Assembly: GCF_019430945.1 (NCBI RefSeq) | Contig: NZ_JAHYCB010000004.1 | Span: 186,001-250,000 of the forward strand | Length of the DNA: 64,000 nucleotides | Direction of reading: 5' to 3' | Origin: Neorhizobium populisoli | GTDB taxonomy: Bacteria; Pseudomonadota; Alphaproteobacteria; Rhizobiales; Rhizobiaceae | Shown here: positions 1 to 64,000 of the stretch, piece by piece | How positions within the stretch are numbered: the first letter of the stretch is position 1 | Layout of the letters: each line of letters starts with the position of its first letter | The notes under the pieces: generated by a model | What the model saw: the letters and a program-made list of their open reading frames with translations, nothing else | Told to the model about the DNA's origin: nothing | Databases searched by the model: none | Program-made: the position numbers and the translations under genes

Positions 1-670
1 TTTCGTCCGCCAAAAGATCGGCACTCGCGCCCTGCCAGACCACGGCACCGCGATCGAGGATGACGGCATCGTCGGTGAGCGGCAGGACCTTCTTGGCCTT
101 TTGCTCGATGATGATCGCCGACATGCCTTCGCCCTGGGTGATCCGCTGGATGGCGATCAGCAGTTCATCGACGATAATGGGCGCAAGGCCCTCGGTCGGC
201 TCGTCGAGCAGCAACAGCTTCGGATTGACCATCAGAGCGCGGCCGACGGCCAGCATCTGCTGTTCGCCGCCGGAAAGCTGGTTGCCGAGGTTCTTGCGGC
301 GTTCCTTGAGGCGCGGGAACATGCCGTAGACGCGCTCGACGGTCCACACACCCGGGCGGGCGATGGCGGTGAGGTTTTCCTCCACCGTCAGCGATTTGAA
401 TATGTTGCGCTCCTGCGGCACCCAGCCGATGCCGGACGCGGCGCGGCGGTCGGGGCGAAGCTTGGTCACGTCCTTGCCCATCAGGTGGATCGAGCCCGAA
501 TGGTGGGTGGTGACGCCGGCGAGCGTATTGACGAAGGTCGTCTTGCCCGTGCCATTGCGGCCGAGCAATGCCAGCGTGCGGCCTTCCGGAATGGTCAGGC
601 TGATGCCGGCCAGCACGCTTGCCTCGCCATAACCGGCCACCAGTTTCTCGGTCTGCAATACCGGGGTCAT
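1..670 (-). CDS. livF: Branched-chain amino-acid-type ABC transporter ATP-binding protein LivF (3' end outside window)
   Basis: This is the second ATPase of a Liv/HAAT importer; it hydrolyses ATP at the inner membrane to drive uptake of an amino acid or related carboxylate. The frame is open from an ATG at 670 to the left edge, so the C-terminus is missing. Translating the minus strand gives a Walker A motif GRNGTGKTT at residues 37-45, a signature LSGGEQQ near residue 132, and Walker B LLLLDEP followed by TEGLAP, which is typical of LivF. The ATG overlaps the livG stop by 4 nt (ATGA), implying translational coupling. It is the last visible gene of the minus-strand livHMGF order. The substrate cannot be told from an ATPase. 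Confidence 0.93.
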   Translation of the reverse strand, partial: MTPVLQTEKLVAGYGEASVLAGISLTIPEGRTLALLGRNGTGKTTFVNTLAGVTTHHSGSIHLMGKDVTKLRPDRRAASGIGWVPQERNIFKSLTVEENLTAIARPGVWTVERVYGMFPRLKERRKNLGNQLSGGEQQMLAVGRALMVNPKLLLLDEPTEGLAPIIVDELLIAIQRITQGEGMSAIIIEQKAKKVLPLTDDAVILDRGAVVWQGASADLLADE

Positions 671-1416
671 GCATTTTCTCCGAGATAGACGGCTTTGACA
701 CGCGGGTCGGTGGAGATTTCCGCCACCGTGCCTTCGACGAAGAGCGCACCGGCGACGAGGACCGAGATGCGGTTGGCGAAGGAGAAGACGAGATCCATGT
801 CGTGCTCGATCAGCAGCACCGTCACGTCTGCAGGCAGGTCGGAAACGATCTGCAGAACTTCATGCCTTTCATCTTCCGGCACGCCGGCGGCCGGTTCGTC
901 GAGCAGCAGCACGCGGGGCTTGGCGGCAAAGGCAACGGCGATTTCCAGCAGGCGCTGCTTGCCATAGGGGAGGATCACCGTGCGCTCGCCCATTGCGGAT
1001 GCGAGGCCGAAGCGGGCGAGCAGAGCGGCCGCTTCATTGACGATCTGGTCGTAACCTGCGACGGACTTCCAGAGATTGTGGCCGACGCCCTCCCGCTCGG
1101 CGATCGCCAGCGCCACGGTTTCCAGCGGCGTGAAATCGTTGAACAGCTGGTTGATCTGGAAGGTGCGGGTCAGGCCGCGTTTGACGCGCTTGAAGGCGGC
1201 GAGCGAGGTAATGTCCTCGCCTTCCAGGAAGACCTGACCTTCGGAGGGCGGCAGGACGCCGGTCAGGAGGTTGATCAGCGTCGTTTTGCCGGCGCCATTC
1301 GGGCCGATCAGCGCGTGGCGGGCACCGCGTTCTACCTTGATGCTGACATCGTTGGTGGCAAGGAAGGCACCGAAGCGGCGCTTCAGGTTTTTGGTTTCGA
1401 GAACGATTTCGCTCAT
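667..1416 (-). CDS. livG: Branched-chain amino-acid-type ABC transporter ATP-binding protein LivG
   Basis: This 249-residue protein is the first ATPase of the Liv-type importer. Walker A GPNGAGKTT lies at residues 38-46 and Walker B RVLLLDEP is present, followed by AAGVPEDE, close to the LivG pattern AAGxNxxE. The ABC signature is degenerate (LPYGKQR instead of LSxGxQ), which is common in this subfamily. Its start overlaps the livM stop by 4 nt and its stop overlaps the livF start by 4 nt, so all four membrane and ATPase genes form one tightly coupled unit. Length is normal for LivG (about 250 residues). Confidence 0.94.
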   Translation of the reverse strand: MSEIVLETKNLKRRFGAFLATNDVSIKVERGARHALIGPNGAGKTTLINLLTGVLPPSEGQVFLEGEDITSLAAFKRVKRGLTRTFQINQLFNDFTPLETVALAIAEREGVGHNLWKSVAGYDQIVNEAAALLARFGLASAMGERTVILPYGKQRLLEIAVAFAAKPRVLLLDEPAAGVPEDERHEVLQIVSDLPADVTVLLIEHDMDLVFSFANRISVLVAGALFVEGTVAEISTDPRVKAVYLGENA

Positions 1417-2453
1417 TGCCCGTCCTCCTTCTTCGAGAAGCGTTCCGGCAGGTATTCCACCCAGCGGGCCAGCCGCTCGCGGCCGATCAGCACCAGGATG
1501 ACCAGCAGCATGCCGATATAGAACATCCAGTATTGCGGGGTGATCACCGACAGCCAGTCCTTGATCAGCGTGAAGAACACCGCGCCGAAAATACCGCCAT
1601 AAAGATAACCGGTACCGCCGATGACGAGCACGAGCAGCACGTCGGCCGAACGGTGGAAGGCGAGCACGTCGGGTGAGACGAAGCTGGTGGTCTGGGTAAG
1701 CAGCGCACCCGCCACACCGGCGAAGACTGCAGCGATCGTGTAGACCGTAACGATACGCTTTCGGGCCGGCACGGCGATCATCGCGGAACGCATCGCATTG
1801 CCCTTGATCGCCTTCAGCGACATGCCGAAAGGCGAGAAGGCGATGCGGCGCATGATCATCGTCGAGACGAACAGCACGGCGATGCAGTAGACGTAACCCA
1901 CTTTGCCGAACAGGTCGAATTCGAAGAGGCCGAGAACAGGCCCCGGCGAGAAGCCGGAGAGGCCATCTGCGCCGCCGGTCAGCCAGGCCATCTGGTTTGC
2001 CACTTCTGCCATCATCAGGCCGATGCCGAGCGTCGTCATCAGGCGCGTCAGGTCCGAGCCGCGCAGGATGAGGAAGCTGGTCAACAAGCCGAGCACGCCG
2101 GAAACTATGCCGGCAACAATCAGGCCCGTCACCGGTTCGGCGACGAAATGCATGGCCATCAGGCCGGCGACATAGGCTCCGAGGCCAAAAAAGGCGGTGT
2201 GGCCGAGCGAGACGATGCCGGCAAAACCGAGCACCAGATCGAGCGAGACGGCAAACAGCGCCAGGATGGCGATTTCCGTCAGGATCAGCATTTTCGACGG
2301 CAGCACGAAATAGGCGGCGATCGCAGCGATCCAGACGATGATCTCGAAGAAGCGAATCCGGCTGCGGCGTTTCATTAGCTTGGCGGCGCGAGCCTCTGCA
2401 GTGGCGGTGGAAGAGGGGGCCGTCACGTTGGTATCCTGTTGAACTGCACTCAT
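1413..2453 (-). CDS. livM: Branched-chain amino-acid-type ABC transporter permease LivM
   Basis: This 346-residue inner-membrane permease has about nine to ten hydrophobic segments after a polar N-terminal extension of roughly 35 residues rich in Ala, Arg and Lys. The LivM-family patterns LVLGFAGIVSLGHTAFFGLGAY and the cytoplasmic EAA-like loop around SPFGMSLKAIKGN are visible. It pairs with LivH to form the translocation channel. It overlaps livH and livG by 4 nt each. The N-terminal extension is longer than in many LivM proteins, so an internal start is possible, but the overlapping start favours the longer form. Confidence 0.92.
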   Translation of the reverse strand: MSAVQQDTNVTAPSSTATAEARAAKLMKRRSRIRFFEIIVWIAAIAAYFVLPSKMLILTEIAILALFAVSLDLVLGFAGIVSLGHTAFFGLGAYVAGLMAMHFVAEPVTGLIVAGIVSGVLGLLTSFLILRGSDLTRLMTTLGIGLMMAEVANQMAWLTGGADGLSGFSPGPVLGLFEFDLFGKVGYVYCIAVLFVSTMIMRRIAFSPFGMSLKAIKGNAMRSAMIAVPARKRIVTVYTIAAVFAGVAGALLTQTTSFVSPDVLAFHRSADVLLVLVIGGTGYLYGGIFGAVFFTLIKDWLSVITPQYWMFYIGMLLVILVLIGRERLARWVEYLPERFSKKEDGQ

Positions 2454-3307
2454 CGTCCGCCCCTCGTGAAAAGTCCGTTCGGACGCAGGATCAGCATGAT
2501 GATCATCAGGCCGTAGATGACGAAGGGACCGATCGCCGGCACGTAATATTTGCCCGCCACGTCGGCGATGCCGAGCAGCATGGCGGCAAGGAACGGGCCG
2601 GAAACGGTCGACGTGCCGCCGACCGAAACGACGATCAGGAAGTAGATCATGAACTTCAACGGAAAATTCGGGTCGAGGCCGAGGATTTCCGCACCCATCG
2701 CACCGCCGAGACCGGCAAGGCCGGAGCCGAAGGCGAATGTCAGCGCGAAGACGACCGGCACATTGATCCCCAGACCTATGGCGACGCGGCGGTCATCGAC
2801 CGCAGCACGCAGCCGGCTGCCGAACCGGGTTTTTGACAGGATGAGCTGCAGGACGACAGCGAGTATCGCGCAGAGGATGATCGTGAACAGCCGGTAGCGG
2901 CCGACGCCGACGCCGAACACATCCATCCGGCCGGAAAGCTCCGGCGGCAGATTGATCAGCTGCTGCTGGCCGCCCATGAAATAGTCAGTCGCGGCGATCG
3001 CCATGAAGACGATGCCGATCGAGAACAGGACCTGGTCCAGATGCGGCGCCTGATAAAGCCACTGATAAAGCGTGCGCTCAAGAATAAGGCCGATTGCAGC
3101 CGACACAAGGAAGGCCGCCGGCAGACACCAGTAGAACGAGATGCCGTAACGGTTCATCATGATGACGGTGACATACCCGCCGGCCATCGCGAAGGCGCCA
3201 TGCGCCAGGTTGATGAAGTTCATCAGGCCGAGCGTCACCGTCAGCCCGCAGGCCAGGATGAACAGCAACATGCCGTAAGCTATGCCGTCGAAGAGGATGG
3301 TCAGCAT
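2450..3307 (-). CDS. livH: Branched-chain amino-acid-type ABC transporter permease LivH
   Basis: This 285-residue inner-membrane permease is the partner of LivM. The N-terminal pattern GIAYGMLLFILACGLTVTLG, followed by MNFINLAHGAFAMAGGY, is diagnostic for LivH. About eight membrane segments are visible. It is the first gene of the permease and ATPase block. The receptor gene at 3606-4784 lies upstream, separated by about 300 bp that holds a RIME-like repeat. That gap could uncouple expression of the receptor from the membrane genes. Confidence 0.93.
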   Translation of the reverse strand: MLTILFDGIAYGMLLFILACGLTVTLGLMNFINLAHGAFAMAGGYVTVIMMNRYGISFYWCLPAAFLVSAAIGLILERTLYQWLYQAPHLDQVLFSIGIVFMAIAATDYFMGGQQQLINLPPELSGRMDVFGVGVGRYRLFTIILCAILAVVLQLILSKTRFGSRLRAAVDDRRVAIGLGINVPVVFALTFAFGSGLAGLGGAMGAEILGLDPNFPLKFMIYFLIVVSVGGTSTVSGPFLAAMLLGIADVAGKYYVPAIGPFVIYGLMIIMLILRPNGLFTRGGR

Positions 3308-3422
3308 GCGTGGTCTTCTCTAGGGCCTGAGTTTCAAGCGGTTACGATCACGAGGGTATTGTCGCCGGGAATGGGGATGGGCTCAAGGGGCAACACATCT
3401 TGATGATGCCTCTCGCCCGGAA

Positions 3423-3549
3423 CCCCCTCATCCGCCCTTCGGGCACTTTCTCCCCGCTGGGGAGAAGGGAAGGACGCGGCAACGCTTCCGTTCCTCCTCT
3501 CCCCTTGGGGAGAGGGTGGCCGAGCAAAGCGGAGGCCGGGTGAGGGGGC
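3423..3549. repeat. RIME-like intergenic repeat, copy A
   Basis: The element begins with CCCCCTCATCCG and ends with the matching inverted GGGTGAGGGGG. Inside it has hairpins of the type TTCTCCCCGCTGGGGAGAAGG and TCTCCCCTTGGGGAGAG. This layout matches the Rhizobium-specific intergenic mosaic elements (RIME). It lies between the receptor gene and livH on the minus strand and may act as a transcription attenuator or mRNA-end stabiliser. It fills most of the 298-bp gap; nothing else is visible there. Confidence 0.75.
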
Positions 3550-3605
3550 GGCAGACTTCGAGGCTCACTGAAAGGCGAGCTTAGATTTTGCCGCCCGACC
3601 GTTCT

Positions 3606-4784
3606 TTACTTCGCTTCCGCCTTCTCCGGATCCTTCAGATCCTTGAAGGTCGCGAACTCGACATTGTGCAGCTCGCCGCCAACATCCTTCACTTCGCGCA
3701 TATAGATGTTCTGGATGATGTCGCGGGTTTCCGGATCGATGGAGACCGGGCCGCGCGGGCTGACCCAGGAAAGGCCCTTGACGGCAGCCATGAAGGCCGG
3801 GCCGGTCGGGTCGCCCTTGGTCTTTTCCAGAGCGGCGTAGATCAGCGCCATGCCGTCGTAACCGCCGACCGACATGAAGTTCGGGCGCATGTCCGGGTTG
3901 CCCTTCTTGAAGGCGGCGACATAAGCCTTGTTTTCCGGGCTGTCATGCGCCGTGGCGTAGAAGTGGCCGGTGATGGTGCCGAGAGCCGGCTTGCCCATCG
4001 AGTTCAGGATATCGTCATCGGTCACGTCGCCGGTGGCGATCAGCTTGACGCCGGCCTCGGTCAGGCCGCGATCGGCGAACTGCTTCATGAACAGCGCGCC
4101 GGCGCCCGAAGGCAGGAACACGAAGACGGCATCCGGCTTGGCGTCACGGACGCGCTGCAGGAAGGGCGCGAAATCGGGGTTTGCCAGCGGCACGCGAACG
4201 GCTTCGGTGATCTCGCCACCCTTCGCCTTGAATTCCTTGGAGAACCACTTCTCGGCGTCGATGCCCGGACCGTAGTCGGAAACCAGGGTCACGACCTTCT
4301 TGATGCCGTTCTGGGCAGCCCAGGTGCCGACCGGCAGCGAATACTGCGGCAGGGTGCCGGAGGTGCGGGTGATGTATTCAGACGCCTTGGTAATCGAGGC
4401 GGTGCCGGCAGCCATGACGACGGTCGGGATCTTCGCCTGCGTCGCAACCGGGCCGACGGCCATGGCGAGCGGGGTGAGGCCGAAGCCGGCGAGCACCTTG
4501 GCGCCGTCATTGACGACGAGTTCCTGGGCGATGCGGCGGGTCTGGTCGGCAGTGCCGGCGTCGTCGCGAATGACGAGTTCGATCTTCTTGCCTGCGACGG
4601 TATCGCCATGCGTGGCGATAAAAGTCTTGGCGCCTGCCGAAACCTGGCGGCCGGTCGATGCGAATGGGCCGGTCATCGGCAGGATGAGGCCGACCTTGAT
4701 GGTTTCCTGGGCATAAGCCGGAATGGCTGCGAGGCCGCAAAGGGCAACGCTCGCCGCTGCGATCAGGGTTCTTCTCTTGAGCAT
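3606..4784 (-). CDS. ABC transporter substrate-binding protein, Liv/HAAT type (paralogue 1)
   Basis: This 392-residue periplasmic receptor starts with a clear Sec signal peptide (LKRRTLIAAASVALCGLAAIPAYAQ, cut after AYA). The mature part begins ETIKVGLILPMTGPFASTGR, typical of the periplasmic-binding-protein type I fold (Peripla_BP_6) used by Liv systems. It lies upstream of livHMGF on the same strand, so it is the probable receptor. The second receptor at 7127-8296 is clearly paralogous: both share the pieces SDYGPGID, VRVPLANPDFAPFLQRVRD and RPNFMSVGGYD. An RBS-like GAGGAGACAG precedes the ATG. The ligand could be a branched-chain amino acid, amide or aromatic acid; nothing here decides. 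Confidence 0.92.
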   Translation of the reverse strand: MLKRRTLIAAASVALCGLAAIPAYAQETIKVGLILPMTGPFASTGRQVSAGAKTFIATHGDTVAGKKIELVIRDDAGTADQTRRIAQELVVNDGAKVLAGFGLTPLAMAVGPVATQAKIPTVVMAAGTASITKASEYITRTSGTLPQYSLPVGTWAAQNGIKKVVTLVSDYGPGIDAEKWFSKEFKAKGGEITEAVRVPLANPDFAPFLQRVRDAKPDAVFVFLPSGAGALFMKQFADRGLTEAGVKLIATGDVTDDDILNSMGKPALGTITGHFYATAHDSPENKAYVAAFKKGNPDMRPNFMSVGGYDGMALIYAALEKTKGDPTGPAFMAAVKGLSWVSPRGPVSIDPETRDIIQNIYMREVKDVGGELHNVEFATFKDLKDPEKAEAK

Positions 4785-5182
4785 GTCTGTCTCCTCCTCA
4801 AGGGTACGAATTTATTATGAGCCGTTCCCGTCGACGCGTCGTGATGACGCCGCCTCCTGGACCCGTCACGATAGGTAAGCTATATCCAGAATGTATACAC
4901 GACAGTCAACGGTACGAGATAGTTTGGTCTCCCACTATCTTCATTTTTTCGTCAGTTTCCGTGATCTTCGCCATTTCCGGTTTTCTTGGCGATATGGCGA
5001 AACGCTGCCGCTTCATCCGTGCCTCAACTCCCGTGGCCCGGACATATCACCGTTTCCCGTTTCCGGACGATATGCCTCCCGCCGACGTCGATCTCTGTTC
5101 TCTCCTATAAACCGCAGTTTCGACGAACGTTTATCAGTTCGTCTGCCGGAGGCATAAGTTCTGGTTATAATATAGTTCCAGC
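4785..5182. other. Intergenic region upstream of receptor 1
   Basis: This is about 400 bp between the LysR gene (stop at 5183) and the receptor start at 4784. It holds a promoter-like pair at 4881-4909 with a TGTATACA palindrome inside the spacer. The rest is noticeably more AT-rich than the flanking genes. I see no convincing small gene; open frames here lack good ribosome sites and family features. Confidence 0.5.
4881..4909 (-). promoter_or_regulatory. Putative promoter with TGTATACA operator for receptor 1
   Basis: On the minus strand, TTGACT (4909-4904) is followed after 17 nt by GATATA (4886-4881). The perfect palindrome TGTATACA (4892-4899) sits in the spacer, where a bound repressor would block RNA polymerase. 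The core GTATAC fits the GT-N-AC type of site used by many GntR/FCD regulators. The start codon is about 95 nt downstream. The -10 match is only moderate. Confidence 0.45.
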
Positions 5183-6388
5183 TCAGCCATCTGGGCGGGT
5201 GGGCAGAAGATCGATAAAAGCCTGCTGCGCGGCTGTCGGCAACCAGTCCTTGCGTGAAGTTACACCGATCGGCCGCGAGGTATGGGAGAGATCGAAGGGA
5301 AGGGCCGCCATAAGCCCACGGGCGATTTCCGCCTCCGCCTGCAGGCGTGACGTGCAGCCCAGATGATCGCTGCTGTCGAGAAGCTCGCGCATCAGGATGA
5401 GCGAACCGGTTTCGACGATGCTCTTCGGCGCTGAAGTGCCGGCATCCCCAAATACGCTTTCGAAATACCGGCGGATCGGCGTACCGGCATGTGCGACCAC
5501 CCATGGATAGGCGGCAAGTTCCTCTCCGGTAATCTTCGCCCGTGCCGCCAGCGGGTGGTTATTGCCGGCGACGAGAACGATCGTGTCGTAGAACAATACC
5601 CGCTGCTCCACATCGCTGACGGGCGCAGGGACCCGCAGCGCGCCGAGCAGGAAGTCGATCTCGCCGCGGCGGAGCGCTAGCAGCAGATCCGGATACGGGC
5701 CTTCGTTGATCTGCAGTGGCAGGTTGGGACGCTGCTTGCGGAAGGCAGCAATCGCCTTCGGCAGCACATAGGATTTCGCAAGCGGTGTCGCCCCGATGAC
5801 GATCCGGCCGATTTCGGCCGATGTCAGTTCTGCCATGTCGGCGTCAGCCTGCTCCAGTTCAAGAAAGGCCAGTTTGGCGGCCTGCGCCAGTGCCTGCGCG
5901 GGACGGGTCGCGACAATGCCGTAAGAGGTGCGTTCGAACAGAGGCCGCGCCGCCTCTTCTTCCAGTTGCCCCACGGCGCGATAGACTGCCGGCTGACTGA
6001 GGCCAAGCTTTCTGGCGGCAAGCGTGAAGCTTTCGGTCTCCCGCACCGCGATCAGCGATTTCAGTTGCGCAGTTGTTGCCGTTATCGTCAGCCGCGGTGA
6101 AAGTTCGGCGAGTGCCGGATCGAGATAACCGAAAGCGCGAGTGACGCGCCGGGCAAGTGTTTCGCCTGCGGCATTCGCGAATATCTTCTGCGGCGTGCGG
6201 GAAAAAAGCGGCAGTCCAGCGGTTTTCTCGATCTTGGAAAGAGCTTGCGTGACGGCAGGCTGGGAAACGAAACATATTTCTGCGGCGCGCGTGACTGAAC
6301 CGCTTTCGACAACCGCGAGAAAGGCCCGCAGGTGGCGCAGGCTGTGGTGAAGGATGGTCGGGGTGGGATCGTCAGGCCGGGAATTCAT
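5183..6388 (-). CDS. LysR-family transcriptional regulator with two tandem HTH domains
   Basis: This is a DNA-binding regulator of 401 residues, about 100 longer than a normal LysR protein. The extra length comes from a second N-terminal winged-helix HTH. HTH 1 covers about residues 18-65 (AFLAVVESGSVTRAAE, then VSQPAVTQALSKIE and LPLFSR). HTH 2 covers about residues 106-153 (SLIAVRETESFTLAARKLG, then LSQPAVYRAVGQLE and RPLFER). A LysR effector-binding domain follows from about residue 185 (GRIVIGATPLAKSYVLP). It sits between the two paralogous receptors and may respond to the same ligand. The target sites are not known. Confidence 0.9.
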   Translation of the reverse strand: MNSRPDDPTPTILHHSLRHLRAFLAVVESGSVTRAAEICFVSQPAVTQALSKIEKTAGLPLFSRTPQKIFANAAGETLARRVTRAFGYLDPALAELSPRLTITATTAQLKSLIAVRETESFTLAARKLGLSQPAVYRAVGQLEEEAARPLFERTSYGIVATRPAQALAQAAKLAFLELEQADADMAELTSAEIGRIVIGATPLAKSYVLPKAIAAFRKQRPNLPLQINEGPYPDLLLALRRGEIDFLLGALRVPAPVSDVEQRVLFYDTIVLVAGNNHPLAARAKITGEELAAYPWVVAHAGTPIRRYFESVFGDAGTSAPKSIVETGSLILMRELLDSSDHLGCTSRLQAEAEIARGLMAALPFDLSHTSRPIGVTSRKDWLPTAAQQAFIDLLPTRPDG

Positions 6389-6445
6389 GATGTGGCGATC
6401 CTAACATACCGGCTCGCCCTTGTACTGTCCCGATCTATAAGCCGA

Positions 6446-6958
6446 TCAAAACCGGCCGGGAAAATGATCCTGCAGCGCCATCAGAACTTCCTCGACAACT
6501 TCGGAGACGTTCTTGCCTGCGGTGTCTATGACAACGGTACTGTCGTCCCAGTCTTCCCAGGTCCGGTTGGTCACGGCTTGCCAGCTTGGTTTGATCAGGC
6601 CTTCGACATCGGTCTCGCGGGTCTCCACCCTGAAGCGGTGCTCCCTGGGATCGGAACATGTAACTTCGACCTGGATTGCCCTCACGCCATTACGTGCCGC
6701 AACCGCCTGCCAGGCCTTGCGGCTGATTTCGATAGCATTGACCGAATCCGCCACGACGACCCGGTTGGCGGCGAGATTGTCCGCTGCAATGGCGTATGCC
6801 ACGACATAACCCGCTGGACCGACATCGCCGATGCCGGAATTGCGGATCGCCTGCTCTATCGTATCGACCTTGACATGTACGGCGCCGATCCGTGCAGCCA
6901 GCCCTCTTGCGAGGGTCGTCTTGCCGCTGCCGGGCAGGCCTCCGAGAATGATCAGCAT
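6446..6958 (-). CDS. Small P-loop kinase-like ATPase (AAA_33 type)
   Basis: This 170-residue cytoplasmic protein begins LIILGGLPGSGKTTLARGLA, a Walker A motif at the extreme N-terminus. VVVADSVNAIEISRKAW and a late basic segment resemble small nucleoside- or antibiotic-kinase-like proteins of the AAA_33 group, which probably phosphorylate a small molecule. I chose the ATG at 6958 because the P-loop follows directly and AAAGG lies upstream; longer forms would add an unstructured 29 residues. It is on the same strand as its neighbours but is separated from receptor 2 by a strong inverted repeat. The substrate is unknown. Confidence 0.75.
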   Translation of the reverse strand: MLIILGGLPGSGKTTLARGLAARIGAVHVKVDTIEQAIRNSGIGDVGPAGYVVAYAIAADNLAANRVVVADSVNAIEISRKAWQAVAARNGVRAIQVEVTCSDPREHRFRVETRETDVEGLIKPSWQAVTNRTWEDWDDSTVVIDTAGKNVSEVVEEVLMALQDHFPGRF

Positions 6959-7046
6959 CGCTTGGCCTTTCCACACATTGGAGGCTTGCGGCAAATTACA
7001 AACCGCCGCCGAATTATGACAGGCCGGAAGAAGGCCCTGAATCAAT

Positions 7047-7093
7047 AGACCGTCGCAAACACCGACTTGAATAGCCGGCTTTTGCGACGGTCT
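7047..7093. terminator. 13-bp perfect inverted repeat, probable terminator after receptor 2
   Basis: AGACCGTCGCAAA (7047-7059) and its exact reverse complement (7081-7093) are separated by 21 nt. It lies 34 nt beyond the stop of the receptor gene at 7127 and before the kinase gene, so a terminator or mRNA 3'-end hairpin is the simplest reading. There is no long T-tract on either side, which makes rho-independent termination uncertain. Confidence 0.5.
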
Positions 7094-7126
7094 TGTATCA
7101 GTCCGAAGAAGCGTGCCTGTCAGAGC

Positions 7127-8296
7127 TTACTTCGCGTTCGGATCCCTGATCTTCGGATAGGTCGCGAATTCGACGTTGTAGAGTTCGCCGTTTACTTCCT
7201 TGACTTCGCGCATATAGATGTCCTGCACGATGTCGCGGGTGGCCGGGTCGATGGCGATCGGGCCGCGAGGGCTTGTCCAGGAGGCACCCTTCATGGCTTC
7301 GACTAGCTTGGTGCCGTCGGTATCGCCATTGGTTTTCTTCAGCGCCATATAGGCGAGCGTCATGGCATCATAACCGCCGACCGACATGAAGTTCGGGCGC
7401 ATGTTGTTGCTGGCCTTCTTGACCTGCGCGACGAAAGCCTTGTTTTCCGGGCTGTCGTGTAGGGCCGAATAGAAGTGACCGGTGATGACGCCCTTGGCTG
7501 CCGGGCCGATGCCGTTCAAGAGGTCGTCGTCAGTGATGTCGCCGGTGCCGATCAGCTTGATGCCGGCGTCCGCGAGACCGCGCTCGATGAACTGCTTCAT
7601 GAACAGCGAACCAACGCCCGACGGAACGAACACGAAGACCGCATCCGGCTTGGAGTCACGCACGCGCTGCAGGAACGGCGCGAAGTCCGGATTTGCCAGC
7701 GGAACGCGGACGGCCTCGACGATCGTACCGCCTTCCTTCTTGAATTGGTTGGTGAAGCCCTGCTCGATGTCGATGCCTGGACCATAGTCGGAGACCAGCG
7801 TCACGACGCGCTTGACGTTGTTCTGTACCGCCCATGTGGCGACCGGAACGGCGGACTGCGGCCCGCCCATCGACGTGCGGACGTAATAGGGCGACTGCGG
7901 CATGATCGCGGACGTGGTGGCCGATGTGATGATTGCCGGAATCTTTGCCTGGTTGAGAACCGGCGCCACCGACATGGCGAGCGGGGTGAGGCCGAAGCCC
8001 ATCAGCATCTTGACGCCATCGTTGACGACGAGTTCCTGGGCGATACGGCGCGTCTGATCGGCGACGCTCGCGTCATCGCGCAGCACGATCTCGATCTTCT
8101 TGCCGGCGACCGTATCGCCGTTAAGCGCCATATAGGCCTTGACGCCGGCTTCCACCTGCCGGCCGGTCGAGGCGAAGGGGCCGGTCATCGGCAGTACGAG
8201 ACCGATTTTCACGGTCTCCTGCGCTGCGGCCGAAAAGGCTGCAAGCGTGCCGAATGCCACCGCCGCGGTCGCCATCAATGTTCTTCTGGTAATCAT
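7127..8296 (-). CDS. ABC transporter substrate-binding protein, Liv/HAAT type (paralogue 2)
   Basis: This 389-residue periplasmic receptor has a signal peptide (ITRRTLMATAAVAFGTLAAFSAAAQE). It is a close paralogue of the protein at 3606-4784: the mature start ETVKIGLVLPMTGPFASTGR and long internal stretches match almost residue for residue. No permease or ATPase lies beside it, so it probably docks on the LivHMGF channel at the left edge and widens its substrate range. A good RBS (GGAGGAAAG) precedes the ATG. Its upstream region carries the same promoter form and TGTATACA palindromes as paralogue 1, suggesting shared control. Confidence 0.92.
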   Translation of the reverse strand: MITRRTLMATAAVAFGTLAAFSAAAQETVKIGLVLPMTGPFASTGRQVEAGVKAYMALNGDTVAGKKIEIVLRDDASVADQTRRIAQELVVNDGVKMLMGFGLTPLAMSVAPVLNQAKIPAIITSATTSAIMPQSPYYVRTSMGGPQSAVPVATWAVQNNVKRVVTLVSDYGPGIDIEQGFTNQFKKEGGTIVEAVRVPLANPDFAPFLQRVRDSKPDAVFVFVPSGVGSLFMKQFIERGLADAGIKLIGTGDITDDDLLNGIGPAAKGVITGHFYSALHDSPENKAFVAQVKKASNNMRPNFMSVGGYDAMTLAYMALKKTNGDTDGTKLVEAMKGASWTSPRGPIAIDPATRDIVQDIYMREVKEVNGELYNVEFATYPKIRDPNAK

Positions 8297-8386
8297 TCTC
8301 TTTCCTCCTCCAGAGACGAATTGGTTAAATTCCCCGTGACGGAACCGCTTCCTCCGTGCGGTTAAGGTCCATCACAGCCTTAGGGT

Positions 8387-8416
8387 TATATCGAAGACAG
8401 TCACACCTTCAGTCAA
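8387..8416 (-). promoter_or_regulatory. Putative promoter of receptor 2
   Basis: On the minus strand TTGACT (8416-8411) and GATATA (8392-8387) are 18 nt apart. The same two hexamers appear upstream of paralogue 1 with a 17-nt gap, which strengthens the assignment. The start codon is about 90 nt downstream, as for paralogue 1. No TGTATACA falls inside this spacer; the nearest copy is at 8529. Confidence 0.4.
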
Positions 8417-8528
8417 TCAGTAGAAGCGCTTGGATATCCCGGTATCTTATACCTTCGTTAACGGCGGTTCCCGGATTGCAGGACCGGTCCGATACCGGCG
8501 GGCCGAAAATGTTGGATTCACGAATTCG

Positions 8529-8536
8529 TGTATACA
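8529..8536. promoter_or_regulatory. TGTATACA palindrome, candidate operator
   Basis: This is a perfect 8-bp palindrome, identical to the one in the promoter of paralogue 1 (4892-4899). It lies about 110 nt upstream of the putative promoter of receptor 2. It could be an auxiliary operator for a GntR-type regulator. No gene for such a regulator is in the window. Confidence 0.35.
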
Positions 8537-8686
8537 TATTCGGACTGCTCGATGTTGATTGCAATCCTTCGCGCTGACGGTCTGCCGAAATGAAAAAAGG
8601 TATTCGTAAAAAGGCGATTACCGTACATGCTCCTTCCAATCGCCGCTGTCCCAGCCTCCCCGATACCACCCACTCATGCTTAAATC

Positions 8687-8705
8687 TGTATACATATACT
8701 GTCAA
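8687..8705 (-). promoter_or_regulatory. TGTATACA palindrome beside TTGACA, candidate operator and distal promoter
   Basis: TGTATACA (8687-8694) is followed on the plus strand by TGTCAA (8700-8705), which reads TTGACA on the minus strand. The palindrome would sit in the spacer just as at 4892. TTTAAG at the right distance is a possible -10. If active, it would give a leader of about 360 nt before receptor 2. Confidence 0.35.
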
Positions 8706-8777
8706 TATTCGCCTTTGGCAGCACTCGGCGCTGCACGTACCCGTTCTCCGCATACATTGGGTCTTGTGCCGGTAGGA

Positions 8778-9857
8778 TCACTCCTTTCCGGGCTGCTTGT
8801 CGTCCAGAAAGGCGGCATAGCGATCCGCAAGCAATGAGATGGTGTCGTCGATGAAGCCCGCATCGACATGCTTTGCGAATTCGATCTTCCGTGGGCGTCC
8901 TTCCGGATCGCGGGTGATGCGCGCGAACATTCTGCCGCTGCTGTCTCTCAGGTCGAGCGGCTTCGGCGTGTCGGGTTTTTCCCGGCGCAGCAGGCGATCG
9001 AAGACAAGCTGGAAGCGCCGGTCCGTGGCTGCGGCCTGAAAGCGCTGGTAGTGCATCTCGTCATTGGCAATCGCTTCGGCATTTTTCTTCTGAAGCATCT
9101 GGCCGAGTTTCATCCACCGGTCACGACCGACCTTGGGAGCCGGGCCGATCATGCGGATGACCGTTTCGGGGATGCTTTCGACCACCGCCATCAGGCGCGA
9201 AAGCTCGCTCTTCTGCACGGCAAGCGCATCGCCGATGATCTTGCGGTCGAACCCGCGTCGGGACAGGTTCTTTGCAAAAAGTCCGCGCTCGATGAATGTG
9301 AGATTGCGGCGCTCGGTATTTTCCTTGCCCTGTGCCAGCACGAGTTCGTCGTCGGACAGGTTGCGCACGATTGCCCTTACCTCAATGCCGAGACGGGCCG
9401 CTGCGCGCACGCGACGATGACCGTAGGCCGTCTCGTAGCGACCGTTCTTGTCCGGATGCGGCCGCAAAAGTGCCGGCACCTGCTGGCCGTTTTCGCGAAT
9501 ACTGTCGATCAGCGCGGCAAAATCCTCGTCGTCGCGATTGTCCAGCCGAAGGCGGTCTTCGATGAACGAAGCGTCGATCTTATCCGGATGGATGTTGACG
9601 ATGCGTTCGCCTTCGTTGATCGATTGGCGAAGCACCCGTGCCTCTTCCACTTCGCGGGTCATCGCGCCGAGTGAAAGGCCCATAGCCTTGACTGCGCCCG
9701 ATGGATTGCGGTGAAGGACGCCAGTGTCTCCGGCAGGCACCGGCTCTGTTGTCTCGGTATCGGGTGACGCCTTCGTTTCCGGGGCACGGGCCGGCTCGGC
9801 AGGCGCAAGTCCGCCCGCAAAGAGTGCCTTCAATTCGTTCTTCCGGTTGCCGGCCAT
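8778..9857 (-). CDS. repB: ParB-family partition protein, RepB type
   Basis: This 359-residue DNA-binding partition protein belongs to the RepB branch of ParB proteins. The N-terminus has a RepB-like MAGNRKNELKALF start. A ParB/sulfiredoxin fold follows (about residues 85-170, including YGHRRVRAAARLG), with KENTERRNLTFIERGLFA typical of RepB, and then a predicted HTH centre-binding region. It should load on parS sites and work with RepA in segregation. It lies 54 nt downstream of repA on the same strand, so the two form an operon. No repC follows, so this pair may serve only partition or may be a chromosomal relic of a repABC replicon. Confidence 0.92.
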   Translation of the reverse strand: MAGNRKNELKALFAGGLAPAEPARAPETKASPDTETTEPVPAGDTGVLHRNPSGAVKAMGLSLGAMTREVEEARVLRQSINEGERIVNIHPDKIDASFIEDRLRLDNRDDEDFAALIDSIRENGQQVPALLRPHPDKNGRYETAYGHRRVRAAARLGIEVRAIVRNLSDDELVLAQGKENTERRNLTFIERGLFAKNLSRRGFDRKIIGDALAVQKSELSRLMAVVESIPETVIRMIGPAPKVGRDRWMKLGQMLQKKNAEAIANDEMHYQRFQAAATDRRFQLVFDRLLRREKPDTPKPLDLRDSSGRMFARITRDPEGRPRKIEFAKHVDAGFIDDTISLLADRYAAFLDDKQPGKE

Positions 9858-9910
9858 GGCTCAAAACCTTCCTGTCATCCGCCGATTAAACATCTTCAGC
9901 GTATAGCGTA

Positions 9911-11170
9911 TCAGCGACCCCACGCTACTTGGATCAATTTTTCGATTTCTCCATTGACCGCATTCATAGCCTCGACGGCGCGATCATAGGTGGAGCGGGT
10001 AAAGTTCTCTCGGCCGACCTCATAAAGCGTCTGCTTGGTGAGCCCGGCATCGGAAACGGCGGTCGATTTCAGCATCGGTGCCGTCAGCACCCTTTCCCCG
10101 AATAGAGAGCGCATGAAGCCGACGATCTGCGCCTGCGGCCCGTCATTCGGTTCATAGCGGGTTGCAAGATAACGAAGGAAATCGAAGTTCAGGGTGCCGC
10201 CTGCCTCGCGCACGACGGAAAGCAGGTCCGACGTCATGAACAGGAACTGGTTCATCGAGGCAACGTCGAGCATCTGCGGATGAATAGTGACAATGACCGA
10301 TGTCGAGGCACAGAGCGCCGAAAGCGTCAGATAGCCAAGTTGCGGTGGGCAATCGATGACGATGACATCATAGCCATATTCGACGGATTGAAGTGCCGCC
10401 TGAATGCGGGAGAAGAATAGAGGACCGGAATCCTCTCCGTTTTCCCGGCGCGCCAGCGCCTGTGGTGTCACATGTTCGAACTCCTGCAGCTCGATATTGC
10501 CGGGCACAAGATCGACGCCCGGAAAATAGGTGCCGCGAATAATGTCCGAAAGCGGCCGCTGCTCCGCATCGTAACGGATCGCGCCGTATAGGGTGTCGTT
10601 GCCGACCAGATCGAGCTCCGGCTGATAGCCGAACAGGGCGGAAAGTGACGCCTGTGGATCGAGATCCACGGCGAGGACACGGTGGCCGGTCAAGGCAAGA
10701 TATTGGGCAAGGTGCACGGCCGACGTGGTCTTGCCGGAACCGCCTTTGAAGTTGGTTACAGAGATGACCTGCAGATGCTCGCCTATGTCCGCATTCCGAT
10801 GCGGCAGGTAGGCACGGGCCTTGGCAAGGTTGCCTTTTGCAAACGCCTGTTCGGCAAGATGCTGGCGCAGGGCATTGATGTCTTTCAGTGAATACAGGCG
10901 TCGACCGGCAACACCCGTTTCCGGTTGCGGCCCTTCTCCTGCCAGCGAAAGCTGCCGCAGATATCCATCCGATACTCCGATCAGCTTCGCCGCCTCTCCC
11001 GAAGAAAAGCTGCGCAAAGACTTCATCGACGACGGCGGAAAGAGCCGGTCACGCATTGCCTTCAGCTGCTCCGAGAGCGCCTGGGCATCGCGGGCGATCG
11101 TCTCCTCCGCCAGAACGCGTCCGTCGCGTGTTGTAGCGGTCATGCCTTTCTTGTCCCCCAGGTCGCGCAT
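9911..11170 (-). CDS. repA: ParA-family partition ATPase, RepA type
   Basis: This 419-residue ATPase is the motor and autoregulator of a RepABC-type partition system. An N-terminal winged-helix region (about residues 50-115, with SSGEAAKLIGVSDGYLRQLS) precedes a ParA domain with the deviant Walker A KGGSGKTTSAVHLAQYL and the Walker B-like VIVIDCPPQLGYLT. Length matches plasmid RepA (about 400 residues). The ATG at 11170 has a good ribosome site (AGGAGA, 6 nt upstream); a second ATG nine codons later is possible. Known RepA proteins repress their own promoter together with RepB. Confidence 0.93.
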   Translation of the reverse strand: MRDLGDKKGMTATTRDGRVLAEETIARDAQALSEQLKAMRDRLFPPSSMKSLRSFSSGEAAKLIGVSDGYLRQLSLAGEGPQPETGVAGRRLYSLKDINALRQHLAEQAFAKGNLAKARAYLPHRNADIGEHLQVISVTNFKGGSGKTTSAVHLAQYLALTGHRVLAVDLDPQASLSALFGYQPELDLVGNDTLYGAIRYDAEQRPLSDIIRGTYFPGVDLVPGNIELQEFEHVTPQALARRENGEDSGPLFFSRIQAALQSVEYGYDVIVIDCPPQLGYLTLSALCASTSVIVTIHPQMLDVASMNQFLFMTSDLLSVVREAGGTLNFDFLRYLATRYEPNDGPQAQIVGFMRSLFGERVLTAPMLKSTAVSDAGLTKQTLYEVGRENFTRSTYDRAVEAMNAVNGEIEKLIQVAWGR

Positions 11171-11589
11171 GCCGTTCTCCTGTGATCATTCACAGAGAGA
11201 ATAGAGGTCCGATGTGAAGCCGGCTTGACCGATCGGGCGATGCGAGCCGCTTTTTACGCTGTTCAATCGAATTTACAGAAGATGCGGCCGGTAACGTTCG
11301 CCAAACGATCGGATGCCGACCTGCGTAAACAGGACGCGGCATTTCGCCGATTACGTCAAGACGCTTTCGAGAGCCGAAGCGCCTCCGACTGCTTTCCCCC
11401 GGGCAGTTTTATGTAGGCTCGATGCAGGCCCCTCATAGAAAATACAGCCTTTTGCCGGAATTGGGTGAGCTTCCGGTAAAATCATGAGGAGGAGAAGAGT
11501 TCAACTCTTCCAACAGGCTGCCAAAATACCATAATTGTCGATCAACGTTTAACGTTACAACATTCGCGCGGCAAAGGGATCGAAGCTCA
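11171..11589. other. Divergent intergenic region between repA and prc
   Basis: These 419 bp separate two divergent genes, so both promoters must lie here. I searched for the rhizobial parS form GTT-N4-GC-N4-AAC and did not find a copy. A short repeated AACGTT pattern (around 11545-11557, ACGTTTAACGTTACAAC) close to prc may be regulatory. No small gene is convincing. Confidence 0.4.
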
Positions 11590-13710
11590 ATGCGCCTAAA
11601 ATATGCTTTCCTCGGCTTAATTCTCTCGGTTGCATTGCCCGCGCACGCTCAGGAGCCGAAGACGCTCCCGGTCCTGGCGCCGCAGCAGCCCCAGGGGCAG
11701 GCCGCGCATCTGAGCGCGCAGTTTCTGGGGCGGTATGCCTACAAGCCGGTACCGCTCAACGATGCGATTTCGGCCAAGGTCATGGACCGGTTCATCAAGT
11801 CCCTGGATCCGGACCGGATGCTGTTCATGCAGTCCGACATTGACAAGTTCATGGCCAATAGAACGAAGATCGATGACGCGATTGCCGGCGAAGACCTTAA
11901 AATCCCGTTCTCGATTTTCAATGTCAATACGCAGCGCATCGTCGACCGCATGACTTACGCGAAGGGTCTACTGAAGCAGAGTTTCGATTTCAGCGTGAAG
12001 GAAGATTATACGGTGGTGCGCGAGGACGCTCCTTGGGCGAAGTCGGAGGCTGAAAGCAATGAGCTGTGGCGCAAGCGCGTCAAGAGCGACTGGCTCCGCT
12101 TGAAGCTGGCAGGCAAGGCTGATGCAGCTATCCGGGAGACGCTCGACAAGCGCTACCAGACCATCCTCGACCGGGTTTATTCCTACAAAAGCAACGACGT
12201 CTTCCAGGCATTCATGGCGGCCTATACGACCTCCGTCGATCCGCACACGGACTATTTCGGTGCCGCCGCTTCGGCCGAGTTCGATATCTCGATGAAGCTT
12301 TCGCTCGTCGGTATCGGCGCGGTGCTGCAGGACCGCGACGGCTATACGACCATCCGCGAACTTGTCCCGGGTGGACCGGCGCAAGTATCCGGCAAGCTTG
12401 CCGTCGGCGACCGTATTATCGGTGTCGCCCAAGGTGATGACGGTGCCGTCAAGGAAGTGCTGGGTACCCGGCTGGACGAGGTCGTTCAGATGATCCGCGG
12501 GGCGAAGGATTCCGTCGTCCGACTGGATATCCTGCCGGCAGACGCCGGGGAGAATGGAACTCACCGCGTCATTCGCCTAGTCCGGGATAAGGTCAGTCTT
12601 GAAAAGCAGGCGGCCAAGAAAAGCATCATTCCGGTGAAAGACGGTGATGCCACGCGCAAGATCGGCGTGATCACCCTTCCGGCTTTTTATGAGGATTTCG
12701 AGGCGCGCCAGAAGGGCGACAAGGACTACAAGGGCGCGAGCCGTGACGTTGCCAAACTCCTCGGTGAGTTGAAGCAGGAGAACGTCGATGGTGTCCTCAT
12801 CGATCTGCGCGACAATGGCGGCGGCTCGCTTGCAGAAGCGATCGACATGACCGGCCTCTTTGTCGGCAAAGGCCCGGTAGTTCAGCAACGCAACAGCGAA
12901 GGCAAGGTCGAGGTGGAAAGCGACGATCTGCCCGAACCGGCCTGGCAGGGGCCGGTTGGTGTCCTCATCAACCGTGGCTCAGCCTCGGCTTCCGAGATTT
13001 TTGCTGCTGCCATACAGGACTATGGCCGGGGCGTGATCATCGGGGAGCCGAGCTTTGGCAAGGGTAGCGTACAGACCGTGGTCAACCTCGATCGTATTGC
13101 TCAAAATCTCGAGCCGAAGTTCGGCCAGCTGAAGTTGACCATCGCGCAGTTTTTCCGCGTCAATGGCGGCACGACACAGTTGCGCGGCGTGACGCCCGAT
13201 ATCTCCTTGCCGGCGCTCTCCGATCCGAAAACCTTTGGTGAGGCAAGCTTCGACAACGCGCTGCCCTGGACGCAGATAAATCCCGCAAAATATAAGGTTG
13301 CCGGTAATCTCGCCGCCTCACTCCCGCAATTGCAGAGCCGTCACGATGTTCGAGCCGGCAGTGATCCGGATTTCCGGCGCTTCGTCGAAAATGCCAATGA
13401 ACTCAAGGCTCAGCGCGAGAAGCGCACGATTTCACTCAACGAAGCTGAACGCAAAGCCGAAATGGCCGCTATGACCAGCCGTCTCAAGGCGCGCGAGCAG
13501 GCCAACGACGATGCCTCTCGCGGAGATGACGACGGACTGCAATCGGACGAGCGCAGCTTGAGCGCCGATATCGCCCTGGAAAATGCCCGCAAGAACGCTA
13601 AAGACGTCTTGCGCAACGAGGCCGCGGCCATCGTTGCGGATCAGTCGGATTTGCTGCAGGGAACCGCAAACCCAACCGTAAAGCGGTCAAAGAATACGAT
13701 GGGAGAATAG
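11590..13710 (+). CDS. prc: Tail-specific carboxy-terminal processing protease Prc
   Basis: This 706-residue periplasmic serine protease degrades proteins from exposed C-termini and trims envelope proteins. It has a signal peptide (RLKYAFLGLILSVALPAHA), a long helical N-terminal lid domain, a PDZ domain near residues 230-320 (VGIGAVLQDRDGYTTIRELVPG), and the S41 catalytic domain. The expected Ser-Lys dyad is present: Ser466 in GSASASE and Lys491 in FGKGSVQ, 25 residues apart as in the E. coli enzyme. A C-terminal DUF3340-like region rich in Lys, Arg and Glu follows. Length is close to E. coli Prc (682). It stands alone on the plus strand. Confidence 0.95.
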   Translation: MRLKYAFLGLILSVALPAHAQEPKTLPVLAPQQPQGQAAHLSAQFLGRYAYKPVPLNDAISAKVMDRFIKSLDPDRMLFMQSDIDKFMANRTKIDDAIAGEDLKIPFSIFNVNTQRIVDRMTYAKGLLKQSFDFSVKEDYTVVREDAPWAKSEAESNELWRKRVKSDWLRLKLAGKADAAIRETLDKRYQTILDRVYSYKSNDVFQAFMAAYTTSVDPHTDYFGAAASAEFDISMKLSLVGIGAVLQDRDGYTTIRELVPGGPAQVSGKLAVGDRIIGVAQGDDGAVKEVLGTRLDEVVQMIRGAKDSVVRLDILPADAGENGTHRVIRLVRDKVSLEKQAAKKSIIPVKDGDATRKIGVITLPAFYEDFEARQKGDKDYKGASRDVAKLLGELKQENVDGVLIDLRDNGGGSLAEAIDMTGLFVGKGPVVQQRNSEGKVEVESDDLPEPAWQGPVGVLINRGSASASEIFAAAIQDYGRGVIIGEPSFGKGSVQTVVNLDRIAQNLEPKFGQLKLTIAQFFRVNGGTTQLRGVTPDISLPALSDPKTFGEASFDNALPWTQINPAKYKVAGNLAASLPQLQSRHDVRAGSDPDFRRFVENANELKAQREKRTISLNEAERKAEMAAMTSRLKAREQANDDASRGDDDGLQSDERSLSADIALENARKNAKDVLRNEAAAIVADQSDLLQGTANPTVKRSKNTMGE

Positions 13711-14070
13711 TCTTCTATCGGTAAAGGCCCAGAGGAATACGGGAAAGATTCCGCTCTTGTAGCGGAGCCTTCTTCGCGGGGATGGTATTGGCTGCAAAGT
13801 CTGCCCATTTCCGCGAAGCTTGTCTCTTTCGGTTGCTGCACCTGGTACTTCCTGCCTTATGTTTCCTTTATTGTTGTGGGTATTGGCGCATCTCACATTT
13901 GATGCGCCGAAAACATATTTATAGTTGTGTCCTTTTCGCTTTGGCTGCAATCAAGAATCGCAAGTCCAGGGTTGATTTCCCGTTGGACCGGATTGCCGAA
14001 CGCTGCACTAGCCACGCGTCCCGACCATGCCGCTCCGTCTCCACCGGCTTATCGCGTACATTTGATTGTC

Positions 14071-14142
14071 ATGAAAATCCGACATTCTATGTATCCTGAC
14101 GTGGCTGATGCCATCGCCAAATCCGCCGCGGATGCAAGCTGA
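14071..14142 (+). CDS. Possible 23-residue leader peptide
   Basis: An ATG at 14071 opens a 23-codon frame (MKIRHSMYPDVADAIAKSAA then DAS) that ends with TGA just before the hairpin-rich segment. There is no strong Shine-Dalgarno sequence. I do not recognise the peptide. It may be a leader peptide for the downstream RNA or simply chance. Confidence 0.2.
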   Translation: MKIRHSMYPDVADAIAKSAADAS

Positions 14143-14400
14143 AATACGCTGTGACCGCAAGGTAGCCACTGATCGGGCTGAACCGATCAAATGGTGAAAC
14201 CGGAATCTAGCTGGGAGGATGAGTCTCATGGTTTCGCTGGCAGGTGACAGTAGGTTCGTCCCTACCGACCGTATCGCGCCGTCCTTAAATACTTTGCTTG
14301 CTGACAACATGGCGCAATCGGTCCAAGCAGGAGCGAAGTGATCGAGCAACCGCTGATCTTAAGGGTTGACCATCAGCGTGAGGGACCTATCTCCCGACGC
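14143..14400 (+). ncRNA. Candidate structured RNA or leader upstream of vgrG
   Basis: Several perfect short hairpins follow each other on the plus strand: GATCGG/CCGATC (14171-14188, loop GCTGAA), GTAGG/CCTAC around 14250-14265, CGCTGAT/ATCAGCG (about 14351-14378) and GGGA/TCCC around 14382-14395. The segment has almost no coding potential, and it ends about 90 nt before the vgrG start. It could be a 5' leader of the effector operon or an independent small RNA. I cannot match it to a known RNA family. Confidence 0.3.
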
Positions 14401-14487
14401 GAACATGACGTCCATTTTCCCGCACCAGTCGGTTTCCGCCCAAGCGGTTCCTTTGGTGCCCTTCTTGATTAAAAGATTGAGGCTCTC

Positions 14488-16761
14488 ATGGATAATGCTT
14501 CCGCCGCCGCCGATTTTATCCAGGCAAGCCGAATCCTGAAGATCGTCTCGCCCTTGGGTGAGGACCAGTTACTGCCGGAGAGAGTGGTAATCGAAGAAGG
14601 CGTCTCGTCGCTGTTCGAGATTCGCCTTTCGGCCCGCTCCAAGCAGCCGGTGGTCAAGCCGGAGGAGTTGATCGGCCGGCTGATGGATGTCTCGGTCGAG
14701 GTGCAACAGGGCAACGGCGAAGAGGGATCGGCCGTTCGCCGGCCATTCAACGGGCTGGTGACGGAACTCAAGGAAGGGCCGCCGATCACCCGCGGGCTGA
14801 GATCCTATTCCATGGTATTGCGGCCTCAGATGTGGCTCCTATCGCGCCGCTCAGACTGCCGCATCTGGATGGACAAGACTTCGATCCAAATCGTCGAGAT
14901 GCTGTTCTCCGAGCACGGCCTGCCGACACCCGATACATCCGGTGTTATCACACCGCCCGCCGCACAACATTATAGCGTGCAATGGAACGAGACCGATTTA
15001 GCCTATGTTTTGAGACGCTTCGAGGAAGATGGGTTGTTCTTCTGGTTCTCCCACGATGACGGCAAGCACAAGCTACACGTCGCGGATACGGCCAATGGAT
15101 GGCTTGGAGTGTCGCCCTCGGCGCAAGGCGAGGGCAAGATCCGGTTAGCGCAGGGCTCCTCCGACCGCAACCATATCAACGACTGGCAGCGGCTCTTCTC
15201 GTATGTGCCGGGACAGCGGGCTGGCGCCGACTGGAACTTCGAGACGCCGTCGATGGTGCCGGGCACGATGACGCCGTCGCTTGTGCAAATGCCGGAAGCG
15301 GTCAAGCGCGAGCTTTACGAATATCCCGCCCGCATATCGTCGGTGGAAGAAGCGGAACGCGCCGAGAAGCTTCGCATGCAGGCGTCCGAAGCTGATCACG
15401 ACCGGGTCTTCGGCGCTTCCAACTCGCGCATTCTGGAAGCAGGCCGCCGCTTTACCCCTTACGAAGTGGCACATCCCGATCATTTCTACGAGGAGCATGT
15501 GGTCATTAAGATGACCCAGACAGTGGTCGACCGCTCCTACGAGACCAATTCGAACGAGCCAGAATATAGCAACGAGTTCGAAGCGGTTCCCTCGCGCGTG
15601 CCGATGACGCCGCACCGGGAGACGAAGCGGCCGCGCATCGAAGGAACGCAGGTAGCTATCGTCGCAGGTCCCGCCGGCGAAGAAATCCACCCGGACAAGT
15701 ATGGCCGCATCAAACTGTGGTTTCCCTGGGACCGCAAGGCCAAGAAGGATGGCACGGACACGTGCTGGGTGCGGGTCAGCCAAGCCTGGGGCGGTGGCAC
15801 CTGGGGGGCGCAGATCATTCCGCGCATCGGCATGGAAGTCATGGTCGCCTATGTCGATGGCGATCCGGACCGGCCACTGGTAACTGGCGTGGTCAACAAC
15901 CCGTCCAACATTGTTCCTTATGATCTCCCGGCGAACAAGACCCGCATGGTGCTGCGCTCCAACACCCACAAGGGGCAGGGCTTCAACGAAATGACCTTCG
16001 AGGACGAGGCCGGCAAGGAGAACCAGTTCTTCCACGCCCAGAAGGATCAGACTACGCGGGTGTTGAACGATCGCGTCAAGCGGGTTGATCGTCATGAGGT
16101 TGCAGCGGTCGGCGGCAACCGGGCCGTCGAAGTCTCCGGCAACCAGAAGCATGAGATCGGCGGATCGGTGAATACGGTGGTCGGCGGCACCGGACCGATG
16201 GCGCAATTGCTGATGGGCGCGGTGCAGGGATTATCGGGACAGACAGCCGGGCTTCTCGCTCAAGCAGGTCAAATTGCCGGGGGCGCTGGCGCCGGTCCAG
16301 GCTTGGCAGCGTTCGCCGGCACGCTGGCGTCGTCGGCGCTCGGGTTCCTCGGAGCCGGCGGTCTAGGCAGCCGGCAAGGAGTAGTCGGTGGTCCAAGTCC
16401 CCGCGCGGATGCCGGCACGGGGCTTGCGGGCTCCGGAAGCGGCGTCGGCAATGACGCATCAAGTCTTTTCCCGCTTTCGGGCATCATGAACACGATCGTC
16501 GGATCCTTCCAGTCCACGACGGTCGGGGTCGCAAAAGTTGAGCAGATCGGCACCACCAAGGTGTCCAATGTGGGACAGACGGCCATCGAGAATGTCGGCA
16601 AGGTCAAGAAGCTCGTGGTGGGGGAGGAATATGTCATCGAAGTTGGCAGATCGACGATGATCATGAAGAAGGATGGGACGGTGATCATCAAGGGTGTGAA
16701 GTTCCATTTCGAGGCCGAAGGCCCGTTCCAGCAGATTGGTAAAGTTATCGATTTGAACTGA
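14488..16761 (+). CDS. vgrG: Type VI secretion spike protein VgrG (TssI)
   Basis: This 757-residue VgrG forms the trimeric needle tip of a type VI secretion system. The phage gp27-like part fills the first 380 residues or so (IRLSARSKQPV, SIQIVEMLFSEHG, WNETDLAYVLRRFEEDGLFFWF). The OB-fold gp5-like part follows (HPDKYGRIKLWFPWD, CWVRVSQAWGG, PRIGMEVMVAYVDGDPDRPL). After that come the needle repeats and an unusual Gly/Ala-rich insert at about residues 560-660, then a further needle-like segment with repeated VG/IG steps. No C-terminal enzyme domain is visible, so the cargo is probably the RHS protein two genes downstream of the DUF2169 gene. It begins a plus-strand operon. Confidence 0.95.
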   Translation: MDNASAAADFIQASRILKIVSPLGEDQLLPERVVIEEGVSSLFEIRLSARSKQPVVKPEELIGRLMDVSVEVQQGNGEEGSAVRRPFNGLVTELKEGPPITRGLRSYSMVLRPQMWLLSRRSDCRIWMDKTSIQIVEMLFSEHGLPTPDTSGVITPPAAQHYSVQWNETDLAYVLRRFEEDGLFFWFSHDDGKHKLHVADTANGWLGVSPSAQGEGKIRLAQGSSDRNHINDWQRLFSYVPGQRAGADWNFETPSMVPGTMTPSLVQMPEAVKRELYEYPARISSVEEAERAEKLRMQASEADHDRVFGASNSRILEAGRRFTPYEVAHPDHFYEEHVVIKMTQTVVDRSYETNSNEPEYSNEFEAVPSRVPMTPHRETKRPRIEGTQVAIVAGPAGEEIHPDKYGRIKLWFPWDRKAKKDGTDTCWVRVSQAWGGGTWGAQIIPRIGMEVMVAYVDGDPDRPLVTGVVNNPSNIVPYDLPANKTRMVLRSNTHKGQGFNEMTFEDEAGKENQFFHAQKDQTTRVLNDRVKRVDRHEVAAVGGNRAVEVSGNQKHEIGGSVNTVVGGTGPMAQLLMGAVQGLSGQTAGLLAQAGQIAGGAGAGPGLAAFAGTLASSALGFLGAGGLGSRQGVVGGPSPRADAGTGLAGSGSGVGNDASSLFPLSGIMNTIVGSFQSTTVGVAKVEQIGTTKVSNVGQTAIENVGKVKKLVVGEEYVIEVGRSTMIMKKDGTVIIKGVKFHFEAEGPFQQIGKVIDLN

Positions 16762-16768
16762 GCGAGCC

Positions 16769-17977
16769 ATGACGGAACTCTATAACACCACGGTATTCCC
16801 TCATCTCGCCTTCTCGAACTCTGACAATCAGGGTCGGGAGTTCGGCGTGATCCTGGTCAAGGCTGCATTCGATATCGACGATGATGGACGATGCAAAATC
16901 TCTGACGACCAGGAGCCCTTATGTTTCACCGACCGCTGTCACGGCGACGTGAATGTCAGTTCGCTGAGGCAGCCTTCAGATCTCGTCTCCTACAAGCCAG
17001 GAGCCGACATTATCGTCGACGCCACCGCCTTTGCGCCCGAAGGTCGTGCAAGCTCCAGTTGGACGGCTGGTGTCAGCGTGCTTTCAGGCGAAAGGCTGCT
17101 GGCATCGAAACAGCTGCGCGTCACCGGACCGCGTCGCTGGATGCCGGTCTGGCCAAGTTGGCTTTCGGAGAACCAGAAGAAGAATTGGCAGGCGCACCGC
17201 AAGTTTTTCAAGGGCTGGAAACTGTCAGAGCCGGAGGAAACCCTGTCAGTGCCAATCCGCTATGAACTGGCTTATGGCGGCCTACAGGATCGGGGTCTCG
17301 ACGAACATGGCAATCCAATCATCGAAGCGTTCGAAGAGAACCCGGTCGGCAGCGGCTGGTTCGATCCGGAGCAAGGCGATCTGACCGGCAGCTATCCTGC
17401 CCCGCAGATTGAGGCGTTGAACGATCCGATCCGTGATGCCGCCCACCACTATAAGCCGGAGGGTTTTGGGCCAATCCCGCCGGCTTGGTTGCCGCGCCGC
17501 AAGCTCGGCGGCACATTCGATCAGCAATGGTTGGATACTGTGGCGCCGAAATGGCCTGCCGACTACGATTTCGCCTATAACAATTCCGCCGCGGAAGGCC
17601 TTATCCTTAACGAGTTCCCGACCGGCGATCTGACGATCGTCCTGGAGAACCTGCGGCCGGGAACGCCCCGGTTTACCCTAACCTTGCCGGATCCGATGAT
17701 CACCATGCTGGTCGACGCTGGGGATTACGACATCGCGACGATCCGTCCGAATCTCGATACGATCTTTCTGTCTGTTTCATCCGCAAAGCTGTTTGATTGC
17801 CGGGTTCAGCTGACCTGGCGCATGCCGTTCAACCCGGACACTACCGAAGCCATCCTGCTTGCCGTTCCGGACAAGACTGACACGGCCGAACTCGCGGCGC
17901 TTGCGGGCGCGGTCAGGAAAGCGCCGCACCCGGACGCGTGCGGCGTCTACTGTAAGGAATTGGAGAGAGAAACGTGA
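16769..17977 (+). CDS. DUF2169-domain protein, T6SS effector adaptor candidate
   Basis: This 402-residue protein is a member of the DUF2169 family, which is found beside VgrG and PAAR genes and is thought to help load effectors on the spike. Family-like segments are visible near the start (NQGREFGVILVKAAFDID), in the middle (RVTGPRRWMP and the PIRYELAYGG region), and in the C-terminal part. There is no signal peptide or membrane segment. It starts 7 nt after vgrG and overlaps the PAAR-like gene by 4 nt, so the three are co-translated. The adaptor role is inferred from genomic context of the family. Confidence 0.88.
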   Translation: MTELYNTTVFPHLAFSNSDNQGREFGVILVKAAFDIDDDGRCKISDDQEPLCFTDRCHGDVNVSSLRQPSDLVSYKPGADIIVDATAFAPEGRASSSWTAGVSVLSGERLLASKQLRVTGPRRWMPVWPSWLSENQKKNWQAHRKFFKGWKLSEPEETLSVPIRYELAYGGLQDRGLDEHGNPIIEAFEENPVGSGWFDPEQGDLTGSYPAPQIEALNDPIRDAAHHYKPEGFGPIPPAWLPRRKLGGTFDQQWLDTVAPKWPADYDFAYNNSAAEGLILNEFPTGDLTIVLENLRPGTPRFTLTLPDPMITMLVDAGDYDIATIRPNLDTIFLSVSSAKLFDCRVQLTWRMPFNPDTTEAILLAVPDKTDTAELAALAGAVRKAPHPDACGVYCKELERET

Positions 17978-18384
17978 GCGTACCAATTTCAGCGCGCAAG
18001 GAAGGGACGTATTTCATCCATTCGATCGCCCCGGATGTCTGCTTGACACCAATGGGATCGGCAATGGTGCCGGTGGGTTATAACACCATCGCCTTTCTCG
18101 ATACGGCAGTGCGCACCTCGCGCACCGTCCGCAACAACAGCCTGAAGGATTTTCAGGTCAATACGCGCACCAGCATGGTCTGGGGTCACGAGCCGGGCGT
18201 CGGCAAGGGCGTCGTGGTCAAGGGTTACAAGAGCCATGCCGTGGTCAAGCGCGGTGCGCCGACAGTCTTTTCCGAAGGGTGGGCGGTGGTTCGCCACGGT
18301 GATCCGGCACAGATCAACCGGCCGGGTCCCGGCCGGGTCGAAACGCCTCGGTCGAAAGAGACCCACGGCGAAGAATATTACTAA
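17974..18384 (+). CDS. PAAR-like (DUF4150) spike-tip protein
   Basis: This 136-residue protein belongs to the DUF4150/PAAR-like group, which caps the VgrG trimer and sharpens the spike. Typical features are SIAPDVCLTPMGSAMVPVGY near the N-terminus and a central GHEPGVGKGVVVKGYKSHA segment. The start is GTG at 17974, overlapping the stop of the upstream gene (GTGA). The RHS protein downstream lacks a PAAR domain of its own, so this separate protein probably links RHS to VgrG. Histidine and cysteine residues that could bind a metal are present, but I cannot assign them. Confidence 0.85.
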   Translation: MSVPISARKEGTYFIHSIAPDVCLTPMGSAMVPVGYNTIAFLDTAVRTSRTVRNNSLKDFQVNTRTSMVWGHEPGVGKGVVVKGYKSHAVVKRGAPTVFSEGWAVVRHGDPAQINRPGPGRVETPRSKETHGEEYY

Positions 18385-18419
18385 TCAAACGGTAGTTCTT
18401 CTCGTATTGGAGCCTTTAG

Positions 18420-21400
18420 ATGCCTGATGGTGGCGAAACGCAGATTGCCTGGAGAATGGGCCGGCGGGTCTACGTCAACTCGCGGGACGGCAGTTCCACA
18501 GGCGAAGAGGTGGCTAATGCCCCCGCGAAAGTGCGGGTCGATCTCGACCAGCTGCTGAAGGAAGCCCAGCAGGAAAAGAAGGATCTTGAAGCCGAGAAGC
18601 GCGAACTTGAGCAGGCCATCCGCAACGAGACCGATCCCGCTGAAAAGCAGCAACTGCAGAACGAGCTGAACGAGGTTAACCAGGACCTTGCGGAAACGCA
18701 GTCGGAACTCAACTCGCTTTCCAACTTCGACGGCACGCCAGAACAGTTCCAGGAGTTGGAACTGCAGAAGGAGATGCTGCGCGAGGAGATCCGGGGAGAG
18801 GAGGCCATCCTCAAGCAGAATACCTACGATCCGGTGCAGATCGCCCGCAATCATACTATGCGTCCGGAATATATAACCAATTTAAAGTCACGACTTGCTG
18901 ACCTCGAGGCGGGCAAAAGCCGTGGCATCCTCAATTCCATCAATGACGGCGTCGTCGATACCGGCGAGTTTTTAGCCCCGGGCTCGGTCGTCGATATCAT
19001 TCCCATCGGCAAGATCCTCAAATGGCGCAAACGGCTGCAACGCATGCGCAAGCTGAGGGAGCGGCTGCGCAGGCTGAAACAGGCCAAGAAGGAAGAGCGC
19101 GTCAAGCGACGGGAACGACGAAAGCGGCGGCGCAACGGACGCTGCGCAAAGCGCGGCAATCCGATCTCGGTCGCCACCGGCTTTCCCGCGCATGTCGATC
19201 CGTCCTTTATTCTGCCCGGCGCCATCCCACTCGTCATAGGCAGTGTTTATTCACTCGAGGTGAAAGAGGAAGGTCCTTTCGGTCGCATGCGCGCCAGCAA
19301 TCTGGACGCGACGATCGTGCAGCTTGCGGACGGGCGTCTGTGTTACCGCGACGAAGAAGCCTTTCCCGTCAATTTCGACCGGCCGATCGCAAAGCCCAGC
19401 CATTGGGAGGAGGGAGATACGGTGCGCTCCCTCAAGTTGTCAGCTGGCGAAAACCGCAAGCTCGTCCTTAAGGAGGAACGGCTTTTTACCCACTTCGACA
19501 AATATGAAGACGGCAGGTGGCGGATCGCCCATATCGAAACCCGTGGCGGCAGCAAGGTCGAGTTTACGCGCAACGGCGATGGGAGGCTGGAAGCGATCGC
19601 CACGTCGGAGGGCCTGCGCGTCTCGTTTCGCTATAACGCCGCCGACCTGAGGATCGCGGCGAGCCTGGAGGGCGCGAGCGGGGATGCCCGTACGGTCGCC
19701 CGCTGGAATTACGACACCGCGGGCAACATGATTCTGGCTGACGCGGTCTACGGCACCTCCGTTATCTACGCCTATGACGCGCGCGGAAGGAAGGTCCGGC
19801 AGGATTACAGCCACGGCTACAGCGCCAGACATAGCTACGACGACCTCGGTCGTGTCGTCGCGGTCGAGACCAACGGCCCGTTCAACGGCGATCGCTTCAC
19901 CTATGACGACGCGCTGCGCATCACCACTTATCTTCCTGGTGGCGACGCCGACAAGCTCGAGAAATTCTATATTGATGATGAAGGCACGGTTTTCGCCGAG
20001 GCCAATGCGCTCGGCCATATCAAGCGCACCGAATATGACGATATCGGCTATGTCGCCGCCGAGATCGACGCCGAGGGTAATCGCACTGCATATCGCTACG
20101 ATCCCGACGGCCACATCAAGACCATCACCGATGCCGCCGGTCGTGAGACGTTCCTGTACTGGGACGAAGACGGCAATCTCGAGATCACAATCGACGACGA
20201 CGGTGGCAGCTGGGACTATGAATACGACGAGAAAGGCAATCTCGTCAGCATCGTCGATGCGTTAGCGCAACGCACCGACATCAGCAACAATGACCGCGGC
20301 CAGCCGGTCGGCATCATGCGACATGACGGCCTGCGCGAAACTCGTGAATATGACGACCGAGGCAATCTCATCGCGCAGACGGATTTCCGCGGCGCCAAGA
20401 CACAATTTTCCTATGACACGTTCAATCGCATCACCGCGATCACCAATGCGCTTGGCGAAGTGACGAAGCTGGAATATCCCGACCAGCCTGGCCATGATTT
20501 CTGGAGACCGAGCCGTATCGTGCGCCCGGACGGCGCGGCGCACACGCTGCACATCGACCGGGATACGGCAGAGACGCGCATCACCGACAGCGCCGGCCGA
20601 ACGGTCGTCTATCGCTATGGTTACGGTCCCGGCAATCTCCTGACCGAGATGGAAGACCCGCAGGGCGGAAAGCTGCACTTTTTCTACGATGGTCTCGCAC
20701 AGCTGATCGCCATCGAGAACCAGAAGGGTCTCAAGTGGACGTTCGAGCGCGACGGCGCTGGACGCGTTATCCGCGAAACCGATTTCAGCGGCCTTGTCAT
20801 CAACTATACCCATGACGCGGCTGACCGGGTGGTTGAGGCAAAATTCGCTGACGGCACTCGCACGGCGTACGAATTCGACGGAACCGGCCTGCGCACCACT
20901 GAGGCCGTTTTTGAACCGGGTGCGTCCACGCCGCAGATATCGACCTATCGCTACGATTCGCGAGGCCTGATCGTCGGCGCCCAGAACCATCAGGCGGGGG
21001 TTGCTTTCGAGCGAGACGGGCTCGGCCGTATCACAGCTGAGACTGTCAATGGCCGGCGCATCGACAGCGCTTACGACTGCTGCGGCAACCGGACCGAACG
21101 TCGGATCGGCGAGCGCCTGGTCTCCTATGCTTACGACCCGATGGGAGCGCTTTCCCAGATTGCGATCGACAACCATCTGCCGCTGGATTTCCGCCGCGAT
21201 CAGATCGGCCAGGAAATGGAACGGCGAAGCACAGCGGGCTTCGTGCTGCATCAGGCCTGGGACAGGATGGGGCAGGTCACCCGTCAGATTGCTGGTTCGT
21301 CGCTCAAGCAGGCTTTGTCGCCGCCGACCCCGCACGAAGCAGCACTCGGCTTCACGCCGGCGGTCGCGAGGGCCTATCAGTGGAGCCAGGGCTACGAGCC

Positions 21401-23012
21401 GGTTGCCGTTCTGGACGTGACATGGGGCGAAACCCGTTACGATTACGATGGCAATGGCCAGGTCATCCAGTCACGGTTCGGCGATGGCGGGGCCGAGGAC
21501 TTCACGTACGACAAGGCGCAGAACCTTGTGGCATCCGGCGGAACCGGCGGACAAGATCCGGCCTCCGCCGGCTTCCTGCAGTGGTTGACGGCAAAGGGCG
21601 GAAGGCCGGAAGAGGCGCGCGGGCCGAATGGTGAGCGGGTGTCGTTTCGCTGGGACGTCCGCGGTCGCGTCATCGAGCGGCGTGTCGAGCGCAACGGCTT
21701 CCGGCCACGCCTCTGGCGCTATCGGTGGGACGGGGCAGACAGGCTCGTCGAATGCGAGACGCCGGAGGGGCTGCGGTGGCAATATGGCTACGATCCGTTT
21801 GGGCGGCGGCTATGGAAGCGGATTGCCACCGGCGAAGGCACCCTGTCCACATCCGAAAGCAAGCGCATGCACGTCCGGTCGCCGCGCTCGGGTGGAACGC
21901 TTTATCTCTGGGACGGCGATAATATTGCCGAGGAAATTCCTCTGGGCACTGACGGAGCGCCGCTCGGGGCGATCCATTGGCATTACGAGCCGGGCGGGTT
22001 CCGCCCGCTTGCTCGGCAGGAACTTGACCCGGAAGCGGCCGCCGGATCGGAGGAGGGGCTTTCCCTCGCTGAACCCTCGGTTTCGATCCGCGACGATCGC
22101 CTGTCCTATGTGGTTACGGATCACGTCGGCTCGCCTCGCGAGCTTTTCAGCGAGAGCGGCATCGCGCTTTGGGCGGCCGAATATACGACCTGGGGCAGCA
22201 TACGCAGGCTATGGGCCGGTCATGTGGCCAACGACAACCGGCCGGGTGGCGGCGACGCGTCCCTGTGGCTGGCATCCGACCGTGGACCATCGGGAGGGAC
22301 AGCAGGGCCGGGCGACGCGCCGGGCCGCTGGTTCACGCAAGGCAATCTCGCGCTGAAGGTCGAGGACCCGGAAACGCTGGATGCGACGCAGTTCTGCCCG
22401 ATCCGGTTCCAGGGCCAGTGGGAAGACGATGAAGCGGGCCTGACCTACAACAGGTACCGATATTACGATAACCTCGCCGCCTGCTATGTAACGCCGGATC
22501 CGCTGGGAATTCGCGGTGGGCCACGGCCGCACGGCTATGTCGACAATCCGCTGAACGAAGTCGACCCCGCGGGTCTTTCGCCATTCTACGGACCGCTCGA
22601 CGGCCATGGCCGGCCGACCGGGGTCTGGGCCACGCTGACGAGTAAAGACCTCAGGCCCACCGGATCGTCGCCGCCGACATTCGATCCACCGGGATTCCTT
22701 TCCGGTAGGGATCCTCATTTCCAGCAGCGAAGCCACCTTCTGGCCGATACGCTGGGCGGATCCGGCAGCGACGCACGCAATCTCGTGACGCTGACGGACG
22801 GCTCGAACCATCCTGGGATGAGTCGGATTGAAGGGAAGATTCGCAAGTTCCTGCGCGAGAATCCGAATTGCAGCGTCACCTATGTCGCGATACCGATGTA
22901 TAATGGTAGCAATCTGACGCCGACCGGGGTGGCGATCACCGCCAGAACCTCTGCCGGCGAAATGCTGGTTTCGACCTTCGTACCGAATGGTCTGCGCCAA
23001 AACAGAAAGTAA
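18420..23012 (+). CDS. RHS-repeat polymorphic toxin with HNH/NS_2-like nuclease tip
   Basis: This 1530-residue secreted toxin is the likely cargo of the VgrG spike. Residues 40-140 are strongly charged and predicted coiled coil. Residues 200-245 form a very basic Arg/Lys cluster. An RHS entry region (GNPISVATGFPAHVDPSF) and many YD-type repeats follow, making a hollow shell. The core ends with the hallmark RYYDNLAACYVTPDPLGIRG and NPLNEVDPAGL near residue 1386. The variable tip of about 145 residues has RSHLLADTLGGSGSDARNL with His1439 and Asn1454, and Asn1463 and Glu1471 later, resembling Endonuclea_NS_2 nucleases. It therefore probably cuts nucleic acid in competitors. The next gene is its likely immunity protein. 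The RSH in place of RGH is a small deviation. Confidence 0.9.
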   Translation: MPDGGETQIAWRMGRRVYVNSRDGSSTGEEVANAPAKVRVDLDQLLKEAQQEKKDLEAEKRELEQAIRNETDPAEKQQLQNELNEVNQDLAETQSELNSLSNFDGTPEQFQELELQKEMLREEIRGEEAILKQNTYDPVQIARNHTMRPEYITNLKSRLADLEAGKSRGILNSINDGVVDTGEFLAPGSVVDIIPIGKILKWRKRLQRMRKLRERLRRLKQAKKEERVKRRERRKRRRNGRCAKRGNPISVATGFPAHVDPSFILPGAIPLVIGSVYSLEVKEEGPFGRMRASNLDATIVQLADGRLCYRDEEAFPVNFDRPIAKPSHWEEGDTVRSLKLSAGENRKLVLKEERLFTHFDKYEDGRWRIAHIETRGGSKVEFTRNGDGRLEAIATSEGLRVSFRYNAADLRIAASLEGASGDARTVARWNYDTAGNMILADAVYGTSVIYAYDARGRKVRQDYSHGYSARHSYDDLGRVVAVETNGPFNGDRFTYDDALRITTYLPGGDADKLEKFYIDDEGTVFAEANALGHIKRTEYDDIGYVAAEIDAEGNRTAYRYDPDGHIKTITDAAGRETFLYWDEDGNLEITIDDDGGSWDYEYDEKGNLVSIVDALAQRTDISNNDRGQPVGIMRHDGLRETREYDDRGNLIAQTDFRGAKTQFSYDTFNRITAITNALGEVTKLEYPDQPGHDFWRPSRIVRPDGAAHTLHIDRDTAETRITDSAGRTVVYRYGYGPGNLLTEMEDPQGGKLHFFYDGLAQLIAIENQKGLKWTFERDGAGRVIRETDFSGLVINYTHDAADRVVEAKFADGTRTAYEFDGTGLRTTEAVFEPGASTPQISTYRYDSRGLIVGAQNHQAGVAFERDGLGRITAETVNGRRIDSAYDCCGNRTERRIGERLVSYAYDPMGALSQIAIDNHLPLDFRRDQIGQEMERRSTAGFVLHQAWDRMGQVTRQIAGSSLKQALSPPTPHEAALGFTPAVARAYQWSQGYEPVAVLDVTWGETRYDYDGNGQVIQSRFGDGGAEDFTYDKAQNLVASGGTGGQDPASAGFLQWLTAKGGRPEEARGPNGERVSFRWDVRGRVIERRVERNGFRPRLWRYRWDGADRLVECETPEGLRWQYGYDPFGRRLWKRIATGEGTLSTSESKRMHVRSPRSGGTLYLWDGDNIAEEIPLGTDGAPLGAIHWHYEPGGFRPLARQELDPEAAAGSEEGLSLAEPSVSIRDDRLSYVVTDHVGSPRELFSESGIALWAAEYTTWGSIRRLWAGHVANDNRPGGGDASLWLASDRGPSGGTAGPGDAPGRWFTQGNLALKVEDPETLDATQFCPIRFQGQWEDDEAGLTYNRYRYYDNLAACYVTPDPLGIRGGPRPHGYVDNPLNEVDPAGLSPFYGPLDGHGRPTGVWATLTSKDLRPTGSSPPTFDPPGFLSGRDPHFQQRSHLLADTLGGSGSDARNLVTLTDGSNHPGMSRIEGKIRKFLRENPNCSVTYVAIPMYNGSNLTPTGVAITARTSAGEMLVSTFVPNGLRQNRK

Positions 23013-23023
23013 AAGGACCCTAA

Positions 23024-23596
23024 ATGAGCGACGATGTCACCCAGCTTTTCGATCGTTCGAACGTGAGCCGCAAGGCGACGGCTGAGGAAATTTCCGCCGT
23101 CGAGGCGGAGATCGGCGCGCTGCCGCCGTCCTACAAGACTTTCGCCGAGACATTCGGTTATGGCACGACCAACGGCCTTTTCGTCATCGAAATGCCGTTC
23201 AACATGTTCGGCCATGGCGGGCTTGTCGTTCGCGGAGACGCTCTCCACGAACAGGTTCACTGGCTGGTCGATCAACTTCGGGAAGACGGCGCCGAGGTTG
23301 GCGATCTCGATTGCCTCGAGCCTTATGACGAAGAAAGCCAGGACGTCGCCAGCTTTTTCGACGACCTGCGTTTCTACGGCAACAGCATCAATGGCGAATA
23401 CCTGTGCTGGCGACGCGACAAGGACGGCGCGTTTAAATTCTACGTCATCGACCGTGCCTGCCTCTCAATCCGTTTCGCCGGAACGAGCCTGATCGAGTTC
23501 ATCCGCAGAACGCAGACCGACGATGTCAAGACCTTGCTCGGCTCGGGATATGAAAAGCTGCCACGCACCTTCGAAGGCGCGACCGCGGAGGGATGA
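23024..23596 (+). CDS. SMI1/KNR4 (SUKH) family immunity protein
   Basis: This 190-residue cytoplasmic protein has the SUKH pattern at its start (TAEEISAVEAEIGALPPSYK, then FAETFGYG) and acidic surfaces. SUKH proteins are immunity factors that neutralise nuclease and other polymorphic toxins. It starts 11 nt after the rhs stop with an AAAGGA ribosome site, the usual position for the cognate immunity gene. I infer that it protects the producer from the RHS nuclease tip by direct binding. Confidence 0.85.
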   Translation: MSDDVTQLFDRSNVSRKATAEEISAVEAEIGALPPSYKTFAETFGYGTTNGLFVIEMPFNMFGHGGLVVRGDALHEQVHWLVDQLREDGAEVGDLDCLEPYDEESQDVASFFDDLRFYGNSINGEYLCWRRDKDGAFKFYVIDRACLSIRFAGTSLIEFIRRTQTDDVKTLLGSGYEKLPRTFEGATAEG

Positions 23597-23732
23597 GTGC
23601 TACATTATCGGATCCTCGGAGCGCAGGTGTATCTCCTCAAAGTGCGTCCGCTCGATGATTTGCGTCATTTCTCTATAACGAGAAAGATGTGCGATAAGTC
23701 GGGCACGCATGCCTGATTGGAGTAGACAGAAA

Positions 23733-24488
23733 TCAACGCAGCAGCGATTTCAAAAGCCGGGCGACGCCTTTCAGGGGGTCCAGATAGCGTTCTGCCATCT
23801 CGCTGGCGGGAACGCTTGCGGCCGGCGCGCCAATGTTGAGTGCTGCGACCACCCGGCCGCGGTCATTCTCCAATGGAACGGCGATCGAGCACAGGCCGAG
23901 TTCCAGTTCCTGGTCGATCACTGCGTAACCCTGCTCCCGGACGCGTGACAACTCCTCCATCAGCAGTGCAGGATCGGTTTTTGTGCCTGGCGTAAATGCC
24001 TTCAGCACGGACTGCTTGAGAAGCGTGCGTGCCTCGTCCTCCGGCATGGCGGCGAGCAGCACCCGGCCCATTGAGGCGCAATAGGCCGGCAGGCGGCTTC
24101 CCGGCATCAGGTTGATGGACATGACCCGTTTCTGTGAAGCGCGGGCGATATAGACCACTTCGGTGCCGTCCAGCACGCTGGCTGATGCACTCTGGTGCAC
24201 CTCCTCCGACAGTTTGTCGAGGAAAGGCTGCACGACATGGGGCAGGGGGGTGGCAGAGAGATAGGCGTGTCCGAGACGCAGGATCTTCGGTGTCAGCACG
24301 AAGAACTTGCCGTCGTAGTCCGCATACCCCAGCTCAGCGAGCGTCAGCAGGCAGCGCCGGGCGGTTGCCCGGTCAAGGCCGGTAAGCTTGGCCACATCGG
24401 CAATCGCAAGCTTCGGCGTGGTTTCACCGAAGGCCTCGATGACCTTGAGGCCTCTTGCAAAGCCGCTGACGAAATCTGTTTCCTGCAT
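23733..24488 (-). CDS. pcaR: IclR-family regulator of beta-ketoadipate genes (PcaR/PobR type)
   Basis: This 251-residue regulator has an N-terminal winged HTH (residues about 12-75, KLAIADVAKLTGLDRATARRC then LLTLAELGY) and an IclR ligand-binding domain (SASVLDGTEVVYIARAS, RLPAYCASMGRVLLAAM). The pattern CASMGRVLLA and the divergent pcaIJF genes place it in the PcaR/PcaU/PobR group, which senses beta-ketoadipate or protocatechuate-type acids. The intergenic DNA carries a perfect inverted repeat that is its likely operator and would let it control both directions. The exact effector is not shown by sequence. Confidence 0.88.
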   Translation of the reverse strand: MQETDFVSGFARGLKVIEAFGETTPKLAIADVAKLTGLDRATARRCLLTLAELGYADYDGKFFVLTPKILRLGHAYLSATPLPHVVQPFLDKLSEEVHQSASASVLDGTEVVYIARASQKRVMSINLMPGSRLPAYCASMGRVLLAAMPEDEARTLLKQSVLKAFTPGTKTDPALLMEELSRVREQGYAVIDQELELGLCSIAVPLENDRGRVVAALNIGAPAASVPASEMAERYLDPLKGVARLLKSLLR

Positions 24489-24524
24489 GTTGGCCCTTGA
24501 TTGTCGTGACGTTCGATCCGTGCG

Positions 24525-24607
24525 ACCCCCTCATCCGGTCCTTCGAACCACCTTCTTCCCGACGGGAGAAGGGAGGGCCGAGCGCAGCGGAGGTCGGGTG
24601 AGGGGGC
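24525..24607. repeat. RIME-like intergenic repeat, copy B
   Basis: This is a short copy with outer arms ACCCCCTCATCCGG and GGGTGAGGGGG and an inner TTCTTCCCGACGGGAGAAGG hairpin. It lies just upstream of the pcaR start, between pcaR and its operator, so it is in the pcaR leader. Confidence 0.7.
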
Positions 24608-24635
24608 TCCATGGATCAGCTTTCAATGAGAGTAT

Positions 24636-24674
24636 ATTGTGCGATATACGAACAAATGTCAAATATCGCACAAT
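24636..24674. promoter_or_regulatory. PcaR operator: 12-bp perfect inverted repeat
   Basis: ATTGTGCGATAT (24636-24647) and its exact reverse complement ATATCGCACAAT (24663-24674) flank a 15-nt spacer. The centre is about 115 nt upstream of pcaI and 165 nt upstream of pcaR. The half-site TGCGATA resembles published PcaR/IclR target sequences. This is the best candidate for control of both divergent units. Confidence 0.7.
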
Positions 24675-24771
24675 CGCCTTGCCGTTGCCTTACCGGCCAT
24701 CTATCAATTTCGTCGGAGGCGCGATCGTTCTGTAGAGATATCGGTTGCATCGAACGAAGGAGAAATCCCCT

Positions 24772-25503
24772 ATGGACAAGACAATCGGGAGCCTGGCGGA
24801 AGCCGTCTCCGAAATCGGTGACGGCGCCACCGTCATGATCGGCGGCTTTGGCGGCTCCGGCGCGCCGATCGAGCTCATTCACGCTTTGATCGACAGGAAG
24901 GTGAAGAACCTCACCGTCATCAACAACAATGCCGGCAACGGCCGTATTGGCATTGCGGCGATGATCGATGCAGGCATGGTCAAAAAGATGATCTGCTCCT
25001 TCCCGAAGTCGTCCGATCCGCGCGCCTTCACGGATAAATATCTGGCCGGCGAGATCGAGCTGGAACTGGTGCCGCAGGGCACGCTTGCCGAGCGCATTCG
25101 CGCCGGCGGCGCCGGCATTCCGGCCTTCTACACGCCAACCGCATACGGAACCGAGCTTGCCGAAGGAAAAGCGATCGGCGAATTCGACGGTCGTAAATAC
25201 GTACAGGAACGCTGGCTGAAGGCGGATTTCGCTATCGTCAAGGCGCATCTCGGCGATAATTATGGCAACCTCACCTACAACAAGGCTGCTCGTAACTTTA
25301 ACCCGCTGATGTGCATGGCCGCGGCCAAGACGATCGTGCAGGTTTCGAAGATCGTGAAGGCTGGCGAGATCGATCCGGAACAGGTCGTGACGCCCGGCAT
25401 TTTCGTCGATCGCGTCGTGCAGGTTTCCAATCCGCAGCAGGAAGAAGAACTCATCCGGGCGGGTGTCGCCTATGCTCCGGCCGATGAGGGAGTAAACGCA
25501 TGA
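24772..25503 (+). CDS. pcaI: 3-oxoadipate CoA-transferase subunit A
   Basis: This 243-residue alpha subunit transfers CoA from succinyl-CoA to beta-ketoadipate, the penultimate step of protocatechuate and catechol degradation. The family I CoA-transferase motif GGFGGSG is at residues 24-30, and NNNAGNG lies downstream. The ATG at 24772 has AAGGAGA 9 nt upstream; an in-frame TTG nine codons earlier is less likely. It overlaps pcaJ by 4 nt (ATGA), as expected for two subunits made in equal amounts. The substrate could also be a related 3-oxoacid, but pcaF and pcaR beside it favour beta-ketoadipate. Confidence 0.92.
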   Translation: MDKTIGSLAEAVSEIGDGATVMIGGFGGSGAPIELIHALIDRKVKNLTVINNNAGNGRIGIAAMIDAGMVKKMICSFPKSSDPRAFTDKYLAGEIELELVPQGTLAERIRAGGAGIPAFYTPTAYGTELAEGKAIGEFDGRKYVQERWLKADFAIVKAHLGDNYGNLTYNKAARNFNPLMCMAAAKTIVQVSKIVKAGEIDPEQVVTPGIFVDRVVQVSNPQQEEELIRAGVAYAPADEGVNA

Positions 25504-26189
25504 CCGTCGATACCCGCGAAGACATCAAGCTTTCCAACGCCCAGATCGCCTGGCGCGCGGCGCAGGACATCGTCGATGGCGCCTATGTGAACCTCGGCAT
25601 CGGCTTTCCGGAAATGGTGGCGCGTTACCAGCCGCCGGGCCGGCAGGCGATCTTTCACACCGAAAATGGCATCCTGAATTTCGGCGAATCTCCGAAGGCA
25701 GGTGAAGAAGACTGGGATCTGATCAATGCCGGCAAGAAGGCCGTGACGCTTCTGCCGGGCTCCGCCTTCTTCCACCATGCGGATAGCTTTGCCATGGTGC
25801 GCGGCGGTCATCTGGATGTCGCCATCCTCGGTGCGCTGCAGGTGGCGGAAAACGGCGACCTCGCCAACTGGCGCGTTGGCTCGAAGGGCGTGCCGGCTGT
25901 CGGCGGTGCGATGGACCTCGTGCATGGCGCAAAGCAGGTCTTCGTCATCACCGAACACGTCACCAAGAACGGCGACCCGAAATTAGTTGAAGCTTGTACC
26001 TTTCCGCTGACAGGCGTTGGCTGTATCACTCGCATCTACACCAGTCATGCGGTGGTCGACATCAAGGACAGGCATTTCGTCCTGCGCGAAAAGCTGGCCG
26101 GGATGACGATCGACGAGTTGCAGGCCATGACCGGTGCGAAACTGCATGTCGATGGCCCAGTGGCCGATCTCGTCGTTCCGACACTTTAG
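25500..26189 (+). CDS. pcaJ: 3-oxoadipate CoA-transferase subunit B
   Basis: This 229-residue beta subunit carries the catalytic glutamate in TENGILNFG (Glu55) that forms the enzyme-CoA thioester. NLGIGFPEMV near the N-terminus and GGHLDVAILGALQV are typical. It is translationally coupled to pcaI. Length is normal for SCOT-type beta subunits. With PcaI it forms a cytoplasmic heterotetramer in the beta-ketoadipate pathway. Confidence 0.92.
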   Translation: MTVDTREDIKLSNAQIAWRAAQDIVDGAYVNLGIGFPEMVARYQPPGRQAIFHTENGILNFGESPKAGEEDWDLINAGKKAVTLLPGSAFFHHADSFAMVRGGHLDVAILGALQVAENGDLANWRVGSKGVPAVGGAMDLVHGAKQVFVITEHVTKNGDPKLVEACTFPLTGVGCITRIYTSHAVVDIKDRHFVLREKLAGMTIDELQAMTGAKLHVDGPVADLVVPTL

Positions 26190-26255
26190 TTTGGCGCAAT
26201 TCCGGACGGAAAACCGTGAAACACTTTTCCTGGAATTGCTTGTGAGAGACATAAG

Positions 26256-27461
26256 ATGACCGAAGCATTCATCTGCGATTACATCCGCACCCCGATCGGC
26301 CGTTTCGGCGGTTCGCTTTCCTCCGTCCGTGCCGACGATCTCGGCGCTATCCCGCTGAAGGCGCTGATGGCCCGCAACAGCAATGTCGATTGGGAAGCCG
26401 TCAGCGACGTGATCTACGGCTGCGCCAACCAGGCCGGCGAAGACAACCGCAACGTCGCCCGCATGGCAGCCCTCCTCTCCGGTCTGCCGGTTTCTGTCAC
26501 CGGCACGACCATGAACCGCCTTTGCGGTTCGGGCATGGATGCCGTCATCACTGCCGCCCGCGCCATCAAGGCCGGAGAGGCGGAGCTGATGATCGCCGGT
26601 GGTGTCGAAAGCATGAGCCGGGCGCCTTTCGTGATGCCGAAGGCGGAAACCGCGTTTTCGCGCAATGCCGAAATCCACGACACGACGATTGGCTGGCGCT
26701 TCATCAATCCGTTGATGAAGAAGCAGTACGGCGTCGATTCCATGCCGGAAACCGGCGACAATGTTGCGATCGACTACAAGGTTTCCCGAGAAGACCAGGA
26801 CGCCTTCGCCGTCCGCAGTCAGGCCAAGGCCGCTGCTGCCCAGGCAAACGGCCGTCTGGACAAGGAAATCACCTCCGTTACCATTCCGCAGCGCAAGGGC
26901 GATCCGATCGTGGTTGGCAAGGACGAGCATCCGCGCGCAACCAGCATGGAAGCGCTCGCCAAGCTCAACGTCATCAACAGGATGGAAGGTGCCACCGTCA
27001 CCGCCGGCAACGCATCGGGCGTGAACGACGGTGCTGCGGCCCTGATCATCGCCTCGGAAGCAGCGGCAAAGAAATACGGCCTCACCCCGATCGCCCGCGT
27101 CATGGGCGGCGCGACCGCCGGCGTTCCGCCGCGCATCATGGGTATCGGCCCGGCACCGGCTTCGAAGAAGCTGCTCGCGATGGTCGGCCTCAATGTCAGC
27201 CAGCTGGACGTCGTCGAGCTCAACGAGGCCTTCGCCTCCCAGGGGCTCGCGACGCTGCGCGAACTCGGCATCGCCGATGACGATGCCCGCGTCAACATCA
27301 ACGGCGGCGCGATTGCGCTCGGCCATCCGCTCGGCATGTCCGGTGCTCGTATCTCCGGTACGGCGGCGCTCGAACTGTCGCTCGGCAAGGGCAAGTATGC
27401 GCTTGCCACGATGTGCATCGGCGTCGGCCAGGGCATTGCGGTTGCCTTCGAACGGGTCTGA
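26256..27461 (+). CDS. pcaF: Beta-ketoadipyl-CoA thiolase
   Basis: This 401-residue thiolase splits beta-ketoadipyl-CoA into succinyl-CoA and acetyl-CoA, the last step of the pathway. The three catalytic positions are present: Cys90 in NRLCGSGMDAV, His357 in GHPLGMSGARI and Cys387 in MCIGVGQG. Length equals known PcaF proteins (400-401). It follows pcaJ by 66 nt and ends at a strong terminator, so pcaIJF is one transcript. Upstream pca genes (pcaGH, pcaB, pcaC, pcaD) are not in the window and must be elsewhere. Confidence 0.95.
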   Translation: MTEAFICDYIRTPIGRFGGSLSSVRADDLGAIPLKALMARNSNVDWEAVSDVIYGCANQAGEDNRNVARMAALLSGLPVSVTGTTMNRLCGSGMDAVITAARAIKAGEAELMIAGGVESMSRAPFVMPKAETAFSRNAEIHDTTIGWRFINPLMKKQYGVDSMPETGDNVAIDYKVSREDQDAFAVRSQAKAAAAQANGRLDKEITSVTIPQRKGDPIVVGKDEHPRATSMEALAKLNVINRMEGATVTAGNASGVNDGAAALIIASEAAAKKYGLTPIARVMGGATAGVPPRIMGIGPAPASKKLLAMVGLNVSQLDVVELNEAFASQGLATLRELGIADDDARVNINGGAIALGHPLGMSGARISGTAALELSLGKGKYALATMCIGVGQGIAVAFERV

Positions 27462-27486
27462 TCCGATCGTCTATTCGCGAAACCAA

Positions 27487-27517
27487 GAAAGGCTCCCGAT
27501 CGGGAGCCTTTCTTTTT
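27487..27517. terminator. Intrinsic terminator after pcaF
   Basis: GAAAGGCTCCCGA is followed directly by its reverse complement (27487-27512) and then CTTTTTG. The stem is 13 bp and perfect, so termination on the plus strand should be efficient. On the minus strand it also ends the amide operon, whose last gene stops at 27528. Confidence 0.9.
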
Positions 27518-27527
27518 GAGCTCTTAG

Positions 27528-29207
27528 TCACGCGAGCCGTCGGTGCACTTGCGGATCAGGGATCGGAACGGCAGCCATTAGCGCCCGTGTGTAGTTGTGC
27601 TGCGGATTTTCGAAGATTTCCCGGCGCGTGCCGCTTTCGACGATCGAGCCGTCGCGCATGACCGCGACCTTGTGGGACATCTTTTCAACTACGGCCATGT
27701 CGTGAGAGATGAAGAGGTAGGAAAGCCTCATCGTCTCCTGCAGTTCGAGCAGCAGATCCAGCACCCGTGCCCGCACCGAAACGTCAAGCGCCGCAACGCT
27801 TTCATCCGCAACGATCAGTTTCGGATGGAGGGCCAAAGCGCGGGCGATGCAGATACGCTGCCGCTGGCCGCCGGAAAATTCGTGCGGATAACGGGTTGCG
27901 GCATCGGGCGTCAACCCGACACGGCGCAACAGTTCGGCCACACGGTCTTCCCGCTCGCTCCGGTCGGCAATGCCATGGATGACCATCGGTTCCGCAATCG
28001 CCCGGCCGACCGCCATGCGTGGATCGAGCGAAGCGTAGGGATCCTGAAAGATCATCTGTGCCGAACGCCGCACCGGCTGCATTTCCCGTTGGCTGAGCGA
28101 CCCGATTTTCTGGCCGTCGATCATCACGTGACCGGTGAAGGGAATGAGGCCGAGCACCGCCTTGCCGGTCGTCGATTTGCCCGATCCGCTTTCTCCGACA
28201 AGGCCCAGCGTCTCGCCGGGTGCGATGTCGAAGGACACGTTCTTCACGGCGCTGACCGGCGGTTTGCCCTTGAAGAGTTTTCCGGCCGTGCTGCCGTAGC
28301 TGACATTCAGCCCGCGGACGTTCAGGATCGGTGAACGGTCGGCCGCAGCGGTCTCGTTTGATACCGGCGTGATCCGTGGCGGCCCGCTGGTGCCCGCATG
28401 GGCACCAAGGCGGGGAACGGCTGCCAGTAGCTGCTGCGTATAGCTCTCCTTCGGCCGGGCGAAGATTTCGACAGCATCGCCCTGTTCGACGATCCGGCCG
28501 TTCTGCATGATCACGACGCGATCGGCCATTTCCGCCACCACGCCCATGTCATGGGTGATGAGGATAATAGACGTGTCGAATTCGCTTTTCAGCTCCCGCA
28601 TCAGCTTCAACGTCTGCGCCTGAACTGTCACGTCCAACGCCGTGGTCGGCTCGTCGGCGATCAACACTTTCGGCCGGCAGGAGAGTGCCATGGCGATCAT
28701 CACCCGCTGCCGCATGCCGCCGGAAAGCTCGTGCGGGAACTGCTTCATCCGCCGTGCCGGCTCGGTGATGTGGACGGCATCCAGCATCTGCAGCGCGACC
28801 GCCTCGGCGTTTTCACGCCCCTGATGCTCGCGGATCGCCTCGGTCAGCTGCGTGCCGATTGAGATGACCGGGTTGAGCGAGGTCATCGGTTCCTGGAAGA
28901 TCATCGCGATCTCACCGCCGCGCACGCTGCGCATCGCCCGGTCGGAGAATTTCGTCAGGTCGCGGTCGCCGAGCAGGATGCTGCCAGAGGCGATCTTCAG
29001 CGATGCCTTCGGCAGCAGTCCCATGATCGACAGCGACGTGACGGATTTGCCCGACCCGGATTCACCGGCGATACAGAGCGTCTCTCCGCCCGCAAGGTCG
29101 AAGGAGACGTTCTGCAGCACCGGCTTGCGCCCCTCGGGCGTCCGCGCGTCGACATTGAGGTCGCGGACACTGAGGATGGGCGGAGAGATGGCGACAGGAC
29201 CGGTCAC
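27528..29207 (-). CDS. Fused peptide/opine-type ABC transporter ATPase (two nucleotide-binding domains)
   Basis: This 559-residue protein joins the OppD-like and OppF-like ATPases in one chain. Each half has its own Walker A (GESGSGKSVTS near residue 55 and GESGSGKSTTGK near residue 345), signature (LSGGMRQR and FSGGQRQR) and Walker B (VLIADEPTTALDV and LIVADESVAALDV). The second Walker B has DES in place of DEP, seen in some family members. The start is GTG at 29207, overlapping the stop of the amidase by 4 nt (GTGA). It energises the two permeases further upstream in the operon. It is the last gene before the terminator. Confidence 0.93.
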   Translation of the reverse strand: MTGPVAISPPILSVRDLNVDARTPEGRKPVLQNVSFDLAGGETLCIAGESGSGKSVTSLSIMGLLPKASLKIASGSILLGDRDLTKFSDRAMRSVRGGEIAMIFQEPMTSLNPVISIGTQLTEAIREHQGRENAEAVALQMLDAVHITEPARRMKQFPHELSGGMRQRVMIAMALSCRPKVLIADEPTTALDVTVQAQTLKLMRELKSEFDTSIILITHDMGVVAEMADRVVIMQNGRIVEQGDAVEIFARPKESYTQQLLAAVPRLGAHAGTSGPPRITPVSNETAAADRSPILNVRGLNVSYGSTAGKLFKGKPPVSAVKNVSFDIAPGETLGLVGESGSGKSTTGKAVLGLIPFTGHVMIDGQKIGSLSQREMQPVRRSAQMIFQDPYASLDPRMAVGRAIAEPMVIHGIADRSEREDRVAELLRRVGLTPDAATRYPHEFSGGQRQRICIARALALHPKLIVADESVAALDVSVRARVLDLLLELQETMRLSYLFISHDMAVVEKMSHKVAVMRDGSIVESGTRREIFENPQHNYTRALMAAVPIPDPQVHRRLA

Positions 29208-30148
29208 GCGAAAACGATCCGAGGGAAGTAGAAGGACACGACCCAGTTCGGCATGTCGACGATCTCGCTGATGCGAAGATCACCGCAGACCGAGCAGAGC
29301 ATATAGGCATCGACCGGGCTCAAGCCATGTTCGGCGGTCAAGAGATCGATCATCCGCATGACGCTTTCGCGCGCTCCGGTCATTAGGTCCGGGCCGATAC
29401 CGGTGGTCACTTCGTAGCCCATGCCGTCGAGATGGCGGGTAACCGGCTCCGTCGTGGTAAAGCGCGGCGTCTGCAGGTTGGCACCCTTCACGAGATCGAT
29501 CGTCGCCTCGACATTCATCTGGCTCTCGATCGCCGTGCCGCACACTTCGCCGTCGCCCTGGGCCGCGTGGGTATCGCCGATCGAAAACAGCGCGCCCTCC
29601 ACCTCGATCGGCAGATAGAGCGTCACGCCGGCCGTCAGGTCGCGAATATCCATGTTACCACCGACGCGGCGCGGCGGCACGACGGAGTGAGTGCCGGGTT
29701 CGGCCGGAGCGCAGCCGATCGTGCCGGCAAACGGCTTCAGCGGCACGCGGCCGCCAGGGCCGAAAAGCGCCGGAACCATGCTATTGGCATCATAGGACCA
29801 GACATGCAGCGCCGGGTCCTTGAACTGGTCGGCCAGCAGGCCGAAGCCCGGAATATTGGCAGTCCAGCCCATGCCGGACGGAATGAACTTGCGCAGCGTC
29901 ACCTTCAATGCGTCGCCCGGCATGGCGCCCTCGACATACACAGGGCCGGACACCGGGTTGATCTTGCCGAAATCGAGATTGTTCAGCGTGTCAAGCGTCG
30001 CATCACGGCCGAGCTGGCCGCCGGAGGAATCGAGGCATTCGAAATGGATCGTCTCGCCCGGCTTGGCGATAATGGCCGGCGCGAAATCGCGGTTCCAGCC
30101 GAAATTATGCTGGGCGCGGTGGATAGTATGGCTGCAGGCGATGCACAT
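29204..30148 (-). CDS. fmdA: Acetamidase/formamidase family amide hydrolase
   Basis: This 314-residue enzyme belongs to the FmdA_AmdA family, which hydrolyses formamide, acetamide and similar short amides to ammonia and the acid. Typical segments are GETIHFECLDSSGGQ, VYVEGAMPGDALKV, GCAPAEPGTHSVVPPRRVGG, and GDTHAAQGDGEVCGTAIES. I chose the ATG at 30148 because GGGAGA lies 7 nt upstream; a longer form would start in the repeat. It belongs to the amiC-led operon, which points to an amide as the true substrate. The metal and active-site residues cannot be proven by eye. Confidence 0.92.
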   Translation of the reverse strand: MCIACSHTIHRAQHNFGWNRDFAPAIIAKPGETIHFECLDSSGGQLGRDATLDTLNNLDFGKINPVSGPVYVEGAMPGDALKVTLRKFIPSGMGWTANIPGFGLLADQFKDPALHVWSYDANSMVPALFGPGGRVPLKPFAGTIGCAPAEPGTHSVVPPRRVGGNMDIRDLTAGVTLYLPIEVEGALFSIGDTHAAQGDGEVCGTAIESQMNVEATIDLVKGANLQTPRFTTTEPVTRHLDGMGYEVTTGIGPDLMTGARESVMRMIDLLTAEHGLSPVDAYMLCSVCGDLRISEIVDMPNWVVSFYFPRIVFA

Positions 30149-30184
30149 GGGTGTCTCCCTCGTTTTCTGTTCTTGCGGTTTGCT

Positions 30185-30324
30185 GCCCCTCACCCTAGTC
30201 CCCTCTCCTCGCATGCGGGGAGAGGGTACTAGTGATCTCCGCAACGTTGAGGTGGAAGTAATGGGTGCGGCATATCCCTTCTCCCCGCGCGCGGGGAGAA
30301 GGTGGCGGCAGCCGTATGAGGGGC
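30185..30324. repeat. RIME-like intergenic repeat, copy C
   Basis: Outer arms GCCCCTCACCCTA and TATGAGGGGCC enclose two hairpins, CCTCTCCTCGCATGCGGGGAGAGG and CTTCTCCCCGCGCGCGGGGAGAAGG shortened here to their stems TCTCCTCGC and TTCTCCCCG. It sits inside the amide operon between the receptor and the amidase genes, so the transcript passes through it. Confidence 0.7.
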
Positions 30325-30341
30325 CGCCGCCAATGGAATGC

Positions 30342-31958
30342 TTACTTCGTCACATAAATCGCGTCGTAATTGATGACGCGGGTCGGGTCGATGTAGATGT
30401 TGTCACCACCGCCCATGCGCATCGACTTGGCCACGACGCGGCGTTCGTTGATGACCGGGATCCACGGTGCATCGGCCATGATGTCGGTGAAGACCTTGCC
30501 CCAGGCGGCGGTGCGCTCCGCACCCTTGGCCGGGTCGGACATCGAGTCGGCCGCAACCGCGCGGGCGTCGAGGTCCTTGTTGCAGTACCACGACCAGTTC
30601 CAGCCGCCCGGCACCGCGCCGGCGCAGCCGAGGATCGGGCCGTAGAAGTTTGACGCATCCGGGAAGTCGGCGATCCAGGCCATGCCGCCCGACCAGATCA
30701 TCGGCGCTTCACCTTCGGTGCCGCCGGCCGCGATGACGTTCGCCTGTGCGAGCGCCCGGACTTCCGCCTTCACGCCGACTGCCGCAAGATCCTGCTGGAT
30801 CGCCTGGGCGATACGCGGCTGCGGATCGGTATTGGTCGAATAGAGCACGGTTTCGAAGCCGTTCGGGAAGCCGGCTTCGGCAAGCAGGGCTTTAGCCTTC
30901 GCGACGTCATAGGCATAACCCTTGAAGCCCTTGTCGTAACCCGGCATTGCCGGCGGCAGCGGCTGGTTGGCGGGCGTTGCGCGGCCATTCAGGATACGGG
31001 TGATGCGATCCTTGTTGATCGCCATGTTCATCGCCTGGCGAACCTTGACGTTGTCGAAGGGCTTCACCTTGGTGTTGAGCGTCACATAACCGGTGTGCAG
31101 CTGCTCGCCGTCGACGATCATCTTGGCGCCGTCGGCGGAGTTCTTGATTTCCAGAAACTTTGCCGGCGGAATGCCGTCGCCGGCGATATCGACCTCGCCC
31201 TTCTGCAGGCGCAGCAGCGCCACCAGCGGCTCCTGGCCGACTTCGACGGTGAACTTGTCGACATGCGGCATGTCCTTGACGTAGTAGTTCGGGTTCTTCT
31301 CGAACACCAGCCGCTGGCCGATCGTCCATTCCTTGAGCGTGAACGTGCCCGAACCGACCGGCTTCTTGCCGAAATCGCCGCCGGCCGCCTCGACCGCTTC
31401 CTTCGGCACGACGGAGGCGAAGTTGATCGCCATCACATGCAGGAAGGTCGCGTCGGGGCGCGACAGGGTGAAGACGACGGTGCCGGCATCCGGCGTGGTA
31501 ATGCCTTCGAGACCGGTTGCCTTGCCGGCCGTCAGGTCCTCATGTCCCTTGATCGCACCGAAGAAGCCGGCGCCCGGTCCTTGCGTCTTCGGATCGACGG
31601 CGCGCTCGATAGAGTATTTCACGTCGGAAGCGACCATTTCGCGGCCGTTCGAAAATTTTACACCCTTGCGGAGCTTGAACGTATAGGTCAGGCCGTCCGG
31701 CGAAACGGTAAAACTTTCCGCCAGCGACGGAACGAGCTTGGACGTGCCCGGCTCATAGTCCATCAGGCGGGAAAAGAGGCTCTTGATCATCGACCAGTTG
31801 TTCCAGTCGTAACCGATCGCCGGGTCGAGCGTGGTGACGTCATCCTTGAAGGTGACGACGACATCGCCGCCCTGGGTGACGGATTGGGCCATGGCGGCCA
31901 TCGGTGCAAGCGCGACCATGGTCGCGACAGTCGTCTGTCGAAGCCAGCGTTTGAACAT
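30342..31958 (-). CDS. Peptide-type ABC transporter substrate-binding protein (SBP family 5)
   Basis: This 538-residue periplasmic receptor has a signal peptide (FKRWLRQTTVATMVALAPMAAMAQ). The family 5 pattern is clear: DVVVTFKDDVTTLDPAIGYD at the mature start, then ESFTVSPDGLTYTFKLRKGVKFSNG. Such proteins bind di- or oligopeptides, nickel, opines or other polar ligands. I chose the ATG at 31958 (AAGGGGA ribosome site) over a longer form. In this operon the ligand is likely an amide or amidated compound that the amidase then hydrolyses. Confidence 0.93.
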   Translation of the reverse strand: MFKRWLRQTTVATMVALAPMAAMAQSVTQGGDVVVTFKDDVTTLDPAIGYDWNNWSMIKSLFSRLMDYEPGTSKLVPSLAESFTVSPDGLTYTFKLRKGVKFSNGREMVASDVKYSIERAVDPKTQGPGAGFFGAIKGHEDLTAGKATGLEGITTPDAGTVVFTLSRPDATFLHVMAINFASVVPKEAVEAAGGDFGKKPVGSGTFTLKEWTIGQRLVFEKNPNYYVKDMPHVDKFTVEVGQEPLVALLRLQKGEVDIAGDGIPPAKFLEIKNSADGAKMIVDGEQLHTGYVTLNTKVKPFDNVKVRQAMNMAINKDRITRILNGRATPANQPLPPAMPGYDKGFKGYAYDVAKAKALLAEAGFPNGFETVLYSTNTDPQPRIAQAIQQDLAAVGVKAEVRALAQANVIAAGGTEGEAPMIWSGGMAWIADFPDASNFYGPILGCAGAVPGGWNWSWYCNKDLDARAVAADSMSDPAKGAERTAAWGKVFTDIMADAPWIPVINERRVVAKSMRMGGGDNIYIDPTRVINYDAIYVTK

Positions 31959-31986
31959 TTTAGTTCCCCTTCTCTCTGGTTTGCGG

Positions 31987-32907
31987 TCAACGGGTGCGGA
32001 TACGCGGGTCGATGACCGGCGCAATGAGATCGGCAAGCAGGTTGCCGAGAACAATGGCGAGCGCAGACGTCAGCGTCACGCCCATGATGATCGGAATGTC
32101 CACCTGCTGGATCGCCTGCCAGGCCAGCTGGCCGATGCCCGGCCAGCCGTAGACGGCTTCGACGACCACGACACCGCCCATGAACTGGCCGATATCGATG
32201 CCGATCATGGCGATGATCGGCAGAATGGCGTTCGGCAGCGCGTGGCGGAAGATGATGCGGCGGGCGGAAAGCCCCTTGGCGCGGGCGGTGCGCACATAAT
32301 CCTGGTTCAGCACGTCGATCATCGCCGAGCGCACCATGCGGGCATACCAGCCGGCACCGAGCACGCCGAGCGTCAATGCGGGCAGGACCACATGCGCGAA
32401 CGTGCCGTAACCGCTCATCGGGAACCAGCCGAGCGTGGCTGCAAAGACATAAAGAAGCAGCAGTGCGACGACGAATTGCGGTGCGGAAACGCCGACAAAG
32501 GAGGCCATCATCACCAGCCGGTCGACTATTCCGCCGCGGCGAACGGCGGCAATGGTGCCGAGCAGAAGGCCGAGCATGACTTCCACGACGATGCCGGCCA
32601 GCATCAGCGTCAGCGTCGCCGGCAGGCGGGCGACAATCAGCGTCGCAACATCGGTCTTCTGGGCGTAGGAACGGCCGAGATTGCCTTGTAGCAGATTGGT
32701 AAGGTAGGTCCAGAACTGCACGAGGAACGGCTGGTCGAGGCCAAGTTCGCGGCGGATATTTGCGACAGTCTGCGCGGTCGCGCTGCGGCCCGCGATCATT
32801 CGCGCCGGATCGGCCGGCAGCGCGTAAAGCAGCAGGAAGGTGATCGCGGCCACGCCGAGCAGGATCAACGCTATCTGCACGAGACGCCGGAAAAAGAGAA
32901 ATGCCAT
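31987..32907 (-). CDS. Peptide-type ABC transporter permease (DppB/OppB type)
   Basis: This 306-residue permease has six hydrophobic segments and the DppB-type patterns RRLVQIALILLGVAAITFLL and LGLDQPFLVQFWTYL at the start. The cytoplasmic EAA loop (YVRTARAKGLSARRIIFRHA) is intact. It pairs with the next permease upstream. Its start overlaps the stop of that gene by 1 nt (TGATG), so the two are coupled. Confidence 0.93.
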   Translation of the reverse strand: MAFLFFRRLVQIALILLGVAAITFLLLYALPADPARMIAGRSATAQTVANIRRELGLDQPFLVQFWTYLTNLLQGNLGRSYAQKTDVATLIVARLPATLTLMLAGIVVEVMLGLLLGTIAAVRRGGIVDRLVMMASFVGVSAPQFVVALLLLYVFAATLGWFPMSGYGTFAHVVLPALTLGVLGAGWYARMVRSAMIDVLNQDYVRTARAKGLSARRIIFRHALPNAILPIIAMIGIDIGQFMGGVVVVEAVYGWPGIGQLAWQAIQQVDIPIIMGVTLTSALAIVLGNLLADLIAPVIDPRIRTR

Positions 32908-33755
32908 CAGCCTCTCCCCCGCTGTGTCGGATCAAGAATGTCGCGCAGCGCATCACCGACCAGATTGAAGGAAAGGGCGGTGAGCAGGATGATCGCGCCG
33001 GGGAAAAAGACCAGCCAGGGTGCCGCCTGAAAGTAGCTCTGGCTTTCGAAGATGATATTGCCCCAGGACGGCTGCGGCGGCTGCACGCCGATACCGAGGA
33101 AGGACAGCGTCGCTTCGAGCAGCACGGTCGTGGCGATGCCGAGCGTGCCCCAGACGATCGCCGTCGGGATCAGATGCGGCAGGATGTGCAGGAACAGGAT
33201 GCGACCATGGCCGGCGCCGAGCGAACGCTCGGCCATGATGAAATCCCGCTCCACCAGGCCGCGCGTCTCCGTATAGACGATGCGGGCGATCTGCACCCAG
33301 TTGACCATGGCGATCACCATCGCGACGATCCAGAGGCTCGGCCTCAGGAGTGCTGCGAGAACGATCGCCAGTAGCAGCGCCGGAAAGGCCATCATAAGGT
33401 CGGTGAAGCGCATCAGAAGTGTGCCGAGGAAACCGCGCAGGTAACCGGCGACGATGCCGACGAGGAGGCCGATGCCGACCGCGATTCCGTTTGCCACGAG
33501 GCCGATGATCAGCGATGTGCGTGCACCGAACAACAAACGGGAGAAGAGGTCGCGGCCGAGCGTATCAGTGCCGAGCAGGAAATCACCGCCGGGCGGCAGC
33601 GGCGCGCCTTCCAGCGACAGGCCATCGAACATCTGATTATCGGGATCGAACGGCGCGATCCATGGGGCAGCAACGGCCAGCACGATGACTGCCAGCACGA
33701 TGACAAGCCCGAACAGCGCGGTGGGCTGGCGGACGAGTGACTTCAACACATGCAT
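32907..33755 (-). CDS. Peptide-type ABC transporter permease (DppC/OppC type)
   Basis: This 282-residue permease has the DppC-type N-terminal extracytoplasmic part (WIAPFDPDNQ, FLLGTDTLGRDLFSRLLFG) and the EAA loop (LVERDFIMAERSLGAGHGRI). About six membrane segments are visible. Its ATG overlaps the ANTAR gene stop by 1 nt. Together with the DppB-like partner it forms the import channel of the amide operon. Confidence 0.93.
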   Translation of the reverse strand: MHVLKSLVRQPTALFGLVIVLAVIVLAVAAPWIAPFDPDNQMFDGLSLEGAPLPPGGDFLLGTDTLGRDLFSRLLFGARTSLIIGLVANGIAVGIGLLVGIVAGYLRGFLGTLLMRFTDLMMAFPALLLAIVLAALLRPSLWIVAMVIAMVNWVQIARIVYTETRGLVERDFIMAERSLGAGHGRILFLHILPHLIPTAIVWGTLGIATTVLLEATLSFLGIGVQPPQPSWGNIIFESQSYFQAAPWLVFFPGAIILLTALSFNLVGDALRDILDPTQRGRG

Positions 33756-34339
33756 CAGATTGCCTCCGGCAGAGGCTCAGCACCGCCGAGAATAAAGGCG
33801 GCGATCTGTTCCATCGGCAAGCGGCGACGCATGGCGCAGTCGCGCAACAGGCGGTAGGCGCCCTCCTCGTCAAGCTTACGGGCTGCCATCAACTTCTCGA
33901 CGGCGGCATGCACGAGGGGGCGAAGGCGGACACGTTCTTCCAGATGCTGAAGCTTGTCAGCGACGGCTTTTCGCTCTTCGTGGATCGAAAGCGCCATGAC
34001 CAGTGCCGGATAAACGGCGGAAGTGGCGATCGGCTTGGCGATGATGGCGCCTGCGCCGCAGCCAAGCGCCCAGGCGATACGGCCCGGTGCTTCCGAGCCG
34101 AGCAGTGCCACGACCGGCTTCGGCGGATTTTCCTTTTCCCAGGGCAGAAGATCGTCGAACCCCTGGTCCGCATCGACCAGAACGATATCCGGCAAGTCGG
34201 CGGCCGCGAGCGGCAACCATTGCTGGGTGGCGCGAATGCCGAGCAGGCCGAACTGGCGCATCAGTCGCTCGGTATTGCTGTCTTCCCGGTGCAGGATGGC
34301 GGCGCTCCAGCCGGTGAAATTGGGCGTGTGGCTGATCAT
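33755..34339 (-). CDS. amiR: ANTAR-domain antiterminator (AmiR type)
   Basis: This 194-residue protein has a pseudo-receiver N-terminal half (WSAAILHREDSNTERLMRQ, DIVLVDADQGFDDL) and a C-terminal ANTAR region (residues about 125-185: a long coiled coil, VEKLMAARKLDEEGAYRLLRD and RRRLPMEQIA). ANTAR proteins bind a pair of RNA hairpins and stop an intrinsic terminator from forming. It overlaps amiC by 4 nt, the same pairing as AmiC-AmiR of Pseudomonas, in which AmiC holds AmiR inactive until an amide binds. A terminator with competing hairpins lies in the leader at 35491-35589, a natural target. Confidence 0.9.
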   Translation of the reverse strand: MISHTPNFTGWSAAILHREDSNTERLMRQFGLLGIRATQQWLPLAAADLPDIVLVDADQGFDDLLPWEKENPPKPVVALLGSEAPGRIAWALGCGAGAIIAKPIATSAVYPALVMALSIHEERKAVADKLQHLEERVRLRPLVHAAVEKLMAARKLDEEGAYRLLRDCAMRRRLPMEQIAAFILGGAEPLPEAI

Positions 34340-35472
34340 GACACCACCCTCAGATGCGGCGTAGGCTTCTGGGTGCCGCGGGCGAGATAAGGGTCGGCAA
34401 CGATTGCCGGCCGTGAGGCGATCACGTCAAACCCGTTTTCGGCATTGATCCGGCCGAGATGGAAGGGCAGGGCGGCGTGATTGGTGGCCGGATCGAAGGC
34501 AATATTGCCGAGCACAGACGGCCAGATGCGGGAGACGATTTCCCGCCGAACCGCCGCCGGCTCATCGCTGCCGCTAGCCTCGATTGCTGCAATGCAAAGC
34601 GTGACGGCGGCATAGGCGCTGGCGAAAATGCTGGAGACTTTGCGTGGCTCAGGCTGCCATGTGCGCAGGCGGGCTTGGAAGGCGCGGTTCTCGGCCGAGC
34701 TCAGGCTGTCGAAATAGGGCAAAGCCGAAAGCTGGCCGATCGCTACACCGGCCTTGATATCATCCAGCTCGCATTCGGTCAGGTCGCAGCTGGCGATAGG
34801 GCAATTTTCCGGCAGGAAGGCCGGATCGCGCTTTCCCAATTCATGCATGGCGGCGAGGAAGGCATAGCTGGACGGGCCGATGAAATTGTTGAGGATGAAA
34901 CTCGGTCGCTTCTCGGCAATGTCGGCGACGATGCGTTCCACCGCCGTCTCTTCGAGCGGCAGATAACGTTCGCCGAGCACTTCACCGCCGGCATTGGCGA
35001 CGAGCTCGCGGGCCAGCCGGTTCATTTCCCAGCCCCAGACATAGTTGGCACCGGCGAGATAAGGCCGGGCGCCGTGACGCGGGATCAGGTAATCGAACAG
35101 CGGGATGAGATGCTGGTTCGGGCAGCTGCCGAGATAAATGACGTTTTCGTTCGCCTCGAAGCCTTCGAACGGGCACATATACCATAGCAGCCCGTCGTGT
35201 TTCTCCACCAGCGGGATGACTTCTTTGCGGGCCGAGGATGTGATCGTGCCGATGATGTGACGGCAACCCTGGTCGCGGATCAGGCTGCGGGCGCCTTCCA
35301 GATAGGCGGAAAGATCGGCGCGTGGGTCAAAAAAGCAGAACTCGATCTGCCGGCCGCCATTGGCGCGATATTCCGAAAGGGCAAATTCCGCTGCATCCCA
35401 GGCGTCGCGTCCGAGCGCGCCGTAAGGACCTGTCCTGGAATAAAGAATGCCGATTTTCAGCGGCTCAATCAT
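34336..35472 (-). CDS. amiC: Amide-sensing negative regulator (AmiC type, periplasmic-binding fold)
   Basis: This 378-residue protein resembles AmiC and urea-type receptors (EPLKIGILYSRTGPYGALGRD, RADLSAYLEGARSLI, GCRHIIGTITSSARKEV, YVWGWEMNRLARELVA). It has no signal peptide, so it is cytoplasmic like AmiC. AmiC binds short amides and releases AmiR. I use the ATG at 35472; a TTG four codons earlier is possible. It is the first gene of the operon. The pocket residues cannot be judged by eye, so the true ligand is open. Confidence 0.9.
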   Translation of the reverse strand: MIEPLKIGILYSRTGPYGALGRDAWDAAEFALSEYRANGGRQIEFCFFDPRADLSAYLEGARSLIRDQGCRHIIGTITSSARKEVIPLVEKHDGLLWYMCPFEGFEANENVIYLGSCPNQHLIPLFDYLIPRHGARPYLAGANYVWGWEMNRLARELVANAGGEVLGERYLPLEETAVERIVADIAEKRPSFILNNFIGPSSYAFLAAMHELGKRDPAFLPENCPIASCDLTECELDDIKAGVAIGQLSALPYFDSLSSAENRAFQARLRTWQPEPRKVSSIFASAYAAVTLCIAAIEASGSDEPAAVRREIVSRIWPSVLGNIAFDPATNHAALPFHLGRINAENGFDVIASRPAIVADPYLARGTQKPTPHLRVVS

Positions 35473-35490
35473 TCGAATACCCAAAAAACC

Positions 35491-35537
35491 AAAAACCCCA
35501 TGACGCGGTCCCGCCGCAAGGGCGGGGCATCATGGGG
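35491..35537 (-). terminator. Intrinsic terminator in the amiC leader
   Basis: On the minus-strand RNA, CCCCATGA (35537-35530) pairs with TCATGGGG (35503-35496). An inner stem CCCGCC/GGCGGG (35526-35521 with 35515-35510) closes a GCAAG-type loop. The hairpin is followed at once by TTTTTGGTTTTTT. It ends about 20 nt before the amiC start, so it would stop transcription of the whole operon unless antiterminated. Confidence 0.8.
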
Positions 35538-35589
35538 CGAAACTGCCCGGCGACTATAGGAGTCATTTAATGCGGAATGCCTAATCCGC
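35535..35589 (-). promoter_or_regulatory. Candidate antiterminator hairpins in the amiC leader
   Basis: Reading the minus strand from the likely transcript start, there are three stems: GCGGA/TCCGC (35589-35572), GACT/AGTC (35564-35552) and GGGC/GCCC (35548-35535) with a six-base loop AGTTTC. The last stem shares three bases with the 5' arm of the terminator, so the two cannot form together. This is the arrangement used by ANTAR regulators. The loop starts with A but lacks the G expected at position 4, so the fit is partial. Confidence 0.5.
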
Positions 35590-35597
35590 GTGCTTGA

Positions 35598-35626
35598 ATA
35601 AAATACAGGCAGGAGGGGCTTGTCAA
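35598..35626 (-). promoter_or_regulatory. Promoter of the amide operon
   Basis: On the minus strand a perfect TTGACA (35626-35621) is followed after 17 nt by TTTTAT (35603-35598), or after 15 nt by TATTTT. Transcription would start near 35591, just before the first leader hairpin. The promoter needs no activator by its look, which fits control by termination. Confidence 0.65.
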
Positions 35627-35693
35627 GCCTGCTCTCAAGATATGAATATGGTTGCAATCGGTTAGGGAGGCAAACAGGCGTTGCTTTTAAAGC

Positions 35694-37628
35694 TTATGCT
35701 GAATAGGCGATCCTGAACCGGGCCACGATATCTCCCTCGCACCACATCGGGAAATTGGTGCCCCATTTATTATTGTGCAGGTTGAAGCGGATGCCTTTGG
35801 CGAAGCTCGGGCGTGTCGTGCAGAAGGTCATGAAATCGCAGCTCTGCGGCGCGACAAGGGGTGTATCCAGCGGCTCGATCGTCAACACGCCGTCTGCCGA
35901 TGTACCCTTTACGGCGCTCACGGCCTGAAGCTGGGCGCCGCCGCTTTCAGCGATTCGATCCGAGGCGTGCCACAGGTCCATCTTCTTCAAGCTCCAGTCC
36001 GAAGTTTCAGCTGGAGTAAAGGATAGGAAGCTCGCTTCCGGCATGCGGTTGGCGGGTTTGCCGTGCATGACGAGCGTCAGAAGCAGCGCGTCGCCATCTT
36101 CCGCCAAGCGCAGGGAAACCAGTGGCGCGGCTCCCAAGAGGGTGCTCGCCTCATCGGGGAGCGAAAGGATTGCGGCTGCCCCTTCCGCTGCGTCCAGAGA
36201 GGGCGTAAAGATTTTCGAAAGTCCTGCGCCGGATGCTTCAAGGCCCGGCTTGTCGTGGTCGAGGATCGCCCATTCCTGCCGGTGTGTCAGGTAGGTATCC
36301 ATATGACGGGCCATATCGGCGGCGTCGTAGCTTTCATAGCGGTAACCGATCAAGGAGCTGTCGTGACCGGCGATCTTCCGGCCTGTCGGAGTGACGATGG
36401 CGGTTATGTCGCCGGTCTTGGGGTCGAGATCGGCGGACCATGCCCCCACGGTTAGTGTCTTGGAATTTCGGCTGATTTTGAGAGAAGCAGGTACCGTCAG
36501 AGCGGCCACGGCTTCATCTGCGGCCTTGCGATCTGCCCCTTCCAGTGCCGAAACAGCCTGATCGATATAGGCCCGCTGTTCCGCCCAGGAGGCCTCAGAA
36601 TAGGCGAACCGATAATCCGTTGCGCGGGCCGCCTCGAAATCCTTGCGCGACCATGCCTTGTCGTCCCGCAGATAGGTTTTGATGTCCACGCCGCATGTAT
36701 GTTCGGCAACCATGGCAAGTCCACGGCCGAAAGCGAGGCGGTTTGGGGTCAGGTCCTCCGCTGCGAACCTGTCGTAGAGGCGCTGAAGCGCAAGGAAACG
36801 CGCTGTCTTCTGCGGGTCCGTAGCGCTGCCGTGAATCCAACTGTCCCCGAGCTCGATGTCAAGGACCGGGAAACGTTCGCGAGCATCCCAGAGAAGCTGG
36901 CCATAGTCTTCCAGCGTTGCAGCGCGGATGGCCGCTCCCGGCGCCAGGTGGCGCATCTCGCGATAGACGTCGGCGGTCTGCGCCACGCTCTGCGGGCCGA
37001 TATTGTCGCTCGTATGGGCAAAGCTCAGCGCGTCGCTCATCCCGTCCGGGAAATAGGTCTCGCCATAGGAGCGCTGGTACATGACGACGATTTCCTCACC
37101 ATCCGGAGCCCGCCAGCGGAATACATCCGGCACATTCGGCGGCGGAGATGCGGTATTGACGCCGAGATGCAGGAAGCGGATGCCGGCTTCGGCCAAGAGC
37201 GGCACCATACCGAGCGTATGGCCCGGCACATCGGTCATCTTGGCTGCGATCGTCGTCTTGCCGAAACGGCGGTCGAGTTCCTGCGAATAGGACAGGCCAG
37301 CGCGCAGAAGTGCGGGCGACATCAGTTCCGTATGGGTCGTATAGGGCAGGCCGTGCCAGCGGATCAGGCCGCGCTCGATCGCCTGTTCCAGGCGTTTGAC
37401 CTCGTCCGGCGAGCGCGAATTGAGGTGATCCCAGATCAACCAGGCGCCGGTCGTCCAGATGAAGCGCGGCTCGACAGGGTTCTCGGCGAAGAAATGCGCG
37501 CCGGTCTCGATCGCCTGCGGAATGAACCGCTCGTGATATTGTTTGCGGATCTTCTCTGCGTGATCCGTAAACCCGATATCGAGATGGGTCTTGAAGACCA
37601 GATGTACGCGTTTTTCTGTCATTTCCAT
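35694..37628 (-). CDS. DUF5054 protein, glycoside hydrolase family 38-like
   Basis: This protein of about 644 residues has an N-terminal GH38-like barrel (KRVHLVFKTHLDIGFTDHAEK, FIWTTGAWLIWDHLN, IRWHGLPYTTHTE, MTDVPGHTLGMVPLLAEAGI). The HLDIGFT motif matches the metal-binding start of alpha-mannosidase-type enzymes, and Asp in DVPGH may be the nucleophile. The C-terminal half is beta-rich. There is no signal peptide, so it should act in the cytoplasm on an imported sugar. I chose the ATG at 37628; an earlier TTG at 37655 overlaps the lacI-like stop and a later ATG at 37622 is also possible. The substrate is unknown. Confidence 0.85.
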   Translation of the reverse strand: MEMTEKRVHLVFKTHLDIGFTDHAEKIRKQYHERFIPQAIETGAHFFAENPVEPRFIWTTGAWLIWDHLNSRSPDEVKRLEQAIERGLIRWHGLPYTTHTELMSPALLRAGLSYSQELDRRFGKTTIAAKMTDVPGHTLGMVPLLAEAGIRFLHLGVNTASPPPNVPDVFRWRAPDGEEIVVMYQRSYGETYFPDGMSDALSFAHTSDNIGPQSVAQTADVYREMRHLAPGAAIRAATLEDYGQLLWDARERFPVLDIELGDSWIHGSATDPQKTARFLALQRLYDRFAAEDLTPNRLAFGRGLAMVAEHTCGVDIKTYLRDDKAWSRKDFEAARATDYRFAYSEASWAEQRAYIDQAVSALEGADRKAADEAVAALTVPASLKISRNSKTLTVGAWSADLDPKTGDITAIVTPTGRKIAGHDSSLIGYRYESYDAADMARHMDTYLTHRQEWAILDHDKPGLEASGAGLSKIFTPSLDAAEGAAAILSLPDEASTLLGAAPLVSLRLAEDGDALLLTLVMHGKPANRMPEASFLSFTPAETSDWSLKKMDLWHASDRIAESGGAQLQAVSAVKGTSADGVLTIEPLDTPLVAPQSCDFMTFCTTRPSFAKGIRFNLHNNKWGTNFPMWCEGDIVARFRIAYSA

Positions 37629-37651
37629 TTCAATCAGCCGATCAATTCCAT

Positions 37652-38689
37652 TCAACCCACCGTGCCGCGCACGACGAGCCGCGTCCCGAGCGTCTCCGTC
37701 AACGGGCCGTCTTCGGGGTTCCTGAGGCGCCGGAGGATGAGGCGCACGAGGGCGCGTACGCGGTCCTCGAGATCGATCCGGACAGTGGTGAGATTGTAGG
37801 CCTTCCAGTGCGACTGTGGGATGTCGTCGAAGCCGACGACCTTGACGTCGCCCGGTACCGAAAGGCCAAGATCGTGGCGCAAGGCATCAATCGCCCCGAA
37901 GGCGCCGACGTCGTTGGCGGCGAAGATCGCATCGGCGCCATCCTCGACCCGAAAGAGATCGAGCGTAGCCCTATAGGCGGTGTCATAGGTATAGTCGCTG
38001 TCGATGACGGTCGGGGGCTGCATGCCGCGTTCGGCGAGGATTTCGGTGATCATCCGCTCGCGCTCCCGGTTGGCGAGCGACTGCCGCTTGCCGCCGAGAT
38101 AGGCGACGCGGCGCACGCCATAGCCCTGCAACAGCGCGATCGCCTGTTCGATGCCATCCCGCTGGCGCACCAGCAGACGGTCGTAGAGACTGGAGGACTT
38201 GTCCGCGAATTGCGCGCCGTCGTCATAGATGACGTAGATCGGCACGGCACGGTCTAGAAAACCGGTCAGCACGTCAGGTTCGACATTCTCGGTGAAGGCG
38301 ATGACCGAGTCCGGGTTGAAACCGCGCATATAGGTGAGCAGCGTATGGTCCATGCTGAAATCGGCTTTTGCCTTGAACAGCAGGGTGGCGAAACCTTCGG
38401 CCTGCAGCGCCGTGGTCAGTGTGTCGATCTCCTGGCTCTCCCAGGGCGAACAGACATCCGGCACGATCATGCCGACCAGATGTGAGCGGCGGGTGACGAG
38501 CGAGCGGGCCGCCATATCCGGCGTATAGTTCAGTTCGCGGGCGATCTGCAGGATGCGGTCGCGCTTTTCCGGCTTCAGCGAAGCATTCGGATTGAAGGCG
38601 CGCGAGACTGCGACGCGTGAGACATTCGCTTCGCGTGCCACGAGATCGGCTGTGGCGCGGGCGCTTTTCCTGTCGTTTCGTTCGCTCAT
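37652..38689 (-). CDS. LacI-family transcriptional regulator
   Basis: This 345-residue repressor has an N-terminal LacI HTH (ATADLVAREANVSRVAVSRA then FNPNASLKPEKRDRI) with the hinge helix near residue 60 (AARSLVTRRSHLVG), followed by a sugar-binding domain. Two identical 14-bp operator-like sites lie upstream, one near its own start and one before the transporter. It probably represses both itself plus the DUF5054 gene and the divergent transport operon until a sugar binds. It is co-transcribed with the GH38-like gene downstream. Confidence 0.93.
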   Translation of the reverse strand: MSERNDRKSARATADLVAREANVSRVAVSRAFNPNASLKPEKRDRILQIARELNYTPDMAARSLVTRRSHLVGMIVPDVCSPWESQEIDTLTTALQAEGFATLLFKAKADFSMDHTLLTYMRGFNPDSVIAFTENVEPDVLTGFLDRAVPIYVIYDDGAQFADKSSSLYDRLLVRQRDGIEQAIALLQGYGVRRVAYLGGKRQSLANRERERMITEILAERGMQPPTVIDSDYTYDTAYRATLDLFRVEDGADAIFAANDVGAFGAIDALRHDLGLSVPGDVKVVGFDDIPQSHWKAYNLTTVRIDLEDRVRALVRLILRRLRNPEDGPLTETLGTRLVVRGTVG

Positions 38690-38705
38690 GATTGTATCAT
38701 CAAAA

Positions 38706-38719
38706 TGAAAACGTGTTCA
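38706..38719. promoter_or_regulatory. LacI-type operator 1
   Basis: TGAAAACGTGTTCA is a near-perfect palindrome centred on CG, the standard form for LacI/PurR-family operators. It lies 17 nt upstream of the regulator start, so bound protein would repress its own gene. The flanks (AAAA before, CT after) are the same as in copy 2. Confidence 0.75.
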
Positions 38720-38843
38720 CTTACAATGAGGCCATAAAGAAAAGGCGTCAAGCATTGCCCGCGCGAATATGCGGATATAGGCATTATTTGCGCATTCTTG
38801 AGTCAAATTCGGTTTTGCCTCCCTCAAGTGGAGTTGACAAAAA

Positions 38844-38857
38844 TGAAAACGTGTTCA
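38844..38857. promoter_or_regulatory. LacI-type operator 2 with adjacent TTGACA
   Basis: This is an identical copy of TGAAAACGTGTTCA, 138 bp from copy 1. It lies 4 nt after TTGACA (38834-38839), so it fills the promoter spacer of the transport operon. Two identical sites at this distance could allow DNA looping by a tetramer or dimer of dimers. Confidence 0.75.
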
Positions 38858-38962
38858 CTCTAAGGGCTGGATGAGGTGAGGCATGTCTGGAGGAGGGTTC
38901 CGGCAGCCGCGATGCACCGCACCAGCGTGTCCGGGCACGGACCAATTTTGGGAGGAATTCAC

Positions 38963-40327
38963 ATGCGCAAGAGCATACGTTCTCTGTTGCTGGGCGCCTC
39001 GGCGGCGATCGCGCTGTCGAGCCAGGCCATGGCGGCGACCGAACTCAACATCACCTGCCGCTGCGTCATCGGCGGCGTCAACAGCGGCATGGCGGAGTGG
39101 ATCGAGAAGAAGGTTATTCCCGCCTTCACTGCCAAGATGAAGGCCGAGGGCAAGGACGTTGCCGTCAAGCTGACGCAGTTCGGCGGCGCTGACGAACAGC
39201 TGACCCAGCAGCTCGCGCTGGACTTTTCCAGCGGTGCTGGTGCTGACGTTTCGGGCTTCGACGGCTTCCTGATCCCCAGCTTTGTGCAAGGTGGCCTTCT
39301 GAAGCCGCTCGATGAGATCGGCGGTCCCGACGTCGCCAAGTGGGATGGCTGGAGCCATATTTCCGACGGCACCAAGGCGCTGATGAGCTATCAGGGCAAG
39401 CCTTATGGCATCGCGCTCGGCACCGATGCCCGCATGATTTTTGTGCGCAAGGACCTGTTCAAGAAGGCCGGCCTCGATGCCGACAGCTGGCAGCCGAAGT
39501 CCTGGGCGGAACTGCTCGATGCCGCCCGCAAGCTGAAAGCCGCCGATCCGGCAAGCTTCCCCCTGCAGCTCAATGCCGGCGTCTCGATGGGTGAGGCGAC
39601 TACAATGCAGGGCTACTGGATGGCACTGCTCGGCACCGGCGAACAGGTCACCGACGAAAGCGGCAAATATATCGTTTCCAGCCAGGGCATTCTCGATACG
39701 CTGAAGCTCTACAAGACGGTTTATGTCGACGACAAGCTGGGTGACCAGCGCGCTCAGATGCTGGGCGACGGTCGCAATCGCACCTTCGCGAACTTCCGCG
39801 ATGGCAAGACGGCGATGCTGATCGAAAGCGACTGGTTCTACCGCTCCGTCACCCGTCCGGGCGCGGAATTTGCGGTAGCCGACCGCGACAACACCATGAC
39901 CTGGAAGAAGATGCCGTCCGAAAAGCCGGGCCGTGGTCTGCGCGGTCAGGATTTCGTGACGATCTCCGGCGGTACCGGTTTCGTCATCAATCCTCACACG
40001 GACGCTCCGAAAGAGGCCTGGGCTCTGCTCTCCTTCATGAACAGCCAGGAACAGCTGACCGCCTTCCAAGAAATCCAACCGGCCATCCGTATCCGCAATG
40101 ACGTGGCGATCCCGAACTCGCCTTTCCTGACCGAGACCGCCAAGACGCTGCTGCCGTTCACGACGGCTCGCCCGAACGATGCCAACTACAACAAGGTCTC
40201 CGCCGAAATCCAGCGCATGACCGAGGCCGTCGTTTCCGGCGAACTGACGCCGGAAGCTGCGATGAAGCAGTACAAGGAAGCGGTCACCGCGATCGTCGGA
40301 GAAAAGAACACGATCAGCCGTCTCTGA
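38963..40327 (+). CDS. Sugar ABC transporter substrate-binding protein (family 1)
   Basis: This 454-residue periplasmic receptor has a signal peptide (RKSIRSLLLGASAAIALSSQ then AMAA). The SBP_bac_1 fold is suggested by DVSGFDGFLIPSFVQGGLLK and PYGIALGTDARMIFVRKDLF. I chose the ATG at 38963 with GGGAGGA 6 nt upstream. Two cysteines close together at the mature start (CRC) are unusual. It is the first gene of the transport operon and follows LacI-type operator 2. The ligand is probably an oligosaccharide or glycoside. Confidence 0.92.
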   Translation: MRKSIRSLLLGASAAIALSSQAMAATELNITCRCVIGGVNSGMAEWIEKKVIPAFTAKMKAEGKDVAVKLTQFGGADEQLTQQLALDFSSGAGADVSGFDGFLIPSFVQGGLLKPLDEIGGPDVAKWDGWSHISDGTKALMSYQGKPYGIALGTDARMIFVRKDLFKKAGLDADSWQPKSWAELLDAARKLKAADPASFPLQLNAGVSMGEATTMQGYWMALLGTGEQVTDESGKYIVSSQGILDTLKLYKTVYVDDKLGDQRAQMLGDGRNRTFANFRDGKTAMLIESDWFYRSVTRPGAEFAVADRDNTMTWKKMPSEKPGRGLRGQDFVTISGGTGFVINPHTDAPKEAWALLSFMNSQEQLTAFQEIQPAIRIRNDVAIPNSPFLTETAKTLLPFTTARPNDANYNKVSAEIQRMTEAVVSGELTPEAAMKQYKEAVTAIVGEKNTISRL

Positions 40328-40342
40328 TCGTCAGCATCAAAT

Positions 40343-40365
40343 GGAGGCCGGCGAAGTCGGCCTCC
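40343..40365 (+). promoter_or_regulatory. Hairpin between receptor and permease genes
   Basis: GGAGGCCG and CGGCCTCC pair perfectly (8 bp) around a 7-nt loop. There is no T-tract after it, so it more likely protects the receptor mRNA 3' end and lets receptor be made in excess over permeases, as in many binding-protein operons. Confidence 0.55.
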
Positions 40366-40400
40366 GCGTCGCGGCAGGCGCTGCCACGGGGTAATCGCGC

Positions 40401-41309
40401 ATGAAAAAATTCTCTCTGCTTTCCACGCGCGCGGGCGCGGTGTTTCTCGCTCCCGCCGCCGCGCTGGTCGGCGTTTTCGTCATCATCCCGTTCTTCTGGG
40501 TGATCGTCGTTTCCTTCACCAACAGAACGCTGCTCGGCCGCACGGCCGTCGATCCCGATTTCGTCGGGCTGCAGAACTATTTCACCCTGTTCAATCCCGC
40601 GACCTTCTTCACGCGCGGCCAGTTCGGCTTTTCGCTGATCCTTACGGTGCAGTTCGTGATCTTTTCGGCGCTGATCGGGCAGGCATTGCTAGGGCTGATC
40701 CTCGCCTGGCTCAGCCAGTCCGTTTCGCCGACGCTCAAGAATTTCCTGCAGACGGCGGTCATCGCCGCTTGGATCCTGCCGGAAGTGGTGATCGGCTTCG
40801 CCTGGTTCGCTTTCCTCGACTACGACAACGGCACGCTCAACATGATCATGCGCTCGCTCGGCCTGCCGCCCGGCGACTGGCTGCTGCAGCAGCCGTTCTG
40901 GGTGATCGTGATCTTCAACACCTGGCGCGGCGCCGCCTTCTCGATGATGCTGTTCAACTCCGCCTTCCAGTCCATCCCGCCAAGCTATTTCCAGGCGGCG
41001 GATGTTGCCGGCGCGAGTTCGTGGCAGAAGCTCCGCGATATCGCGCTGCCTTTGATCCGCGGCCATGTAGTGACGGACCTCATCCTCATCACCATGTGGA
41101 CATTCAACGTCTTCACGCCGTTCCTCCTGACCAACGGCGGGCCGTCTTACCGAACCGAGCTCCTGTCGATCTACACCTATCGGGTCGCCTTCAAGGATTT
41201 CGAATTCGGTCGCGGTGCGGCGGTCGGTGTCGTCATCATGCTGATCAACCTCGCCTTCGCGCTCATCTACCTGCAGATCGCCAAGAAGAAGAAAGCGGAG
41301 GCCGAGTGA
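40401..41309 (+). CDS. Sugar ABC transporter permease (MalF/UgpA type)
   Basis: This 302-residue permease has six hydrophobic segments (AGAVFLAPAAALVGVFVIIP, FSLILTVQFVIFSALIGQAL and others). The EAA loop is visible at YFQAADVAGASSWQKLRDIA. It is followed directly by the second permease with a 1-nt overlap (TGATG). It forms the sugar channel with its partner. Confidence 0.92.
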   Translation: MKKFSLLSTRAGAVFLAPAAALVGVFVIIPFFWVIVVSFTNRTLLGRTAVDPDFVGLQNYFTLFNPATFFTRGQFGFSLILTVQFVIFSALIGQALLGLILAWLSQSVSPTLKNFLQTAVIAAWILPEVVIGFAWFAFLDYDNGTLNMIMRSLGLPPGDWLLQQPFWVIVIFNTWRGAAFSMMLFNSAFQSIPPSYFQAADVAGASSWQKLRDIALPLIRGHVVTDLILITMWTFNVFTPFLLTNGGPSYRTELLSIYTYRVAFKDFEFGRGAAVGVVIMLINLAFALIYLQIAKKKKAEAE

Positions 41310-42139
41310 TGCAGATCTCCCGCAGCATCTATATGCGTCGCGCAATCTTCTCGGTCGCCGCCTCGCTGGTCGGCGTGGTCTTCGCGCTGCCGCTGGTCTG
41401 GTTCATTTTTGCGCCGTTCAATGCGCGCGCGGAACTCGGCCTTGCCATTCCATCGCCGTTCACGCTGTCGAACTTCGTGACGGTGTTCCAGAACAGCTTT
41501 GCCATGCACGCGCTGTTGAACAGCCTGATTCAGGCCTTCGGTGGCGTCATTCTCGTCGGCGGTGCGGCGACGCTGGCTGCCTATGCGCTGTCGCGCTCCT
41601 CCATTCCGGGCAAGCGTGCGGTTACCTATATCCTGTTGCTCTTTTCTTCCGTCGTGTCCGGCTCGGCGGCCATGGTGCCGATCTTCCTGATCATTTCGGC
41701 GATAGGCCTGATCGATACGCATCTCGCCGTCATCCTGGTCTTTGCCGGCGGGCTGCTGCCGACCGCGATGTTCATCCTGCGCGATTTCATCGACGCCATC
41801 CCGAAGTCCTACGAGGAAAGCGCGATGGTGGCCGGCGCCTCGCCGATCCAGACCTTCTTCGATGTGGCGCTGCCGGTGATCCGGCCGGGCATCGTGGTCG
41901 TCGTCGTCTGGGCCTTCGTGAACATCTGGGGCAGCTTCCTGATCCCGTTCATTCTGCTCCGCAAAGATACGCTGATGCCGGCCTCAGTCGCCATCTACTC
42001 CTTCTATTCGGAGGCCGGCACGCCGATCGTCACGCTGCTTGCCGCCTATTCGCTCATCTACTCGCTGCCCGTCATCGTGCTTTACCTGTTCGTGAACTGG
42101 AAGTTCGGCTTCCGGTTCTTCGGCGGCATCAAGTCGTAA
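41309..42139 (+). CDS. Sugar ABC transporter permease (MalG/UgpE type)
   Basis: This 276-residue permease starts MQISRSIYMRRAIF at the ATG that overlaps the previous stop. Six membrane segments and the EAA loop (SYEESAMVAGASPIQTFFDV) are present. The length matches MalG-type proteins. A frame that opens much earlier exists but would overlap the first permease and lacks family similarity. Confidence 0.92.
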   Translation: MQISRSIYMRRAIFSVAASLVGVVFALPLVWFIFAPFNARAELGLAIPSPFTLSNFVTVFQNSFAMHALLNSLIQAFGGVILVGGAATLAAYALSRSSIPGKRAVTYILLLFSSVVSGSAAMVPIFLIISAIGLIDTHLAVILVFAGGLLPTAMFILRDFIDAIPKSYEESAMVAGASPIQTFFDVALPVIRPGIVVVVVWAFVNIWGSFLIPFILLRKDTLMPASVAIYSFYSEAGTPIVTLLAAYSLIYSLPVIVLYLFVNWKFGFRFFGGIKS

Positions 42140-42152
42140 TTGGACTTTTCTC

Positions 42153-43253
42153 ATGGCTTCAGTTGAATTCCAGAACGTCTCCAAAACCTTCGGCTCGTTC
42201 ACCGCGGTGCCGGATATCAGCTTCTCGATCGCCGATGGCGAGTTCGTCTGCCTGCTCGGCCCGTCCGGTTGCGGCAAGACGACCAGCCTGCGGATGATCG
42301 CCGGGCTGGAAACGCCCTCCGGCGGCAAGGTGCTGATTGGTGGCAAGGACGTCACCTATCTGCACCCCAAGGACCGGCAGATCTCCATGGTCTTTCAGGA
42401 CTATGCGCTCTATCCGCATATGAATCTTGCCGACAACATCGCCTATCCGCTGAAGGTGCGCGGCGAGGCCGAGGACAAACGCCATGCCCGCGCCAAGGAA
42501 GTGGCGGACGTGCTGAAGATCGGCGACCTGATGAAGCGCCTGCCGAGCCAGATTTCCGGCGGCCAGCAGCAGCGCACCTCGCTTGCCCGCGCGCTGGTCT
42601 ATCCGAGCCAGGTTTATCTCTTCGATGAGCCGCTTTCGAACCTCGACGCCAAGCTGCGCCTCGAAGCGCGCGGCTTTCTCAACCACCTGCAGCGCGACAT
42701 GGGGATGACCGCCGTCTACGTGACCCACGATCAGGCGGAGGCCATGGCGCTTGCGACCCGTATCGCAGTGATGGACAAGGGCCGCATCGTGCAGTTCGCG
42801 CCGCCGATCGAAATCTATCGGCGTCCCGCCACGACCTTCGTCGCGAATTTCGTCGGCAACCCGCCAATGAACCTCGTGCCGGTGGAAGCAATGGTCGATG
42901 GCGGGCAGTTGCGGTTGCGTGCCGATGGGCTGACGCTGACGGGACTTCCCTTGTCGGATGACATCGCCAAGGCTGCGGCCAAGGGCAAAATGACGCTCGG
43001 TGTCCGCCCGGAGCATCTGCGGATGGCCGAGGCTGGCGATGCCAACACGATTACCGGCAAGTTGTTCGCCAACGAGAACATGGGGCCGGAAAGTCTCGTT
43101 ACGATGGAACGCGCCGATGGCGGCCGCGTCACTGCGCGTATCTTCACGGACGATGAAATCCGCACTGATGATCACGTGACCCTCGCCTTCGATACGCGCC
43201 ATGTAACGCTGTTCGATGACACCGGCGCGCGCATCCCTGAGATCGGCGAGTAA
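42153..43253 (+). CDS. Sugar ABC transporter ATPase (UgpC/MsmK type)
   Basis: This 366-residue ATPase has Walker A GPSGCGKTTS (residues about 38-47), signature ISGGQQQR, Walker B VYLFDEPLSNLDAKLR, and the H-loop YVTHDQAEAM. The C-terminal regulatory domain (TOBE type, VNLVPVEAM to LGVRPEHLRM) is present, as in sugar importers. It starts 13 nt after the permease gene. One such ATPase can serve several sugar transporters. Confidence 0.95.
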   Translation: MASVEFQNVSKTFGSFTAVPDISFSIADGEFVCLLGPSGCGKTTSLRMIAGLETPSGGKVLIGGKDVTYLHPKDRQISMVFQDYALYPHMNLADNIAYPLKVRGEAEDKRHARAKEVADVLKIGDLMKRLPSQISGGQQQRTSLARALVYPSQVYLFDEPLSNLDAKLRLEARGFLNHLQRDMGMTAVYVTHDQAEAMALATRIAVMDKGRIVQFAPPIEIYRRPATTFVANFVGNPPMNLVPVEAMVDGGQLRLRADGLTLTGLPLSDDIAKAAAKGKMTLGVRPEHLRMAEAGDANTITGKLFANENMGPESLVTMERADGGRVTARIFTDDEIRTDDHVTLAFDTRHVTLFDDTGARIPEIGE

Positions 43254-43258
43254 TACGC

Positions 43259-44656
43259 ATGGTCGAGATCAACGTCCACGTGACTCGCGCCGATCAGGCG
43301 GCCGATCCGTATTTCTACGTGCCGGTCGATATCCCAGCTGGCACCACGCGCATTGATGTGGCGATGAGTTATCCGAAGGCCGATGATTGCATCATCGACC
43401 TCGGCATGCTCGATCCTCGCGCCACCGACTATCCGACCGCGGCCGGTTTTCGCGGCTGGAGCGGTGGCGCGCGCGACCGCTTCTTCGTCGCGACCGATGA
43501 CGCGACGCCGGGTTATATCCATGGTGAAATCCAGGCCGGCATATGGAAGGTCATGCTTGGCCTTTACAAGGTCCCGTCATCCGGTGCCGATGTTCTGGTC
43601 ACGGTCGTCTTCAACAGTGCGCCGCGCGAACTCTTGCCCCCACCGGCTCGCACCTTCCCAGTGCGTCACGGTGCCGGCTGGTATCGCGGCGATCTGCATT
43701 GCCACACATTCCATTCGGACGCGGCAGGCTCGCCGGAACTGCTGCATGCGGCGGCCAAACAGGCGGGGCTCGATTTCCTCGCCATCGCCGATCACAATAC
43801 GATCACCCAGCGGCGTTATTTCCATCCGCATTCCTCACCGGAACTGGTTTTCGTGCGGGCGATGGAGGTGACCACCGCCGTCGGTCACGCCAATGTCTAT
43901 GGCGTCGATGACTGGATCGATTTCCGCATGACCAAGGCGGAACACGCCCACACGCTGTCGCGGCTGGTGCGCGAACATGGCGGCCTGCTCTCGATCAATC
44001 ACGACAAGCCGACGATCCAGTGGGATTACGACCTGCCGCAGATCGACTGCATGGAAGTCTGGCAATCGCACTGGATGGCATGGAACTGGGTGTCTCTCGG
44101 CCGCTATCAGGAGCGGCTTGCGTCGGGCCTGAAGATTTCGGCCATTGGCGGCAGCGATTTCCACCAGCCGGCGCGGCTGATGCCGGAAGGGCCGCTGGTT
44201 CTCGCCCGCCCCACGACGGTGCTATGGCTCTACGAACTTTCGGAAGATGCGATCCTTGCGGCGATGAAGGCCGGGCGCGGTTACGTGACGGAAAGCCCGA
44301 ACGGGCCGCATCTTGCTCTCACCGCCAACGGCGAGCCGATGGGCTCGACGACACGGGGCGAGGTGATCGCCGAGGCACAGACCAAGCGGGCGGAGGGCGA
44401 CACGCTCGCCTGGATCGACGCTACCGGCGTGCTTGCGACTGAAACGATCGGCGCGGAAGACTGGACGGGCCGGTTCACCGGCTGTCCGAAGACTTTTTTG
44501 CGTGCCGAGATCATTGCAGCGGCGAGCCGCGAGCGGCTGATGGCGGAATTTTCGGCAGCGCTGCAAGGGCGTTCTTTGCCCTGGCAATTGCAGGGTGTCG
44601 ACATGGCCAACCAGCCGCTGCGGCGAGCGATCAGCAATCCGATCTACCTCGACTAG
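43259..44656 (+). CDS. CehA/McbA-family metallohydrolase with PHP domain
   Basis: This 465-residue protein has an N-terminal beta-rich domain (about 135 residues) and a PHP phosphoesterase-like domain starting YRGDLHCHTFHSDAAGSPE, with FLAIADHNTI and SINHDKPTIQW as further metal ligands and GGSDFHQPARL near the end. CehA/McbA enzymes hydrolyse phosphate or carbamate esters using two or three metal ions. It starts 5 nt after the ATPase gene and is the last gene of the operon. It may hydrolyse the imported compound or a phosphorylated form. Confidence 0.88.
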   Translation: MVEINVHVTRADQAADPYFYVPVDIPAGTTRIDVAMSYPKADDCIIDLGMLDPRATDYPTAAGFRGWSGGARDRFFVATDDATPGYIHGEIQAGIWKVMLGLYKVPSSGADVLVTVVFNSAPRELLPPPARTFPVRHGAGWYRGDLHCHTFHSDAAGSPELLHAAAKQAGLDFLAIADHNTITQRRYFHPHSSPELVFVRAMEVTTAVGHANVYGVDDWIDFRMTKAEHAHTLSRLVREHGGLLSINHDKPTIQWDYDLPQIDCMEVWQSHWMAWNWVSLGRYQERLASGLKISAIGGSDFHQPARLMPEGPLVLARPTTVLWLYELSEDAILAAMKAGRGYVTESPNGPHLALTANGEPMGSTTRGEVIAEAQTKRAEGDTLAWIDATGVLATETIGAEDWTGRFTGCPKTFLRAEIIAAASRERLMAEFSAALQGRSLPWQLQGVDMANQPLRRAISNPIYLD

Positions 44657-44769
44657 TTCTTCGCAGCAGTGCTGACACATCGTCGCAACCTGCAGTTCGT
44701 TCTTTGGAGACGCTTCCGAGAGGCCTATATCGGGTATGGCCGCTGATGCGGTCGAACCGGGGTTTCGAG

Positions 44770-45237
44770 ATGGACACTGAATTGCAGGGCCGCGCCGCCC
44801 ATATTGCGGCGATACGCGAAGGGGCTGAGGCCGAGATGAAGGCGATCGGTATCGATCAGGCCTTCATAAGCACTCTGGTCGAGACGTTTTACGGCCGCGT
44901 GCTTGCGCATGTCGAACTCGGTCCCGTGTTCGACGCCCGGCTTTCCGGCCGCTGGCCGGAGCATATGGAAAAGATGAAGAGCTTCTGGTCGGCTGTCGCT
45001 TTCCGCAATGGCGCCTATGGCGGCAAGCCCGTGCAGGCGCATCACGGCGTCTCCAACCTGACCGCCGAGCTTTTCCCAAAATGGCTGGAACTGTTTGCCG
45101 CAACGCTGGACGACATCGCCCCAAGCCGGGAAGCGAAAGACTGGTTCATGGCCACGGCGGAACGGATTGCACGAAGCCTGACACTGTCGCTCTTCTACAA
45201 TCCGGCAATGGACGATCCGGCATTAAAACAGGCCTGA
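44770..45237 (+). CDS. Group III truncated haemoglobin
   Basis: This 155-residue haem protein is of the short 2-on-2 globin type found in many bacteria; its role may be oxygen or NO binding. Group III features are FISTLVETFYGRVLAHVELG, RWPEHMEKMKSFWSAVAF, and GGKPVQAHHGVSNLT with the probable haem-binding histidine. I chose the ATG at 44770 because the helix A region starts soon after; an ATG at 44746 would add 8 residues. It stands between the PHP gene and recX without an evident operon link. Confidence 0.85.
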   Translation: MDTELQGRAAHIAAIREGAEAEMKAIGIDQAFISTLVETFYGRVLAHVELGPVFDARLSGRWPEHMEKMKSFWSAVAFRNGAYGGKPVQAHHGVSNLTAELFPKWLELFAATLDDIAPSREAKDWFMATAERIARSLTLSLFYNPAMDDPALKQA

Positions 45238-45265
45238 CGGGTCCGGCTGACCGTCGAATGCGGGT

Positions 45266-45883
45266 TCAAAGATGGCGGCCGGCATCGAGCGCCTCTTCGG
45301 CGTCTTCCAGCGTCATATCGAAAACCCGCTTGCCGATCTGGAAGCCGAAGCCGGCGCGGGCAAAGGCTGAAAGCTCTTTCACTTTCCGCTTTTCATCGAG
45401 CTCGACTTTGCGAAACGGGCCGAAGGCACGCTTGCGGGCAAGGACGACGGCGGCATAGAAATCGTCCGCATCGGCAACGGCCTCTGCGACAGTGACGACG
45501 GCAATGCCCTTCTGCGACAGTTTCTGGGCGATCATCCGTTTGGATTTGCCGCCACGCACGCCGGAGCGCGTGCTGATTTCGGCAAAGGCGACGTCGTCCA
45601 GCACCTTGATGTCATAGGCGAATTTCACCGCGAAATCGGCAAGCGCCTTGACCTGCAGGTCGCTGATGCCTTCGAATTTCTGCCGGGCCTTGCGGGCAAT
45701 CGCGTCGTATAGCTGTTTTTCGGTGTGCATCCGCCGCTCCAGGCGGTAGATCGCCGAATTGCGGGCCCAGGAAAACATGCGCGGCGTCGGCGTATCAGAT
45801 GTCGGCGTTTCGTCTTCCAAGTCGAGCGTAATCCTTCGGCTCCAATCCTCGCCCGATTCGCTCGGTGCGGCGTTCGGTTTCAT
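45266..45883 (-). CDS. recX: RecX-family regulatory protein
   Basis: This 205-residue protein modulates RecA filament growth. The central RecX pattern is seen in RMHTEKQLYDAIARKARQKF, VKFAYDIKVLDDVAFAE, GVRGGKSKRMIAQKLSQKGI and ARKRAFGPF. Its length is within the normal range, with an N-terminal extension common in Rhizobiaceae. recA is not in the window. The gene is on the minus strand, convergent to the haemoglobin gene with only 28 bp between them. Confidence 0.88.
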   Translation of the reverse strand: MKPNAAPSESGEDWSRRITLDLEDETPTSDTPTPRMFSWARNSAIYRLERRMHTEKQLYDAIARKARQKFEGISDLQVKALADFAVKFAYDIKVLDDVAFAEISTRSGVRGGKSKRMIAQKLSQKGIAVVTVAEAVADADDFYAAVVLARKRAFGPFRKVELDEKRKVKELSAFARAGFGFQIGKRVFDMTLEDAEEALDAGRHL

Positions 45884-45946
45884 TACAAGAGACGAAGTCG
45901 GGAAGACAGCATCGCCGGGCGGGCCAGCGACGCCGTCATGAGGTTC

Positions 45947-46675
45947 TTATGCTGAAACCGACCTCAACGCATCCTGATGCACGACGATGCGGGCGTGGTA
46001 GGGCACCCGAGAATAGAGGTCGATGACATCCTGATTGACCAGACGCACGCAGCCGGAGGACGTCGCCTTGCCGATCGAAGCCCATTCCGGCGAGCCGTGC
46101 AGGCGGTAAAGCGTGTCCTGGCCGTTCTGGAAGATGTAAAGCGCGCGGGCGCCGAGCGGGTTCTTGACGCCCGGCTCCATGCCGCCGTTCTCGACGGAAA
46201 ACCGCGCGAGGTTAGGCTGCCGCGCGATCATGTCCGACGGTGGCTTCCAGCGAGGCCAGGGCTGGCGCCAATGGATGACGCCTTCGCCCTGCCAGGCAAA
46301 GCCGTCACGGCCGATGCCGACGCCGTAACGCATCGCAGTGCCGCCGGGCTCGACGACATAAAGGAAGCGGCCGGGCGTATCGACAACGACGGTGCCCGGC
46401 AGTTCGCCGGTCGGGTCGGTGACGCGCTGGCGGTAATATTTCGGGTCCATCTTCTCGTAGGGCACGGCCGGGATCAGATGGCCGGCGTCTTCGACCGCGG
46501 CGTAGCGCGCCTGCAGTTCGGCTTCGGACGCCGGCACGATCGGACGGCTCACCTGGGCGGGAACGGGAACGTTCTCTGGTTTGGTGGAAGTGGTGGCGCA
46601 ACCCGCCAGGGCTGCGGTCATCGAGACCGAACCCAAAACGAAAGCGCGCCGCGACAATTTATGTTCGCTGGTCAT
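45947..46675 (-). CDS. L,D-transpeptidase lipoprotein (YkuD domain)
   Basis: This 242-residue envelope protein forms 3-3 peptidoglycan crosslinks or attaches proteins to the wall. It starts TSEHKLSRRAFVLGSVS, with a twin-arginine signal and a lipobox LAGC (Cys26). The YkuD domain has HGSPEWASIGKATSSGCVRL with the catalytic cysteine. I chose the ATG at 46675 because it begins just before the RR motif. Many rhizobial homologues are of this form. Confidence 0.92.
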   Translation of the reverse strand: MTSEHKLSRRAFVLGSVSMTAALAGCATTSTKPENVPVPAQVSRPIVPASEAELQARYAAVEDAGHLIPAVPYEKMDPKYYRQRVTDPTGELPGTVVVDTPGRFLYVVEPGGTAMRYGVGIGRDGFAWQGEGVIHWRQPWPRWKPPSDMIARQPNLARFSVENGGMEPGVKNPLGARALYIFQNGQDTLYRLHGSPEWASIGKATSSGCVRLVNQDVIDLYSRVPYHARIVVHQDALRSVSA

Positions 46676-46806
46676 CTTGCGACAGAATCTTTCTGGAAAA
46701 TCAATGCAGGGTGGATGTAGCGACCGACCAGGAGCACGTGCAAGTCCTGGGCGGCACACGCAGGATCACATAACCGGCATTGTCGTTTCTTGCCGCGTGA
46801 GCGTTG

Positions 46807-48060
46807 CTATTTGAACACCACTTCAAGGTTCTGGCGGTCCTGGGCGATCACCTTGCACGTCGTCTCGAAACCCTCGCCCTTGATCGCCAGAACAAATTCC
46901 GGCGGTACGCCGGCAGAGTTCGAAAGAACCAGAGCGGCGCTGTCTGCCCCAAGCGACTTGATTGTGCAATCGATCGTCGAGCAGCGGTTGTTGAAGATGA
47001 TCGAGCCTGCCTTCAGAACGCGACGGCGCGTGCCGGCGGTGTTTTCCGACTGGACCGATGTCCAGCAGACACAGCGATTCCGGCCGCCATTCTTGGCGTG
47101 ATACATGGCGGCGTCCGCCTGGGCGAGCAGTGTCTCGATGTCCTTGCCGACGATCGAGATCGCGGAGATGCCGAAACTCGCTGTCACCTTGAGCGGTTTG
47201 TCCTCGATGATGATGGTCTCGGCCTCCAGCGCCGCCCTCAGCCTTTCTGCGATCGCGATTGCGGCCTCACGGTCAATCTTGGGCAGGATGAGTGCGAATT
47301 CCTCGCCTCCAAGCCGGCCGAACAGGTCTTCGGTCCGCAGGTTCTTCCGGCAGATCTCGGCGACCGCTTTCAAGACCACATCGCCAGCCGCGTGGCCGCT
47401 CGTGTCGTTCACCCGCTTGAAGTGATCGACATCGAGGACGATGCACGACAGGCCTTGCGCATTACGCGCCGCAATCGAAAGCTGGCGATCGGCTTCATCG
47501 CGAAAGGCACGCCGCGTCATCGCTCCCGTGAGGCCGTCTGTTGCGGCGGACTGCATCAGCAGCAGGCGATCCATGACCGCGCCGCTGAGCTCCTCCAGGA
47601 TTTTAAGGTCGCGGGCGCTGAACGACCGGGCGCGCCTGTCGATTGCGCAGACGGTGCCGACAACATGACCTTCCGCCGTCTTCAGCGGCACCCCGGCATA
47701 AAAGCGGACATGGGCATCGCCGGTTACGGCGGGATGCTGCGAAAATATCGGATCCTTCGTGGCATCCTGCACAATCATCGGCTCTTCGGACGCCACAACA
47801 TACTGGCAGAAGGTTTCCTCACGCGGTACTTCGCTGATGGAGAAGCCGGCGCAGGATTTATACCATTGCCGATGGGCGTCCATGAAAGAGATGAGACCGA
47901 TCTCGACGGTGAAGATCTCCTGGATCAGCCGAACAAAGCGCTCGAAGCCCTCGTCCTGGGGCGTGTCCAGCATGTCAAGGCTTTCAAGCGCGGCAAGCCT
48001 TTCCGCCTCCCGCATGATCTGCTCGGGTGAAAGCTTGCCGAATACGCGTGCAATCGTCAT
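46807..48060 (-). CDS. GAF-GGDEF diguanylate cyclase with PilZ-like C-terminus
   Basis: This 417-residue protein should make cyclic di-GMP. An N-terminal GAF domain (about residues 35-165) is followed by a GGDEF domain with GGEEF at 251-255 and an RTED inhibitory site at 242-245, exactly five residues before it. Residues about 345-417 look like a PilZ domain: RRRVLKAG stands for the RxxxR start and DCTIKSLGADSAAL for the D/NxSxxG part, although degenerate. No membrane segment is visible, so it is cytoplasmic. A protein that both makes and binds cyclic di-GMP could be self-regulated. Confidence 0.9.
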   Translation of the reverse strand: MTIARVFGKLSPEQIMREAERLAALESLDMLDTPQDEGFERFVRLIQEIFTVEIGLISFMDAHRQWYKSCAGFSISEVPREETFCQYVVASEEPMIVQDATKDPIFSQHPAVTGDAHVRFYAGVPLKTAEGHVVGTVCAIDRRARSFSARDLKILEELSGAVMDRLLLMQSAATDGLTGAMTRRAFRDEADRQLSIAARNAQGLSCIVLDVDHFKRVNDTSGHAAGDVVLKAVAEICRKNLRTEDLFGRLGGEEFALILPKIDREAAIAIAERLRAALEAETIIIEDKPLKVTASFGISAISIVGKDIETLLAQADAAMYHAKNGGRNRCVCWTSVQSENTAGTRRRVLKAGSIIFNNRCSTIDCTIKSLGADSAALVLSNSAGVPPEFVLAIKGEGFETTCKVIAQDRQNLEVVFK

Positions 48061-48223
48061 ATCTGCTACCTCCCGGAATAGGCCGAATGATGCTTGGAAG
48101 ACTTTGACGAAAAATTAACTTCCGACTGAAAGGTCGTCTGCTTGTCTCTCTTTTCGAATAAAATGTGTGTATCTGAAGTCGATAATGTTGCCTTCGAGTC
48201 GCCGCTGACAACCTGGAAACCCG

Positions 48224-48499
48224 ATGCCCAAGAAGACCAACGTCCCGAAAACCGAGCATTCCGAACTTTCCGGCGAATTTACAGATGACGGCGTGACCGT
48301 GCTTGTCGATATCTTTCGCCCAGCCGGCACACAGGGTGACTGGAATCTGGAAGTCGTCACCGAGGAAGACGATCTCACGACCTGGGATGAGCCCTTCGCG
48401 ACGGATCGGGAAGCCTTCGACGAATTCCTGGCGACAGTCGAGCGCGATGGCATTCGTTCGTTCTTCAGCGAGACCGCCGAAGAGCCTTCGGTACACTGA
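48224..48499 (+). CDS. Small acidic hypothetical protein
   Basis: This 91-residue acidic protein (many Asp and Glu, few basic residues after the KK at the start) has no recognised domain. A segment VTVLVDIFRPAGTQGDWNLE looks beta-rich. It overlaps the next gene by 1 nt (TGATG), so the two are co-translated and may interact. Its good codon use and the coupling support a real gene. I do not recognise the function. Confidence 0.75.
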   Translation: MPKKTNVPKTEHSELSGEFTDDGVTVLVDIFRPAGTQGDWNLEVVTEEDDLTTWDEPFATDREAFDEFLATVERDGIRSFFSETAEEPSVH

Positions 48500-48738
48500 T
48501 GAAGCGGCTTGAAGACCTGATCAGTTCGGCGAAGACCATGCATGACCGCTATGCTGCGGGCCGCATGGAACGAGAAATCGTGCGCCAGTGGGTGCTGGGG
48601 CTTGGAGGCTATCCGGAGCCACATGCCAGCGCTATTCGCGAGGCCGGCACCTGGTTCAAGCCGCCGAGGGAAGATGTGGAAGCAACCGAGCTGAAAATCG
48701 CCGACCTCTCAAAGCTTGCGGCGATTTACCGGATGTAG
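48499..48738 (+). CDS. Small hypothetical protein coupled to the previous gene
   Basis: This 79-residue protein is probably mostly helical (LEDLISSAKTMHDRYAAGRM) and contains a middle segment GLGGYPEPHASAIREAG. No domain is recognised. The TGATG overlap with the acidic protein suggests a two-subunit unit, and the size and charge pattern would fit a toxin-antitoxin pair or an unknown complex, but nothing more supports that. Confidence 0.7.
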   Translation: MKRLEDLISSAKTMHDRYAAGRMEREIVRQWVLGLGGYPEPHASAIREAGTWFKPPREDVEATELKIADLSKLAAIYRM

Positions 48739-48754
48739 TCGGTAGCCATCGGCT

Positions 48755-50287
48755 TCAATCCGCGACGGACTTTTCGTAGAACGCCTTCACATCCGCAGCA
48801 AAGCCCTGGCGAGATTCCGGTCGGGTGTAGAACATATGCCCGCCGCGATAGGTCTTGAGCTCTGCCCGGCCAGCCGCAAGCTCCGGCGGCAGGTGGTCGA
48901 TGACGTAACGGCTCGCGCCGTAGGGCGTCAGCGCATCGCTGTATCCATGGGCGATCATCAGCTGGAAGGCGGGAATGACCGAGAGCAGGTCGCGGATATC
49001 GGTTGAGGCACTGGCGAGTGCGCGCGAATCCCCGCCACGGCTGCCGTTCCATTCCCAGCGCCGGTTCACCTCTTCATTCAGCAGTGAATAGGTCATGTCA
49101 CTGGAGAATTTCAGCTCGTTGCGGGCGTAAGCCGCGAAGGCCGCGCCGTAGGCGCGGGTATAACCTTCGAGGATCGGATCGTCATTCCGGTTGAAAGCAT
49201 CTTCCGGATAGGCATCCGGAACGGAATAAGATGCGTCATAGGGGCTGACAACCCGGCCTTTGCCGGCCATCTGCTTGGCGTAAACGTCGCCGACGAAGCC
49301 GCGGGTGCGGGCGACGACATCCTTGGGAATACCGGTCAGTTCGGAAATCCGGGTATAGAATCCCTCTGCCGCCTGCCCGGCCGGGGAAGGGCCGGCGAGC
49401 GTGGTGAGATAGTCCGTCATCGCGAATCGTTCGGCCTCGGCCAGCTTCTCCGGCGTGAAAGCATTCCTGCGCTCCAGCTCGGCAGCCGCGAGCGACGAAA
49501 ATTGCAACGCGGCGCTGACCGGATCGTCGGAATTGGCGAGAAACTTTCCTTCGACCAAAGGCGACAGCATGATGATCCCGGATGGGATCATGCCCTGCGT
49601 ATTCTTCATCGATACCGCGACCTTGGCGGCGCGGAACCCGCCATAACTTTCGCCCAGCAGGTATTTTGGCGCATCCAGCCGGTTGTTCTTCTGAACATAA
49701 AGCGCGATCGCCTTGGCAAGGCTCTCGGCATCCTGCCGAACGCCGTAGAAACTTGCTGCAGCGTCATTACTGGCCGCCCGGCTCCAGCCGGTGCCGACCG
49801 GATCGATCAATATCAGATCGGTGAATGCGAGCCAGCTTTCCGGATTGTCCTTCAGCACCGGCATCGTGCCGTTGTCGCCGCTTGCGCCGAATTCGAGAAT
49901 TTTCGGGCCGACGAGGCCGAGATGCAGATAGGCGGAAGCCGCTCCCGGTCCGCCGTTGAACGCAAAGGTCAGCGGCCGCCCCGGCTTGCGCTCCTTGGCG
50001 ATATAGGCGGTATAGAAAATCTTTGCCGTGCGATTGCCGTCCTGCCCGAAAAGATCGAGCGTACCGGCAGTTGCCGTATAAGGCATGTCGCCGGATTGCG
50101 ATCTGAAGACGTGATCGGTTGCCGAATCCGCCGGAATAAGGCTGAAAAGCCCGCCGGAAGCCGCTTGCTCGGACGGCTGTTGCCGCTGCCGCTCCCGTCC
50201 TTCATCGCCGCCCCGCTGCTGCGCCACGGCGGGGGCGGAAAGTGCAAGCAGCACGGCGAAAGACGCGATGGTTTTGTGAAACGACAA
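48755..50287 (-). CDS. Serine carboxypeptidase-like protein (peptidase family S10)
   Basis: This 510-residue exported protein has the S10 pattern: FNGGPGAASAYLHLGLVGP as oxyanion region, LIDPVGTGWSRA, the nucleophile in LLGESYGGFRA, and a C-terminal GYSDALTPYGASRYVID with His in YRGGHMFYT. I chose the TTG at 50287, because GGGAGGA lies 8 nt upstream and a signal peptide (SFHKTIASFAVLLALSAPAV then AQ) follows directly. An ATG further upstream would add 22 residues before it. It probably releases C-terminal residues in the periplasm. Confidence 0.88.
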   Translation of the reverse strand: MSFHKTIASFAVLLALSAPAVAQQRGGDEGRERQRQQPSEQAASGGLFSLIPADSATDHVFRSQSGDMPYTATAGTLDLFGQDGNRTAKIFYTAYIAKERKPGRPLTFAFNGGPGAASAYLHLGLVGPKILEFGASGDNGTMPVLKDNPESWLAFTDLILIDPVGTGWSRAASNDAAASFYGVRQDAESLAKAIALYVQKNNRLDAPKYLLGESYGGFRAAKVAVSMKNTQGMIPSGIIMLSPLVEGKFLANSDDPVSAALQFSSLAAAELERRNAFTPEKLAEAERFAMTDYLTTLAGPSPAGQAAEGFYTRISELTGIPKDVVARTRGFVGDVYAKQMAGKGRVVSPYDASYSVPDAYPEDAFNRNDDPILEGYTRAYGAAFAAYARNELKFSSDMTYSLLNEEVNRRWEWNGSRGGDSRALASASTDIRDLLSVIPAFQLMIAHGYSDALTPYGASRYVIDHLPPELAAGRAELKTYRGGHMFYTRPESRQGFAADVKAFYEKSVAD

Positions 50288-50483
50288 ACCGGATTCCTCC
50301 CTGACGAGCTCAAGCTCTTGAGACCCTATGTAGGGCGACCAGCCGATCCGCAAAATTCAAGTCCTGTTGATCGAAGACGTACGCTGATTGCGGAAGCGAC
50401 ATGTCGGGTGATCGAGCGGATTGAGAAGACATGCAAAACTGGCTATCAGCCGGCTGAAGAATCTTCGAACAAAAAGGTCAGGC

Positions 50484-51413
50484 ATGAGCCCGAAATTTCT
50501 CGTTACGCATTCCGGCGGTTTTCATGCGGATGAAGTCCTGTCCAGCGTCATCCTCATGCAGCTTTTCCCGGAAGCGCAACTGGTTCGTAGCAGGGCGCCT
50601 GAGTGGATCACCGCAGGCGCCGACCGCATCGTCTACGATGTCGGCGGAACTTACGACGTGGCTTCGGGAATCTTCGATCATCATCAGCGCGGAGCGCCGC
50701 AGCGCGACGATGGCCAGCCTTACAGCTCGTTCGGATTGGTCTGGAAGCATTTCGGTCGCGATTATCTGGCGGCTCTGTCCGTACCGGCGGAATTCATGGA
50801 ACCCGTGCATGCAGCTTTCGATGCCGGCTTCGTGTTGCCCATCGACCTGGTCGACAACGGCGCGTTGAGCCCGGACAGCGCCGGCTTGTTGGCCGGCCTG
50901 ACCCTGCCATCCCTTCTCGAGACCTTGAAGCCGGTGTTCGATGAGAAGGATCCCGAGGCGACCGACCGGGCATTCCATGCCGCAGTGGGGATCGCCCGCA
51001 GCTTCGTCGAAGCGAAGATCGGCGTGATCCATGCAAAAAGGCGGGCGGAGGCATTGGTGTTGACGGCGATAGCCTCCGTTGGCGACGGGCGTGTTCTCGA
51101 ACTGCCGACCGGCATGCCGTTCAGAGCGGCGATCGTCAAAGCGGGCGCCGATCATCTGCTATTCGTCGTCCATCCCCGTGAAACCGACTGGTGCCTCACA
51201 GGAATTCGGCGGGCGGAAGAGGGTTTTGAGCTGCGCGCCGATCTTCCCGCTGCCTGGGCGGGGTTGAGCGGGCGTGAACTCGAGACGGTAACGGGGATCG
51301 AAGGTGCCAGTTTCTGTCACAATGGCCGTTTTATCGCAGCCGCGAAAACCCGGGATGCGGCGCTCGCTTTGGCCGGCTTGGCAGTCGTGGACGCTGAAAG
51401 GCGATCCATCTGA
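50484..51413 (+). CDS. MYG1-family metal-dependent protein hydrolase
   Basis: This 309-residue protein has the MYG1 start LVTHSGGFHADEVLSSVILM and the metal-binding GIFDHHQRGAPQ, in a DHH-like fold. Eukaryotic MYG1 is reported as a 3'-5' RNA exonuclease; bacterial members are poorly studied. I chose the ATG at 50484, which starts right before the conserved region. It is divergent from the S10 gene and convergent with the AraC gene, three bases apart. Confidence 0.88.
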   Translation: MSPKFLVTHSGGFHADEVLSSVILMQLFPEAQLVRSRAPEWITAGADRIVYDVGGTYDVASGIFDHHQRGAPQRDDGQPYSSFGLVWKHFGRDYLAALSVPAEFMEPVHAAFDAGFVLPIDLVDNGALSPDSAGLLAGLTLPSLLETLKPVFDEKDPEATDRAFHAAVGIARSFVEAKIGVIHAKRRAEALVLTAIASVGDGRVLELPTGMPFRAAIVKAGADHLLFVVHPRETDWCLTGIRRAEEGFELRADLPAAWAGLSGRELETVTGIEGASFCHNGRFIAAAKTRDAALALAGLAVVDAERRSI

Positions 51414-51416
51414 CCC

Positions 51417-52316
51417 TCATGGCCACGCCGCGTAACTCGTTTCCGGCCTGATCTTTTTCAGTGCCACACCCTCTCGATGCGCCCGCGGCGAGAGGCCAGC
51501 GATACGTTTGAAGAAGCGGCTGAAATAGGCGGCATCCTTGAAGCCGAGAGCTTCGGCGATCTCGGCGATCTGTAGGGCCGAACCGTCGAGCAGCATGGTC
51601 GCTTCCGTCATCAGCCGGGCATGGATCAGCTCCTGCGGCGTGCGGCCGGTAGCACGGCGGATTGCTGTGTTCAGGCGATCGGCGGTGACCCCCAATGCAT
51701 TGGCATAGTCCGGGATCGTCCAATGGTCACGGATATGCAATTCCACCAAATGCACGAAGCCTCGCACGATGGCGCGGGGCGAGGGCTGCGGCTGTTCGTT
51801 GACCGGATCGGCGAGGCGCCAGATGGCGAGGAGAAGCAGGGCGAGGTGGTGGCGGATCACCTCCTGAGCACCCGGCTGATCGGCCTTCAACTCCTGTTCG
51901 ATCGTGGCAATCGTCCCGAGCATTCGTCTTGCATCGGGTGCGGGGAGGCGGTTGCCGAGGATCGGCCGGGCGATTGCCTCGCGCACCTGGGCAAACACCG
52001 CGCCGGTCGGCATGGCCGAGCCGAGTGTCACATCCGGCACGGCAAGGGCTGCACCCTCCGAGCCGGCCTCGAACAAGATCGAACCCGTTTCGCCGGCCGG
52101 TGCCCAGATGATCGCCGGGCCGGATAGCGGCACCTCGCGCCGCCCGAGCCTGATATGGCCGGAACCGGAGGCGATCAGGAAGATGCGGTTGCGTTTTCCG
52201 CGAAATGTCCATTCCGACGCGCCCAGCGCGCCGCGAAACAGCCGTGCTTCGGTTGGCGCCGGGGCGTGTATGTCAAAGTGCGGCGCAGCATTTTGTGGCG
52301 GTGCGAAGCTTGGCAT
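51417..52316 (-). CDS. AraC-family transcriptional regulator
   Basis: This 299-residue regulator has an N-terminal cupin-like sensory domain (FLIASGSGHIRLGRREVPLS, AIIWAPAGETGSILFEAG) and two C-terminal HTH units (IPDYANALGVTADRLNTAIR then GRTPQELIHARLMTEATML, and LQIAEIAEALGFKDAAYFSR then FFKRIAGLSPRAHR). It is divergent from the transport and catabolic operon that begins at 52501, so it is the likely activator. The intergenic region of 184 bp must contain both promoters. The effector is unknown. Confidence 0.92.
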   Translation of the reverse strand: MPSFAPPQNAAPHFDIHAPAPTEARLFRGALGASEWTFRGKRNRIFLIASGSGHIRLGRREVPLSGPAIIWAPAGETGSILFEAGSEGAALAVPDVTLGSAMPTGAVFAQVREAIARPILGNRLPAPDARRMLGTIATIEQELKADQPGAQEVIRHHLALLLLAIWRLADPVNEQPQPSPRAIVRGFVHLVELHIRDHWTIPDYANALGVTADRLNTAIRRATGRTPQELIHARLMTEATMLLDGSALQIAEIAEALGFKDAAYFSRFFKRIAGLSPRAHREGVALKKIRPETSYAAWP

Positions 52317-52500
52317 TCCCGATTTTCCTCAATCCATGAAAAGTACAAGTATCTCCTGTAAAAGTCTATTTCAACGGCGTGGTTGTGCGCCTATTCTGAA
52401 ATCGTCGGCAAATGCACGCGGCGGAGGAGAAATATAAGCCTCGCGGCATGAACCGGCATGAACGGCCCAGCGGGAGCGGGCCTTGACCGGGAGGACAATC

Positions 52501-53742
52501 ATGAACAGCTTTCAGCGCAGGCGCGTCCTGCGAACGATGGCGCTTGCCACCACGATGCTCGCAGCAGGCGTCATGACCGGATTTGCCGGCACCGCCGCGG
52601 CGCAGGAGCGCAAGTCCGTCAAGATCGGCTACGCAATCTCGAAGACCGGTGGAAATGCAGGCGGCGCGGGCATTACCACGCTGCCGAACTACAAGCTCTG
52701 GGTGAAGGACGTCAACGATGCCGGCGGCCTGGAAATGCCGGACGGCAAGAAACTGCCGATCGAAGTGATCGAATATGACGACCGCTCCTCTGCGGAGGAA
52801 GTGGTGCGCGCCGTCGAGCGCCTTGCGACGCAGGACAAGGTCGATTTCATCCTCGTGCCCTGGGGCACCGGCTTCAACCTCGCTGTTGCTCCCCTGTTTG
52901 ACCGCCATGGTTATCCGCAGCTCGCGGTTTCGGCCGTCACCGACAAGGCGCCGGATTTCGTCAAGCGCTGGAAGAAAAGTTTTTGGATGCTCGGCGGCGG
53001 CCATGACTACGCCAAGGCGCTTGCCAAGATCCTCGCTGATGCCAAGAAGAGCGGCGTCGTGAACGGCAAGGTGGCGATGATTTCCGTTGCCGACGGCTTC
53101 GGCATCGACCTCGTCACCGCGGCGCGCCCGGCTTTCAAGGAAGCGGGCATCGAGGTCTCCTATGACAAGACCTATCCGGCCGGTACGTCCGATTTCTCGC
53201 CGATGATCAACGAGGCCAAGGTGAGTGGCGCGGATGCCTTCGTGGCCTTCTCTTATCCGCCGGAAACCTTCGCGCTCACCCAGCAGTCGCAAGTGGCGAG
53301 CTTCAGCCCGAAGGTTCTTTATCTCGGCGTCGGCACCGGCTTCCCGGCCTATGGCAAGAACAATGGCGAAAACGCCAACGGCATCATGAGCCTCGGCGGC
53401 ATCGACCCGAACAACCAGATGAATGCCAATTACCGCAAACGCCACGAGGCGGTGACGGGGGTCGCGCCGGATTACTGGGGCAGCGTCATCACCTATGCCA
53501 GCCTGCAGATGCTGCAGGAGGCGATCAAGCGCAAGGGCCTCGACAAGGCGGGAGTCTCGGCCGAATTGGCTTCCGGTAAGTTTCAGACGGTGCTCGGTGA
53601 GACGAAGTTCGAAGACAATCAGCTGCGTCAGCTGTGGTGGACCGGGCAATGGCAGAACGGCCAGTTTGTCGGCGTCATGCCGACGGAACGTGCCGGGGTG
53701 AGCAAGGTGATGCTGCCGCGGGGCGAGTGGAAGAAGAAGTAG
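52501..53742 (+). CDS. ABC transporter substrate-binding protein, Liv/HAAT type
   Basis: This 413-residue periplasmic receptor has a signal peptide (around LRTMALATTMLAAGVMTGFA then GTAAAQ) and the type I fold (KSVKIGYAISKTGGNAGGAG, EVIEYDDRSSAEEVVRAVER). It starts at an ATG with GGGAGGA 6 nt upstream. It is distinct in sequence from the two receptors near the left edge. It begins the operon with livHMGF-like genes and three enzymes, and its ligand is probably an aromatic or other carbonyl compound rather than an amino acid. Confidence 0.92.
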   Translation: MNSFQRRRVLRTMALATTMLAAGVMTGFAGTAAAQERKSVKIGYAISKTGGNAGGAGITTLPNYKLWVKDVNDAGGLEMPDGKKLPIEVIEYDDRSSAEEVVRAVERLATQDKVDFILVPWGTGFNLAVAPLFDRHGYPQLAVSAVTDKAPDFVKRWKKSFWMLGGGHDYAKALAKILADAKKSGVVNGKVAMISVADGFGIDLVTAARPAFKEAGIEVSYDKTYPAGTSDFSPMINEAKVSGADAFVAFSYPPETFALTQQSQVASFSPKVLYLGVGTGFPAYGKNNGENANGIMSLGGIDPNNQMNANYRKRHEAVTGVAPDYWGSVITYASLQMLQEAIKRKGLDKAGVSAELASGKFQTVLGETKFEDNQLRQLWWTGQWQNGQFVGVMPTERAGVSKVMLPRGEWKKK

Positions 53743-53788
53743 TCCGAGGACTGGTCGCCACCGCGACCTCTAGGCCGCTACGTCTTTT

Positions 53789-53925
53789 GCCCCTCACCCT
53801 AACCCTCTCCTCGCAGGCGGGGAGAGGGGACGTGCCCGATGCGACGGCAATGGGAAGGAGGGCAGTGCGGCATATTTCCTTCTCCCCGTTTACGGGGAGA
53901 AGGTGCCGGCAGGCGGATGAGGGGC
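53789..53925. repeat. RIME-like intergenic repeat, copy D
   Basis: Arms GCCCCTCACCCTAACC and GCGGATGAGGGGC enclose the hairpins TCTCCTCGCAGGCGGGGAGA and TTCTCCCCGTTTACGGGGAG. It lies between the receptor and livH genes of the second Liv operon, the same position as copy A in the first one. Confidence 0.75.
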
Positions 53926-54012
53926 GGATCACGGCAAACGCAGGTCTGCCGTCCTGCCAAAAAAATAGCGGCACTCTTAACGTGCCCCGCAAAGAATAAA
54001 GGAGGAGGCCTG

Positions 54013-54885
54013 ATGCTTGTCGCTGCCCTGTTGTCCGGGCTGGTGCTCGGGGGAACCTACGCGCTGGTCGCCATGGGGCTGACGCTCCAATATGGCATTT
54101 CGCGCATCATGAACCTCGCTTATGGCGAGATGATCATCGCGGCGGCCTTTCTTGCCTATGTGATGTTTTCCGGCCTCGGCCTGAACCCGGTCGCCGGCCT
54201 GCTTATCGCCGTGCCCGCCGGTTTCGCGCTCGGCTATGCGGTCTATGGCGTGATGATGAGCCCGCTCGTCAAGCGTGCCCGCGACAAGGCGAGCCTGGAG
54301 ATTGATTCCATCCTCGCGACCTTTGGCCTGCTGTTCGTCATGCAGGGAGTGATGCTCGTCGCGTTCGGCGCCAATTTTACCAGCTACAGCTATCTGAACG
54401 ACCCGGTGACGATCTTCGGCACCACATTGGCCGCCAATCGCGTGCTGGCACTGGTTATGGCTGTCGTGTTCGGCGGCGGGCTTTATCTGCTGCTGACCAG
54501 GACTCTCTGGGGCACCGCGTTGCGGGCCGTCGCCGTCAATCCCGCTGCAGCGCCTCTCGTCGGTATCGACGTCAACCGCGCCGCAAGGCTTGCTTTCGCC
54601 ATCGGCGGCGGACTGGCCGCGGCCGGCGGCGTGGTCATCTCGATGTACCAGACCTTCACCGCCACCACCGGCGTCGTCTTCACCATGAAGGCGCTGATCG
54701 TGGTGATCATGGGCGGAGTGGGCAATCTCATCGGCGCGCTGTCGGCCGGCCTGATCCTCGGCCTCGTCGAAACCTTCGTCGCAACCTATGTCGACCCGGG
54801 CCTGACGCTCGCCGCCACCTACGGCATCTTCCTCGCCGTGCTGCTCTGGCGCCCGGCCGGCCTGTTCGGAAGGGTGGCGCGATGA
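54013..54885 (+). CDS. livH: Branched-chain amino-acid-type ABC transporter permease LivH
   Basis: This 290-residue permease begins at the ATG after GGAGGAGG, with the LivH pattern LLSGLVLGGTYALVAMGLTL and MNLAYGEMIIAAAFLAY. About eight membrane segments are visible. It overlaps the next permease by 4 nt (ATGA). The RIME-like element lies just upstream. Confidence 0.93.
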   Translation: MLVAALLSGLVLGGTYALVAMGLTLQYGISRIMNLAYGEMIIAAAFLAYVMFSGLGLNPVAGLLIAVPAGFALGYAVYGVMMSPLVKRARDKASLEIDSILATFGLLFVMQGVMLVAFGANFTSYSYLNDPVTIFGTTLAANRVLALVMAVVFGGGLYLLLTRTLWGTALRAVAVNPAAAPLVGIDVNRAARLAFAIGGGLAAAGGVVISMYQTFTATTGVVFTMKALIVVIMGGVGNLIGALSAGLILGLVETFVATYVDPGLTLAATYGIFLAVLLWRPAGLFGRVAR

Positions 54886-55829
54886 TCCGTCTTCTTTCTC
54901 CGGCCATCTTCCTCGCCGTGGTCGCCGCGCTGGCATATGTGCCTTTCGTGGCAGACAGTTATGGCGTGACACTCGGCATCGGCATGCTCGGCTATGTGAC
55001 GCTCGCCACCGCCTGGGCACTTTTCTCCGGCCCGACGCGTTATGTCTCGCTCGCCACCGTCGCCTTCTTCGGCATCGGCGCCTACACGGTCGCGGTGTTC
55101 AGCGAAACCATCCCCTATCCGCTGCTGCTGGTCACGGCCGGCGCAATCGGGCTCGGCGTTGCCGTGGTCGTCGGCTTCTCGACGCTCAGGCTCGCCGGCG
55201 TCTATTTCGTCATCTTCACCTTCGGCCTGGCAGAACTCATCCGCCAGCTCGTCACCTGGTACGAGGTGAACATGGCCGGCACGCTCGGCCGCTATATCTT
55301 CCTGCCGGTAACGCCGGAGGGCATCTACTGGCAGCTGCTGGCGCTCGCTACGATCACCTTCCTAATCTCCTGGTGGATCGGCAGAAGCCGCATCGGGTTG
55401 GCGCTCAAAGTGATCGGCGACGACGAAGTGGTGGCGGCCCATTGCGGCATCGACATTGCTCGGGTGAAACTGGCGCTCTTCGCCATCTCGTCGGTCATCA
55501 TCACCCTGGTCGGCGCGATCCAGGCGCCGCGCTGGACCTATGTCGAGCCCGTAATCGCCTTCAACCCGACCATCTCCTTCCTGACGCTGATCATGGCGCT
55601 GCTCGGTGGTGCGAACCGGCTGATGGGGCCGATCCTCGGCGCGGTGCCGCTTTTCCTGCTGTTCGAATGGCTGTCGGCCAATTTCCCCAACCATTATTCC
55701 ATTATTCTCGGCCTCGTCTTCATCGCCATCGTCTTCGTCCTGCCCCGAGGCGTGCTCGCCTTCGCGGAAGAGAACTGGAAGCGCTGGCGCCGTACCACGC
55801 CCGAAAACCTGCCGGCGGTGGCCGAATGA
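54882..55829 (+). CDS. livM: Branched-chain amino-acid-type ABC transporter permease LivM
   Basis: This 315-residue permease has the LivM features SLATVAFFGIGAYTVAVFSE and STLRLAGVYFVIFTFGLAEL, and a long cytoplasmic loop (GRSRIGLALKVIGDDEVVAA). It lacks the polar N-terminal extension of the LivM at 1413-2453. Overlaps of 4 nt on both sides show tight coupling. Confidence 0.93.
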   Translation: MIRLLSPAIFLAVVAALAYVPFVADSYGVTLGIGMLGYVTLATAWALFSGPTRYVSLATVAFFGIGAYTVAVFSETIPYPLLLVTAGAIGLGVAVVVGFSTLRLAGVYFVIFTFGLAELIRQLVTWYEVNMAGTLGRYIFLPVTPEGIYWQLLALATITFLISWWIGRSRIGLALKVIGDDEVVAAHCGIDIARVKLALFAISSVIITLVGAIQAPRWTYVEPVIAFNPTISFLTLIMALLGGANRLMGPILGAVPLFLLFEWLSANFPNHYSIILGLVFIAIVFVLPRGVLAFAEENWKRWRRTTPENLPAVAE

Positions 55830-56554
55830 GCGAACTTCTGACAATCAACGGCCTCACCAAGCGTTTCGGCGGCCTAACCGCGGTCAACGCGGTCTCCTTC
55901 TCGGTGGCGCAGGGCGAAGTGGTCGGCCTGCTCGGGCCGAACGGCTCCGGCAAGACGACGGTCATGAACATGATCTCCGGCCATCTGCCTCCGACCGGCG
56001 GCACGATCGCTCTCGGCGACCAGATGATTTCCGGACTGGCACCCAACCGTATTGCCTTGAAGGGGATTGGCCGCACTTTCCAGCTGGTGCGCGGGCTTCC
56101 CTCGCTGACTGTGGCGGAGAACGTCATAGCCTCGCTCGCTTTCGGGCGGCGGAAGCTCTGGGGCGAGGCGGCCCGGAAAGAGGCCCTGCAGCGGCTCGAT
56201 GAGGTGGGCCTTGCCCACCGGGCGGACCAGAGTGCGCAGGACCTCACCTATATCGATCAGAAGCGCATGGAGCTTGCCCGGGCGCTTGCTGCCGAGCCGG
56301 AAGTGCTGTTGCTCGACGAATGGCTGGCAGGCCTCAACCCCACCGAGCTGAAGACCGGTATTGAGCTGATCCGCTCGATCCAGACGCGCGGTGTCACGGT
56401 GCTGATGGTCGAACATGTCATGGATGCTATCCGGGCGCTCTGCGGTCGCTGCGTCGTCATGAATGCCGGCCGCAAGATCGCGGATGGCCCAACGGCCACG
56501 GCTCTTTCCGACCGTGAGGTCATCACCGCTTACCTCGGAGACGTCCATGCTTGA
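55826..56554 (+). CDS. livG: Branched-chain amino-acid-type ABC transporter ATPase LivG
   Basis: This 242-residue ATPase starts at the ATG that overlaps the livM stop. Walker A GPNGSGKTTVM and Walker B VLLLDEW are present; the usual DEP is replaced by DEW, followed by LAGLNPTE. The signature is degenerate (LTYIDQKRMELARALA in place of LSxGQ), as in many LivG proteins. The catalytic Glu of DEW is kept, so activity is likely. Confidence 0.93.
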   Translation: MSELLTINGLTKRFGGLTAVNAVSFSVAQGEVVGLLGPNGSGKTTVMNMISGHLPPTGGTIALGDQMISGLAPNRIALKGIGRTFQLVRGLPSLTVAENVIASLAFGRRKLWGEAARKEALQRLDEVGLAHRADQSAQDLTYIDQKRMELARALAAEPEVLLLDEWLAGLNPTELKTGIELIRSIQTRGVTVLMVEHVMDAIRALCGRCVVMNAGRKIADGPTATALSDREVITAYLGDVHA

Positions 56555-57260
56555 AGTGGCCGATCTTTCGCTGCACTACGGTCGTCACGTGGCGCTCAAT
56601 CGTGTTTCGCTCAAGGTGGGCAAGGGTGAGACGGTGGTCATTCTCGGCGCCAATGGGGCCGGCAAATCCTCACTGCTGAAATCCATCGCTGGTATCACGC
56701 GGCCGGATGGCGGCACGACGATCTCGTTCGAAACCCGGGCGATCGTCGGCCGGCCGGCGCATGAGGTGGTGGAAGCCGGTATCGCGCTGGTGCCCGAAGG
56801 AAGGGGCGTGTTTGGCGACCTCACGGTCGAGGAGAACCTGGCACTCGGCGCCTATGCCAAGCGCGCCCGTAACCACGCCAAGGAGAGCCGCGACTTCGTC
56901 TACGACCTCTTTCCGAAGTTGAAGGAGCGGCGGGCGCAATACGTCAATACCATGTCGGGCGGCGAGCAGCAGATGGTGGCGATCGGGCGGGCGCTGATGT
57001 CGAAGCCGGATCTGCTGATGCTCGACGAACCGAGCCTCGGCCTGGCGCCGGTCGTGGTTGGCGAACTGTTCAAGAGCCTCGGTCGCATCCGCGAACGGGG
57101 GCTGGCACTGCTGATCGTCGAGCAGAACGTCAAGATGAGCCTGTCGATCGCCGATCGCGGCTATCTTGCGGAAGCCGGACGGATCAGCGGAGACAATACC
57201 GCAGAAGCCCTGCTGGGAGACGCCGCCGTGCAGCGCGCCTTCCTCGGCGCTACCCATTAG
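56547..57260 (+). CDS. livF: Branched-chain amino-acid-type ABC transporter ATPase LivF
   Basis: This 237-residue ATPase starts at an ATG 8 nt inside livG. Walker A GANGAGKSSLLK, signature MSGGEQQMVAIGRALM, and Walker B LLMLDEPSLGLAP are all intact. It completes the second Liv-type transporter. It is followed after 31 nt by the aldehyde dehydrogenase gene. Confidence 0.94.
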   Translation: MLEVADLSLHYGRHVALNRVSLKVGKGETVVILGANGAGKSSLLKSIAGITRPDGGTTISFETRAIVGRPAHEVVEAGIALVPEGRGVFGDLTVEENLALGAYAKRARNHAKESRDFVYDLFPKLKERRAQYVNTMSGGEQQMVAIGRALMSKPDLLMLDEPSLGLAPVVVGELFKSLGRIRERGLALLIVEQNVKMSLSIADRGYLAEAGRISGDNTAEALLGDAAVQRAFLGATH

Positions 57261-57291
57261 AGTCACGAAATCAAACTGAAGGGAGAAACCC

Positions 57292-58743
57292 ATGAACATG
57301 CTGGGCCTGAAGATCAACAATACGGAAGTGGAAGCGACCGACGGTCGCCGTTTCGAGCGGCTGAACCCGATTTCCGGCGAAGTCGCTTCGACTGTCGCGG
57401 CAGCATCGGTCGAGGATGCCCGCCAGGCGGCCAATGCTGCCGCCAAGGCGTTTCCCGCATGGTCGGCGATGGGACCCGGCGCGCGCCGGAAAGTCCTGAT
57501 GGCGGCGGCTGACAAGCTGCAGGAAAAGGCGCCGGAATTCGTCGATGCCATGGCGTCGGAAACCGGTGCGACGGCCGGCTGGGCGATGTTCAACGTCATG
57601 CTCGCCTCCGACATGCTGCGCGAGGCGGCCTCGATGACGACGCAGATTTCCGGCGAGGTCATCCCTTCCAACCGCCCCGGAAGCCTTGCCATGGCGGTGC
57701 GCCAGCCGGTCGGCGTCATCCTCTCCATGGCGCCGTGGAATGCGCCGGTCATTCTCGGCGTTCGCTCCATCGCCATGCCGCTTGCCTGCGGCAATACGGT
57801 TGTGATGAAGACCTCCGAAATCTGCCCGCGCACCCATCGCCTGATTGTTGATGCGCTGCACGAGGCAGGGCTTCCCGAGGGAGTATTGAACGCCATTTCC
57901 AATGCGCCGGAAGATGCGGGCGAGATCGTCGAGGCGCTGATCGCCCATCCCGCCGTGCGCCGCGTCAACTTCACCGGCTCCACCCGCGTCGGCCGCATCA
58001 TTGCGGAAACCGCCGGCCGACATCTGAAGCCGGCGCTTCTCGAACTCGGCGGCAAGGCGCCGCTGATTGTGCTGGACGATGCGGATATCGACGAGGCCGT
58101 CGCCGCCGCCGCCTTTGGCGCTTACATGAACCAGGGCCAGATCTGCATGTCGACCGAGCGGCTGATCGTCGACGAGAAAATCGCCGATCAATTCGTCACC
58201 GCGATGACCGAAAAGGTGAAGACGCTGAAGGCCGGCGATCCGCGCAAGGGCAACACACCGCTCGGCTCGGTGGTGGATAGCCGGGCGGCGCAGCGGATAG
58301 ACCAGTTGGTTCGTGATGCCGTTTCCAAGGGCGCGGTTCTGGCCGCCGGTGGTGGCGTCGAGGGCACGATCGTCGAGGCGACGCTGCTCGACCGCGTGAC
58401 GCCGGCGATGCGCATCTATGGCGAAGAAAGTTTTGGCCCGGTCGCGTCGATTATCCGCGTCGGCTCGCTGGACGAGGCGGTGCGGGTGGCGAACGATACC
58501 GAATACGGGCTTTCGGCCGCCGTTTTCGGCAAGGACATCAACCGCGCCATGGGCGTCGCCCGCCGCATCGAATCCGGCATTTGCCACATCAATGGCCCGA
58601 CCGTGCATGACGAGGCGCAGATGCCGTTCGGCGGCGTGAAGGAGTCCGGTTACGGGCGGTTTGGCGGCAAGGCGGGCATTGCCGAGTTCACCGAACTCAG
58701 GTGGATCACCATTCAGGATGGGCATATCCACTACCCGATCTGA
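57292..58743 (+). CDS. Aldehyde dehydrogenase (aromatic aldehyde type)
   Basis: This 483-residue NAD(P)-dependent enzyme oxidises an aldehyde to an acid. The catalytic Glu is in LELGGKAPLIVL and the Cys in NQGQICMSTERL. LSMAPWNAPVILGVRSIAMP and FTGSTRVGRII match salicylaldehyde/vanillin dehydrogenase-like members. It lies in the AraC-linked operon with a dioxygenase-like cupin, so an aromatic aldehyde is a good candidate substrate. A ribosome site GGGAGAA is 6 nt upstream. Confidence 0.93.
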   Translation: MNMLGLKINNTEVEATDGRRFERLNPISGEVASTVAAASVEDARQAANAAAKAFPAWSAMGPGARRKVLMAAADKLQEKAPEFVDAMASETGATAGWAMFNVMLASDMLREAASMTTQISGEVIPSNRPGSLAMAVRQPVGVILSMAPWNAPVILGVRSIAMPLACGNTVVMKTSEICPRTHRLIVDALHEAGLPEGVLNAISNAPEDAGEIVEALIAHPAVRRVNFTGSTRVGRIIAETAGRHLKPALLELGGKAPLIVLDDADIDEAVAAAAFGAYMNQGQICMSTERLIVDEKIADQFVTAMTEKVKTLKAGDPRKGNTPLGSVVDSRAAQRIDQLVRDAVSKGAVLAAGGGVEGTIVEATLLDRVTPAMRIYGEESFGPVASIIRVGSLDEAVRVANDTEYGLSAAVFGKDINRAMGVARRIESGICHINGPTVHDEAQMPFGGVKESGYGRFGGKAGIAEFTELRWITIQDGHIHYPI

Positions 58744-58751
58744 GCCTGACA

Positions 58752-58917
58752 GCCCCTCATCCGGTTGCCGCGACCTTCTCCCCGCTCGCAGGGAGAAGGA
58801 CACATGCGGCACCGGCTCTCTCCATTACCGACCGTGGCGGAATCTCGGATAGTGCCGCGAGTCTCCTTCGCCCGATGTAAACGGGAAGAAGGTGCCCGGC
58901 AGGGCGGATGAGGGGCA
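58752..58917. repeat. RIME-like intergenic repeat, copy E
   Basis: This longest copy has arms AGCCCCTCATCCGG and GGCGGATGAGGGGC, with hairpins CTTCTCCCCG/CAGGGAGAAGG and TCTCCTTCGCCCG/CGGGAAGAAGG, the second more degenerate. It lies between the aldehyde dehydrogenase and SDR genes on one transcript. Confidence 0.7.
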
Positions 58918-58953
58918 AACCTATGACGGAATAGATTTTAGCGATGGAGCCCC

Positions 58954-59712
58954 ATGCCTCTTCTAGACAACAGGACCTGCATCATCACCGGTGGCGCCGG
59001 CAGTCTCGGTCTTGCCGCAGCGAAGCTCTTCCTCGATGAGGGCGCCAATGTCGCGCTCGTCGATCTTTCCGTGCGGGCGCTGGAGCAGGCTGCCGAAACC
59101 CTGCCGCGGGATCGTGTCTTGTTGGTCGCCGCCGACGTATCACGAAAGCTGGATGCCGAGGCCTATGTCGCGAAGACCGTCGAGCGTTTCGGCCCGATCG
59201 ATATCCTGTTTTCCAACGCCGGCAATTTCGGCACGGTCGCACCGATCGAGGACTACCCGGAGGATATTTTCGACCAAGTCCAGCAGGTACATGTGAAGGG
59301 CGCCTTCCTGGCGGCCAAATATGCTGTGCCATACATGCGCGACGGCGGTTCGATCGTCATTACCTCATCCGTCGCCGGCATGCGCGGCGATCCGGGTGTT
59401 TATGCCTATATTACCGCCAAACATGCGCAGATCGGCCTGATGCGCTGCCTTGCCAAGGAACTGGCGCCGCGAAAAATCCGGGTCAACACCATCCATCCCG
59501 GTCCGATAGACAATGGTTTTCAACTGAATGTCGAAAAGGGACTGGGCGAGGCGATCGGCGGCGATGGCACGGCTTTCTTCAACGCCATGATCCCGCTTGG
59601 CCGGCATGGCACGGCGGAGGAAGTCGCCCGCTCGGTGCTCTATCTCGCCTCCGATCAGTCGAGCTTCGTCACCGGCACGACGCTGATGGTCGATGGCGGC
59701 ATGAGCATCTGA
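58954..59712 (+). CDS. Short-chain dehydrogenase/reductase (SDR)
   Basis: This 252-residue cytoplasmic oxidoreductase has the cofactor motif TGGAGSLGLAAAKLF (a TGxxxGxG variant), NAGNFG, and the catalytic YITAKHA preceded by ITSSVAGMRG. An acidic residue after the second beta strand (LVDLSVRA) points to NAD rather than NADP. It may oxidise an alcohol to a ketone or reduce it, acting before or after the cupin dioxygenase. Confidence 0.92.
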   Translation: MPLLDNRTCIITGGAGSLGLAAAKLFLDEGANVALVDLSVRALEQAAETLPRDRVLLVAADVSRKLDAEAYVAKTVERFGPIDILFSNAGNFGTVAPIEDYPEDIFDQVQQVHVKGAFLAAKYAVPYMRDGGSIVITSSVAGMRGDPGVYAYITAKHAQIGLMRCLAKELAPRKIRVNTIHPGPIDNGFQLNVEKGLGEAIGGDGTAFFNAMIPLGRHGTAEEVARSVLYLASDQSSFVTGTTLMVDGGMSI

Positions 59713-59736
59713 AAACATCAAAAGGAGGAGGAAACC

Positions 59737-60270
59737 ATGCCTGAACTCGCAAGCAATGAATTCTGGAAGGACATCGCGCCGATCACCAAAGTGTTCCAGC
59801 CGGATGCGCTGCCGGAAGTCTATGTCAGCAACGCACCGACCGAGGATGAGCGATATTATGTGCCGTTCACCGAGACGGTCTCTTCTCGCCCGCTCTGGGT
59901 TTCGCCGACCCAGAACAAGTGGTGCGACATCCTGATGGCCAAGAAAGCCGGGCTGGTGAACCGCCATTACCATCCGCACGAGGTGTTCGCCTACACGATC
60001 TCCGGCAAATGGGGTTATCTGGAGCACGACTGGACGGCAACGGCGGGCGATTTCGTCTACGAGACGCCGGGCGAAGGGCATACGCTGGTGGCCTATGAAA
60101 GCGACCAGCCGATGAAGGTCTTCTTCCAGGTGAAGGGGCCGCTTATCTGGCTGGACGAAAAGGGCGAGCCGAACGGCTTCTTCGATGTCCACAATTATAT
60201 CGCGCTATGTCGCGACCATTATGAAAAGGTCGGCCTCGGCCGCGACTATATCGATACGCTGTTCCGCTGA
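59737..60270 (+). CDS. Cupin protein of the 2,4'-dihydroxyacetophenone dioxygenase family
   Basis: This 177-residue cupin has the metal-binding pattern HYHPHEVFAYTISGKWGYLE with HDW after it, and a second-strand histidine in GEGHTLVAYE. It resembles 2,4'-dihydroxyacetophenone dioxygenase (DAD), a non-haem iron enzyme that cleaves an aromatic ketone side chain to formate and 4-hydroxybenzoate. It starts 24 nt after the SDR gene with a GGAGGAGG site. Whether it is a true dioxygenase is an inference from family and operon. Confidence 0.85.
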   Translation: MPELASNEFWKDIAPITKVFQPDALPEVYVSNAPTEDERYYVPFTETVSSRPLWVSPTQNKWCDILMAKKAGLVNRHYHPHEVFAYTISGKWGYLEHDWTATAGDFVYETPGEGHTLVAYESDQPMKVFFQVKGPLIWLDEKGEPNGFFDVHNYIALCRDHYEKVGLGRDYIDTLFR

Positions 60271-60298
60271 GATTCTGGCGCTTAACAGGATTTCAGAC

Positions 60299-60357
60299 GA
60301 GGCTCGCATTCCGCAAATATACGCCGCGGCGCGAGCCTCTGACCGCCATCATGGCGG
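60299..60357. terminator. Inverted repeats after the catabolic operon
   Basis: GAGGCTCGC (60299-60307) pairs with GCGAGCCTC (60331-60339), and a second hairpin CCGCCA/TGGCGG lies at 60343-60357. They follow the last gene of the AraC-linked operon by about 30 nt. No T-tract is present, so a processed or rho-dependent 3' end is possible. Confidence 0.45.
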
Positions 60358-60555
60358 CTGCCGGAACCTAAGGACCCGGCCAATGTTCCCGTCAAATTAA
60401 CGTTTTGTAATAATGTATCGACATTCTGCTGTGCGCCTTTGGCACAGTTCACTTTCTGGTTGAGGTCTATTGAGATTCGTCGCCATCAAGCTGCCCATTT
60501 TGGCGGAAAGACAGGCGCGGTCCTAGCAATTGTCATTTCCAGACAGAGATATTCC

Positions 60556-61506
60556 ATGACGAAATCCGCCAGCCTGATCACGGCTCTGACCCTTATCATG
60601 TCCTTTCAATCGGCTTCCGCGGCCGAACATTTTCTCTACACGAGCTCCGGCAATCTCGACGCCAATCGGGCGGTGATCGAACGTTCGGATATTGGCGGCG
60701 TGCAGATCGTCTATAACTGGCGCCAGCTCGAACCCGAGAAGGGTAGATACGATTTCTCGGCGATCGAAAACAATCTTGCGACCGTGCAAGGCCTGAAGAA
60801 GAAGCTGTTCATCCAGGTGCAGGACCGGTTCTTCCAGCCGAAGGCGAAGAACGTGCCGGATTATCTGATGACCGATCACGTTTATGGCGGCGGGCTTGCG
60901 CCGCAATTCGACAATCCGGGTGAGAACAAGCCCGTCGGTTACGGCTGGGTGGCGATGCAATGGAACCCGGCGGCGCGTGAGCGTTATCAGGCGCTGCTGG
61001 CGGCGCTGGCGGAAAAGTTCGATGGCCGCGTCTATGGCGTCAACCTGCCGGAAACCTCGATCGATCTTTCGACCAAGAACCCGCCGGCGGGCTTTACCTG
61101 CGACGCCTATTTTGCCGGCGAGATGGAAAATCTGGCCTTTGCCCGCAAGGCGTTTTCCAAGTCGCAGGTGGTGCAATACGTCAATTTCTGGCCCTGCGAA
61201 TGGGAAAACGACCACAAATACATGAGCCGGCTGTTCGATTATGCGGCGAAGAACAATGTCGGGCTCGGCGGGCCGGATATCGTGCCCGGCCGCAAGGCGC
61301 AGATGAAGAATTCCTATCCGTTCTTCAACCGGTACAAGGGCAAGCTCGCCTATGTCGGCATGGCGGTGCAGGAGCCGACGCTCACCTACAAGAACCCGGA
61401 AACGAAGAAACCCTTCACCAAGGAGGAATTCCAGAAGTTCGCCGAGGATTATCTCGGTGCGAACGTGATTTTCTGGAGCAGCGCTTCGCCCTGGCTGAAG
61501 AAGTGA
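60556..61506 (+). CDS. Secreted protein with TIM-barrel glycosidase-like fold, function unknown
   Basis: This 316-residue protein has a signal peptide (TKSASLITALTLIMSFQSAS then AA). The mature part starts HFLYTSSGNLDANRAVIERS, then GVQIVYNWRQLEPEKGRYDF, which resembles the start of beta-galactosidase/GH42-type or GH5-type barrels. VYGVNLPETSID may carry an acidic catalytic residue. I chose the ATG at 60556. It stands alone between two operons. I do not recognise a specific family, so glycoside hydrolase activity is only suggested. Confidence 0.75.
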   Translation: MTKSASLITALTLIMSFQSASAAEHFLYTSSGNLDANRAVIERSDIGGVQIVYNWRQLEPEKGRYDFSAIENNLATVQGLKKKLFIQVQDRFFQPKAKNVPDYLMTDHVYGGGLAPQFDNPGENKPVGYGWVAMQWNPAARERYQALLAALAEKFDGRVYGVNLPETSIDLSTKNPPAGFTCDAYFAGEMENLAFARKAFSKSQVVQYVNFWPCEWENDHKYMSRLFDYAAKNNVGLGGPDIVPGRKAQMKNSYPFFNRYKGKLAYVGMAVQEPTLTYKNPETKKPFTKEEFQKFAEDYLGANVIFWSSASPWLKK

Positions 61507-61516
61507 GCCAGAGGGA

Positions 61517-61539
61517 GAAAGCCTCGTTTAGAGGCTTTC
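61517..61539. terminator. Bidirectional terminator overlapping the IMPase stop
   Basis: GAAAGCCTC and GAGGCTTTC pair perfectly (9 bp) around a GTTTA loop. The stem overlaps the stop of the minus-strand IMPase gene at 61528. It serves the convergent pair. Confidence 0.8.
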
Positions 61540-62340
61540 CATTTCCTTGAGGAAGGAAAACTCTTCGGCAAGACCCGGAGCGCTGGCGATGACCGGGCCG
61601 CCGTTTGCGAGCAGGCTTTCGAGCGGCGGAATGGTAACGATGGCGCCGGCTTCCGCGGCGATCAGCGCTCCGGCCAGCATGTCCCAGGCGGAAAGGTGGC
61701 GCTCGTAATAAAGGTCGGAAACGCCTTCCGCGACACGGATCAGGCCGATTGCCGCAGCACCCATGCGGCGGTAGTCGATGCCGCGTTCGTAAAGCCGGCG
61801 TGATATCGACAGATAATCCTCGAAACTGGTGCGGCGGGAATGGCCAAGGATGATGATGGCGTGGTTCGGATCGGTTGTCCGGGCGGCCGCAATCGGGCTG
61901 CCTTCCTTGAACGCGCCTTCACCGCGGATCGCGTGGAAAACCCTGTCCTGCGCGGCATCGTAGATGACGCCGATCAGGATTTCGCCGCCCGAGACGAAGG
62001 CGATCGACACGCCCCAATGGCGGAAGCCGCGGATGAAATTGGTGGTACCGTCGATCGGATCGACCACCCAGGTGCCGGCTGCATCGGAATTGCCGCCGCC
62101 CTCTTCGCCCATGAAGGAATCGTTCGGAAAGCGGCCGATCAGCGCCTGGTGGATCGCCTGTTCGGCACGCTTGTCGGCGACGGTGACGAAATCCTGCAGC
62201 CCCTTGTTCTCGACGCCAAGGGTATCCGGCAGAGCCTCGGCGCGGAACGCAGCAGCTTCGCGGCCCACCTGGCGGGCGACGGCGATTGCCGCCTGGGCAC
62301 GGGCGGTGAGGGCGGAAAGATCGAATGCGGATGCGGACAT
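61528..62340 (-). CDS. Inositol-monophosphatase-family protein
   Basis: This 270-residue metal-dependent phosphatase has the expected sites: GEE at 78-80 (in FMGEEGGG), DPIDGTTNF at 94-102, and the C-terminal WDMLAGALIAAEAGA. These fit Mg-dependent hydrolysis of a sugar or inositol phosphate. It begins directly after the stop of the GDPD-LacI gene (TAA then ATG, no gap), so the two are coupled. The fusion's phosphodiesterase part could supply it with a phosphomonoester. Confidence 0.9.
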   Translation of the reverse strand: MSASAFDLSALTARAQAAIAVARQVGREAAAFRAEALPDTLGVENKGLQDFVTVADKRAEQAIHQALIGRFPNDSFMGEEGGGNSDAAGTWVVDPIDGTTNFIRGFRHWGVSIAFVSGGEILIGVIYDAAQDRVFHAIRGEGAFKEGSPIAAARTTDPNHAIIILGHSRRTSFEDYLSISRRLYERGIDYRRMGAAAIGLIRVAEGVSDLYYERHLSAWDMLAGALIAAEAGAIVTIPPLESLLANGGPVIASAPGLAEEFSFLKEMESL

Positions 62341-64000
62341 TTATGCACTTCTTCTCTTGATCAGCGTCACGGGTGTGAACTCCACCCGGGCGACGGCATC
62401 CGGCTCGGACATGCGGCTGGTCAACAGGTCGATAACCTGTTCGGCCTGCACGTCGCAGGGCTGTACGAATGTGGTGAGGTCGTAGGCGCTCCAGCTTGCC
62501 TGGGGGATGTCGTCATGGCCGATGACCTTGACCGATCCATAAGCCTTGCCGGCTTTGGCAAGGCCATCGAGCACGCCGCAGGCCATGTAGTCGTTGACGG
62601 AAAAGACGCCGTCTATGCCCATCTCCGCAAGCGTCATGGCTGAGTCGTGACCGTGCACATAGTCGTTGATGGCAACCGGGATGACGGAATGTTCGATGCC
62701 GAGCGTCTGACAGCGGGCCTGAAAGGCTTCGGCACGTCGGCGTGACGAATAGGAAACCGCGGCACCGGCGATGACGGCGAGTTTCTTGGCGCCGGATTCG
62801 AGCAGATGGTCGACGGCCAGGTATCCGGACATCCGGTCGTCGGAAACGACGCGGTCGACAAACGGAAAATCCTCGCCCTTGTTGACCAGCACGACCGGCA
62901 CGCCTTCCGCTGCGCATTCCTCGAAAATATAGGAGGGTGGCGCGTCCGAGGTGATGATCACGCCGGAAACCGCGTAATGCAGCAATTGTCCGATGACCGT
63001 CGCGCTATCCGCCTCCTTGGAGGTCGGCAGCAGGATCGGCCGGTAATTGCGGGCGATCAGAGCGCGGGCGAGGTGGTCGAGCTGCTGGGTGCGGAACGGG
63101 TTGTCGAGACCGGCGGCGACGAGACCGACGAAATCGGAGCGCTTGTTGGTGAGGCTGCGGGCGAGATAGTTCACCCGGTAACCGAGTTCCTTGGCGGCCT
63201 GATAGACCTTCTGGCGCGTCTTTTCCGAAACGCTGGCATCCGGCGTGAAAGCGCGGGACACGGCGGCGCGGGAAACGCCGGCGGCGCGGGCGACGTCGAA
63301 GGAGGTGACGCGGCGCTGTTCGCGGGAGCCATTGCCTTCCTTTTGGCGCATCAGGTCCGGCAGGTCGGTGCAGATGCCGAGGACCGGCAGGACCATGATG
63401 TCCTTCAGCACATCCGGCCGTTCTTCATGCCAGAGCACGATTTCCTTGCCGTCAGCGAAGGCGCGCTCCATCAGCTCGCCGGTAACAAATTCCTGCGGCG
63501 TGTCGCTCGCCTTTTCCCAGCAGAGATGCAGCACATCGGCGCCGGATTCCTCGCCGAGCCTGTGTGGATCATGGGCGACGCGGATCAAGACGGAAAGCGG
63601 ATAATCGCAGCCCATGTCGCGCAATTCGCGCACCTGAGCTGTGTCGAAGGAGCCGAGACAGGCGAAGCGCTGTTCCATGTCTTGCAGATGCTGCCAGCAG
63701 AGCGGACCGGTGCCCGGACGCTTCAGTTCGACATAAAGCCCGCAGCCTGTTTCGCGGCCGAGCGCCGCGACTTCTTCGAAGCTCGGCACGTCCGGCACCG
63801 TAGCGCGCAGTTCCGCGAAGGTCATTTTTGAGATGTGGATGTCCTGCTGGAAGACCCGCAGCAAGTGATCGTCGTGAGACACCACGACCACGCCATCCGA
63901 GGTCATCTGGGTGTCCAGCTCCCACATTTCGGCGCCGAGTTCGGCAGCGCGGCGGAAGGAGGCGAGGGTGTTTTCCCGCTCGTGGCCGCTGGCACCGCGG
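62341..64000 (-). CDS. GDPD-LacI fusion: glycerophosphodiester phosphodiesterase joined to a LacI-family regulator (5' end outside window)
   Basis: The frame is open without a stop from the right edge to 62341, about 552 residues. The N-terminal part is a full GDPD domain: RGASGHERENTLASFRRAAE at the edge, then WELDTQMTSDGVVVVSHDD, YVELKRPG, and a normal GDPD ending (LGICTDLPDLM). After a short linker (RQKEGNGSREQRR, near 63327) a LacI protein begins: TSFDVARAAGVSRAAVSRAF, LARSLTNKRSDFVGLV, and a complete sugar-binding domain to the end. I know of no standard protein of this form. It could be a sensor that hydrolyses or binds a phosphodiester and represses or activates the IMPase. A sequencing error or lost stop is an alternative. 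Confidence 0.85.
   Translation of the reverse strand, partial: RGASGHERENTLASFRRAAELGAEMWELDTQMTSDGVVVVSHDDHLLRVFQQDIHISKMTFAELRATVPDVPSFEEVAALGRETGCGLYVELKRPGTGPLCWQHLQDMEQRFACLGSFDTAQVRELRDMGCDYPLSVLIRVAHDPHRLGEESGADVLHLCWEKASDTPQEFVTGELMERAFADGKEIVLWHEERPDVLKDIMVLPVLGICTDLPDLMRQKEGNGSREQRRVTSFDVARAAGVSRAAVSRAFTPDASVSEKTRQKVYQAAKELGYRVNYLARSLTNKRSDFVGLVAAGLDNPFRTQQLDHLARALIARNYRPILLPTSKEADSATVIGQLLHYAVSGVIITSDAPPSYIFEECAAEGVPVVLVNKGEDFPFVDRVVSDDRMSGYLAVDHLLESGAKKLAVIAGAAVSYSSRRRAEAFQARCQTLGIEHSVIPVAINDYVHGHDSAMTLAEMGIDGVFSVNDYMACGVLDGLAKAGKAYGSVKVIGHDDIPQASWSAYDLTTFVQPCDVQAEQVIDLLTSRMSEPDAVARVEFTPVTLIKRRSA

Follow-up and report, generated by a model that had tools for sequence, protein, structure and literature searches.

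The RNA targets of ANTAR proteins carry an A at position 1 (A1) and a G at position 4 (G4) of both of their hexaloops, as stated in PMC3369931, PMC8934654, PMC7496416 and PMC8164766, the last of which puts A1/G4 conservation above 50% in actinobacteria. The EutV system (PMC3369931 and PMC8934654) consists of an ANTAR protein and two small hairpins, P1 and P2, the second of which lies over an intrinsic terminator. The linkers between the two hairpins are 5–12 nt long in E. faecalis eut leaders, and induction of the eutP system was reduced when the linker was 3 nt (PMC3369931). The survey in PMC8164766 accepted linkers of 2–25 nt, and both it and PMC3369931 describe the prediction of ANTAR targets with covariance models seeded on two A1/G4 hexaloops. 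In the NasS–NasT system, a ligand-binding partner is likewise combined with an ANTAR protein that acts on a leader (PMC3795266).

The Pseudomonas amiE leader is a further described system, and two papers from 2012 (PMC3369931 and PMC3369936) state that both of its loops carry A1 and G4. The amiE leaders of four Pseudomonas genomes (L092–L095), in which P. aeruginosa is represented by strain PA7, display a P1 of the form CAUC-AGCGUC-GAUG (with the stem CGUC..GACG in L095), which has A1 and G4. Their P2 loops, AAAUGG, AAAUGG, AAAUGA and AAAUAA, have A1 and U4, and a blind P2/terminator scanner selected the same P2 in all four. The U4 of these four genomes against the printed G4 is a point to check and not a correction. 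Mapping of 3′ ends has revealed early termination at the Pseudomonas amiE leader (PMC8297930), evidence for the mechanism in the founding system and not in the leader described here.

That leader lies in Neorhizobium populisoli (assembly GCF_019430945.1, contig NZ_JAHYCB010000004.1, positions 186,001–250,000), in a 64,000-nt stretch of DNA that is called the window and whose numbering is used throughout. It resembles the amiE leaders in its TTGAC promoter, in a P2 hexaloop with A1 and U4 positioned over a terminator and in the AmiC- and AmiR-like genes downstream. It differs in P1, which is a canonical hexaloop about 23–30 nt 5′ of P2 in Pseudomonas but not a hexaloop in the window, and in its position, as the Pseudomonas leader precedes amiE whereas the window leader precedes amiC. 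The amiE enzyme belongs to a family different from FmdA, the family of the window operon's enzyme. No paper on alphaproteobacterial AmiR leaders was among the entries listed by searches of an open-licence library. Comparison of sequences makes it very probable that positions 35626–35491 (minus strand) hold the promoter and an attenuator for an operon of amide uptake and hydrolysis, controlled by AmiR-mediated antitermination.

The leader and its operon

A sequence-only reading of the window had described a promoter with TTGACA, three small hairpins, a GC-rich terminator and a T5GGT6 tract ahead of amiC, and all of these elements are found where it had placed them. On the minus strand, the −35 element TTGACA (35621–35626) is separated by a 17-nt spacer from a −10-like TTTTAT (35598–35603), which is weak, with a match at four of six positions, unlike the TATTTTAAT that occupies this place in many orthologues. 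Folding predicts hairpin P0 (GCGGA..UCCGC, 35572–35589) at what is presumably the start of the transcript. Comparison of leaders identifies AAAU (35565–35568) as the window form of a conserved ACAU located directly 5′ of P1 (GACU-CCUAU-AGUC, 35552–35564), and P1 is followed by P2 (GGGC-AGUUUC-GCCC, 35535–35548), which, judging by its sequence and conservation, is presumed to be both the antiterminator and the AmiR site. The stem of the intrinsic terminator, derived from folding and alignment, has 11 pairs (35496–35537) and runs into the T5GGT6 tract (35483–35495); the ATG of amiC is at 35472, 18 nt past T5. The three bases that P2 had been said to have in common with the terminator are the three C of 35537–35535, which makes the two structures mutually exclusive.

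In folding calculations the 128-nt leader reaches −49.9 kcal/mol (z = −2.41), a value equalled by 6 of 200 shuffles. When growing prefixes were folded, P0, P1 and P2 had all formed at 60 nt, and the terminator had taken the place of P2 by 98 nt. Generic promoter and terminator scans list neither the leader promoter, because its −10 fails the scan rule, nor the leader terminator, whose absence is probably explained by a bulge in its stem. Given the promoter and terminator missed by these scans, the case made by the single sequence is modest, and the argument rests on conservation.

The operon downstream comprises seven genes, all on the minus strand. The product of amiC (34336–35472) is an amide-sensor-like protein of the periplasmic-binding fold (Peripla_BP_5, 335 bits) whose best PDB match is AmiC 1pea (E = 1.8e-45). 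It adjoins amiR (33755–34339), the operon's second gene, which encodes an AmiR_N pseudo-receiver (34.5 bits, cut-off 27) joined to an ANTAR domain (47.1 bits, cut-off 27.3) and has AmiR 1qo0 as its best PDB match (E = 9.9e-12), so that an AmiC-like binding protein stands next to an AmiR_N–ANTAR protein. Family searches assign the remaining genes to ABC permeases of the OppC/DppC (32907–33755) and OppB/DppB (31987–32907) types, an ABC substrate-binding protein (SBP_bac_5, 30342–31964), an enzyme of the acetamidase/formamidase family (FmdA_AmdA, 29204–30148) and a fused double ABC ATPase resembling DppD–DppF (27528–29207). The same seven gene kinds occur in identical order in Shinella zoogloeoides and Rhizobium johnstonii. 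One AmiC position in the alignment is T in 1pea, N in 1qnl and C in the window protein, and the ligand may therefore differ. On the 5′ side of the leader lie a gene for a large protein (35694–37655) that matches no NCBIfam family at 1e-10, and a gene for a LacI-family-like regulator (37652–38689); together they look like a separate locus.

Conservation, covariation and linkage to amiR

Searches for AmiR gave matches in 73 of 247 genomes of the family at E ≤ 1e-20 and in 33 of 394 at E ≤ 1e-55, in 11 of 57 genomes of the genus (E ≤ 1e-20), 12 of 297 of the order (E ≤ 1e-45) and 62 of 398 of the phylum (E ≤ 1e-8). Among loci L001–L061, amiC adjoins amiR in 60, the window locus included, and L002 is without amiC. 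A GGC-N6-GC[C/T] hairpin is present about 63–117 nt 5′ of amiC in 60 of 60 loci (the terminator-proximal match was used in L041 and L045, which have two each), where distances for distant loci are approximate since their amiC starts were estimated by tblastn. A hexaloop with A1 is found 60–120 nt 5′ of amiC in 59 of the 60 loci; after dinucleotide shuffling of these upstream sequences, such a hexaloop occurred in 1.7% of the shuffles. The blind scanner recovered 48 of the 60 known loci and gave seven other matches; its 4-bp rule loses stems of 3 bp.

These data bear on an alternative explanation of the hairpin, namely that it is the ordinary terminator of the upstream gene, whose stop is at 35694, with P2 as a by-product of the GC-rich arm. 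Two co-directional genes do flank the hairpin and the generic scans flag no promoter between them. Yet TTGAC occurs 57–95 nt 5′ of P2 in 47 of 48 family-I leaders, accompanied in 42 of them by a −10-like sequence from a permissive list of variants; the genes upstream of amiC differ between the two annotated relatives, S. zoogloeoides and R. johnstonii; P1 exhibits compensatory changes; and A1 of the P2 loop is invariant in all 48 aligned leaders. We consider an upstream terminator very unlikely.

Pairing was evaluated in an alignment of the 48 leaders whose amiC products are at least 55% identical, which leaves 12 of the 60 loci outside the pair counts. The sequence-only reading had named a failure of the hairpins to be conserved in orthologues as evidence against it; the pairing of P1, P2 and the terminator is kept. 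In P1, both partners have changed at each of the four pairs; 85.2% of cells are paired, and the innermost pair is open in 17 rows. In P2 all cells (100%) are paired, yet three of four pairs are invariant, and a MAFFT gap in its 3′ arm caused five rows to be scored as gaps at one pair. The terminator has 96.9% of cells paired and changes on both sides at 7 of 11 pairs. For P1 and P2 combined, 92.7% of cells are paired compared to 87.5% in shuffles and 29.9–59.3% in slid controls, and 25 cells are changed on both sides versus 3.5 in shuffles, a number that 0 of 500 shuffles attained; further pair types in P1 and P2 are not above shuffles (105 of 500 reach the observed count). For P1 plus terminator the corresponding figures are 93.9% of cells paired and 62 cells changed on both sides versus 9.1 in shuffles. 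The rows are related, so these shuffles overstate independence and serve as a control and not as a probability.

Alignment column 67, which is common to P2 and the terminator, changes from C to U in seven rows. Four of these rows have A at the P2 partner (column 53) and two have A at the terminator partner (column 112); L014 has both changes. Such covariation with both partners supports the upkeep of both exclusive structures. The anatomy of the leader, the mutual exclusion of P2 and the terminator, the conservation of both and their place 5′ of amiC–amiR are what the sequence comparison shows.

Other parts of the leader are looser. The P0 region folds better than z = −1 relative to mononucleotide shuffles in 39 of 46 leaders tested, in registers that differ, and a single conserved register of P0 is ruled out. 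A GATTARGCA-like stretch just 3′ of the promoter (35590–35570 in the window) recurs, and a loose pattern for it matches 29 of 46 leaders; it is without explanation in the P0 pairing, and its possible roles are an initial-transcript element or a protein site. The pattern A[ACT]AT is present 19–22 nt 5′ of P2 in 44 of 48 leaders. Pairing of CACAUGAC with the 3′ arm of the terminator is ruled out, as CACAUGAC is constant while the arm changes.

To relate the leader to amiR, a covariance model (R1) was run against 394 genomes of the family with strict filters and 10 candidates scored per genome, so that absences are soft. It gave 47 matches, 46 of which lie 1.1–1.3 kb 5′ of an amiR; the window genome has one match. 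The 34 strong matches (E ≤ 8.2e-10) cover all 33 genomes with AmiR at E ≤ 1e-55, although leaders of 31 of these 33 genomes are rows of the R1 training alignment and were recovered by construction, which leaves only three of the 34 independent. Thirty-three of the strong matches are 1134–1147 nt from amiR, and the 34th (L128) is directly 5′ of amiC–amiR. In L128 the leader scores well, while the tblastn matches to amiC and to amiR are split over two frames each, suggestive of a sequencing error or recent decay. None of the 13 weak matches comes from the training set; 12 of them lie 1124–1309 nt 5′ of the gene for another type of AmiR, which shares about 40% identity with the window AmiR (amiC was checked in five of these 12 loci), and one (G070) has neither an amiC nor an amiR match nearby.

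This linkage weighs against the leader sensing an amide or nitrogen signal directly, as a riboswitch, or through a protein other than AmiR. The P1 loop, which is unconserved among relatives, and P0, which ANTAR binding does not explain, would fit such a scheme. Set against this are the 46 of 47 R1 matches 5′ of an amiR, a P2 whose A1 hexaloop and C–G closing pair form the ANTAR signature except for G4, and the Rfam search, in which no family reached its gathering score in the window and three sub-threshold chance matches fell in the leader. Sensing of this kind is very unlikely. The earlier proposal, an attenuation leader before amiC–amiR that is probably targeted by AmiR, fits the conservation, the covariation and the linkage of R1 to amiR.

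Departures from the ANTAR consensus and the reading of loop position 4

The window leader has the EutV-like combination of a cognate ANTAR protein, two small hairpins and a P2 that overlaps a mutually exclusive intrinsic terminator. It departs in several respects from EutV targets, in which both hairpins have A1/G4 hexaloops and are joined by linkers 5–12 nt long (PMC3369931 and PMC8934654). P2 is a hexaloop in 60 of 60 loci, so that the expected pair of six-base-loop hairpins holds for P2; it does not hold for P1, a hairpin of about 12–14 nt whose loop is the 5-nt CCUAU in the window and mostly 3–7 nt in relatives. The window P1 loop does not begin with A, and A1 is accordingly present in one hairpin and not in both. 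The P1–P2 linker is 3 nt in the window, outside the E. faecalis eut range. The P2 loop opens with A in 59 of 60 loci, and its fourth base is never G but U (39 loci), A (19) or C (two). The absence of G4 noticed in the window loop, AGUUUC (A1, U4), which had suggested a divergent ANTAR target, is thus a family property and not a feature of the window sequence alone. Judged by sequence, the leader fails as a canonical dual-hexaloop ANTAR target in P1 loop size, P1 A1, G4 and linker length. Despite these departures it would work like a canonical target, being a switch of the expected kind with a family-wide change in the loop. Two substitutes for a P1 hexaloop were rejected: an A-initial hexaloop with at least three pairs within 33 nt 5′ of P2 occurs in 9 of 48 leaders at differing places, and a stem closing the hexaloop ACAUGA (AAG-ACAUGA-CUU) can pair in no leaders other than L016, L018 and L042.

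We infer AmiR binding, its release by amide and the resulting read-through, and propose the following model. By default, the transcript would fold into P0, P1 and P2, after which the stronger terminator would invade the 3′ arm of P2 and transcription would stop at the T-tract. Binding of an amide to AmiC would release AmiR, which would then bind and stabilize P2 and might make its second contact at P1 or at the ACAU flanking P1. With P2 held, the terminator would be blocked, and the operon, from amiC and amiR to the transporter and acetamidase genes, would be expressed. This class of AmiR would be presented with a loop of the form A1-N-N-U/A/C4 in place of A1-N-N-G4. The points against AmiR antitermination include the 3-nt linker, the lack of a P1 hexaloop and of G4 (both needed by EutV), the low variability of P2, the missing equivalents of EutV Lys143, Lys147 and Lys149 and the weak −10.

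The protein side was examined by a gapless alignment to EutV, in which chain numbering is two above the residue numbers of the paper. EutV Arg142, Glu160, Tyr164 and Met172 correspond to R140, E158, Y162 and M170 of the window AmiR. V147 takes the place of Lys149, the residue by which EutV coordinates G4 of P2 (PMC8934654). Position 149 is V in 37, I in eight, L in two and M in one of the 48 family-I AmiRs, and V in seven, T in four and I in one of the 12 of family II; Lys143 and Lys147 are likewise not conserved in this AmiR. The Tyr164 equivalent is kept in 48 of 48 family-I and 8 of 12 family-II proteins, that of Met172 in all 60 and that of Arg175 in all 48 of family I; these three kept residues speak for AmiR antitermination. 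Position 149 is Lys in EutV, in the NasT-like protein of the window genome and in the four Pseudomonas AmiRs; the latter four have His in place of Tyr164 and Gln in place of Arg142.

The phylum search added 27 loci (L062–L088), 25 of which have an amiC match (L085 and L088 do not); where such a locus had several hairpin matches, the one adjoining the terminator was taken. In L062–L072 the loop has A1 in 11 of 11 and G4 in 0 of 11. Two loci depart from this: L073, whose AmiR has Ile149 and whose two hexaloops, AAAGAU and a terminator-associated AAUGCA, both carry A1 and G4, and L084, with AAUGAA (A1, G4) at the terminator and Val149. As Lys149 is absent from these two AmiRs with G4 loops, its loss alone fails to explain the loop change; the Pseudomonas AmiRs, which combine Lys149 with U4, also break any simple rule.

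Two accounts of position 4 within the AmiR mechanism have to be weighed. In the first, AmiR does not read this position, its specificity being relaxed, and there is no new recognition code. Stacking by Tyr164 might take any base, and U, A and C all occur; the Pseudomonas AmiRs with Lys149 and U4, together with Ile149 and Val149 beside the G4 loops of L073 and L084, show that Lys149 does not track position 4. On the other hand, G4 is missing from 71 of 73 leaders (all except L073 and L084), which would be odd if any base were tolerated, an objection weakened by shared ancestry. We regard relaxed specificity as a serious candidate, somewhat short of an even chance. In the second account, this class of AmiR reads changed letters, that is, one A1-N-N-W4 hexaloop plus the upstream ACAU-hairpin versus two A1-N-N-G4 hexaloops; in a bolder form, the ACAU 5′ of P1 would be a second A-N-N-U contact made outside a hexaloop. 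The G4 loops of L073 (its second) and L084 weaken this changed-code reading and strengthen the relaxed-specificity one, and we put the changed code forward tentatively, as the less favoured of the two. Leaders of this kind could be missed or scored low by models built on two A1/G4 hexaloops.

The window genome contains two ANTAR matches, the window AmiR and the NasT-like protein, the gene of which has neighbours that we take, from their resemblance, to be nasS and nitrate genes. A leader adjoining nasTS (L091 8472–8590; contig C34 near 30.5 kb) lies 5′ of likely nitrate transporter genes and carries two A1/G4 hexaloops, AACGGC on an 11-bp stem and ACCGAC on a 3-bp stem. The likely NasT target thus differs from the AmiR leader in having canonical loops, and its NasT keeps Lys149. 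These sequences suggest that two ANTAR systems with distinct loops operate in one cell, with NasT presumably acting at the nitrate leader. A changed loop code, if true, would insulate AmiR and NasT antitermination from each other within the cell. The two leaders, sharing a genome, lend themselves to the study of RNA choice by ANTAR proteins and of the avoidance of cross-talk.

The remaining distant loci are heterogeneous. Ten others of the 25 loci with an amiC match have no A1 hexaloop at the T-tract in the upstream DNA examined. The AmiR-like ANTAR proteins of L075, L077, L082 and L087 have Thr at the position of Met172, the loss of which abolished RNA binding by EutV, and the DNA examined 5′ of their amiC-like genes has no T4 run. 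L078 and L081 have an A1 hexaloop 131–134 nt upstream, away from the terminator. In these two and in L079 and L083, the amiC-like gene follows a similar GC-rich terminator whose adjacent hexaloop starts with G, possibly representing another leader type.
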